Below, piece by piece: positions 1 through 36,474 of a DNA stretch of 36,474 nt. The DNA is from Bryobacteraceae bacterium (GTDB lineage: Bacteria; Acidobacteriota; Terriglobia; Bryobacterales; Bryobacteraceae), in contig JAIEPW010000112.1 in assembly GCA_019748195.1 (NCBI GenBank), positions 1 to 36,474 of the forward strand, given 5' to 3'. The first letter of the stretch is position 1, and each line of letters opens with the position of its first letter. The notes under the pieces are model-generated. The model searched no databases and was not told the origin of the DNA. It worked only from the letters and a program-made list of their open reading frames with translations. The position numbers and the translations under genes are program-made.

Positions 1-277
1 TTTCCTGTGGACATGGGATTTCTCCTTCATCACATTCTCCCAATCCACTGTCCACTGAAATTCCGGGCCGGCCCACCAATTCCTGAGGTTTGACTGAACC
101 GTTTCTGCAGTTGCCTTCGCTAAGAGCACAAATGAGAACATCGTTGGCACCAAGAGGCAGCAACTTCGTAGCGCCGGCTCCAACGTATGGCACTGCGAGA
201 AAGTTCTTCCCCCTGCTGCTCTTCATCCGCTTCCGCAGAGTGCTCCACAACGCGTGCCGATCCAAGAACTTGAGCAT
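1..277 (-). CDS. Phospholipase-D-like protein, N-terminal part (partial, possibly broken)
   Basis: Reading leftwards from an ATG at 275-277, one frame stays open to the window edge (92 codons). Its first ~70 residues look like the N-terminus of a phospholipase-D-like family: a MLKFLD start, a helix with ALW, then a hydrophobic strand followed by GAGATKLLPLG and a NDVLIC strand. After about residue 72 the frame loses hydrophobic pattern, while the overlapping frame (ATG at 139-141, also open to the edge) reads a Trp-rich stretch beginning NWWAGPEFQW. Either the gene is frameshifted or rearranged near position 60-80, or a second short gene overlaps it. No clear Shine-Dalgarno sequence is visible. 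The family guess rests on recall of the N-terminal pattern; the HKD catalytic motifs would lie outside the window. Confidence 0.35.
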   Translation of the reverse strand, partial: MLKFLDRHALWSTLRKRMKSSRGKNFLAVPYVGAGATKLLPLGANDVLICALSEGNCRNGSVKPQELVGRPGISVDSGLGECDEGEIPCPQE

Positions 278-340
278 AGTTCATCAGATTACTCCAGGAT
301 TGCGGGGTATTGCCAAGTCGTCTATAACAGCCGCTGCGGG

Positions 341-1432
341 TTACTGCACCAGCTTCAGAATCATCCCCGTATTCGTCGCCGCCCAGTACCCATTCGCCTC
401 ATTCCCCGTCAGAATCACGCGATTCGCCACCGCCCGGTAATCCACCGGCATCTCCCGCCAGTTGCGGAAATCCCGCGATTCCACAATCCGCACCTTCCCC
501 GGAATCGGCGCGCTCGACAAGCGCCCCGGCACTTCATAACCCGCCAGAAACGCCCGATCCGCCGACGGAATCAGCGAATCCGTAATCGCCCGGTTCTTTT
601 CCCGGTACACCCGATCCAGCTTGCCGCCCTTCAGCCCCAGGTACACCTCCGACGGCCAGTCGAACGCATCCACGAAGCGCATCGCCAGCAGCCGCAAACC
701 GCCGGGACCATAGCGCGCCGACACGATCCGCCCCAGCAGCGGCGCGGTCGATGCCTTCCATGTCTTTCCGCCGTCCAGGGTGTCCAGCATCATTGCCAGC
801 GACGGCCGCTCCCGCCGCACCTCGCTTGGATCCGCCCATGCCGGAGCCAGCCTCCGGCTCGGCGCCGTGAACCCGCCCAGAATCGCGCCCCGCTGCTCGT
901 CGGAGAACCCGATCAGCTCATAGCTCGAAAACTCTTCCCGCCCGGAAGGCTCCTTCGCCTCCGGCACCGCCTTCCAGTTCCTGCCGCCGTTGCTGGTCTG
1001 CCACACCGCTTTCGGAGTGCCCACTGCCCAGCCGCGCTGCGCATCCGCGAAATACAAATCGCGAACGCCCTTCAGGCCCTTCAGCTTGCGCCAGCTTCGC
1101 CCCGCCTCCTCGGTCACCCAGATGCCGCGCTCGGTCGCCATCCAGCCCAGCGATTCGTTCAGAAAGAACAGCGCGACACCCGCTTCTTTCAAGGGAACCC
1201 GGGTCCACGTCTCGCCCCCGTCGCTGGTCACCAGCGACATCGGGCGGACGTCGTCGCGTTCGCGATCGCGCTCGAAACCAACCGCCACGCCGCGGCGCGG
1301 CGATGCAAACTCGATATCGTTCAACGTCAGCGACGTCTTGTCTTCGTCGTGAAAGTAGCGCATCTGCCAGCGGCCTGTTTCCCCGGCCGCGGGCGCGAGC
1401 ATCGCCCATGCCAATGCAATCGCCAGTCTCAT
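341..1432 (-). CDS. Secreted BNR/Asp-box repeat protein (Ycf48-like propeller)
   Basis: A 363-aa protein with a hydrophobic N-terminal signal (MRLAIALAWAMLAPAAG) and at least four Asp-box/BNR motifs of the S/T-x-D/N-x-G-x-x-W type, at about residues 69-76 (DGGETW), 107-114 (EAGRSW), 146-153 (NGGRNW) and 218-225 (DGGKTW). Repeats with GWA/GWM turns between them are typical of Ycf48/HCF136-like and sialidase-like beta-propellers. Such proteins usually act as exported scaffold or assembly factors; no substrate can be named. The ATG at 1430-1432 is used because it overlaps the stop of the upstream GAF gene in an ATGA (1429-1432), which implies translational coupling, and because it gives a signal peptide. 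An upstream extension in the same frame, to 1822, is a shadow of the GAF gene. Confidence 0.8.
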   Translation of the reverse strand: MRLAIALAWAMLAPAAGETGRWQMRYFHDEDKTSLTLNDIEFASPRRGVAVGFERDRERDDVRPMSLVTSDGGETWTRVPLKEAGVALFFLNESLGWMATERGIWVTEEAGRSWRKLKGLKGVRDLYFADAQRGWAVGTPKAVWQTSNGGRNWKAVPEAKEPSGREEFSSYELIGFSDEQRGAILGGFTAPSRRLAPAWADPSEVRRERPSLAMMLDTLDGGKTWKASTAPLLGRIVSARYGPGGLRLLAMRFVDAFDWPSEVYLGLKGGKLDRVYREKNRAITDSLIPSADRAFLAGYEVPGRLSSAPIPGKVRIVESRDFRNWREMPVDYRAVANRVILTGNEANGYWAATNTGMILKLVQ

Positions 1433-2028
1433 TCCGTGCGGGACGCGGAGCCGCCGAGCACCAGTTCCGCGTGATGGATCCGCGGCACCGAATTGGGCTC
1501 CACTTGCGAGAGCAGAAGCAAACATCCGATCTGTTCTCCGATGGTGGTCAGCAGTTCCATCTCTTCGCCCGAATGCGCGTGCGCCTGGCGGTGCTGCACG
1601 TTCAACACGCCCACCAGCCGGTTGCGCGCCACCACGGGCGCCGAAAGAAATGCCTCGTAAGTGTCCTCCGGCAGATCGCTGAACGCCTTGAAGCGCGGAT
1701 CGCGATACGCCTCGCGCGAGATCGACAGTAGCCGCCGCTCCCGCGCCACCCAGCCCGTCAACCCCTCCGACATCTTCAGCCGCACCGTGCCCACGCCGCG
1801 GCTGGAATGGCTGGCCGCGCACAGCACCAGCTCGTTTTCATCCATCAGGTACAGCAGGCAGGAATCGGCCGAAAGCAATTCGCTCACTCCGGTCAGGATG
1901 CCGCGGATCGCATCCGGCAACGGAATTTCACGAACCATCATGCGGCTGATTCTCTGCAGCAGATGAAGTTCCGAGGTGAGCCGCTCCAGCCGGTGCTCCA
2001 GTTCTCTGGCTTTGGACACTGGCTTCAT
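1429..2028 (-). CDS. GAF domain-containing protein
   Basis: A 199-aa cytoplasmic protein. Residues ~1-30 form a charged helix (KARELEHRLERLTSELHLLQR) that could be a coiled coil. Residues ~35-190 form a GAF domain, with the usual LYLMDEN strand, the SEGLTGWVARE segment, the FLSAPVVARNRLVGVLNV core and a terminal LLTTIGEQIG helix. GAF domains bind small ligands such as cyclic nucleotides or act as redox/NO sensors. No output domain (kinase, GGDEF, HTH) is attached, so it probably acts through a partner. The ATG at 2026-2028 starts just before the coiled coil; extension further upstream is Arg/Pro-rich and unlike a protein. It is followed by the BNR protein with a 4-bp ATGA overlap, so the two are one operon. 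Confidence 0.85.
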   Translation of the reverse strand: MKPVSKARELEHRLERLTSELHLLQRISRMMVREIPLPDAIRGILTGVSELLSADSCLLYLMDENELVLCAASHSSRGVGTVRLKMSEGLTGWVARERRLLSISREAYRDPRFKAFSDLPEDTYEAFLSAPVVARNRLVGVLNVQHRQAHAHSGEEMELLTTIGEQIGCLLLLSQVEPNSVPRIHHAELVLGGSASRTE

Positions 2029-2204
2029 TATCCCACGCGGTCCGGATGGCGGAACGCGTTCTCGGGCGGCGATCCGGCTAACACGCCGCCGGCATCCCCC
2101 CGACCTCGGCGCCGTCGACTGGGATGCTGCTGCATTGGCGCACGGCATCAACAGCGTTGACCCGCGCTCCGTCACGCGGCGTAAACTGGCACGGTGTGCC
2201 ACTC

Positions 2205-3059
2205 ATGATCCCGCATCTGCTCCGCATCCTCCTGATCATCATCGTCATGGCGCTGTGCATTGGGTATCCGTTCTTCCCCGGCGAATACGATAGCCTCGCC
2301 ATGCCACTCTCAGCCCTCGCTCAGGCAGTCGGCGTTCTTGGAGTGCTCCTGGTCCCCGTCGGTTTGTTCTGGATGATCTCGGAGCTGCGCCAGCGCAACC
2401 GCCCGATCAAGAGCCGCGGATTCGTCTTCGCCGCCATCGCCGTGATCCTTGGCGCTCTCATCGCCACCGCGCTGGTCGGGGTAGGGCTGGCAACAGTCGG
2501 CCCGTCTCTCGCGATTCTCCTCCTGGCGGGGTGGGGGTACAGTCTTTACCGGCTAATCCCTGTGCTGCGTGTGATGCGCCACTCCGAGCGGGATCGCTTC
2601 AATCCCACGCCCCTTTATCTCGTGAGTATTCCTCTCGCCACGCTCGTCCTTCAAATCGTCGCGGCCCCGCACCTTACCGCTGCCAGCCGTGCCCACGCCA
2701 TTGCCGGCAGCGCGGAGATGATTGCGGACATCGAGGCCTACCGCAAGGCGCAGGGCCGTTATCCGAATTCACTGCTGGGCGTGTGGAAAGACTACTATCC
2801 GCATGTGGTTGGAGTGGAGCGGTACCACTACCGGCCTGAGCGCGATACCTACAACCTGTATTTCGAGACGCCGCGCTTTGTGCTGGACCGGTTCGGCACA
2901 CGGGAGTTTGTTGTCTATAATCCGCGGAACGAACATTTCATGGTCAGCCATCCCTCCTTCCTGTTGCGGCTAACTCCAGCGGAGTGGCAGTCCCATCGCG
3001 GGTGGTACGCCGTTCATGATGCGGGAACCGATCACTGGCGCTCTTTCTGGTTCGATTAG
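2205..3059 (+). CDS. Multi-pass membrane protein of unknown function
   Basis: A 284-aa protein with about four or five hydrophobic segments in the first ~170 residues (first at residues 3-20, then around 30-58, 70-110 and 140-160), followed by a soluble C-terminal region of ~110 residues. The soluble part opens with a helix and AEMIADIEAYRKAQGRYP, a sequence resembling the start of type II/IV pseudopilin-like domains, then an aromatic-rich region (YHYRP, YNLYFE). No catalytic motif is recognised. The ATG at 2205 puts the first membrane segment at the N-terminus; the frame is open further upstream but that part reads as antisense of nothing recognised. Divergent from the GAF operon, with a 176-bp intergenic region. 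Confidence 0.7.
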   Translation: MIPHLLRILLIIIVMALCIGYPFFPGEYDSLAMPLSALAQAVGVLGVLLVPVGLFWMISELRQRNRPIKSRGFVFAAIAVILGALIATALVGVGLATVGPSLAILLLAGWGYSLYRLIPVLRVMRHSERDRFNPTPLYLVSIPLATLVLQIVAAPHLTAASRAHAIAGSAEMIADIEAYRKAQGRYPNSLLGVWKDYYPHVVGVERYHYRPERDTYNLYFETPRFVLDRFGTREFVVYNPRNEHFMVSHPSFLLRLTPAEWQSHRGWYAVHDAGTDHWRSFWFD

Positions 3060-3198
3060 CCTTTGGCGCCGCCATCAAGCTGCCACTAATGTTCTCCCGG
3101 CCGTTCCAAGTGGCTTGCCGAACATCCTCGATAACGAGGGTGTCAACCAAGTGGAAATCGCGGCGCGGAGTTCGTTACAGCTTCTCGGCCGGCGCCGA

Positions 3199-5355
3199 TT
3201 AGCGGCGCAAGATCACTTTCGCCAGCCCGCTGTTCCCGGCCGCGTCCGTCACCCGCACCGCCACCACATGCTCGCCCGCGGCCAGTGCCTCGGGCTTCAC
3301 CAGGAACGACTCCCGCCGCTGGTCGACCACCCCGTCCGCCGCCTCCAGCATCACCCACGGGCCGGCGTCCACCGAGTACTCGGCTTTTCGCAGCGGAGAA
3401 GCAGCATCGGACGCCTCCACCGCGATTTCCATGCCCTTGAGCGCCGCCACCACCACCGGCGGCGTATTGTCGATCACCACCGGCGCGCTGATCACCTCCG
3501 ACTCCCGAGCCTGCGACGCCGGATTCGCGGGCGCATCGGACGCCACCACGCGGAACCAGTAACGGCCGTCGGCCAGCGAATCCGCGTCCAAGGTGACCGA
3601 GTTCTCCGCGATCGCCGTCTTCAGCGTCTTCCATTCCTGCTCGCCTTCGCCCCGCGCCGCCAGCGTAAAGCTGAGCTTGTCGCCGTCGGGATCGTCGGCC
3701 TGCCAGGTAATCTGCAACTGGGAAGAGCCGGAGCGCGCCACCGTCTGCTGCGAAGCGCCCGCCGGCGTGGACGCCTCGCCGGTGTCCGTGACGGTGATGG
3801 TGTAGGCCGCCGTGCCGGACGCGGGGGCGGCCGGCTTGGCCGCGGCGGCCGCCGCCGCCGACGTCACAGTGACCGCGCGAGCCACCGGAGGCGTGTTCTG
3901 CGGCAGGTAGGACAGCGTCACGCCGCCGACTTCCGAGCCGCCCCGCAGCTCCGCCTGCCACTGCAGGAATCGCGCATTGGGACTGGCGACGCGCCCGTCC
4001 TTCAGTTCCGCCCACTCGCTCCAGGTGGCATCCGGACGGGCGGAGTTGCCGCTGCGCGTTCTCAACCGCACTGCGCCGGCCCCGCGCAGATCCAGAGCGC
4101 CCCAGCGCGCGATATTGTTTGCGTCATGCACGGGCGACGTGAACGTGCCGATCTCAGCCTCCGCGGGACCGATGCGCAGCACGCGGCCGAGATTCGAGGT
4201 CGCGGCGGTCAGGCCCTCGCTGGTTTCGAGCAGCCGGATCACCTCCCCTTCCTCGGTCTCGGCGAGCAGCGTGGTTTTGCGATCCGGACCCAGCCGGTAC
4301 ACGCGTCCTTGAACATCGGTGGCGAACGAAAGTACGCCGCCCGACGCCAGCAGATCGTAGGCGTTTTCCTCCTTGGAGGTCCACAGCGTTTCCACCGTGT
4401 TGTCGGGCTGGATGCGGTAGATGGCGGATTTCTCCACGCCGGCGACCTCGAAGGAACTGGTAACCACAGCCGCGGGCGTCACCGCCGCTGCTTTCGTCCC
4501 GTCCGGCTTGGGAGCGCCGGGAACGCCCGCCTGCGCCTCGGATACCGTGATGGAGGTTCCCGGGCTGGAGACGGTGGTGGTGCTGATAGTCGCGGCGGCA
4601 GCCGCCGCCGCCCCGGCGCGTTTGGCCACGGAGCCGCCCATCGCCGCCGCATAGACCGCACCGCCGGGACCCGCGACAATGGCCCGGATCTCGGGCAGGT
4701 TCGCGTCATACAGCACGAAGGCCTTGTCCTTCGCGGTGATGCGGTACAGAATGCCGTTGGGTTCGCTGCCGGCCAGCAGGCGCCCTTGCCCGTCGAACGC
4801 CAGCGCCGTGACATGCGACTGCTGCGTGTCGTAGTAAACCTCGCCCTGCCCCGCCGCGGTGACGCGGTGAATTTTCGCCGGGTCGCCGGAGGCGGCGTAC
4901 AACGCGTTGTCGGGCCCGAACGCAAGCGCCCAGACGTATTTCGATTGCGGATCGAAGTACAGTTCCGCTTTGCCGTTTTCAATGCGATAGATCTTGCTGT
5001 CGGGAGCCGTTGCGGCGAACACGGCGTCACCCCGCACGGCCACGGCGAAGATTTCTGGCTGGGTGGAGGTCCACAGGATCGACGCCTTGCCGGCGGGATC
5101 GATTTTGTACAGCCGTCCGCGATGTCCGGTGCCGAGGTACAGGGACCCGTCGCCGCCGCGCGCCACGCTCCACACCTGCGGCTCATCGGAGGCAAACAGC
5201 ACCGAGACCTTGGGCGCGAGCGTCAGCCGCCCGTCGCGCGAAACCGCCACGCCCTTCATGCGGCCGCGAAGGAAGTCGGTGTAGGACGCGAGTTCCCAGG
5301 TCTGGGTGGAGGCCGACCACGCCAGCCCCCCGATCAGCAACAGGCTCAGTTTCAT
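3199..5355 (-). CDS. Secreted beta-propeller protein with Fn3/Ig-like C-terminal domains
   Basis: A 718-aa exported protein. It has a signal sequence (MKLSLLLIGGLAWSAS), then six or more propeller blades of the form GDGSLYLGTGHRGRLYKID and GPDNALYAASGDPAKIHRV through residues ~60-420. An Ala-rich/Thr-rich linker (around residues 245-275, written by a GCC/GCG run) interrupts the propeller. The C-terminal third has IDNTPPVV and QNTPPVARAV junctions and DDPDGDKLSF/DGRYWFRV segments, typical of Fn3 or cadherin-like beta-sandwich domains in bacterial surface proteins. The ATG at 5353-5355 overlaps the stop of the S55 peptidase (ATGA, 5352-5355), so the two are translationally coupled and probably work together outside the inner membrane. 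No enzyme motif is visible. Confidence 0.8.
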   Translation of the reverse strand: MKLSLLLIGGLAWSASTQTWELASYTDFLRGRMKGVAVSRDGRLTLAPKVSVLFASDEPQVWSVARGGDGSLYLGTGHRGRLYKIDPAGKASILWTSTQPEIFAVAVRGDAVFAATAPDSKIYRIENGKAELYFDPQSKYVWALAFGPDNALYAASGDPAKIHRVTAAGQGEVYYDTQQSHVTALAFDGQGRLLAGSEPNGILYRITAKDKAFVLYDANLPEIRAIVAGPGGAVYAAAMGGSVAKRAGAAAAAAATISTTTVSSPGTSITVSEAQAGVPGAPKPDGTKAAAVTPAAVVTSSFEVAGVEKSAIYRIQPDNTVETLWTSKEENAYDLLASGGVLSFATDVQGRVYRLGPDRKTTLLAETEEGEVIRLLETSEGLTAATSNLGRVLRIGPAEAEIGTFTSPVHDANNIARWGALDLRGAGAVRLRTRSGNSARPDATWSEWAELKDGRVASPNARFLQWQAELRGGSEVGGVTLSYLPQNTPPVARAVTVTSAAAAAAAKPAAPASGTAAYTITVTDTGEASTPAGASQQTVARSGSSQLQITWQADDPDGDKLSFTLAARGEGEQEWKTLKTAIAENSVTLDADSLADGRYWFRVVASDAPANPASQARESEVISAPVVIDNTPPVVVAALKGMEIAVEASDAASPLRKAEYSVDAGPWVMLEAADGVVDQRRESFLVKPEALAAGEHVVAVRVTDAAGNSGLAKVILRR

Positions 5356-7103
5356 TCTCGGATTTCCAGTTGAATGGTCTTGCTTCCGGCCACCGCGCCG
5401 CTGCCGGGATTCAGATCGAACTCGCGGATCTTCGACCCCCGCCAGGCCAACTGCGCGCCCTGCGAAGTCTGCTGCCGGCCGAGGATCAACGCGGCGGAAG
5501 GAGGCGGATCGGGCAGTTCCCTGCCCTGCACCGGATAGCCCGGCTCCGGACGCCACAGCGTCACGTAGGCTTTGTCGTTGGGGCGCAGGCGCTCCAGCAG
5601 CGACAGCACGTCGCCCGCCGTGTTGGGGGGCGAGGCGATGGCCGGCTGCAGATCCACGAAATTGGTGTAGCCGGCGTCGGCGGCGGTGATGAACACCAGG
5701 CCCGGCGATGCGCCCTCCGGGATCCGATAACGGATCTTGCGCGTGCTCTCGGCGCCGTTTTCGCCGGTCAACGCGACCCCGATCTCCACTTCCTCGCCGG
5801 GACGCGCGCGCCGCTGCGAGGTCCAGAGACGATCGATCTGCCACAGCTTCTTGCGCTCCACGGCTTCGGCCTCGATATGGATACTCTTCAGTTGCAGAGC
5901 CTCGAATCCGCTTTGCAGGGCATAGCCAAGGGGCATGGCGGCGCCGAGGGAGGCGATCAGGGGCAGGTTCGAATCTCCGGTAAAAAAGTTGCCGATCTGC
6001 AAGGGCTTCGTGCCGCCCTCGAACTCCACCGTGCCGCGCAGGGAAACGCTGGAAGCGCCCACCAGACGCTCGGTTCCGTCCAACGCCGAGAAGATGGCCA
6101 TTTGCACCAGCAACGGCGCGAGCACGGGGTCGCGGATCAGCTCCATCCGGTAGCTCCTGGGGCCGCCCTCGCCCTTCACGGCAATGGTTAGGGGGGCCAG
6201 GCGGGACTTCCGCCCCAGCTCGCCGGCGATGGCGGCATTGCGGTCCTGGGTGATGGTTCCCAACCATTCCTTGGCCGAGGAAATCTTGAAGGACGCGGTC
6301 AGGTTCGGCAGTAGGGTAATCACTTCGGCGCGCGCGAACGGCATTTCCGTGCCGCCCGCGGACAGGAAGCGATGTCCGAAGGCGTAGATCTGATTGCCGT
6401 CGATGTGGGTAACCGTGCCGTCGGCGCCCACCGCCATGTCGCCGGACATCAACTGGACGGAGATCATGGACCCAGGCTGCAGGGACTTGGGATCGCCGCC
6501 CGGGACTGCGCGGCCGGATGCCCCGGGTCCCTGGCGGGGCGAGAGTCCGGCGGAGCGGAGCGCCGGGCCGAACTGGTCCAGAGTGGCGGAAGTGAATCCG
6601 CTGAACGACATAGGGGTGGAAATCTCTACCATTCGTTCACCCCCGGCGGCGACCTCCAGGGGCCGCGACAGGGCGGCGGTCAAATCGACATTCCAGGGCG
6701 ATCGGGCGGCGCGGACGCGGCGCGGGAGCACGGGGGCGGTCTCCAGCATCTCCTCAATGGGGCGGATTCCCGCGATCGCTTCCTTGGCGAAAGGGAACGC
6801 CAGGGCTACAGCTCCAATCAGTTTGCCGCCGATATAAACAGGGCTGCCGCTCATTCCCTGCAGGACGCCGGTGTTTGCCAGGGGACCGCCGGACAGCCGG
6901 GCGAGGATCACGTTTTGCTTGGGGCCGAGGTTTTCGAGCACGCCGAGGATTTCGGCGTCGAAAGACTCGACTTGGCTTCCGGAAAAGACGGTCCTGCCGG
7001 TGCCCTTCATGCCGGGTCGGATTTCTCTGAGGGGAAGCGTGGCTTGCTGCGCTAGCAACGCCACGGCCGAAAGCAGTACTAGGACAGCCGGGCGGGGTGA
7101 CAC
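5352..7103 (-). CDS. SpoIVB-type S55 serine peptidase domain protein
   Basis: A 583-aa exported protein starting with GTG (7101-7103) and a hydrophobic signal (residues ~5-20). It contains the S55 nucleophile motif GMSGSP at residues 83-88 (Ser87 expected as nucleophile), preceded by RPGMKGTGRTVF and followed by GGKLIGAV and an AGIRPIEEML segment. A second region has YAFGHRF (His244), then SFKIS and WLGTITQDRNAAIAGELG, which resembles the part of SpoIVB around its catalytic His. In SpoIVB the His segment precedes the Ser segment; here the order is reversed. The C-terminal ~250 residues are beta-rich and unassigned. SpoIVB signals in sporulation by regulated proteolysis, but nothing here suggests sporulation, so substrate and role are unknown. 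An AAAGG lies very close to the GTG, so the exact start is uncertain. Confidence 0.8.
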   Translation of the reverse strand: MSPRPAVLVLLSAVALLAQQATLPLREIRPGMKGTGRTVFSGSQVESFDAEILGVLENLGPKQNVILARLSGGPLANTGVLQGMSGSPVYIGGKLIGAVALAFPFAKEAIAGIRPIEEMLETAPVLPRRVRAARSPWNVDLTAALSRPLEVAAGGERMVEISTPMSFSGFTSATLDQFGPALRSAGLSPRQGPGASGRAVPGGDPKSLQPGSMISVQLMSGDMAVGADGTVTHIDGNQIYAFGHRFLSAGGTEMPFARAEVITLLPNLTASFKISSAKEWLGTITQDRNAAIAGELGRKSRLAPLTIAVKGEGGPRSYRMELIRDPVLAPLLVQMAIFSALDGTERLVGASSVSLRGTVEFEGGTKPLQIGNFFTGDSNLPLIASLGAAMPLGYALQSGFEALQLKSIHIEAEAVERKKLWQIDRLWTSQRRARPGEEVEIGVALTGENGAESTRKIRYRIPEGASPGLVFITAADAGYTNFVDLQPAIASPPNTAGDVLSLLERLRPNDKAYVTLWRPEPGYPVQGRELPDPPPSAALILGRQQTSQGAQLAWRGSKIREFDLNPGSGAVAGSKTIQLEIRE

Positions 7104-7183
7104 ACCTTTATTGTAAGCTTTAAGTGGATCTTCCAGGCTATTGCCGGTCCGGATTAGAACCAGTTAAGGTTGGGGGAAAGAGC

Positions 7184-8083
7184 ATGGCCTCCATTGCCAA
7201 CAAACTACCCGAATCGGCGGCTTCGCCGGAAACGCGAGCATTCCCTTGGACATCGGTGGCGTGGTTCCTTGCGCTGGTCGCGCTTTGCTACGCTCCCATG
7301 CTGCAGCGGCTGGCGCTGCAGTGGAGCACCGACGAGGATGTCGGACACGGATTCTTCGTCCCCGTGGTCGCGGCGTACATCGCCTGGCAGCGCCGGGACG
7401 AACTGCTGGCGCGGCGGTGGACGCCGAGCTACTGGGGCATTCCGCTGATCCTGTGGGGAGCGTTTCAAAGCTGGGTGGGAACGCTGGGCGCGGAGCTCTT
7501 TTTGCAAAGAACAGCGATCCTGTTCACGCTGGCCGGCATCGTGACCGCCATCGGCGGTTTCGCGCTGCTGCGGGCGCTGAGTTTTCCGCTCGCGCTGCTG
7601 ATCTTCATGGTTCCGATTCCGGCGGTGATCTACGGGCAGATCACGCTGCCGTTGCAGCTTTTCGCGAGTTCGGTGGCGGAGACCTCGCTGAACCTGATCG
7701 GGATCCCCGTGATCCGGGACGGAAACGTGCTGGAGCTGCCAAGCCAGAAGCTTTCCGTGGTGGAGGCCTGCAGCGGCATCCGCAGCCTGCTCTCGCTGTC
7801 GTTCCTGTCGCTGGTCTACGCCTACTTCTTCGATAAGAAAGTGTGGATGCGCGGCGCGCTGCTGGTGGCGACGGTGCCGATTGCCATCATCGCCAACGCG
7901 GGACGCGTGACCATTACCGGGGTGCTCAGCGAGTACAGTCCGGACCTGGCCAAAGGCGTGTTCCATGAACTCGAGGGCTGGGTGATTTTCGTCGTGGCGC
8001 TGCTCATGCTGGTGCTGACGCACCAGGTGATCAACCGCTTGTGGACGCGATTCGGGAAGGAGAAACCTGGTGCAGTTTCCGCG
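7184..8083 (+). CDS. Exosortase (transpeptidase-like membrane protease of PEP-CTERM sorting)
   Basis: An integral membrane protein of 300 aa with about eight hydrophobic helices. It carries the full exosortase/archaeosortase triad: Cys196 in VEACSGIRS, Arg241 in NAGRV and His261 in FHELEGW. The family cleaves substrates bearing a C-terminal PEP-CTERM or related tripartite signal during export of surface proteins, often with exopolysaccharide synthesis. The ATG at 7184 follows a GGGGGAAAG Shine-Dalgarno-like sequence (7172-7180); the frame is open upstream to 7124 but that lacks a ribosome site. The stop (TAG, 8084-8086) lies inside the first codons of epsI, an overlap of 17 bp. No exopolysaccharide glycosyltransferases and no convincing PEP-CTERM substrate lie in the window. 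Confidence 0.93.
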
Positions 8084-8711
8084 TAGCCGTGCCGTGCTTC
8101 TGGTAACGGTGCTCCTGCTGGCGCAGGCAGCCTTGCTGTATAGCTCCGTTCGCAAGGAAGTGATTCCCGCGGGCAAGCCCTTGAAGGGATTCCCCACCAG
8201 CCTGGACGGCTGGCGGATGCTGCAGGAAGGCGTGATCGAAAAAGAGATTCAGGACGTGCTGCAAGCCGACGATCTGTTGAACCGGACCTACGGCAACGGC
8301 TCGTCCATCGCGTCGCTGTTCGTCGCCGCGTTCCAGTCGCAGCGCAACGGCAAGACGCCGCATTCGCCCAAGAATTGCCTGCCGGGCAGCGGCTGGGTGC
8401 CGCTGGTATCGGAGGAGCGGCAGGTGGAAACCCCGATCGGCACTCTCAACGTGAATCATTACCAGGTGGGCAAGGGCGATTCCCGCAGCGTGGTTCTTTA
8501 CTGGTATCAGTCCCGCGACCGCAGCGTCGCCAGCGAGTATACGGCCAAGCTGTACGTGATCGCGGACGCGATCCGGTACAATCGAACGGATACGGCGCTG
8601 GTCCGGGTGGTTGTTCCGGCGGAAAAAGGTCGTGAAGACGAGGCCGTGCAGGTGGGCGAGAGCCTGATCCGCGCGGCGTATCCGCGGATTCGCGAGTTCC
8701 TGCCGCGGTAA
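8070..8711 (+). CDS. epsI: EpsI family exosortase-associated protein
   Basis: A 213-aa protein with one N-terminal membrane segment (residues ~7-27) and an extracytoplasmic domain. The hallmark is NCLPGSGW (residues 102-109, Cys103), followed by YWYQSRDR and a VRVVVP strand, as in the EpsI domain that is fused to the C-terminus of some exosortases and is a separate gene elsewhere. Here it is separate and overlaps the exosortase gene by 17 bp in another frame. Start is GTG at 8070, preceded by GGGAAGGAG (8054-8062), a good ribosome site. EpsI is needed for exopolysaccharide production in some methylotrophs, but its biochemical role is not settled. Confidence 0.9.
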   Translation: MQFPRSRAVLLVTVLLLAQAALLYSSVRKEVIPAGKPLKGFPTSLDGWRMLQEGVIEKEIQDVLQADDLLNRTYGNGSSIASLFVAAFQSQRNGKTPHSPKNCLPGSGWVPLVSEERQVETPIGTLNVNHYQVGKGDSRSVVLYWYQSRDRSVASEYTAKLYVIADAIRYNRTDTALVRVVVPAEKGREDEAVQVGESLIRAAYPRIREFLPR

Positions 8712-8712
8712 C

Positions 8713-8741
8713 GATCTTCCCGCCCGCGGACCGGGAGGATC
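8713..8741 (+). promoter_or_regulatory. Hairpin sequestering the ribosome binding site of the hydrolase gene
   Basis: GATCTTCCCG (8713-8722) and CGGGAGGATC (8732-8741) are complementary over 10 bp in RNA, with one G-U wobble (8717/8737), around a 9-nt loop. The right arm contains GGGAGGA, the ribosome binding site for the ATG at 8742, which follows the stem at once. There is no T-run, so it is not a standard intrinsic terminator. Inference: translation of the downstream gene is limited unless the hairpin opens, for example when ribosomes finishing epsI (stop at 8709-8711) disturb it. Confidence 0.5.
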
Positions 8742-9782
8742 ATGAGACCGCTATGCCTTGCATTTCTGACAATCGCCATTCTGGCGGAATCCACGAGCGC
8801 GCAGCAGCGGGCGCCGGAAACGGCGCCGCCGCAGCGGGCCGCGGGCATGCCCGATCCGGACGCCATGCGCCAGGATCAGGTGGTGAAGGACATCGACGAC
8901 GTGATGTGGCACCTGAAGCTGGGCGACATCGCGCACGTGGATAAGGTCCGCTACACCAGCCTTCCGCCGGCGCGGATCACCAATCCGAACGCGCCCGGGG
9001 CGAAAAACCCGCTGATCATCTCCGCCTATACGTTCATTCCCAAAAACCTGGACCGGTCGAAGAAGCACCCGCTGATCGTATTCACGCACGGCGGCGTGCA
9101 TTCGAACTTCGGCACCTCCTACGCGAACATCGTGCGGGAACTGGTGGAGCAGGGCTATTCGATTGTCGCCACCGATTACCGCGGCTCGACCGGCTACGGC
9201 GCGGGGTTCTGGATGCAGATCGACTACGGCGGACGGGAGGTGGACGACGTCGATGCCGGGCGCGCCTGGATGCTGGAGAATCACCCCTTCCTCGATCCCA
9301 AGCGTGTGGGCGCCATCGGCTGGAGCCATGGAGGCATGATCAGCCTGCTGAACATCTTCGAGCGTCCCGACAGCTACGCCGTCTGCTACGCGGGCGTCCC
9401 CGTCAGCGATCTGGTGGCGCGGCTCGGCTACCAGAGCGAATCGTACCGCGCGTTATACTCCGCGCCGTATCACATCGGCAAAACGGTGCGGGAAGACATT
9501 CAGGAGTATCTGAAGCGCTCGCCCATGACCCATGTCGCCAAGCTGCGGACTCCGCTGCTGATCCACACCACCACCAACGACGAGGATGTGAACTTTCTGG
9601 AAGTCCAGCGGCTGATTCAGGCGTTGAAGGCGGAAGGCAAGCAGTTCGAGCACAAGATCTACCAGGATGCGCCGGGCGGGCACGCGTTCAACCGGCTGGA
9701 CACGAAGCTGGCCAAGGAATCGCGCGCGGAGATCTGGCGGTTCCTGAACCGGTACCTGAAGCCGGAACGCGGCATCCAGTAG
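8742..9782 (+). CDS. Secreted S9-type (prolyl oligopeptidase-like) alpha/beta hydrolase
   Basis: A 346-aa protein with a signal peptide (residues 1-20, probable cleavage after STSA) and an alpha/beta-hydrolase fold. The nucleophile elbow is GWSHGG (Ser195), the oxyanion region is FTHGGVHSNFG (115-124), TDYRGSTGYG is the S9 signature upstream of the elbow, Asp280/Asp282 lies in TTTNDEDVNF and His314 in GGHAFN. This matches the catalytic domain of S9 dipeptidyl/acylaminoacyl peptidases without their propeller domain, so the substrate may be a small peptide or ester. It follows epsI by 30 bp and its ribosome site is in a hairpin. It lies in the exosortase operon by position; a functional link is unproven. 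Confidence 0.88.
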   Translation: MRPLCLAFLTIAILAESTSAQQRAPETAPPQRAAGMPDPDAMRQDQVVKDIDDVMWHLKLGDIAHVDKVRYTSLPPARITNPNAPGAKNPLIISAYTFIPKNLDRSKKHPLIVFTHGGVHSNFGTSYANIVRELVEQGYSIVATDYRGSTGYGAGFWMQIDYGGREVDDVDAGRAWMLENHPFLDPKRVGAIGWSHGGMISLLNIFERPDSYAVCYAGVPVSDLVARLGYQSESYRALYSAPYHIGKTVREDIQEYLKRSPMTHVAKLRTPLLIHTTTNDEDVNFLEVQRLIQALKAEGKQFEHKIYQDAPGGHAFNRLDTKLAKESRAEIWRFLNRYLKPERGIQ

Positions 9783-9835
9783 CCGCGAACAGTCATCGTT
9801 TTGAAACGGTGACGAATCCGTACCCGTCTGCGGGT

Positions 9836-11248
9836 ATGATCATCGAGCGCGTCGACGAATCCTCCCGCGATCGCACGCGGCATTTTTCGGAGTATGCCCG
9901 GCAGCGGGCACAAGGCGCCGTATTGCTGGACCCGGCGGCGTTGCACGATGAGGATCGCCGGCTATACGTGCGGCACACGCTTCGCGAGGATCATCAGGCG
10001 CGGATCCATAACCGTCCGGAAGGGGCGCAGGCCAAGTTTGACAAGCTGGCGGAGTCGCCCTTTGCGTTTTTCCGGGGAACCGCGCTGCTCTACTACCGCG
10101 ATTACGCGGGCAGCGACGCGGAGTTGCCGGAGGTCTTCTCGGTGGGCGACGTTCATCCGGAGAACTTCGGAGTAACCGCCAATGAGGACGGCGCGGCGTA
10201 CTTCGGCGTCAGCGACTTTGACGAGGCGGGCTTCGCACCGTTCTCCTGGGACGTGAAGCGAGGCGCTACCGGGTTTAACCTGGCGGCTCGGGAAAAAGGA
10301 TTGAAGAAGAACGCCCGCAAGGCGGTGGTGAAATCCTTTGTGGACGGCTATATGGGCGCACTGCTCGAGTTTGCGCGCAACGACCGCGAGCGATGGCACG
10401 AATTCCGGATCGACAACAGCCCGCCGCTGATCCGCAAACTGATCGAATCGGTGCAAAGCTCGCGGCGCGCCTTCCTGGCGGGCATGATCGACCTGAAAAA
10501 AGGCCGCTTCGTGGCCACCGAAGAAATCGTTCCCCACTCCAAGCACCGGGCGGATTTTCAGAAGGCGATCGACCGCTACCGGCGCAAGATCCAGGTGAGC
10601 CAGGAAGCGCGCGGCGGTCATTTCCGGGTGAAGGACGTAGCGATCAAGACGGGAAGCGGGACCGCCAGCCTGGGCCTGGACCGCTTCTTCGTCCTGATCG
10701 ACGGCGAGAGCGAGGATCCGGCCGACGACATCATTCTGGAAATGAAGCAGGCGCGGCGGTCGGCGATGTCCGGTTTGACGCCGAACGCTTCAGGCACGGG
10801 CGAAGCGAGAAACGGAAAGCGGAGGACGCGGCGGATGAACGACGCCGCGCGCGTCGTGCAGGCCCACCGGATGCAGATCGCCGGCGGCAACCAGTATCTG
10901 GGCGAAGTGGAGATGAACGGTCAGAGCTTTCTGGTCAGCGAGCGCAGTCCCTATAAAGGCAAGATGGACCTGAAGGGGCTGACCCAAGCGGAGTTCCTGG
11001 AATACGCCCGGATTTGCGGGTCCGTTCTGGCTCAGGTGCACGCGCGTTCCGACGAAGACACCGGCGCGATGACGGGACAGGCTGAGAATCGCATTCTTTC
11101 GGCGGTGCGGCCGGAAGTATTCCGATCCGATATCGCGCGCTTCGCGGAGGTGGCGGCGGACCGGGTAACGCGGGATTACCGGCTGTTCCGAAAGGACCAT
11201 GGACTGCGCGCGTTCGAGTTCGTCAAGGCCATGGAGCAGCCGGGTTGA
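9836..11248 (+). CDS. DUF2252 family protein
   Basis: A ~470-aa cytoplasmic protein with the DUF2252 signature: FAFFRGTALLYYRD (~residues 76-88), GDVHPENFG (104-112), SDFDEAGFAPFSWDVKR (126-142), then GSGTASLGLDRFFVL (273-287) with IILEMKQA (299-306), and a C-terminal LAQVHARS segment. The GD-x-H-x-x-N and DFD motifs recall the catalytic loop and metal-binding Asp of aminoglycoside-phosphotransferase/kinase folds, but biochemical function is not established. The ATG at 9836 is preferred; an in-frame GTG at 9809 would add nine residues and neither has a clear ribosome site. It is convergent with the CheW-like gene, stops 4 bp apart. Confidence 0.85.
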   Translation: MIIERVDESSRDRTRHFSEYARQRAQGAVLLDPAALHDEDRRLYVRHTLREDHQARIHNRPEGAQAKFDKLAESPFAFFRGTALLYYRDYAGSDAELPEVFSVGDVHPENFGVTANEDGAAYFGVSDFDEAGFAPFSWDVKRGATGFNLAAREKGLKKNARKAVVKSFVDGYMGALLEFARNDRERWHEFRIDNSPPLIRKLIESVQSSRRAFLAGMIDLKKGRFVATEEIVPHSKHRADFQKAIDRYRRKIQVSQEARGGHFRVKDVAIKTGSGTASLGLDRFFVLIDGESEDPADDIILEMKQARRSAMSGLTPNASGTGEARNGKRRTRRMNDAARVVQAHRMQIAGGNQYLGEVEMNGQSFLVSERSPYKGKMDLKGLTQAEFLEYARICGSVLAQVHARSDEDTGAMTGQAENRILSAVRPEVFRSDIARFAEVAADRVTRDYRLFRKDHGLRAFEFVKAMEQPG

Positions 11249-11252
11249 CGCC

Positions 11253-11678
11253 TTAACTCAGGCGGCAGGCGAGGGCGATGCCCGACCGGTCCAGGCGGAG
11301 CAGCGCGGCGTAATCGAGGATGCGGCGAGGGCGTCCGGCGGTGCGAATCCAGCCGGGCCGCGGGGATCGCGAGAAGGGCGCGAGCACGCCCGAGACGCGA
11401 TCGGCGGGGAACGCCGCCCATTCGGCGGCGCCGTCGATTTCGTGCTCGACTACGATGACGACTTGAGGGTGCAGTCCGGGGACCGGTTCGAGGTGGAGCT
11501 TCGGGGCGAGATCGAGGACGGGGATTTCGCGTCCGGCGTGGACCACGGTTCCGCTGAGCGCGGGATGGCGGACGGGGCGCAGCATCGCGGCGGGGAGGAT
11601 CGCGCGGACCACCGCCGCGTCGATGGCGAAATCCCGGCGGTGCAAACGGAACGCCAGGTAATTTCTGCTGGAACCCAC
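11253..11678 (-). CDS. Small free-standing CheW-domain protein
   Basis: A 141-aa protein read on the minus strand. It begins GSSRNYLAFRLHRRDFAI and continues with HPALSGTVVHAGREIPVLDL, the recognisable first half of a CheW domain (YLxFxLxxxxFAI ... GxxxxxGxxIPVxDL). The remainder (VVIVVEHE, GAAEWAAFPADRVSGVL) fits the second half. GTG at 11676-11678 is chosen because AAGGGGAGA lies just upstream on the minus strand; the frame stays open to 12047 but that extension is antisense to the next gene. CheW proteins couple receptors to CheA kinases, yet no chemotaxis gene is nearby, so this could be an adaptor for a distant array or a reduced regulator. Divergent from the metal-motif gene by 85 bp. 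Confidence 0.75.
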   Translation of the reverse strand: MGSSRNYLAFRLHRRDFAIDAAVVRAILPAAMLRPVRHPALSGTVVHAGREIPVLDLAPKLHLEPVPGLHPQVVIVVEHEIDGAAEWAAFPADRVSGVLAPFSRSPRPGWIRTAGRPRRILDYAALLRLDRSGIALACRLS

Positions 11679-11763
11679 TTGTCTCCCCTTATCGGACCGA
11701 TTGCGGGAACTTTGACGAATCGTTACGCTCGCGATGCGGGATAATGAGAGTTCGAGGCCACTC

Positions 11764-12687
11764 ATGGTTCGTTTGCTCGCAATTGCCGTCACCTCCGCGC
11801 TCTTGTTCCAGGACCCCAAGGTCCCGCCGGCGCCGCAAGCTCCCAAGGCCCCGGCTTCGGACGAGAACGCTCCGCCGAAGGAACCTGAGGAAGCTCCGGT
11901 GGAGTGGACCTGCCCGATGGACCCGGACGTCAAGGAGAAGGGCCCGGGCAGGTGTCCGCGCTGCAAGATGGCGCTGGTCCCGGGAATTCCGGACCCGCTG
12001 GAGTATCCGGTCAGCATCCAGACCGATCCCAAGGTACCGAAGCCCAATCAGGATACGAAGCTGACGCTGTGGGTGACCAATCCGAAGACCGGGAAGCAGG
12101 AAACCAAGTTCCAGGTGGTGCATGAGAAGCTCTATCACCTGTTTCTGGTGAGCCAGGACCTGAAGCATTTCGTGCACGAGCATCCGCTGCCGGTGGACGG
12201 CAGCAAGTTCGTGCTGGACTTCAAGTTTCCGGCGGCGGGGTATTGGCGCGCGCTGAGTGACTTCTATCCCGAGGCGGCGACGCCGCAGATGATCGCCAAT
12301 TCCATCTTCGTTCCCGGACCCGGATTTAAGATGGAGGTCCCGAAGCCGCGGCCGGACCTGGCGCCACAGAAGGCCGACAACATCTCGGTGTCGCTGACGA
12401 TGGAGCCGAAGGAGCCGATCGCCGGATTGAAGACGCTGATGTTTTTCAAGATCGAGCCGGGCGACGGCTTGGAAGAGTATCTGGGCGCGTGGGGACACAT
12501 GCTGGCGGCGAGCTGGGACTCGGTGGACATGATCCACAACCACCCGTTTATCGCCGACGGCGGGCCCAATGTCCAGTTCAACATGATCTTTCCCCGAGCC
12601 GGCGTTTACCGGGTGTGGGTGCAATTCCAGCGCAAGGGCGTGGTCAACACGGTGGCTTTCAACGTGCCGGTCGGCGAACTGAAGTAA
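11764..12687 (+). CDS. Exported protein with heavy-metal-binding motif and two His-rich beta domains
   Basis: A 307-aa protein: signal-like N-terminus (MVRLLAIAVTSALLF), a Pro/Ala-rich linker to residue ~46, a short metal-binding motif WTCPMDP (Cys50) with CPRCKMAL (Cys64, Cys67), and two related beta-rich halves. The first half has HLFLVSQDLKHFVHEHPLP, the second HMLAASWDSVDMIHNHPF, each ending in H-x-H-P. The motif resembles the YHYCPMHP-type heavy-metal-binding domain found on copper-handling proteins, but CPMHP is CPMDP here and CGM is CKM. The ATG at 11764 gives the signal sequence; an in-frame upstream ATG at 11734 would bury it. Periplasmic copper or other metal handling is an inference from the motif only. 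Confidence 0.8.
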   Translation: MVRLLAIAVTSALLFQDPKVPPAPQAPKAPASDENAPPKEPEEAPVEWTCPMDPDVKEKGPGRCPRCKMALVPGIPDPLEYPVSIQTDPKVPKPNQDTKLTLWVTNPKTGKQETKFQVVHEKLYHLFLVSQDLKHFVHEHPLPVDGSKFVLDFKFPAAGYWRALSDFYPEAATPQMIANSIFVPGPGFKMEVPKPRPDLAPQKADNISVSLTMEPKEPIAGLKTLMFFKIEPGDGLEEYLGAWGHMLAASWDSVDMIHNHPFIADGGPNVQFNMIFPRAGVYRVWVQFQRKGVVNTVAFNVPVGELK

Positions 12688-12831
12688 GGTAGCTGCCCAA
12701 TTGTTCGCGGATTTGCTGGGCGGTGACCATTGAGTGTTTCTCCGATCCCTTTTGTACGAGTTGCAGTAGCAGAGTTGAGACGGCTGTTCATGAGGGACGT
12801 TTCGTAGACCGCTGTAGTTCCGGTGAGCTAG

Positions 12832-12966
12832 CGGCAGTGGCAGTACATGCTGCCCGATGGCTCGATCGGGGCCGGCGGCAAGCCGGACCGCAAGCGCGTG
12901 CTGATGGATGGGAAACTGTACCGGCTCGAAGAATCCCGCGACGGGTGTGACCGGCGCGGACGGCTG
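12832..12966 (+). pseudogene. Possible remnant of a small conserved gene in the 12688-12968 gap
   Basis: The 281-bp gap between the metal-motif gene and the oxidase subunit gene (12688-12968) holds no complete gene. Within it one frame reads WQYMLPDGSIGAGGKPDRK followed by VLMDGKLYRLEE, after an in-frame TAG at 12829-12831. The pattern has the look of a conserved short protein segment, not of random sequence, but it has no matching start, and the open frame runs on antisense into the neighbouring gene. A decayed gene end is the simplest reading; chance coding potential in high-G+C DNA cannot be excluded. Confidence 0.25.
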
Positions 12967-12968
12967 AT

Positions 12969-13598
12969 TCAACGTGCCGACGAGCTATACAAGCTGAGCA
13001 CGAAGAACAGGATCAGCCACAGGATGCCCATCACGTGCCAGTACCAGGAGATCACCGCCAGCGTCTCGCGCCTCCGCGGCAACAGCGGACTGCGGGTCCG
13101 GTACAGAAGCCAGGCCAGCGCCGCCAATCCTCCCATCAGGTGCAGGCCGTGGCCGCCCGTGAACACGTAATAGAACGAAGCGTGGGGATTCGAGTCCATG
13201 AACGCGCCCTGGGCGAACAGTTGCCGCCAGGAGAGCGTTTGCAGGACCAGGAATACGATCCCGAGCGCCGCGGTGAACATCATCCAGCGCTGGAACATAG
13301 AGTGCCGCCCCTTGCGATAGAGCCGGTGGGCGGTCTCCATGGTCAGGCTGCTGAGCGCGATCACCGCGCTGGACCAGAGCATCAGGCTGGGCAGGGTCAC
13401 GGGCTGCCAGAAGGCCTGGTTCTGGGCGCGCCACAGGAAGGCGACGATCAGCGCGGCGAAAGTCGTGAGAAGGTACCCGAAGAAACACAGCAGGAAGATC
13501 CAGAACAGCCCGCGAGGCCGGCGAGGTTCCTCCAGCGACGAGGGCATCACCACCATGTGGCCAGTCTTACCGATACGAGTGCTGAGTAGGTCAGACAT
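12969..13598 (-). CDS. Haem-copper oxidase subunit III family membrane protein
   Basis: A 209-aa protein with five hydrophobic helices. Family features are a SLTMETAHRLYR segment, a HASFYYVFTGGHGLHLMGG segment with His residues and a final WHVMGILWLILFFVLSLY helix, as in cytochrome c / quinol oxidase subunit III. Subunit III stabilises the catalytic core and holds no redox centre. No subunit I, II or IV gene lies beside it, so this copy is orphaned or belongs to an enzyme encoded elsewhere (NO reductase-associated NorE-like proteins are also in this family). Start ATG at 13596-13598; an internal ATG at 13556 is an alternative and neither has a strong ribosome site. Confidence 0.85.
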   Translation of the reverse strand: MSDLLSTRIGKTGHMVVMPSSLEEPRRPRGLFWIFLLCFFGYLLTTFAALIVAFLWRAQNQAFWQPVTLPSLMLWSSAVIALSSLTMETAHRLYRKGRHSMFQRWMMFTAALGIVFLVLQTLSWRQLFAQGAFMDSNPHASFYYVFTGGHGLHLMGGLAALAWLLYRTRSPLLPRRRETLAVISWYWHVMGILWLILFFVLSLYSSSAR

Positions 13599-13614
13599 AA
13601 AGTACTGCTAACAA

Positions 13615-14412
13615 CTATTGTCTCTGGTTTGGGCCGCGCGCGGCTTTCTTGTCCAGGCCGGCGAGGCGGCGGAGGGAGGCGAGTTCGCCTCCGGCCAGCT
13701 CGCGAAACTTGCCGATCTCAAGCTCGCCGATCCCGATCGGTCCGATGCGGGTGCGAACCAGTTTCAGCACCTTGGCGCCCACCGCCTCCACCATGCGCCG
13801 AACCTGCCGGTTGCGTCCCTCGGTAATCACGAGTTCGAAGTGCGTGTATTTGCCCGAATCCCGGAGCCGGGTCACGATTGCCGGGCGGGTGAGACCGTCG
13901 GAGAGCTCCACGCCTTTCGCCAGTCGATCCAGTTGCTGGTCCGAAAGCAGGGTGGACGCTTTCACCAGATACGTCTTGGGGATCTTGTAATCCGGATTGG
14001 TCAGACGCTCGCCGAGTTGGGTGTCGTTGGTGAGCAGAAGCAGGCCGCTGGTGTCCTGGTCCAGGCGGCCGATGGGCGACACGAACTGGTCGACCCCGGA
14101 GAGCAGGTCGTAGACGGTGGGGCGGCCTTCCGGGTCCTTGTAGGTAGTGAGGAATCCCTTGGGCTTATATAGCAGGTAGTAGACCTTCTCCTGCGCTTCC
14201 AACGGTTTGCCGTCGAACAGGACTTTGTCGCGATGGAAATCGATCCACTGGTCGGGGTTCTCGGTGCGGCGTCCGTTGACGGTGACGCGGCCGGCGTGGA
14301 TCCAGCTTCTCGCTTCGCCGCGGGAGCCGAGGCCGGCCTTGGAGAGCACGCGTTCCAGGGTTTTTTGCTGCCGCGGCGGTTTGCGGGAGTCCTTCAATCC
14401 TCTATGATGCAC
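13615..14412 (-). CDS. S4-domain rRNA pseudouridine synthase (RsuA/RluB/RluE/RluF family)
   Basis: About 265 aa. An N-terminal S4 RNA-binding domain (LERVLSKAGLGSRGEARSWI then GRVTVNG, residues ~19-47) is followed by the synthase domain with YKPKGFLTT, the catalytic motif GRLDQDTSGLLLLTND (Asp118) and the late GRNRQVRRM motif. The order and lengths match the RluB/RsuA group, which convert a uridine of 23S or 16S rRNA to pseudouridine; which site cannot be decided. The start is uncertain: GTG at 14412, TTG at 14397 and TTG at 14463 are in frame, and the gene diverges from ftcD whose ATG is at 14417, so 14412 or 14397 is preferred to avoid overlap. It lies 16 bp downstream of the subunit III gene. 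Confidence 0.9.
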   Translation of the reverse strand: MHHRGLKDSRKPPRQQKTLERVLSKAGLGSRGEARSWIHAGRVTVNGRRTENPDQWIDFHRDKVLFDGKPLEAQEKVYYLLYKPKGFLTTYKDPEGRPTVYDLLSGVDQFVSPIGRLDQDTSGLLLLTNDTQLGERLTNPDYKIPKTYLVKASTLLSDQQLDRLAKGVELSDGLTRPAIVTRLRDSGKYTHFELVITEGRNRQVRRMVEAVGAKVLKLVRTRIGPIGIGELEIGKFRELAGGELASLRRLAGLDKKAARGPNQRQ

Positions 14413-14416
14413 AGGA

Positions 14417-15313
14417 ATGATCGAGTGCGTTCCAAATTTCTCGGAAGGACGGGACCTCCGCAAGGTGGAAGCGATTGTGGAGGCGATCCGGGCGACTCCG
14501 GGAGTCTTGCTGCTCGGCTGGGAGGCGGATCGGGATCACAACCGGGCGGTGGTGACCTTCGCGGGCGATCCGGAAAGCGTGCTGGCGGCGGCGGTTCAGG
14601 GGGCGGGCAAAGCGGCGGAATGGATCGACTTGCGGTCGCACCAGGGAGTGCATCCAAGAGTGGGAGCGGCGGATGTGATTCCCTTCGTTCCGCTCGAAGG
14701 ATCGGACCTGGCCGAGTGCGCGGCGGTGGCGCATCGCGCCGGAGCGGCGATCTGGGACAAGTGGCGCGTTCCGGTTTTCTTTTACGAAGCGGCGGCGCGG
14801 ACGCCGGAGCGGCGGCGGCTGGAGAAGGTGCGGCGGAAGGGATTTGAGCAACTGCTCGGAGATGTAGCCTCGCACATTCCGGATGTCGGAGGCGCGCGGG
14901 TGCATCCCACCGCGGGGGCCAGTTGCGTGGGCGCGCGCGACTTCCTGGTGGCGTTCAACATCGACCTGGAAACCGCGGATGCCGCCGTGGCGCGCGCCAT
15001 CGCGGCGAGAATCCGCGAGTCGTCCGGGGGGTTCCCGTTCGTCAAGGCCATGGGGCTGTACCTGCCGTCGCGAGGCTGCGCGCAGGTGTCGATGAACCTG
15101 ACGCGCTTTCGCGAGATCCCGGTGGAGCAAGTGTATGAGGCGGTTCAGGCGGAGGCGGCGCGGCTGGGAACGGCGATCCGCGGGCCCGAACTGATCGGGC
15201 TGATCCCCAACGCCGCCTACGAAATGGCGCCGGAATTCTACCAGCGGGTTCGCAACTTCGGGCCGGAGCGCATCATCGAAAGGCAGATCGCCGGCCTCAG
15301 GCTATACTCGTAA
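14417..15313 (+). CDS. ftcD: Glutamate formimidoyltransferase
   Basis: A 298-aa enzyme beginning MIECVPNFSEGRD, the typical N-terminus of the formiminotransferase domain. Further motifs are DRDHNRAVVTF, HQGVHPRVGAADVIPFVPL (catalytic His region), FYEAA and CVGARDFLVAFNIDL, then MGLYLPSRG and QVSMNLT. It transfers the formimino group from N-formimino-glutamate (a histidine breakdown product) to tetrahydrofolate. The cyclodeaminase half found in bifunctional animal FtcD is absent, as in many bacteria. No other hut genes are in the window. It opens an apparent four-gene operon; the next start is 4 bp after its stop. An AGGA touches the ATG, so the ribosome site is poorly spaced. Confidence 0.93.
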   Translation: MIECVPNFSEGRDLRKVEAIVEAIRATPGVLLLGWEADRDHNRAVVTFAGDPESVLAAAVQGAGKAAEWIDLRSHQGVHPRVGAADVIPFVPLEGSDLAECAAVAHRAGAAIWDKWRVPVFFYEAAARTPERRRLEKVRRKGFEQLLGDVASHIPDVGGARVHPTAGASCVGARDFLVAFNIDLETADAAVARAIAARIRESSGGFPFVKAMGLYLPSRGCAQVSMNLTRFREIPVEQVYEAVQAEAARLGTAIRGPELIGLIPNAAYEMAPEFYQRVRNFGPERIIERQIAGLRLYS

Positions 15314-15317
15314 GTCT

Positions 15318-16592
15318 ATGATCGCCGAGATCATCCTTGGTATCGGCCTGCTCGTTTTTCTGGCGCATTTCTTCACCGCTGTCTTTCAGCGCACCCGCAT
15401 TCCCGATGTTCTGCCGCTGATGCTGCTGGGAATTCTGCTGGGGCCGGTGCTGCACCTGGTGCAGCCCGGCGATTTCGGGCGCGTGGGCAGCGTAATGAGC
15501 CAACTGGCGCTGATCGTGATTCTGTTCGAGAGCGGAATCGCGCTGGACCCGAAGGTGCTGGTGAAGATCATCACGCCGATCGTGCGGCTGACGCTGGTGA
15601 CCTTCGCGGTGACGGTGGCGGCGGGATTCGCGGTCGCATATTACGGGCTGGGGATGAGCGCGCTGCTGGCCGGGTGCGCCGGAGTGGTGCTGGGCGGGAC
15701 TTCGGCGGCGGTGGTGATCGCGCTGGTGAAATCGCTGAAGATGCCCGATCCCATGGGGACCGTGCTGGTGCTCGAATCGGCGCTGGGAGATGTTCTGTGC
15801 ATCGTGATCCTGCTGGGATTGCTCGAAGGCGCGGCAGTGGGCCGGGTAGAGCCGTTAAAGATGGTGGGACATATCGTGGCGTCGCTGGCGATGGCGGCGG
15901 GCATCGGGCTGGCGGGCGGGCTGGGATGGCTGCTGGTGCTGGATCGCGTGCGGCAGTTCCCGAACACGGCATTCACCACCCTGGCGGTGGTGTTCATTTT
16001 GTTCGGCATCGCGGATGCAATGGGGTTCAGCGGGGCGATCGCCGCGCTGGCGTTCGGCGCGACTCTGACCAATTATCAGTCTCTGCCGCTGGACCGCCTG
16101 CGTCTCTTTCGAGACCGGCAACTGGGCACGCTGGAGCCGGCGGACGTGTCATTCTTCCTGGAGTTCTTGTTCCTGTTGAAGATTTTCTTTTTTGTCTACC
16201 TGGGGGTTTCGATTCAATTGCAGAATCTGAATCCGATCCTGTGGGCGGGCGTGTTCTGCGCGGCGATTTACCTGGCGCGCCTGATCATCGTGCGCATGAC
16301 GGTATTTCGCGAAAACGCGAGCTGGTTCGAGCTGGCGATTGCTTCGTTGATGGTTCCGAAGGGGCTGGTGTCGGCCGTACTTGCGGGAATGATCGTGGAG
16401 CGCGGCATCGAGGGCGGCGAGACGGTGAAGAACTTCACCTACATGGTGGTGCTGATCAGCATCACGTTGAGCGCGGTGATGATTCCGCTGGCGGAGCGGG
16501 GTCCGGCGCGCGCATTCTATCAGAGCTTTTTTGCAAACAAGGAACGCATCGATGACGGGGCTGAACCGATCGCGGCGGCAACATACCATTGA
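15318..16592 (+). CDS. Cation:proton antiporter (CPA family)
   Basis: A 424-aa membrane protein with 11-13 hydrophobic segments and no cytosolic TrkA-type domain. Sequence hallmarks of the Na+/H+ exchanger domain include the RIPDVLPLMLLGILLGP segment, LFESGIALD, the GGTSAAVV stretch and ESALGDVLCIV, where the acidic pair in the fifth/sixth helix is expected to carry ions. It would exchange Na+ or K+ for H+ at the inner membrane; ion specificity is not readable. It follows ftcD by 4 bp and its TGA stop overlaps the TTG start of truA (16589-16592), indicating coupled translation. There is no obvious metabolic link with its neighbours. Confidence 0.9.
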   Translation: MIAEIILGIGLLVFLAHFFTAVFQRTRIPDVLPLMLLGILLGPVLHLVQPGDFGRVGSVMSQLALIVILFESGIALDPKVLVKIITPIVRLTLVTFAVTVAAGFAVAYYGLGMSALLAGCAGVVLGGTSAAVVIALVKSLKMPDPMGTVLVLESALGDVLCIVILLGLLEGAAVGRVEPLKMVGHIVASLAMAAGIGLAGGLGWLLVLDRVRQFPNTAFTTLAVVFILFGIADAMGFSGAIAALAFGATLTNYQSLPLDRLRLFRDRQLGTLEPADVSFFLEFLFLLKIFFFVYLGVSIQLQNLNPILWAGVFCAAIYLARLIIVRMTVFRENASWFELAIASLMVPKGLVSAVLAGMIVERGIEGGETVKNFTYMVVLISITLSAVMIPLAERGPARAFYQSFFANKERIDDGAEPIAAATYH

Positions 16593-18127
16593 AAACCTGG
16601 AAACTTACGATCGAATACGACGGCTCCAAGTACCACGGATGGCAGGAGCAACTGAATGCGCCGCGGACGGTGCAGGGCGCGCTGCGCGACGCGGCTGAGG
16701 ATTACCTGCGGGAAGGGGTGGATATTCAGGGCGCGGGCCGCACGGACGCGGGGGTTCACGCCCTGGGTCAGGTGGCGCATCTGAAAATCCGTGGAACCCG
16801 TGATGTGAATCCGGAGCGGCTGCTGCGGGAGCTGAATGACCGGCTTCCGGCGGATATCGCGGTGCTGGAGGCCGAAGAGACGCCGAACGCGTTCCACGCG
16901 CGGCATCACGCGGTGAACCGCGCGTACCTGTACCAGATCTCGACGCGGAAAACCGCGCTTTCGAAGAAGTTCGTGTGGTGGGTGAAGGAGCCGTTGAATG
17001 TAGATCTGATGTCGCGCGGGGCGGCGATGCTCGCCGGGCGGCACGATTTCGTTTGCTTCCGGCAGAAGGACCCCGCGCGAGCCGACGAGTCGACCATCGT
17101 GGTGGTGGATCGGGCGGAGGTGGATACCGACGACCACCTGGTGCTGTTCCGGGTGGAGGCGTCGCATTTCCTATGGAAGATGGTGCGGCGGCTGGCCGGA
17201 ACGCTGGTGAAGCTGGGCCTGGGCGAGATTACGCTCGGGGAGTTCGAGCAGTTGGTGGAAGGAAAGTGCGATCCCAAGCTCGACGTGGGCGCGTGGACCG
17301 CGCCGGCATCAGGTTTATTCCTGGAGGGCGTGAGCTATCCGGCGTCCGGAGAGGAACTGCCGCCGGCGCCGGCGGGCGAGGAGGAAGGGACATTCCGCAG
17401 GACGCGGGTTCCCGAACCCGGGCCTCGCGAGGAGCGGCGGCCCGGCCGGCGGCCGGTCACGGTGACGCAGGAGAGCGAAGACGAAGGCGGGACGCGGGTG
17501 TGGCGGGACGCGCCGCTGCCGAAGCGGGAGGGGCGGCCGGAGGAACGGCGTCCGGTTCGCGGCGGCGGCCGGGGCGAACCGCGCACCGGGCCGGGCGATC
17601 GCGACCGGCCTCGCGGACCGCGCACCGGGCCTCCGGATCGGCGCGACGAGGGTCGTCCGGCGAAACGGCCGGCTTACGGAAAGGGTCCCGAGGACCGGCG
17701 CGGACCGGTGCGGCCGACACTATCTCCGCGTCCGCCGCGTCCGCCCGAGGATGGCGGTCCAGAGCGGCCGCGCTATGGCAAGGGCCCGAGCTTCGGCGAT
17801 CGCCCGGTGCGGAAGCGGGGACCGGAAGGCCCGCGGACCGGCGATCGCGGCGGATATGGAGACCGCCCGCCCCGTTCCGGAAGCGACCGTCCGCAACGCG
17901 GCGGCTACGGAGATCGTCCCCCCCGCGGCGGAGGGGATCGGCCGGGCTATGGCGACCGGCCGAAACGAGGACCGGCGGGTCCCGGTTCGGGGCGGCCACC
18001 GGCGAAGCGTGGACCGGGTGGTCCGGGTGCGGGGCGGCCTCCGGGAAGGCCCGGGCCGGGGAAGCGAGGTCCGGAGAAACGCGGTCCAGGTAAGCGGGGT
18101 CCGGGAGGACCTCCGCGCGGAAGGTGA
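16589..18127 (+). CDS. truA: tRNA pseudouridine(38-40) synthase TruA with long disordered tail
   Basis: A 512-aa protein. Residues 1-250 are a complete TruA: IEYDGSKYHGWQ, the catalytic GRTDAGVHALGQV (Asp53), FHARHHAVNRAYLYQI, and HFLWKMVRRLAGTLVKLG. TruA makes pseudouridine at positions 38-40 of tRNA anticodon stems. Residues ~251-512 are a low-complexity tail rich in Arg, Pro, Gly, Lys and Asp, with repeated units such as RGGYGDRPPR, GPGKRGP and RPAYGKGP-like pieces, and no predicted fold. Normal bacterial TruA is ~245-270 aa, so the tail doubles it. TTG start at 16589 overlaps the antiporter stop; the GTG of the zinc-ribbon gene overlaps its stop (18124-18127). The tail may bind RNA or drive condensation (inference). 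Confidence 0.93.
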   Translation: MKTWKLTIEYDGSKYHGWQEQLNAPRTVQGALRDAAEDYLREGVDIQGAGRTDAGVHALGQVAHLKIRGTRDVNPERLLRELNDRLPADIAVLEAEETPNAFHARHHAVNRAYLYQISTRKTALSKKFVWWVKEPLNVDLMSRGAAMLAGRHDFVCFRQKDPARADESTIVVVDRAEVDTDDHLVLFRVEASHFLWKMVRRLAGTLVKLGLGEITLGEFEQLVEGKCDPKLDVGAWTAPASGLFLEGVSYPASGEELPPAPAGEEEGTFRRTRVPEPGPREERRPGRRPVTVTQESEDEGGTRVWRDAPLPKREGRPEERRPVRGGGRGEPRTGPGDRDRPRGPRTGPPDRRDEGRPAKRPAYGKGPEDRRGPVRPTLSPRPPRPPEDGGPERPRYGKGPSFGDRPVRKRGPEGPRTGDRGGYGDRPPRSGSDRPQRGGYGDRPPRGGGDRPGYGDRPKRGPAGPGSGRPPAKRGPGGPGAGRPPGRPGPGKRGPEKRGPGKRGPGGPPRGR

Positions 18128-19155
18128 TCAGCCGTTTTCCCTGCCCCGGCTGCGGAGCATCGCTGGTGTTCGATCCCGGCGTCGCGAAGTTGCGGTGCCC
18201 CTATTGCGGGTCCACCGCCGAAATCGGCTCGGAAGCGACGGCGCACATCGAGGAACTGCCCTTCGAGCAGTTTGCCGCGCGCGATCTGGATCTGGTGAAG
18301 CTATCGCCGACGGCGCTTGAGGTCGCCTGCGGGAGCTGCGGATCGGTGACGGAATTCGAGCCTCGGGACGCGGCGGCCGCCTGCCCTTTCTGCGCCGCGC
18401 CGATGGTGATGCAGCCCAAGGCAGCGGATCCCCTGATCGCGCCGGCGTGCGTGCTTCCGTTCGGGATCGAGAAGCGCCAGGCGGACGGGCGGGTGCAATC
18501 CTGGATCGGCGGGCTGTGGTTCGCGCCGAACGATCTGAAGGCGCTGGCGCGGCGCCAGGGCATGACCGGCGTCTACTTGCCGTACTGGACGTTCGACGCG
18601 CGGACCGCGACAGAATGGGTGGGGGAGCGCGGGGAGGTCTACCGCGATCGCAATAACCAGCCGCAGATCCGATGGTCGCGGCGGGAAGGGACGCTGCACC
18701 TGGATGTGGACGACGCGCTGATGCCGGCAACCACGGCGGTGCAGCGCAATTACCTGCACGCGCTGGATCCGTGGCCGCTGGAAAGCATGAAGCCGTACGA
18801 GCCCGCGTACCTGGCAGGCTTCCGGGCGCAGCGTTACCAGATTCCGCTTCCGCAGGCCTGGAACATGACCGGGCAAGAGGTAATCCGGCCGATGATCGAG
18901 GATCAGGTGCGGCGGCAGATCGGCGGGGATCAGCAGCGGGTGCGGGAGTTGAACACGACTTATTCCGACGTGACGTTCAAGCACATCCTGCTGCCGGTGT
19001 GGATCGGCGCTTACCGGTACCAGAGCCGGGTGTATCAGATCGTGGTGAACGCGCAAACGGGCGAAGTGCAGGGGGAGCGTCCGTGGAGTGCAGTGAAGGT
19101 GGCGCTCGCGATTCTGGTTGCTTTGATAGTGTTTTACTTCTTCTGGCGGAATTAG
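18124..19155 (+). CDS. Zinc-ribbon membrane-anchored protein
   Basis: A 343-aa protein with two zinc-ribbon modules at the N-terminus: CPGCG with CPYCG (residues ~7-29) and CGSCG with CPFCA (~71-97). A long middle region contains YLPYWTFDARTATEW, then LLPVWIGAYRYQSRVYQIVVNAQTGEVQGE, and a single C-terminal membrane helix (ALAILVALIVFYFFW). Similar proteins occur widely, often mislabelled as helicase-like or primosomal; function is unknown. Start is GTG overlapping the truA stop. Its last 52 codons are duplicated at 20566-20723. Its stop TAG (19153-19155) overlaps the stop of the GNAT-tail remnant on the opposite strand. Confidence 0.85.
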   Translation: MISRFPCPGCGASLVFDPGVAKLRCPYCGSTAEIGSEATAHIEELPFEQFAARDLDLVKLSPTALEVACGSCGSVTEFEPRDAAAACPFCAAPMVMQPKAADPLIAPACVLPFGIEKRQADGRVQSWIGGLWFAPNDLKALARRQGMTGVYLPYWTFDARTATEWVGERGEVYRDRNNQPQIRWSRREGTLHLDVDDALMPATTAVQRNYLHALDPWPLESMKPYEPAYLAGFRAQRYQIPLPQAWNMTGQEVIRPMIEDQVRRQIGGDQQRVRELNTTYSDVTFKHILLPVWIGAYRYQSRVYQIVVNAQTGEVQGERPWSAVKVALAILVALIVFYFFWRN

Positions 19156-19220
19156 GCCCGGGTCAATTCCTTGTAGAAGACGACCGTATCCTCGAATTCA
19201 CCCGCCGCGGAGCGGCAGAA
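18998..19220. repeat. Left copy of a 223-bp diverged direct repeat (zinc-ribbon 3' end + GNAT 3' end)
   Basis: Aligns without gaps to 20566-20788 at a constant offset of 1568 bp, with about 23 mismatches in 223 positions as I count them. It is continuous with the intact zinc-ribbon gene and ends inside a GNAT-tail remnant. Nearly all differences fall at third codon positions of the two genes that meet here. In the zinc-ribbon part two amino acids differ (A/T and F/L); in the GNAT part one differs (T/A). Confidence 0.9.
19152..19220 (-). pseudogene. GNAT acetyltransferase C-terminal remnant
   Basis: Reads FCRSAAGEFEDTVVFYKEL then TRA and stop TAA on the minus strand, the last 22 residues of the GNAT protein encoded intact at 20720-21208 with one substitution. 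Upstream of it on the minus strand the reading does not match the acetyltransferase and no gene continues, so only the tail is present. It was not under selection as a separate gene, yet its changes are nearly all synonymous. Confidence 0.8.
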
Positions 19221-19269
19221 CCTCAAACTGGTCCTTTCGATGTTTCATGTCTATTTTGTGTTTTTATGC

Positions 19270-19298
19270 TTGACACCTACTGGTGGTTATGGTAACGT
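19270..19298 (+). promoter_or_regulatory. Candidate sigma-70 promoter of the cysteine-rich cassette
   Basis: A perfect TTGACA (19270-19275), a 17-bp spacer and TAACGT (19293-19298), which matches TATAAT at three positions. It sits in an AT-rich stretch 98 bp upstream of the first cassette gene. Consensus matching only; no transcription start is known. Confidence 0.4.
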
Positions 19299-19395
19299 CG
19301 CAGCGAGATGAACAGCATGTTGTTTTGCTGTTTCGGATGACCCTTCAGATCGCCGTCCAGCCGGACGACGAACACCGAATTCAGGAGGTAGAAAT

Positions 19396-19755
19396 ATGCG
19401 AAGCACAATCCTCCTCGTATTGGCTGTGCTCCTCGGCGCAGGTGTCGCTTATGCCCAGTGGTGCTACAGCTGGGGCGATCTCCGAGGCTTTAGAGCGACC
19501 TGTGAGCGTATTTGGGACGAGCAGTGCGGCGCTTACGGTGCAAACGTTTGGTGTCAGGTGTGCGTGTGTGCTGATAATCCCTCCTGCGGCCACACCGGTG
19601 GCCTCAGCCAATATTGTGTGGACGCGTGGAACATGTGCACAAATTGTGGTGCCGGAACCTACTGTGCGCCTGATTCACCGAGGAGGAAACTATGTTACGG
19701 AGATCAGGATACCTTGCTTTCGGTTTCGTTGTCGCATTCTTGCTGGGGGTCTTAG
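19396..19755 (+). CDS. Small secreted cysteine-rich protein
   Basis: A 119-aa protein with a clean signal peptide (MRSTILLVLAVLLGAGVAYA, cleavage likely before Gln21) and a mature part with 13 cysteines: residues 23, 36, 44, 53, 56, 58, 64, 74, 81, 84, 90, 100 and 116. Trp and Tyr are also frequent. The spacing (WCQVCVC, MCTNC) would suit disulfide cross-linking outside the cytoplasm or metal binding. It matches no family I recognise. A strong AGGAGGT (19383-19389) precedes the ATG. The last ~21 codons overlap the next gene in another frame, with the next gene's AGGAGG inside this one, so the original C-terminus may have been nearer residue 98 and a frameshift is possible. Confidence 0.7.
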   Translation: MRSTILLVLAVLLGAGVAYAQWCYSWGDLRGFRATCERIWDEQCGAYGANVWCQVCVCADNPSCGHTGGLSQYCVDAWNMCTNCGAGTYCAPDSPRRKLCYGDQDTLLSVSLSHSCWGS

Positions 19756-20468
19756 GCTTTCACACCCTTGCTCCGAATGTCCGGGCTTCTGACATTATTC
19801 CATTCTCCACAACTTGGCGCACCACCGCTTACGATACGGGGGGGGGCGTCAGACTCGTTCAAACCGGATCAATGTCGCGCCGTAGCGATGGCTCGGAGGT
19901 GATGGTCCGAAACGTACAGCGGCCGGACCAGAATGGAGTAATGTCCCAACGGAACATCATGGATTTTCGTACCAAACAGGAAATTTCGATAGATGAGTTG
20001 ACGGAGTCAACATCGACGGTGCCCATCCCTGAATCGCAATTAGCTGGGTACCAACAAGCGTCCAAATGCGGGAAGTCTCCAGTGGAACGCGAGAAACTGT
20101 TGGGCTATCAAGTAGTCCATATCGCAAAGGACTACGTTCACGGAGACAACACGACCCGCATCGAGGAATGGCAATCACCATCCTTGAGCTGCTACGCTTT
20201 AAAACGAGTAGTTTACCGCCGATCGCAGGATGGTAAGCGGGAAGCAAGAACTGTAACCGAGGTAACGAGTATTGCAGAGGGGGATCCCGCTCCTCAACTC
20301 TTCGAAGTACCATCCAACTATGTTGAGCGAGCACCATCGGCCGTTCGAGACGAATTGAACCGGCGTTATCCAGGCCTCCCGTGCCCTACTTGTCTGCAAA
20401 ATGGCCTTCGGCAGGCGGATTCCGTCTACCATGAACGCCGTAGCCGGGCGGGGTGGGTGGACCGATAG
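19692..20468 (+). CDS. Exported or membrane-anchored protein of unknown function, cassette gene 2
   Basis: A 258-aa protein with an N-terminal hydrophobic signal/anchor (residues ~6-27, GYLAFGFVVAFLLGVLGF) and a beta-rich exported region. Segments include TAYDTGGGVRLVQTGSMSRRSDGS, IMDFRTKQE, a KCGKSPVE patch, WQSPSLSCYALKRVVY and a C-terminal LPCPTCLQNG, giving four cysteines outside. I do not recognise the family; WQSP-x-L-x-C followed by a YRRS strand recurs in uncharacterised soil-bacterial proteins as I remember them. A GAGGAGGAAAC ribosome site sits just before the ATG. It overlaps the cysteine-rich gene by 64 bp and codon use is less G+C-biased than its neighbours. The pair probably act together outside the inner membrane. 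Confidence 0.75.
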   Translation: MLRRSGYLAFGFVVAFLLGVLGFHTLAPNVRASDIIPFSTTWRTTAYDTGGGVRLVQTGSMSRRSDGSEVMVRNVQRPDQNGVMSQRNIMDFRTKQEISIDELTESTSTVPIPESQLAGYQQASKCGKSPVEREKLLGYQVVHIAKDYVHGDNTTRIEEWQSPSLSCYALKRVVYRRSQDGKREARTVTEVTSIAEGDPAPQLFEVPSNYVERAPSAVRDELNRRYPGLPCPTCLQNGLRQADSVYHERRSRAGWVDR

Positions 20469-20477
20469 AGCGAACTT

Positions 20478-20515
20478 GGATGCGCCCATGCATCAATGAG
20501 CGCATCCTTTCTCCT
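20478..20515 (+). terminator. Terminator-like hairpin at the end of the cassette
   Basis: GGATGCGC (20478-20485) pairs perfectly with GCGCATCC (20500-20507) around a 14-nt loop, followed by TTTCTCCT. It begins 10 bp after the stop of the second cassette gene. The stem is short and the T-run weak, so efficiency is uncertain. Confidence 0.4.
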
Positions 20516-20565
20516 CAGTTAGGCAGTCTAAGAGGGGGATTATGTTGAGCAGGTGCTAATTTCGC

Positions 20566-20723
20566 TGTGGATCGGCACCTACCGCTATCAGAGCCGGGTG
20601 TATCAGATCGTGGTGAACGCGCAGACGGGAGAAGTGCAGGGGGAGCGTCCCTGGAGCGCGGTGAAGGTCGCGCTGGCGATTCTAGTCGCTTTGATCGTGT
20701 TTTACTTCCTCTGGCGAAACTAG
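20566..20723 (+). pseudogene. Zinc-ribbon protein C-terminal remnant
   Basis: Encodes the last ~52 residues of the zinc-ribbon protein, from WIGTYRYQSRVYQIVVNAQ to the membrane helix and stop TAG, with two amino-acid differences from the intact gene at 18124-19155. Upstream the frame meets a stop at 20529-20531; the few residues between (VEQVLISL) may be a more diverged continuation. No start or zinc ribbons are present, so it cannot make the protein. Confidence 0.8.
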
Positions 20724-20788
20724 GCGCGGGCCAATTCCTTGTAGAAGACCACGGTGTCCTCGAACTCACCCGCCGCGGAGCGGCAGAA
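20566..20788. repeat. Right copy of the 223-bp diverged direct repeat
   Basis: Partner of 18998-19220. It contains a zinc-ribbon 3' remnant and the 3' end of the intact GNAT gene, meeting in overlapping stop codons (CTAG, 20720-20723), the same arrangement as in the left copy (TTAG). This copy is continuous with the complete acetyltransferase gene. Confidence 0.9.
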
Positions 20789-21208
20789 GCGCGGGATGAC
20801 GCCGGCTTCGGTCCAGCCGAGCCTGCGGTACATCGATTCCGCGAGATCGCCGCGCTTGGTGTCCAAAACCAGCAAGGTGCGGCCGAGTTCGAGCGCCCAG
20901 TCCTCGACAGCGTTCATCAGGGCGCGGCCGATGCCCTGCCCTCGCGCGGAGCGCAGCACCAGCAGCTTCTGCACTTCAGCCCGATGAGGCGCATTGGGCT
21001 TCCAGGCGAGTTCGAGTTGGACGGAGCCGACGAGGCGTCCGTCGAGGAACGCGCCCAGGATTTCGCGCCCGCGCCAGAAGTCCACCGCGACTTCATGGGA
21101 AAGAGGCGGCAGGAAGCCGATGGAGGCTCCACTTTCCGCGGCGTCGATGAGCAGCCGGGCGAGATCGTCCAAATGATCGCCGGTGGAGATGCGCCGGATC
21201 TCGAGCAT
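20720..21208 (-). CDS. GNAT family N-acetyltransferase
   Basis: A 162-aa protein with a complete GNAT fold: an N-terminal IRRISTGD strand and LARLLIDAAESGASIGF helix, a LVGSVQLEL strand, VQKLLVLRSARGQGIGRAL (motif A, acetyl-CoA pyrophosphate loop R-x-x-G-x-G/A) and a TLLVLDTKRGDLAESMYRRLGW motif B. It transfers an acetyl group from acetyl-CoA to an unknown amine; the GASIGFL region recalls small-molecule acetyltransferases acting on antibiotics or polyamines, with no specificity readable. ATG at 21206-21208. It diverges from the DinB-like gene with only 26 bp between start codons. The C-terminal 22 codons are duplicated at 19152-19220. Confidence 0.9.
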   Translation of the reverse strand: MLEIRRISTGDHLDDLARLLIDAAESGASIGFLPPLSHEVAVDFWRGREILGAFLDGRLVGSVQLELAWKPNAPHRAEVQKLLVLRSARGQGIGRALMNAVEDWALELGRTLLVLDTKRGDLAESMYRRLGWTEAGVIPRFCRSAAGEFEDTVVFYKELARA

Positions 21209-21234
21209 GATTCTTCTATGTTGTAATCGAAAAC

Positions 21235-21774
21235 ATGAGCCGGATGGTGCTGGAGGCGATTGAGATTGAATATCGGCGGTATCGCGACATGGGCGCGGGC
21301 GGGATCCGGCAACTGGACGACGCCCAGCTTTGCGATCGCGGCGGGGGCGGGAACAACAGCGTGTGCATGCTGGTGCGGCACATCTCCGGGAACTTCGCCA
21401 GCCGCTTCACGGATTTCCTGACGGCGGACGGCGAGAAGCCGTGGCGGGACCGCGAATCGGAGTTCGATCCCACGCCGCTGACCAAGGCCGAGATCGAGGA
21501 GCGGTGGAACCGCGGCTGGGGCGTGCTCTTCGGCGCGCTGGAGGAACTTACCGACGCGGATTTGGGGCGCCCGGTGACCATCCGGGGGCAGCAACTGACG
21601 GTGATGGAAGCGTTGCAGCGCAGTTTGGCGCACGTAGCGTATCACGTGGGACAGATTCTCTATATCGGCAAGAGCCTGCTGGGCGAGGACTGGAAATATC
21701 TCACCATCCCGCCGGGGCAATCGGCTTCCTACAACCGGAATCCGACGCTGGAGCGCAGCGCCGCGAAGATCTAG
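21235..21774 (+). CDS. DinB-like / DUF1572 family protein
   Basis: A 179-aa four-helix-bundle protein. The expected metal ligands are visible: His49 in VRHISGN, and His133 and His137 in LAHVAYHVGQI. This H-...-H-x-x-x-H pattern belongs to the DinB/YfiT superfamily, and the LLGEDWKYLTIPPGQS end is typical of DUF1572. Some superfamily members are thiol-dependent transferases (for example using bacillithiol or mycothiol); the reaction here is unknown. It converges on the ABC permease gene with stop codons overlapping in CTAG (21771-21774). Confidence 0.85.
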   Translation: MSRMVLEAIEIEYRRYRDMGAGGIRQLDDAQLCDRGGGGNNSVCMLVRHISGNFASRFTDFLTADGEKPWRDRESEFDPTPLTKAEIEERWNRGWGVLFGALEELTDADLGRPVTIRGQQLTVMEALQRSLAHVAYHVGQILYIGKSLLGEDWKYLTIPPGQSASYNRNPTLERSAAKI

Positions 21775-23375
21775 GCGGCGATGGGCCCGTCGTTCTTGGA
21801 GAGCGCCTCGATCATAATCTCCTTGCGCTCTTCCGCGGCCCTCAGGGCCGAGTCCATGGAAACGTAGTACACCAGCCCGGCGATCAGCAGGTCGACGGCG
21901 AGCACGATGTAGAACGCCTGGCCGGAATCGAAGGCGTAGCGGGCTCCGTAAGCCAGCAGGACCGGAATCGACGCCAGGGGGTAGAGCAGCAGCAGGACCA
22001 TCTGCATCCGCCCGGAGGAAGCGTTCCGGAACGAGTTGGACGGGTTCACGGCGCGCGCCATGTGAATGGAAGTTACGTTGCCCAGGCCGATCAGGAAAAC
22101 GCTGAGCACGGCCGTGACGGCGAACGCCTCGCCGATTTTGGCGGCGGTGAGGGGCAGGCGCAGCAATGCGCAGGCGGTGGTGATGGCCACGATTTCCGCC
22201 ACCACGAAGAAAAACGCGGTGAGATTCTTGGCCACCAGCACGGTGGAGAACTTCACCGGCATCACGAAGTAGACCTGAGCGGCGGCGCGATCGAAGCCGA
22301 AGGCGTTCCAGAAGCAGACATCGCCCAGCAGCAGCAGGGAGTAGACGCAGATGAAGATCAGCGAGTTGGAGCTTTCCCCGCTCCCGGTGGTGCGCAACAT
22401 GGGGACCCAGATGAGCAGCCCGAAGGTGAAGCCCATCAGGAAGACCATGCGGAAGCGCGGGGCACGCGCGAGGAAGCGGATTTCCTTTTCGATCAGCGCG
22501 GCCAGGGGATCGGGGAAGAAACGAGACGGGAGGCGGAAGAGGTGCTCGTTCCAGCGGTCGGATTTGCGAGGCGTGGCGCGGGACGCGCCGGCGGCCTGGC
22601 TGTCAAAACGGAGCGTTCGCCGGAACTGGGACCAGGCGAACCAGTAGGAGAGGACCACCCAGCCGGCGAGGCTGAGCACCGCGACGGCGGAGAAGTTCGC
22701 CTGGGCGAGAGACGCCGTGGCGTTCCACGGCAGAAACTGGATGGGAGCGCCTTCCACCACGAAGCGAATGCGATCCCGGTTCTCCGGGTCTTGGAGGCCG
22801 AGGAGCACGAGTTGCGGCAGGGCCGCGGCGAGCACCAGGACCAGGAAAACGATTTCCCGAATGCGCCGCCGCGCCAGCAGGCGCGCGATCAGGTCGCGCA
22901 GGCCGGCCGAGACCAGCAGGTTGAAGACGATGAAGACGGGAATCACCAGCGGTCCCCACCAGGCCACCGTTGCATTCAGGGCGAGTCCGATGCCGATGCC
23001 GCAGGTCACCAGCAGCATTTCGATGCTGGTGGTGAGGCGCAGGACCACCTCGGCCGTGAACAACTCAGCATGGGTGATGGGATAGACGACCAGTTTCTTC
23101 AGCTCGAGCGAAGCGCCGGTAGCCATCATCAGAATGGGGATCACCTGCCAGTAGAGGAAGGAGAGGAGGAGCACGCCCGGCAGCGCGCGCAGAAGCGTTC
23201 CGGCCTCGGGATCGGCGTAGAGGGTGGCGGCGACGGCGGCGGCGACGGTCCAGCCGCCGTACCAGATGGCGGAAACGATCAGGGTGAGGATGAGGCCGCC
23301 TCGCGCGTTGCGGGGATAGAAATTGCGCAGGGTCCGCCATTGCGCCCAGAGGATCGCGGAGAGGTGGGGAGGCAT
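21771..23375 (-). CDS. ABC exporter permease
   Basis: A 534-aa membrane protein with ~12 hydrophobic segments, of the large ABC-2-like permease type. The N-terminal half starts MPPHLSAILWAQWRTLRNF and has PITHAELFTAEVVLR; a second half has LIEKEIRFLARAPRFRMVFL and AQVYFVMPVKFSTVLVAKN, the two short amphipathic stretches expected to contact the ATPase. ATG at 23373-23375 is only 2 bp after the stop of the ATPase gene. The pair forms a single exporter of unknown substrate. The longer frame to 23525 is a shadow of the ATPase gene. Confidence 0.85.
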   Translation of the reverse strand: MPPHLSAILWAQWRTLRNFYPRNARGGLILTLIVSAIWYGGWTVAAAVAATLYADPEAGTLLRALPGVLLLSFLYWQVIPILMMATGASLELKKLVVYPITHAELFTAEVVLRLTTSIEMLLVTCGIGIGLALNATVAWWGPLVIPVFIVFNLLVSAGLRDLIARLLARRRIREIVFLVLVLAAALPQLVLLGLQDPENRDRIRFVVEGAPIQFLPWNATASLAQANFSAVAVLSLAGWVVLSYWFAWSQFRRTLRFDSQAAGASRATPRKSDRWNEHLFRLPSRFFPDPLAALIEKEIRFLARAPRFRMVFLMGFTFGLLIWVPMLRTTGSGESSNSLIFICVYSLLLLGDVCFWNAFGFDRAAAQVYFVMPVKFSTVLVAKNLTAFFFVVAEIVAITTACALLRLPLTAAKIGEAFAVTAVLSVFLIGLGNVTSIHMARAVNPSNSFRNASSGRMQMVLLLLYPLASIPVLLAYGARYAFDSGQAFYIVLAVDLLIAGLVYYVSMDSALRAAEERKEIMIEALSKNDGPIAA

Positions 23376-23377
23376 GG

Positions 23378-24154
23378 CTAGAGCCAGTCCAGCGTTTCGA
23401 CGGCGCGATCGACGCCGACGGCGCGCACGAACATATCCTCCAGGCTCTCGCTGCCGCTGCGGAGCTCGCGGGTGACGCCGTTCATCACCAGTTTGCCCTG
23501 ATGGATGATGGCCACGCGATCGCAAAGGCGTTCCACCACTTCGAGGACATGGGAGGTGAGGAAAATGGTGGCGCCGTTGCGGACCTGATCGAGCAGCAGA
23601 TCCTTCATCAAGCGCGCGCCCACCGCGTCGACGCCTTCAAACGGCTCGTCCATCAGGAACAACTGCGGCCGGTGGATGAGGGAGGCGGCCATGGCGACGC
23701 GTTTGCGCATCCCCTTGGAGTACTCGCCGATGAGCTTGCGCTGGGCGGTGTCGAGTTCGAAGAGGCGGAGGAGTTCGCCGGTGCGCTCACGCGCCACGTC
23801 GCGCGGAAGGTTGTACATGCGGCCCACGAATTCCAGGAATTCGGCGCCGGTGAGATGGTCGAACAGCAGGGATTCATCGGGCACGAGGCCGATGCGTTTG
23901 CGGATCTCGACCGCCTGGTCCGGCATGGGCATGCCAAGCAGATGGATGGTTCCGGAAGTAGGGGGCGCCAGGCCCATCAGCATCTTGATGGTGGTGGTTT
24001 TGCCGGCTCCGTTGGGGCCGAGGAAACCGAAGAAGCAGCCTCGGGGAACCACCAGGTCGAGTCCGTCGACGGCGGCTTTTTCGCCATAGAGCTTGCGGAG
24101 GTTGCGCACCTCGATGGCAGGAGTATGCTCGGAGATGGCGGCGGCGTCCGACAC
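23378..24154 (-). CDS. ABC transporter ATPase
   Basis: A 258-aa nucleotide-binding subunit with Walker A GPNGAGKTT (residues ~46-54), Q-loop region VPDESLLFDHLT, signature YSKGMRKRV, Walker B LFLMDEP and the switch His in LTSHVLEVVE. It resembles NatA/CcmA-type exporters. The start is set at GTG 24152-24154 (VSDAAAISEH): the frame continues to 24262 but that extension runs through the palindromic control region of the divergent toxin-antitoxin operon and adds residues with no ABC character. It is followed by the permease gene with a 2-bp gap, one operon. Confidence 0.88.
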   Translation of the reverse strand: MSDAAAISEHTPAIEVRNLRKLYGEKAAVDGLDLVVPRGCFFGFLGPNGAGKTTTIKMLMGLAPPTSGTIHLLGMPMPDQAVEIRKRIGLVPDESLLFDHLTGAEFLEFVGRMYNLPRDVARERTGELLRLFELDTAQRKLIGEYSKGMRKRVAMAASLIHRPQLFLMDEPFEGVDAVGARLMKDLLLDQVRNGATIFLTSHVLEVVERLCDRVAIIHQGKLVMNGVTRELRSGSESLEDMFVRAVGVDRAVETLDWL

Positions 24155-24206
24155 TTGCTTTATCGTACTGTAGTCGCGCGGTTTGGAGCGTCCTGGGGCA
24201 ACGGCG

Positions 24207-24235
24207 TTGCGCGGGGGTTTACCAAGTAGTAAAGT
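24207..24235 (+). promoter_or_regulatory. Candidate promoter of the RES toxin-antitoxin operon
   Basis: TTGCGC (24207-24212), a 17-bp spacer and TAAAGT (24230-24235). The spacer contains the whole left arm of the inverted repeat. A start of transcription near 24242 would leave a very short leader. Both boxes are only partial matches to consensus. Confidence 0.35.
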
Positions 24236-24260
24236 GGAAAAGAAGGCTACTTGGTAAACC
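24216..24260. promoter_or_regulatory. Perfect 14-bp inverted repeat, likely antitoxin operator
   Basis: GGTTTACCAAGTAG (24216-24229) is an exact reverse complement of CTACTTGGTAAACC (24247-24260), with 17 bp between. The right arm ends at the base before the antitoxin ATG (24261). A GAAGG (24242-24246), the only ribosome-site-like sequence, is in the spacer, 14 bp from the ATG. Its position over the candidate promoter suits autoregulation by the HTH of the antitoxin; in RNA it could also fold over the start region. Confidence 0.7.
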
Positions 24261-25154
24261 ATGGAAACTGTCGAGCTGCGCCCCCGTCAGCTTGCGGAAC
24301 TCGCCGATCAGCTCGATTTCGAGTTTAAGCGCCTCCACACGGAAGGCGTTCACGTTTGGCGAGAAGCGGATGCGGTTCGCGTGCAGGGCCGCGTGCAAAT
24401 GGGGTGGAGCGTGGAATGGAAGGAGCCCGTCTGGACTCTGCGGCTCCGAGATTCCGTGATTCGATGTTTGCTGGATGTTTTCGAATCCTCGCTGCAGTGG
24501 CAGCAGAATAGCTTCACGCTTCTCATCAAGAAGAGAAACCCATTCGCGGATCTTCCGGCGGAGTTCGGTGGAAGCTGGACCGAGCGCAGGAGTCCTGTTC
24601 AAGAGGTATTCCTGCGGCGGGCCTTCAACGCTGTCGCGCACCTGGGCGAATTATCCGAGCCGGTCCTGCAAGGCGCGATTGCAGCGCCCAGCGACCAGGG
24701 AGTTGTGGTGAGAGCGCTGCAGAGTCCCGAGGCGCTTGCGGGAGTACGGTCAGAGGACCCCTTGTTCCACGCGCGGCTGCGGGGGATCGCGGCCAAGCAA
24801 CGCCTGATAGAAAGTCATGGCGGCTCGATGAGCGTGGAGGAGGCCGCCAGGCTACTGCGTATCACGCGGCAAGCGGTAGACAAGCGGCGCAGAAACGGGC
24901 AACTGCTGGCCGTCGCCTTCGGACGGCGTGGATATCACTATCCGGTGTGGCAGTTTGAGGACTCGGGAACCTTGCCGGGTTTGGAGAGCGTTCTGAGGAC
25001 TCTGAAGGACCATGATCCATGGATGCAGGTGGCGTTCTTCGTATCTTCCAATCCAAGACTGGAGGGCAAGTCTCCGGCTCGGGCGCTCTCGGAAGGGCGT
25101 GTGGATGAGGTCCTGATCGCCGCGCAAGCATACGGCGAGCAGGGAGCTGCGTGA
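24261..25154 (+). CDS. Antitoxin of RES-type system with HTH, toxin-binding tail and novel N-terminal domain
   Basis: A 297-aa protein. The C-terminal part looks like the Xre/MbcA/ParS antitoxin group: an HTH at ~189-215 (SVEEAARLLRITRQAVDKRR) and a toxin-binding tail at ~251-297 (WMQVAFFVSSNPRLEGKSPARAL then VDEVLIAAQAYGE). The first ~185 residues are extra: two blocks, one rich in Trp and charged residues (VHVWREADAVRVQGRVQMGW), the other helical. I recognise no family for them. Usual antitoxins of this group are ~130-160 aa. It directly follows a perfect inverted repeat and overlaps the RES toxin gene by 4 bp (GTGA, 25151-25154), the standard antitoxin-first arrangement. Confidence 0.75.
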   Translation: METVELRPRQLAELADQLDFEFKRLHTEGVHVWREADAVRVQGRVQMGWSVEWKEPVWTLRLRDSVIRCLLDVFESSLQWQQNSFTLLIKKRNPFADLPAEFGGSWTERRSPVQEVFLRRAFNAVAHLGELSEPVLQGAIAAPSDQGVVVRALQSPEALAGVRSEDPLFHARLRGIAAKQRLIESHGGSMSVEEAARLLRITRQAVDKRRRNGQLLAVAFGRRGYHYPVWQFEDSGTLPGLESVLRTLKDHDPWMQVAFFVSSNPRLEGKSPARALSEGRVDEVLIAAQAYGEQGAA

Positions 25155-25759
25155 GGCCAGGGGGCCCTGGCCCACATCCCGAGCCGCCCGGCGATTTGCA
25201 GGAGAGAGATCCGCTGATCTTCATTTCGGATCGCGAGTGGTTTCGCGTGCACCGGTTGGGGCGGGACCCGATTCACTTTGGGACGGCCGCGACATTCCGC
25301 TACGATGCTCCCCGAGGCGAGTATGGCGTCCTGTATGCCGCCGCCGATCCGCATTGCGCTTTCATCGAGACACTGGGCCAGGAGACGGGCTGCCGCATTG
25401 TGACCTGGAGCGAACTGGCCAAGCGCGGGTGGGCTCGCATCCTGGTAAGCCGCCCGCTGAGTCTTATCGATCTCGTGACGAGTGGAGGCCTGGCGCGCAT
25501 CGGCGCTGATGCCCGCTTGTTTGCCGGGGATCACGCCGTCTCCCGGAGATGGTCCAAGGCGCTGCGAGCCCATCCGGCGAGGCCGGACGGGATCTTGTAT
25601 CCGGCACGCCACGATCCGGCGCGCCAGGCTTGCGCGCTCTACGATCACTGCAAGCCGCTGGTCTCCGCCGCTTCGTCCGGCTGCCTCGCGGACGCGGCGA
25701 ACGCGGTATTGGTGGGAGACATTCTGGACACATATGGATTTGAGTTGATCGATACGTAG
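25151..25759 (+). CDS. RES domain toxin
   Basis: A 202-aa protein with the RES domain signature: WFRVHRLG (Arg32/Arg35), HFGTAATFRYDAPRGEYGVLYAA (Tyr51, Tyr58, Tyr62) and AFIETLG (Glu73), then a later ARLFAGDHAVSRRWSKAL region and GILYPARHDPARQACALYD with a conserved S/R-rich core. RES toxins such as MbcT degrade NAD+ in the cell and stop growth; the Arg, Tyr and Glu residues are the ones expected in the active site. GTG start within the antitoxin stop. The N-terminal ~25 residues are Pro/Gly-rich and may be a poorly ordered extension. Confidence 0.82.
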   Translation: MRPGGPGPHPEPPGDLQERDPLIFISDREWFRVHRLGRDPIHFGTAATFRYDAPRGEYGVLYAAADPHCAFIETLGQETGCRIVTWSELAKRGWARILVSRPLSLIDLVTSGGLARIGADARLFAGDHAVSRRWSKALRAHPARPDGILYPARHDPARQACALYDHCKPLVSAASSGCLADAANAVLVGDILDTYGFELIDT

Positions 25760-25815
25760 GGGTGCAATACTGAGCGGCCCTCGCGCTGGACTATCCTGAG
25801 AATCAGGGAGCTTCC

Positions 25816-27210
25816 ATGTACTTTCAACAGTTCTATCTCACCTGCCTGGCGCACGCCTCGTACATGATCGGATCGGAGGGCGAGGCCGCCGTGGTGGATC
25901 CGCAGCGGGACGTGGACCTGTACATCGAGGAGGCTCGCAAGCAGGGCCTGGAGATCCGGCACATCATCGAGACCCATCTGCACGCGGATTTCGTGAGCGG
26001 GCATATCGAACTGGCGCGCCGCACCGGCGCACAGATCTACCTGGGCGCGGCGGCGGGCGCGACGTTCCCGCACGTGGCGGTGCGAGACGGCGACGAAATC
26101 GCGTTCGGCAAGGTCCGGCTGCGGTTTGTGGAAACGCCGGGCCACACCGTGGAGAGCGTCACCGTCCTGGTGACGGACCTGGAGAAATCGGGGGAGCCGT
26201 CGATTGCGCTGACCGGAGACACGCTGTTCATCGGCGATGTCGGCCGGCCGGACCTGTCCAAGGACAAGACGCCGCAGGAACTGGCGGCAATGCTCTACGA
26301 CAGCCTGTACGGCAAGTTGCTGCGGCTTCCGGACAGCGTGGAAGTGTATCCTGCGCACGGCGCGGGCTCGCTATGCGGCAAGCAGATGCGGCCGGAGCGC
26401 GTGTCCACCATCGGACGGGAGCGGGAGACGAACTACGCGCTGAAGGCGAAGTCGAAGGAAGAATTCGTGGGGCTGCTGACGGCGGAGTTGCCGGAGCGGC
26501 CGGGGTACTTCGCGCTGGACGCGGAGATCAACCGCACCGGCGCGGCGCCGCTGGCGGAGATGCCGGAGTTGCGGATGCTGACGCCGGGCGAGGCGCTGGC
26601 GGCGCAGCAGGCAGGCGCAACGATTCTGGACACGCGAACGCCGGCGGCTTTCGGCGCGGGTCATATTCCCGGGGCCGTCAACATTCCGCTCGGGGGTCAG
26701 TACGCTTCCTGGGCGGCGACGGTGATCGGCCTGGATCGCGACATCGTACTGGTGGCGGAGGACTCCGAGGCGCTGGAGGAATCGCGGGTGCGGCTGGCTC
26801 GCGTGGGCATGGAGCGGGTGACGGGCGCGCTCGCCGGCGGCATGGCGTCCTGGGCGGAGGCGGCCCTGCCCACGGAGGTGATCCCGCAGGTGACCGTCGA
26901 AGACCTGCACAAGGGGCTGAGCGAAGGCGAAGACCTCGCGGTGGTGGACGTGCGGCGTCCGGCCGAGCACGAGACCGGCCACCTGGCGCAGGCGGTGTTG
27001 AAGCCGCTGCACAAACTGACTTCGTCGTTGGACGATCTGGATCGGGGGCGCACCATCGCGGTGCACTGCAAGAGCGGCTATCGCAGCGCGATCGCGGCCA
27101 GCCTGCTGGCGCAGCAGGGCTTCCGGGTGATGAACGTGGTGGGCGGCTTCGACGCGTGGCAGATCAGCGGGCTGCCGGTGGAAGCCACGCGGGTGTGCAC
27201 GGCGAGCTAA
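25816..27210 (+). CDS. MBL-fold hydrolase with two rhodanese domains (persulfide dioxygenase-like)
   Basis: A 464-aa protein. The N-terminal metallo-beta-lactamase domain has THLHADFVSGH (His54, His56, Asp58), ETPGHT (His110), LTGDTLFIGDVGRPDL (Asp135) and AHGAGS (His181), matching ETHE1/persulfide-dioxygenase relatives, which oxidise glutathione persulfide to sulfite with an iron centre. Rhodanese domain 1 (~255-350) has lost the catalytic Cys (VLVAEDSEAL in its place); domain 2 (~360-460) keeps it in HCKSGYRS (Cys418) and could carry sulfur. Ribosome site AGGGAG (25806-25811) precedes the ATG. Its stop overlaps that of the convergent phosphoesterase gene. Role: sulfide or persulfide detoxification, inferred. 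Confidence 0.9.
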   Translation: MYFQQFYLTCLAHASYMIGSEGEAAVVDPQRDVDLYIEEARKQGLEIRHIIETHLHADFVSGHIELARRTGAQIYLGAAAGATFPHVAVRDGDEIAFGKVRLRFVETPGHTVESVTVLVTDLEKSGEPSIALTGDTLFIGDVGRPDLSKDKTPQELAAMLYDSLYGKLLRLPDSVEVYPAHGAGSLCGKQMRPERVSTIGRERETNYALKAKSKEEFVGLLTAELPERPGYFALDAEINRTGAAPLAEMPELRMLTPGEALAAQQAGATILDTRTPAAFGAGHIPGAVNIPLGGQYASWAATVIGLDRDIVLVAEDSEALEESRVRLARVGMERVTGALAGGMASWAEAALPTEVIPQVTVEDLHKGLSEGEDLAVVDVRRPAEHETGHLAQAVLKPLHKLTSSLDDLDRGRTIAVHCKSGYRSAIAASLLAQQGFRVMNVVGGFDAWQISGLPVEATRVCTAS

Positions 27211-27944
27211 GCGGCGGGCACCGGCGAGGGGGGAACGAATTCGCCGCGGCGGAGAACCTCCGCCACCCATTCCCGCTGCGGGAAATCGCTGGCCAGCAGG
27301 TCGCGGATTTCGCGATCGGTGTCGTATTCGACGCGGCGGATGGCGGTCCAGGCCCCTTCGGTGAGCAGATAGGAGGCGCGGCGATCGCCGTCGAAGGGCA
27401 TGCCCACGCTGCCGGAGTTAGCCACGATCATTCCCGGCAGGACGCGGATAAAAGGCACATGGATGTGCGCGTAGACGGCCAGCCGGGCGTTGAGGGGGCC
27501 ATAGACGCGCGCCAGTTCGTCGTCGGCGGCGTCGCGGGAGGGCGAATCCCAGAGATCGGCGGGCGAGGCGTGTACGAGAGTCACGTCGTCCTGAACGTAA
27601 CTCATGGGCAGGGTCTTCAGCCATTCGACCCGATCCGCGCCGCAGCGCTCGCGGGCCCAGGGCGCGCTGGAGCGGAACATCCGGCGGCGCAGGTCGCCCT
27701 TGCCGGGCATGCGCGCTTCCAGTTCCTGTTCGCGGTCCAGCCATAGGGCTTCGTCGGTGTTGCCGACGACGCCGGGCCAGCGGAGGTCGCGAATCAGATC
27801 GATGACCTCGGCCGGACGGCAGCCGTTGACCGCAAGATCGCCGCCATGCAGCACGAGGTCCGGCGCCGTCTTCTTCAGATCGGCGAGTACGGCTTCGAGT
27901 GCCGGCAGATTTCCATGTACGTCCGTAACGATGGCAATCCGCAT
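27207..27944 (-). CDS. Metallophosphoesterase
   Basis: A 245-aa calcineurin-like phosphoesterase of the YfcE/MJ0936 type. Metal-binding motifs are TDVHGN (Asp8, His10), GGDL (Asp36), GNTDE (Asn62), a VTLVHASP strand, and VYAHIHVPFIR, with GSVGMPFDGD near the C-terminus. It probably hydrolyses a phosphodiester or phosphomonoester with two metal ions; substrate unknown. The ATG at 27942-27944 is chosen because MRIAIVTD is the usual N-terminus; a TTG four codons upstream (27956) is possible. It diverges from the membrane protein at 27992 and overlaps the convergent rhodanese gene by 4 bp. Confidence 0.9.
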   Translation of the reverse strand: MRIAIVTDVHGNLPALEAVLADLKKTAPDLVLHGGDLAVNGCRPAEVIDLIRDLRWPGVVGNTDEALWLDREQELEARMPGKGDLRRRMFRSSAPWARERCGADRVEWLKTLPMSYVQDDVTLVHASPADLWDSPSRDAADDELARVYGPLNARLAVYAHIHVPFIRVLPGMIVANSGSVGMPFDGDRRASYLLTEGAWTAIRRVEYDTDREIRDLLASDFPQREWVAEVLRRGEFVPPSPVPAA

Positions 27945-27991
27945 TTTTTGAGACAACCCCTGACTATTGGTTCGATTGTATCCTGCAAAAG

Positions 27992-29503
27992 ATGCGTTTG
28001 ATCCTCTGTCTGCTGGCGTTCACCCCAGGAATTTTGCTGACGCTGCGGGCATGGACAGGGCCGCTCGAGTTCCTGCGGTCGCCGATGAACGCCGAAAGCG
28101 TTTTTTCTGTTGCGGTTATGGCCGCCATACTGGGGTTTGCGGGACAAGCCACGGAAGCGCCGGGGTATTCCGCCACAGGGCGATACGCGGCGGCCGCCCT
28201 CGCACTGGTGACGGCGGCGTTCGCCTGGACCCTGTGGTTTCCCTTCACCTCCGATGATTACGTGCACGTGTTTTACGCTTCGCGGGTCACCTGGGAGGGG
28301 CTGGGGAGCTACTTCACCGTGCCGGGCGGCGATTTCCACTTCCGCCCGCTGACCATGGCCGGCTACTGGCTGGAGTACCAGTGGGCGGGGCACGGCGAGT
28401 GGCCGTGGCGAGCCTCCAACCTGGCGATTCACCTGGCGAATTGCGCGCTGCTGTACGGGCTTGCCAGGCACTTGGACCTGAGTTCGCGGGCCGCGGCTCT
28501 GGCGGCGGCGTTGTTCGGGATCCATGGGTCGCGGCCGGAGGTGGTGGCGTGGGTGGCGGCGCGATTTGACCTGTTGGCAACGCTTTTCGTGCTGGGCGGG
28601 TTGCTGCTGTGGATGCGATCGGAGCAGAGCCGGGCGGCGTATGCGGGGTCGCTGGCGTGCTGCCTGATGGGCTTGTTGTCCAAGGAATCGGCGTTCGTGT
28701 TTCCGGTGCTGGCGACCCTGTTGGGCGGGGTGCGGCGATGGCGGTTCGCGATCCCATTCTACCTGCTGGCGGGCGTTGTGTTCACGTACCGGTGGTGGCT
28801 GCTGGGCGGAATTGGCGGATATCGGGCGCCAGGGTCCGGCGCGGCGGTGTTGGAGTTCAGCATGTTGCGGTCGATGAAAGGGTTGCTGCTGCGCTTGCCG
28901 GCGACGCTGTTTTTCCCGGTGAACTGGAGCCGGGAGCTCGAGTGGTGGCTGGTGGCGGCGATGCTGCTGTTCGTGGCGGCCATGGTCGCGTGGATCTGGC
29001 TGCGGCCGTCACCGGGTTTCCGGCCTCAGGGCTGGATGCTGGCGGCGTTTACGCTGACGGCGGCGCTGCCGGCGCAGCATCTGCTGCTGATCGGACCGGA
29101 CCTGGAGAAATCACGGGTGTTGTATCTGCCCTCGGCGGGATTCGCACTGCTGCTGGCGTCCGCGGCGGGGTCGCGGTGGTGGGTCCTGGCGGCGGTGGTG
29201 GTGTTTCAGCTCGCGGCGTTGCAGCACAACCTGCTCATCTGGGGCGCTGTTTCGCGGATGGGCCGCGCGGTTTGCGCCTCGGTCGCGGACCGGATGCGGG
29301 AAGGGGTGGTGGAGGTGCGGCAGCCGCCGAACGTAGTGGACGGAGTGTACGTTTTGCAGCGGGGATTGGCGGAGTGCGCGGCACTGATGTACGGGGCGGA
29401 CGCGGCTGGGCTGCGGGTGCTGGAGCCGGGGTCGCCGGGGTATGAGGGGGCCTTGGAGGTGGACGTAAGGGATGCGAGCTTGCGTCCACCGCCACGACAA
29501 TAG
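27992..29503 (+). CDS. GT-C-like multi-pass membrane protein, putative glycosyltransferase
   Basis: A 503-aa protein with about 11-12 hydrophobic helices. After the second helix it has FTSDDYVHVFYASR (Asp88, Asp89), a first-loop acidic pair placed as in GT-C glycosyltransferases, followed by FHFRPLTMAGYWLEY and WRASNLAIHLANCALLYGL (His147), a pattern common to bacterial O-mannosyl/TMTC-like membrane proteins. GT-C enzymes use lipid-phosphate-linked sugars on the outer face of the inner membrane. Donor and acceptor cannot be read. The C-terminal ~80 residues are soluble. Its TAG (29501-29503) abuts the opposite-strand stop of the ABC permease gene (TAGCTA). Confidence 0.7.
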   Translation: MRLILCLLAFTPGILLTLRAWTGPLEFLRSPMNAESVFSVAVMAAILGFAGQATEAPGYSATGRYAAAALALVTAAFAWTLWFPFTSDDYVHVFYASRVTWEGLGSYFTVPGGDFHFRPLTMAGYWLEYQWAGHGEWPWRASNLAIHLANCALLYGLARHLDLSSRAAALAAALFGIHGSRPEVVAWVAARFDLLATLFVLGGLLLWMRSEQSRAAYAGSLACCLMGLLSKESAFVFPVLATLLGGVRRWRFAIPFYLLAGVVFTYRWWLLGGIGGYRAPGSGAAVLEFSMLRSMKGLLLRLPATLFFPVNWSRELEWWLVAAMLLFVAAMVAWIWLRPSPGFRPQGWMLAAFTLTAALPAQHLLLIGPDLEKSRVLYLPSAGFALLLASAAGSRWWVLAAVVVFQLAALQHNLLIWGAVSRMGRAVCASVADRMREGVVEVRQPPNVVDGVYVLQRGLAECAALMYGADAAGLRVLEPGSPGYEGALEVDVRDASLRPPPRQ

Positions 29504-30574
29504 CTACTCAGTGGAGTAGTTGATTTCCAGCTTCCGGGCTCGCATCGCGGAGAGCGCGAGCAGCGCCGCGGCCAGCCCCAGCAGCCCGAGGATGGCCAAA
29601 GGCGCGGGGGTCGGAGCGGCGGTGGACGCCAGCAGGCGCAGCGGCGCGGCGATATCGCCCATGGGATTCGCCGGCACCGGGCACAGCGACTGCAGGTAAA
29701 AGATCACGCTGAACTTCTTGAGCAGCGCCGGAAGGAACCAGTTGACGCCCTCCCACATCAGCATCAGGCTGGCGGGGATCAGCGGGTTCTTGAACAGCAG
29801 CCCGGCGAAGAGAAACACGCTGCCGTAGCCGAGGCAGGCGAGCGGCGTAATTCCGAGATACGCCCACACCTGCTGCCAGCCGCCGGCGGCCTTCAGGAAC
29901 TGATCGACGGTGTTCGAGTCATAAAGCGCGAACACCGCGGTGAGCTGCAGGGCGACGCTGGCGGTGAAGATCACGGTGGTGGCCACCAGCCCGGAGAGAT
30001 ACTTGGCGACGACCAGAACCTCGCGGCGGATGGGCGCCAGCAGGTAGAAGTGCAGGCTCTTGTCCAGCATTTCGCCGCGAAAGAGGTTCATGAAGACCCC
30101 GACGCAGCCGAAGAAGATGGCGAAGCGGAGGAAGAAATACTGATAGACGGCGGCAAACACCTGCCAGTCCTCGCCGAGCGAGCCGCCCTGGTTGACGCCG
30201 GTCTGGACCACTTTGTCGTCGCGCAGGATGACCTGAAATTGCGCCTGGCCGTCGGAGTACCACAACGTTTCGCGGACGTTGTTGCGGCGGCGCCGCGTTT
30301 CGGAGGAGAAGGGCTTGCCGAGCTTGGCCAGGACCTCGTCGCGGGACATGCCCTCGCGGATTTCCTCGCGCTGCTGCGGCGTGATGGAGGCGCGGGCGCG
30401 GACGGCCTCGACATCGGCGCGCTCGCTGATGGTGTGCGCGGTGAACAGGACCACCGGCATGGCGGCCAGTATGTAGATCCACAGGCCGCGGCGGGCGAAA
30501 AAGCTCTTCTTCAGTTCGAGCCGCATCACGGCCGCCACCTGGGCGGCCCACAGTCTCCAGGGGAGCTGGTTCAT
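29504..30574 (-). CDS. ABC-2 type permease with a BamE-like domain in its first outer loop
   Basis: A 356-aa membrane protein. After TM1 (residues ~31-48) comes an unusually long ~90-residue outer region; residues ~65-128 read [25 protein letters not shown], then ETLWYSDG and [15 protein letters not shown], the GMS-x-x-x-V-x-x-x-LGKP pattern of SmpA/OmlA/BamE-like modules. Four or five further helices follow from ~140, with a [27 protein letters not shown] segment expected to contact the ATPase. ATG at 30572-30574 overlaps the stop of its ATPase gene in ATGA. Last gene of the sigma/anti-sigma operon. The domain is a hypothesis from pattern; substrate unknown. Confidence 0.8.
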
Positions 30575-31518
30575 TTGGTCGCCTCCTCGGCGCCGATGAG
30601 GTAGGTGTATACGGAGTTGACGTCGTCGTCGGCGGGGGCGACCGTGTCAATGTCCACGCCCTCCATCGCAACCTGGTTCAAGAGCCGGTAGAAACGGTCC
30701 GCATCGCGGGTCTTCACCAGCAGTCCACCGCGGTCGCTGTGCAGCTTGACCTCGACGACATGTTCATGCTCGAAGAAGCGGCGGGCCACCTCGCTCGGAC
30801 GGGAGCAGCGGATGAGGACCTGCATCGGGTGTTCCTCGATCTCACTGCGCACGCCGCGGATCTGGCCCTCGGCGACGACATAGCCGTTGGAGAGCAGGAT
30901 CACCTGGTCGGAGATCATGTCCACCTCGTGCAGGATGTGGCTGGAAACGATAACGTGACGTCCCTGGTTGGCGAACATGCGGAACATCGCGATGGTTTCG
31001 GCGCGCACCAGCGGATCGAGCCCGTTCAGGGGCTCGTCGAGAACCAGCACCTGGGGATCGTGGGCGATCGCCTGGGCCAGGCGGATGCGCTGCCGCATGC
31101 CCTTGGAGTATCCGGCGATCTTGCGCTTGGCCGCCTCCACCAGGTTGACCTGTTCAATCGCCTGCCAGGCAAGTTTCTCGGCGTCGGCGTGACCTCCGCC
31201 CAGCAGCCGCAGCGATCCGTAGACGAAGCCGAAACCGGTTGCGCCCTTGGGGAAGGAATCGAACTGGGTGGCGTAGCCGAGGAAGCGGAACAGTTTCTCC
31301 GGTTCGCTGGGCTTGACGCCGCGAATGCGGATGTCGCCCCGCGAGGGCTGCACCAGCCCGGTCATCAGGTTCATCAGCGTGGTCTTGCCGGAGCCGTTGG
31401 GACCCACCAGGCTGGTGATCCCGGGCGGGATGGTGAGGGTGACGCGATTCACGCCCAGCACTTCGCCGTAGAACTTGGAGACGTTGTCAAAAACGATCGA
31501 ATCCGGAACTGGAGTCAT
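30571..31518 (-). CDS. ABC transporter ATPase (second pair of the operon)
   Basis: A 315-aa nucleotide-binding subunit: Walker [22 protein letters not shown] as Q-loop, signature [14 protein letters not shown], Walker [14 protein letters not shown] and switch His in [10 protein letters not shown]. The C-terminal ~90 residues ([24 protein letters not shown] and onwards) form the accessory region common to NatA-like exporters. ATG at 31516-31518 overlaps the previous permease stop (ATGA 31515-31518); the frame is open to 31872 but that part is antisense-like and Arg-rich. Works with the permease at 29504-30574. Confidence 0.88.
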
Positions 31519-32378
31519 CCCTTTACCACCTCGTAAGCGCGGATCTTTTTGTCGAGCAGCCAGACGCAAAGGATGGAAACCGCGAGCAGAGTGGACCAGG
31601 CATCCCAGGCGGAGGCGCCGAGATCGGTGTCGCTGCGCAGCAGGTCGCCCCAGATGACCGCCATCAGGCGGGCGAGGTCGAAGCGCGTTCCGAATTCCGT
31701 TTTCAACACGCCGTTGATGGCGGAACCGAAGGCAGAGCCCAGGAAGAAGACGCCCAGGACGAGCGCGCCGGCGGCGATGCGCCACCGCACCCAGGCGGAA
31801 CAGGCGAGCGCGATCAGACTGAGAATGAGAATCCAGGCCACCGAGCCCAGCACCAGGCCGGTGGCGATCCACCAGTGGTCGGCCATCCAGGTCCAGCCGG
31901 CCAGGCTCGATTGGATGAGAAACAGAAGGACGCCCGGAATCCAGGTGATGGCGGAAAGCAGAATGAACAGGACGCTCATCTTGCCGCCGACGTATTCCAC
32001 GCGGTTAAAGGGCCGGCAGAAATAGAGCGGCAGCGCTCCGTTGGCCAGATCCGGCGCCACCAGGCTGGGGCCCACCAGCGCGGTGAGCAGATAGCAGAGC
32101 GCGCCCTGGAACTGGAGGAAAGCGAGAAAATAATTGTTGTTGATCTTCACCGCGTCGCCGATATTGATGCCGAACGACTGCAGGAAACCGAGGTTGTTGA
32201 CGGCGTAAATGAACCCGGCTCCGCCGACCACGGGAAAGAAGCACAGCGCGTAGAAGATGAAGAGAAACTTGGATTGGAACAGGCGCGCGAAGGAGTATCG
32301 CGGCAGAACCAGGAAGCGGGACCAGGCGGGCGTGAGGGCGCCGGAAAATCCCTTGTAGCTTTTCTTGTAAACAGCCAT
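31515..32378 (-). CDS. ABC-2 type permease (first pair of the operon)
   Basis: A 287-aa membrane protein with six hydrophobic segments. An amphipathic N-terminal part ([40 protein letters not shown]) precedes TM1. [26 protein letters not shown] is the ABC-2-like coupling stretch, and a loop near [21 protein letters not shown] lies outside. It pairs with the ATPase at 32388-33362: its ATG is 9 bp after that stop, with AAGGACA as ribosome site on the minus strand. Substrate unknown. Confidence 0.85.
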
Positions 32379-32387
32379 CGGTTGTCC

Positions 32388-33362
32388 TTACGCCTTGCCG
32401 TGCCCGTTCTTGTGCATGGCGCCGGCGGCTTTCATTCTGTCGATGCGGTCGCTTTCCATGGCCTTAAGGAAGATGTCCTCAAGCGAGTCGCGGCGGTAGT
32501 TCAGGCGGCGCAACTGGAGGTCGCGTTCGGCCGCGATGCGGTACAGAGCGCGCATCTCGACGCCCTCGGGGAACACCATTTTCCAGCGCCCCGCGCCGGC
32601 GGGAGCGCACTCGGCGCCCAGGGCTTCCACGGCTTCGGCGAAGCCGCCGTCGTTTCCGACGGTTTCCACTTCGACGAAGCGCTTGTTGGCTTTTCGCTCT
32701 TCTTCCAGGTTGGAGTAATGGACCATTTCGCCCTGCTTCAGAATGATCACTTCCTGGCAGGTTTCCTCGACGTCGCGCAGCAGGTGGGAGCACAGGACGA
32801 TGTGCATTTCGCCCGAATCCCGCATTTCGGAGATCATCTTGATCATCCGCAGGCGAGCCGCGGGATCGAGGCCGTTGGTGGGCTCGTCGAGAATCAGCAG
32901 CCTGGGGCCGTGGACAATGGCTTGCGCCAGCTTGGCCATCTGCTTCATCCCCAGCGAATAGCTGCCGAGCATGCGGTAGCGGGCCTCGCCCAGGCCGACA
33001 TAGAACAGCGACTCGTGAGCGCGCTCGAGCGCCGCTTCCGCGGGCAGGCCGCTGATTTCGGCCATCATGCGCACGTAGGAGACGGCGTTCATGTTGGCGA
33101 TCAGGGCGTCGTTTTCGGGCATGTAGCCCACCACCTGGCGGATGGCGTTCGCCTGGCGGCGGATGTCGTTGCCGAAGATCCGCGCGGTGCCCGCGACGGG
33201 TTCATAGAACCCGAGCAGGGTGTTGATCAGAGTCGACTTCCCCGCCCCGTTGGGGCCGAGCAGGCCGATGGTCTTGCCGCCGAGCTTGCAGTTCAGATTC
33301 TTCAGAATGTCGCGCTGGCCGAAGCGCACGCTCAAACCGGCGAGTTCGATAACAGGGTTCAT
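32388..33362 (-). CDS. ABC transporter ATPase (first pair of the operon)
   Basis: A 324-aa nucleotide-binding subunit: Walker [27 protein letters not shown]-loop region, signature [14 protein letters not shown], Walker [14 protein letters not shown] and switch His in [10 protein letters not shown]. The C-terminal ~100 residues carry a charged accessory domain with [17 protein letters not shown]. Start ATG at 33360-33362 shares one base with the stop of the upstream anti-sigma gene, so translation is coupled to the sensor gene. Confidence 0.9.
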
Positions 33363-35926
33363 CAGTTTTGGCTTGCTTTCGGGACCGCCCCCGGCACGCG
33401 CATTCCTCCGAACACCAGGCCGGGCAGCACGTTCTGCTTACCGCTCACCATGCCCACCAGCGAATCGAGCGTCAGGCCGAAGAAGCTGCCGGAGGAAGCG
33501 ACAACGATGCGATCCGGCTCCCCGTAGACGTAGATGAGGGCGGGATCGCGGTCGATTTGCAGGGCGTCCATGGACTTCTGCTGCTCGGGCGACAACAGGC
33601 CGCTTTGCTTCAACTGATCGGCGAGCGGGCCCACGGCGACGCCGAGGTTGTAATACAGCAGCGCGGAGAAGTGCGTGTAGCCGTCGCGCGGCAACTGGGA
33701 GCGGAACCGGCTGGAATTCACCAGGGACCCGCCGGCGGCGCGGGTGGAGATCGCCGTGATCAGCAGCTCCCGGCTGGGCGCCATCAGCAGGTAGTTGTCG
33801 GCGAAGGTGTAGTGAATCTCCACCGGCAGCTTCGCGGTCTTCAGCGCGTGGAAGGTCCGGCCGCTGAACTCCTCGCGCGACTTGACGATTTGCGACTGCG
33901 CCATTTCCGGGGTGCGGTTCACTTCCTCCACCAGCCGCGCGACCATGTCGTCGACGGCGGCCGGGTTGTAGACTTCGGCAATGATCTTGAAGCTGGGAAC
34001 CGGCAGCAGCGGACCGTCGGCGGCGAAGGTGAACTCGCCTCCGAAGGCGGCGGCGGAATCGACGACCGCGCGGGCCATCGGACTGCGCAACGCTTTCTGC
34101 TGATCGGCCGAACTGGTCATCGACAGAAGATCCTCCAGCATGCCGCGCGCGTTCTTCACCACAAAGGCCGCGGCGAAACTCGCTTCCGGCGTCACGAACT
34201 CGAGCGCGCCCATCGGGGCCGGCGCCGCCAGCCAGCTCGCCACGCCGCGCCGGTCGCCCCGGAATCCCAGCGATGCACGGGTCTCGGTTTTGCCCCCGCG
34301 TTCCCGCCGCTCGATCACCAGGCTGCGCAGATCGGTGAGACCCGACTTGGCCAGCGCGGTGTCTGAAGTAGAAACGTTGCCGGCGAGGATTTGTTCCATG
34401 TCGGCGGCAAAAACCCAGTTGGCGCCGCCCTCGTAGGTCTTCAGCACGCTCTTGCCGAACGCCGAGGACGCAAATCCGCCGCCGCCGCGCGAGACTTCGA
34501 GCAAGGTGGCCGGCTCGACGCCCATGGCGATGCGGCCGTTCTCGATCAGGGCGAGGGGCAGCCCGCGCCGGGCCGCGCCCAGGCCGGCGGCGCTTTCGGC
34601 GAACTGAATGGCGGCTTTGTCGCCGGCCACCTCGCGGAGCTGCGTTTCCAGGAACGAACGGATCTCGGGGTTGCGCACCTCGGCCAGGATCACCGGATCG
34701 CGAAAGCCCTTGGACCCGTCGCGCGACACCGCGACCACGATCTCGTCACCCAGGTATTCGTTCAGCAGGCGGACCTTCTCCAGCATTCCGCGGAGCCGGA
34801 CCGAATCGGCCTCATTCCACCAGTCGCGCAGCACGGCGCTTTCCCGGACGCGGTCCTCGAAGATGCGGGTCGCGTCGGCGATGGTCGCGCTCAGGTTGGG
34901 AATCGCGGCGTAAATGGCCGTATCCGCCGGAACGTATTGGACCAGCTTGCTCTGATAGCGGAGCGCCGGACCCGGAAGCGCGTCGAGCTTCTTCTGAATC
35001 AGGGCCAGATCGCCGAGCAGGGCCAGATACCGGACATGTTCCTTGCTCCAGGCGATGTCGTCGGCCACGCTGGTATTCTCGAGAGCGGGGCTGGTGGCGC
35101 TTTGGTCGCCCGGCTTCAGCATCCGCGCGTTGCCGCCCTGCTCCACCTTCACTGAACCTTCGATGACGGAGACGCGGGAGCCCTTGGCGCCGCTCGAAAC
35201 CGCGAAAATGGTGCCCTTCACCGATACCACCGCGTCGCGGGTGGCCACGCGCAATTCGCCGCTGCGCTGCTTGGCGGCTTCCACGATGACGTTGCCGCGA
35301 TCGAGTTGAACGGTGGATCCGCGCCAGCCGCGCGAAACGGCGACTTCGCTGCGCTCCGCCACTTCCACCAGCGAGCCGTCATGGAGCCGGAGGACGGCGC
35401 GCGATCCCTTGGCGGTGCGAACTTCCTCGTTCTCGCCGAGCTCGGCGCCAGGGGCGAGGCGCGCGCTGGCCGAGTCCGACACGCGGAACAACTCGCCCTC
35501 CACCATCGCGACCGTCGCTCGCGGGCCGGACGGAGTCACGAACATGCGGAAGGCAACCACGGAAGCAAATCCGATCACCAGCATCGCCGCCGCCGCGAAT
35601 CCCCATTGGAGCCACGGCTGGGGGCGGCTCGGCTCGGGCCGCCGGAAGGTGGCGCGCGGCGATTCGGCCCGCTCCAGCGCCTTGCGGCAGTCGACGCAGG
35701 CGTGGGTATGGTCTTCAAACAGCAGCCGGCGCGAGGGCGTCAACGCGTCCTCGCGGTAATCGGAGATCAGCGCCTGAAAATCGGCGCAGGAACGGAGCTT
35801 CTCCGGGGCGGCGGGCGCCGCCGACAGCCTCGCCCACACCCGCTCGGAGGCCTGTGTGACCGCCTGCTCGGGAACCTGCTCGTCCCGGATTTCCTTCATC
35901 AACGCTTCGAAGTTCTGCTTGGTCAT
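33362..35926 (-). CDS. Anti-sigma factor with zinc finger, FecR domain and large extracytoplasmic region
   Basis: An 854-aa protein. Residues 1-90 are cytoplasmic and contain a zf-HC2/ZAS anti-sigma motif: Cys47, then His73-x3-Cys77-x2-Cys80 (HTHACVDC). One membrane helix follows at ~108-130. Residues ~140-260 are a FecR domain ([50 protein letters not shown]). The remaining ~550 residues are an extracytoplasmic region of alternating beta/alpha pieces ([30 protein letters not shown]) that recalls DUF3352-like proteins. It would hold the adjacent sigma factor and release it on an outer signal. It lies 12 bp after the sigma gene and overlaps the next gene by one base. Confidence 0.85.
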
Positions 35927-35938
35927 GACTGTCTCCGC

Positions 35939-36463
35939 TTACGCACTTTTCAACTGCGCCGCTCCCAATTCCTTCTGCAACTGCTTCCTGGCCCGGTGCA
36001 CGGTTACGGCCACCATGATCTGGCTCATGTTCAACATTTTGGCGATTTCCGGGTTGGAATGCCCCTCGAAAAACCGCAACGCGAAAATCTCGGCGGTACG
36101 CGGAGCCAGTTTCGCCAGCGCGCCCCGCAAGGCCTGACGCAACTCCCGAAGCTCGGTGCATACCGCGCTCGAAGGCATGTCCTCCAGCGGAATGCTGCGG
36201 GCTGCCTGGCGGGATCGCACCACGTCCAGCGCGGCATTCACCGCCGCCCGTCTCAGGTAGCTCTCCGGATTCTTCATCTCGGCCGAGTTCTCATCGCGGC
36301 GCAGCAGCCGCATGAACACCGTCTGCAGCACGTCTTCGGCGTCTGAGGCGTTGCCCGTCACGCGGTAGGCGGTCCGGAACACCATCGACTTGTGCGCTGC
36401 GAACAACTCTTCCAGCTCGCGCGGTACGGTGGAAACGGTCGCCTCCTCAGTTAAGAGCTGCAC
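35939..36463 (-). CDS. ECF-type RNA polymerase sigma factor
   Basis: A 174-aa sigma-70 family protein of extracytoplasmic-function type. Region 2 is visible as LFAAHKSMVFRTAYRVTGN with ASDAEDVLQTVFMRLLRR, and region 4 as LAPRTAEIFALRFFEGHSNPEIAKMLNMS then VAVTVHRARKQLQKEL, the promoter-recognition HTH. Regions 1 and 3 are missing, as usual for the class. The first gene of the operon, it probably activates its own promoter upstream of the window edge. GTG at 36461-36463 is used as start; an ATG at 36465-36467 is out of frame. A GAGGAGG within the first codons could instead serve a slightly later start, but no standard start codon follows it. Confidence 0.9.
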   Translation of the reverse strand: MQLLTEEATVSTVPRELEELFAAHKSMVFRTAYRVTGNASDAEDVLQTVFMRLLRRDENSAEMKNPESYLRRAAVNAALDVVRSRQAARSIPLEDMPSSAVCTELRELRQALRGALAKLAPRTAEIFALRFFEGHSNPEIAKMLNMSQIMVAVTVHRARKQLQKELGAAQLKSA

Positions 36464-36474
36464 CCATGCGCCTC

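Follow-up and report, generated by a model that had tools for sequence, protein, structure and literature searches.

A cassette between diverged copies of a gene junction in a Bryobacteraceae genome and similar flanking repeats around its relatives

In the window, a stretch of 36,474 nucleotides from a Bryobacteraceae bacterium (contig JAIEPW010000112.1), two convergent genes encoding a zinc-ribbon protein and a GNAT acetyltransferase have their 3′ ends present on both sides of a small cassette. The two copies of this junction differ mostly by synonymous changes, and flanking direct repeats recur around relatives of the cassette in other genomes. Import is the probable origin: a mobile cassette would have been taken up together with the gene end of a relative, via one-sided homologous recombination or a single crossover of a circularised fragment.

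Anatomy of the duplicated gene junction and its cassette

Pairwise comparison confirmed an ungapped direct repeat of 223 bp and about 90% identity, which the initial annotation had placed here. The copies, at an offset of 1568, have 23 differences (89.7% identity), and their longest exact match is 35 bp. The region is composed of the following features:

18124–19155, plus strand: zinc-ribbon gene, 343 aa, intact, 3′ end within repeat copy 1 (Pfam below cut-off; relatives)
18998–19220, no strand assigned: repeat copy 1, zinc-ribbon gene end and GNAT remnant (pairwise repeat comparison)
19152–19220, minus strand: GNAT 3′ remnant within repeat copy 1, 66 coding nt and stop codon
19221–20565, no strand assigned: inserted cassette, 1345 bp (G+C count)
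19396–19755, plus strand: ORF1, 119 aa, Cys-rich, signal-peptide-like start (by eye); no Pfam, NCBIfam or PADLOC match
19692–20468, plus strand: ORF2, 258 aa, N-terminal stretch hydrophobic as judged by eye; belongs to a family with no Pfam match (alignment A1)
20566–20788, no strand assigned: repeat copy 2, zinc-ribbon remnant and GNAT gene end (pairwise repeat comparison)
20566–20723, plus strand: zinc-ribbon 3′ remnant within repeat copy 2, 155 coding nt and stop codon
20720–21208, minus strand: GNAT acetyltransferase gene, 162 aa, intact, 3′ end within repeat copy 2 (PF00583, E 1e-15)

As remnants, repeat copy 1 contains the final 69 bases of the GNAT gene and repeat copy 2 the final 158 bases of the zinc-ribbon gene, each including the stop codon. 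Neither remnant contains an internal stop. Both genes flanking the cassette are full-length open frames, and their shared end is duplicated with no coupled deletion. The zinc-ribbon protein yielded zinc-ribbon Pfam matches, every one under the curated cut-off, and has five relatives in the bacterial family with 44–54% amino acid identity. When the entire window was compared with itself using a low-complexity filter and E values up to 1e-6, no other direct repeats of at least 75 bp spanning less than 4 kb appeared. Between positions 17000 and 23000, the next longest direct-repeat family measures 42 nt and is located within a G+C-rich repetitive stretch.

The low G+C content ascribed to the cassette was borne out (53.6% compared to 64.4% for the window). 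Searches of Pfam, NCBIfam and PADLOC with ORF1 and ORF2 returned nothing convincing, and neither ORF matched a recombinase in the Pfam search. Judging from its sequence, the ORF1 product is probably secreted. Solved structures searched with an ORF2 profile gave nothing convincing, and the ORF2 structure predicted without an alignment had a mean pLDDT of 41, too low for a structure search. Among 237 genomes of the bacterial family, the cassette DNA matched the window's own genome and none of the other 236. The window ORF2 had no match in plasmids and five pattern matches, none of them a relative, in viral contigs. The related ORF2 of locus L168 had no match in phages, and that of locus L144 none in plasmids.

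Codon pattern of the diverged copies

In the zinc-ribbon part of the repeat, 15 of 17 differences are synonymous and none falls on codon position 2, and in the GNAT part five of six are synonymous. The total of 20 synonymous changes out of 23 compares to approximately nine predicted under in-place duplication and decay (P 2.2e-6). Both the earlier observation that almost all changes are at third positions even in the remnants and the earlier rejection of an in-place tandem duplication are in agreement with this codon test. As silent changes prevail in copies that each consist partly of dead remnant sequence, the pattern supports the view, already put forward in the initial annotation, that the copies diverged while the genes were intact, in two lineages, and came together later. 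The same signature was found at L144. The window copies differ along their whole length, and a crossover point is not visible in them. A search of the family genomes, among which the window's own was the sole member of its genus, revealed no relative close enough for a tree of the junction and neither a donor allele nor an empty-site strain for the window, for which we infer donor, transfer direction and joining mechanism.

At L144 (genome G158), relatives of ORF1 and ORF2 lie between 743-bp repeats of a TauE gene. In contrast to the window copies, which differ throughout, this repeat passes internally from identical to diverged: the first 525 bp are identical and the last 218 bp carry every difference. 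Of the coding differences 21 out of 23 are synonymous, which rejects in-place decay (P 2.6e-6). Such a mosaic would result from replacement of the cassette-side part alone by the allele of a relative. Congeners of G158, considered as donors of the allele, were only about 68–74% identical at the TauE gene.

Flanking repeats and mobility of the ORF2 family

The ORF2 family is present in 71 of the 237 genomes. From 126 places, 31 were excluded from the rate as the DNA to one side was shorter than 2 kb. Direct repeats span 10 of the 95 remaining testable places compared to a single one of the 577 pseudo-places taken from these loci (P 2e-8); the pseudo-places were positioned more than 2.5 kb from ORF2, which is a weakness of this control, and the repeat criterion was fixed after the first hits were known. 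Leaving out the window, 9 of 94 places are spanned (P 1.3e-7), or 6 of 94 when only clear gene tails are counted (P 4e-5). The later sample by itself was not significant (1/40 versus 0/224, P 0.15). A freer count in the same loci yielded four more repeat pairs, with gaps of at least 600 bp (L128, L145, L169 and L272); these compare to 10 spanned ORF2 places (11 rows), whereas position alone would predict spanning in about 13%. Since the L128 repeat, which is of a similar sort, encloses a different gene, the tie of the scar to the ORF2 family may not be exclusive.

At seven of the 10 spanned places the repeated sequence consists of a neighbouring gene's 3′ tail. Repeats of these clear cases are 116–743 bp long, the target genes differ, the inserts comprise 0.8–2.1 kb, and in five of the seven the repeat ends 0–5 nt past the stop codon. 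Three loci that satisfy the repeat criterion were left out of the clear gene tails: the frames of L170 are unclear, L179 rather resembles a decaying second transporter-like copy, and the L186 repeat stops short of a stop codon.

No significant synonymous excess was observed at L129 (18/36), L160 (9/15) and L179 (4/16) under a half-model null. At L160, the left copy is diverged in the part remote from the cassette, opposite to the arrangement at L144. The repeats of L168 (138 bp), L171 (116 bp) and L279 (129 bp) contain a single mismatch each, synonymous in L168 and a replacement in the other two, so that these repeats may equally well have arisen by duplication during insertion. Beyond its cassette, the L168 insert includes 803 bp that repeat, in inverted orientation and with 96% identity, a portion of a nearby FAD-oxidoreductase gene and terminate at the right-hand joint. 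This copy would fit DNA imported from a relative but does not prove it.

Genome comparison indicates that the ORF2-family cassette moves. L191 and L194 are unscarred insertions, for which close relatives show empty sites; they lack a long tail duplication, and the two ORF2 units, 808 bp in length and located at unrelated sites, share 89% identity. Moreover, one ORF1/ORF2-type pair sits on an apparently circular plasmid-like contig. Tyrosine-recombinase sequences are no more than about 320 bp away from ORF2 in L163, L194 (a fragment with a Pfam match below cut-off) and L296; recombinase sequences like those of L163 or L194 adjoin ORF2 at these three of the 126 places only. Seven inserts displayed no terminal inverted repeat or common end motif clearly above shuffle level.

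Possible origins of the scars

According to the import model, the two-gene cassette (ORF1 and ORF2) would have arrived with the zinc-ribbon/GNAT gene end of a related lineage. One side would have been joined through homologous recombination inside the shared gene end, and the other without homology, either directly by homology-facilitated illegitimate recombination or through prior closure of the incoming fragment into a circle, which one crossover would then have integrated. The product would be an allelic partial duplication, in which each flanking gene is intact with one junction copy and the rest is a remnant.

Homology-facilitated illegitimate recombination is described in S. pneumoniae, Acinetobacter and P. 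stutzeri and was proposed for Vibrio T6SS immunity arrays (PMC5361080). The non-homologous joint of such products mostly has 3–10 bp of microhomology. The use of homology at one end alone would be shared with the present case, as would the import of foreign genes beside a conserved region. However, the experimental products generally show a deletion, whereas the outcome in this case is a partial duplication that includes a diverged allele, around relatives of one cassette. In E. coli conjugation, the single crossover of a circular molecule in which some of the homologous segment was missing resulted in duplication of the target-gene end in 56 of 60 clones by PCR, and 14 sequenced clones carried duplications of 109–950 bp (PMC3240628). 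This range covers the repeat lengths seen here, but the E. coli case concerns an engineered plasmid in the laboratory, while the present one is natural and includes a relative's allele at two loci. A single circle crossover demands that the homologous segment be directly duplicated on both sides of the insert, as is observed here. Alleles differing along the entire duplicated segment are present in the window and not at L144, where the identical 525 bp disfavour a plain single crossover of a circle unless conversion acted. Transformation-induced merodiploids of S. pneumoniae are likewise tandem duplications caused by imported DNA; in contrast to the scars, they are described as about 100 to 900 kb in size and use repeats already present in the chromosome (PMC3784515).

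A two-step origin, in which insertion duplicates the gene tail as identical copies and later allelic recombination replaces one copy wholly (window) or partly (L144), appears unlikely, albeit worth considering. The one-mismatch repeats of L168, L171 and L279 resemble young duplications, and partial replacement at a later stage is consistent with the mosaic at L144. Yet each diverged locus requires two events, and in the window the replacement must cover nearly all of the 223-bp copy. We know of no mechanism that duplicates 116–743 bp of a target in this way. In the e14 prophage in icd, a diverged element-borne copy replaces the 3′ end of the gene, and the original end lies at the far side. A similar integrative element, a circle with its own target-gene 3′ end that was served by a site-specific recombinase in trans and is now reduced to cargo, would produce the same anatomy, with the gene end made whole by the diverged copy of the element. 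Repeat ends close behind the stop codon and the recombinase sequences near ORF2 in L163, L194 and L296 are in line with such an element. We regard it as improbable, however, as the window cassette lacks a recombinase or integrase match, the small inserts share no end motif or inverted repeat, and both repeat lengths and target genes vary.

In-place duplication or a long target-site duplication with neutrally decaying remnants has very little probability. The flanking repeats do consist of host DNA, and L179 has the expected replacement excess (12 of 16 changes), but the codon pattern rejects this origin for the window and L144, and the window repeat is ungapped with remnants free of internal stops. 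A transposon with a long target-site duplication was dismissed, given repeats of no fixed short length and the lack of a terminal inverted repeat at seven inserts. A chimeric contig from two related organisms in one assembly also has very little probability. The genome consists of 154 contigs with 1.5% estimated contamination, but a chimera requires two independent false joints at non-homologous borders, and other genomes show similar flanking repeats. As the longest exact match is so short, confusion of the copies by a k-mer assembler also seems unlikely.

Similar scars around related inserts in other species suggest that these genes spread by untidy DNA uptake. More tentatively, this bacterial family, probably Bryobacteraceae, may carry an undescribed group of small mobile cassettes for a Cys-rich secreted protein and its partner. 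Lacking their own recombinase or end signals, they would insert directly after the stop codon of one unrelated gene or another and produce a second 3′ tail of that gene, in some cases a relative's allele, at the opposite end of the insert. This would be a distinct, recombinase-free route of mobility. One-sided recombination and integration of circularised fragments have so far been known mainly from laboratory crosses. If such a scar recurs in nature and preserves the two alleles next to each other, single genomes would reveal how accessory genes enter, how diverged the donor was and where crossovers took place. The finding also draws attention to mobile, probably secreted proteins that form an uncharacterised family in poorly studied bacteria.

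A duplicated gene junction around a low-G+C cassette

The window comprises the entire contig C95 of genome G000 (5.83 Mb, 154 contigs, 99.7% complete, 1.5% contamination), the sole genome of its genus in the set compared. As the initial annotation had described, the junction of two convergent genes is doubled in the form of an ungapped direct repeat of 223 bp, the copies differing at 23 positions (89.7% identity). The zinc-ribbon and GNAT genes meet inside this repeat with overlapping stop codons. Between the copies lie 1345 bp with a G+C content of 53.6%, compared with 64.4% for the window. This cassette carries two open reading frames, neither of which matched Pfam, NCBIfam or PADLOC.

Features of the duplicated junction and its cassette
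18124-19155, + strand: zinc-ribbon protein gene, convergent with the GNAT gene
20720-21208, - strand: GNAT acetyltransferase gene, convergent with the zinc-ribbon gene
18998-19220: repeat copy 1 of the gene junction
20566-20788: repeat copy 2 of the gene junction
ORF1 of the cassette: 119 aa, Cys-rich, signal-peptide-like start
ORF2 of the cassette: 258 aa, hydrophobic N-terminus

Synonymous changes account for 15 of the 17 differences in the zinc-ribbon part and for 5 of the 6 in the GNAT part, even though each copy includes a remnant, the dead partial end of a gene. Duplication in place followed by free drift of the dead parts served as null model. With a transition bias of 2 and a replacement rate of 1/10 for the copy still in function, both our own assumptions, it predicts 38% synonymous differences and gives a probability of 2.2e-6 for at least 20 of 23, and on this ground it is rejected for the window. 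The synonymous excess implies that divergence took place when selection still acted on both genes; this in turn places the divergence in different lineages and the joining of the copies later, in agreement with the initial annotation, which had also considered an in-place duplication inadequate. Third-position G+C does not single out a foreign copy in the window (0.849 in the upstream part of the zinc-ribbon gene, 0.745 and 0.804 in the tails of copies 1 and 2, which span just 51 codons).

Named relatives of the zinc-ribbon gene include Acidobacteria and Bryobacteraceae, and G000 is accordingly a probable member of the Bryobacteraceae. The junction DNA found matches in 10 of 101 genomes including its own, covering 22 to 150 of 271 bases in the others. 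In the five genomes with the best junction matches (1.7 to 8.6 kb of 3' DNA inspected), no GNAT gene was observed close to the zinc-ribbon gene, and the cassette DNA had no match among the 237 family genomes searched except in G000 itself.

Recurrence of flanking repeats in the ORF2 family

Of the 237 family genomes, 46 gave an ORF2 homologue in a single-sequence search (E 1e-3) and 71 in a profile search (E 1e-8). An alignment of 12 members contains 14 invariant columns, two of them cysteine. An ORF1-like gene, defined simply as one for 55-170 aa with 7 or more Cys and a hydrophobic start that lies no more than 700 bp upstream, was identified ahead of ORF2 in 27 of 126 places. AraC-type HTH genes lie near the cassette at two loci (L129:8601-8987 and L194:7244-7597), with a third, weaker similarity in L161.

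After repeats had been noticed around the ORF2 homologues of L129 and L144, we set as criterion a direct repeat of at least 75 bp whose two copies flank ORF2, with a span below 4 kb. Places with 2 kb of DNA on both sides of ORF2 were regarded as testable. The first sample consisted of all 72 places of the single-sequence search, the window included, and showed a repeat at 9 of 55 testable places versus 1 of 353 control positions in the same loci. Among 728 control positions in other loci two had a repeat, in both cases that of the window. A second sample of 54 new places, 50 of them from the family profile search and the remaining 4 from a different family within the order, yielded 1 of 40 versus 0 of 224 controls, which alone is not significant (P 0.15). 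Both samples together gave 10 of 95 versus 1 of 577 (P 2e-8), or 9 of 94 without the window (P 1.3e-7). Moreover, repeats were commoner where ORF1 was present (6/27 versus 4/99 places, P 0.007).

Two further repeats were observed. In L128, a 114-bp, 87% direct repeat (13540-13653 and 14905-15017) encloses another kind of ORF (13801-14763), the start of which is signal-like; the scar may therefore extend beyond the ORF2 family. A repeat of about 150 bp and 96% identity in L272 (6934-7084 and 8731-8884) begins 100 bp past an ORF1-ORF2 pair and nearly reaches the contig end.

Duplicated gene tails and mobile cassettes

The repeated sequence corresponds to the 3' tail of a gene adjoining the cassette at seven places: the window, L129, L144, L160, L168, L171 and L279. 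One copy is kept by the intact gene and the remnant lies on the far side. The repeats measure 116 to 743 bp and the target genes differ.

Duplicated gene tail by place
Window: zinc ribbon
L129: methyltransferase
L144: TauE exporter
L160: no Pfam match
L168: DinB-like
L279: glycosyltransferase-like

In five of the seven, the end of the left copy lies 0 to 5 nt past the stop codon (L168 and L279, 0; L144 and L171, 4; L129, 5); the distance is 41 nt in L160 and 65 nt in the window. L170, L179 and L186 also satisfy the repeat criterion, yet are not clear gene tails.

A single base differs between the copies of L168, L171 and L279. L144 is a mosaic of 525 identical bases followed by a 218-base stretch, where synonymous changes make up 21 of the 23 coding differences (P 2.6e-6). 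Under the half-model, neither L129 (18/36) nor L160 (9/15) reached significance; L179 (4/16) looks like ordinary decay. Judged by these codon patterns, firm evidence for a relative's allele is confined to the window and L144. Part of a nearby FAD-oxidoreductase gene also recurs within the L168 insert as an inverted copy of 803 bp with 96% identity (6710-7512 / 8972-9774); this copy stops at the right-hand joint, at the start of the repeated DinB tail. Of its 33 differences, 18 are synonymous. The pattern is consistent with DNA imported from a relative, which it does not prove.

Comparison of unscarred places indicates that the cassettes do move. An 808-bp ORF2 unit occurs with 89% identity at non-homologous sites of two related genomes, L191 (G156) and L194 (G157). 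At L191, G157 has 31 bp where G156 has 1177 bp, the left edge being common to G155; the L194 site is empty in both G155 and G156. The L194 insertion measures about 3.97 kb, has a 23-bp imperfect repeat at its borders and includes a 1.7-kb element (3803-5507) with further identical copies in G157; the long ORF of this element had no Pfam match. A tyrosine-recombinase-like fragment (L194:5611-5886; Pfam match below cut-off) follows this element beside ORF2. Both places lack a long tail duplication, and the scar is therefore one of several outcomes.

Furthermore, an ORF1-ORF2 pair resides on a 12.3-kb contig (L163; G053:C124, 1-12336) that is apparently circular and plasmid-like, as its ends are identical over 127 bp. 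It encodes RepA, ParA, a ParE toxin, an rve-type transposase, an ORF without Pfam match (4814-5551) and two tyrosine recombinases, one on each side of the pair. A gene 43% identical to one of these recombinases and open over the matched stretch (L296:6898-7812, - strand) sits 288 bp from an ORF2 homologue.

Possible origin of the scar

Insertion by a transposon or an integrase is a weak explanation, because the seven inserts showed neither a terminal inverted repeat nor a common end motif clearly above shuffle level and the window's cassette contains no recombinase recognisable by Pfam. The anatomy could be explained by two known routes. In homology-facilitated illegitimate recombination, a linear fragment undergoes homologous recombination at one of its ends, and the opposite end is joined with no homology involved (PMC3240628, PMC5361080); a relative's fragment would have entered in this way. 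Alternatively, a single crossover would have occurred with a circular molecule lacking part of the homologous segment. The latter is the authors' account of an E. coli conjugation experiment, in which the segment was most likely lost by linearisation, partial degradation and re-circularisation. In that experiment, 56 of 60 clones had a sign of target gene end duplication, and the duplications in 14 sequenced clones (109 to 950 bp) encompass the range of the present repeats (PMC3240628). L144 fits one-sided joining of a fragment better, because, barring conversion, a crossover with a circle would leave copies that differ from end to end. Both routes fit the window alike and are indistinguishable there.

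Gene duplications, transposases and XerD genes have been reported for the Candidatus Solibacter genome, and the portions of that paper considered contain nothing on gene-tail duplications around inserts (PMC3174227). A limited search of open-licence literature found no description of a gene-tail scar of this kind in these bacteria. The recombination routes are already known; what appears to be new is a natural, recurring scar around one undescribed cassette family, with allele-keeping at two loci. The enrichment in this family could be explained by a fast turnover, through gain and loss, of a protein pair that is probably secreted, and equally by a dedicated mechanism.
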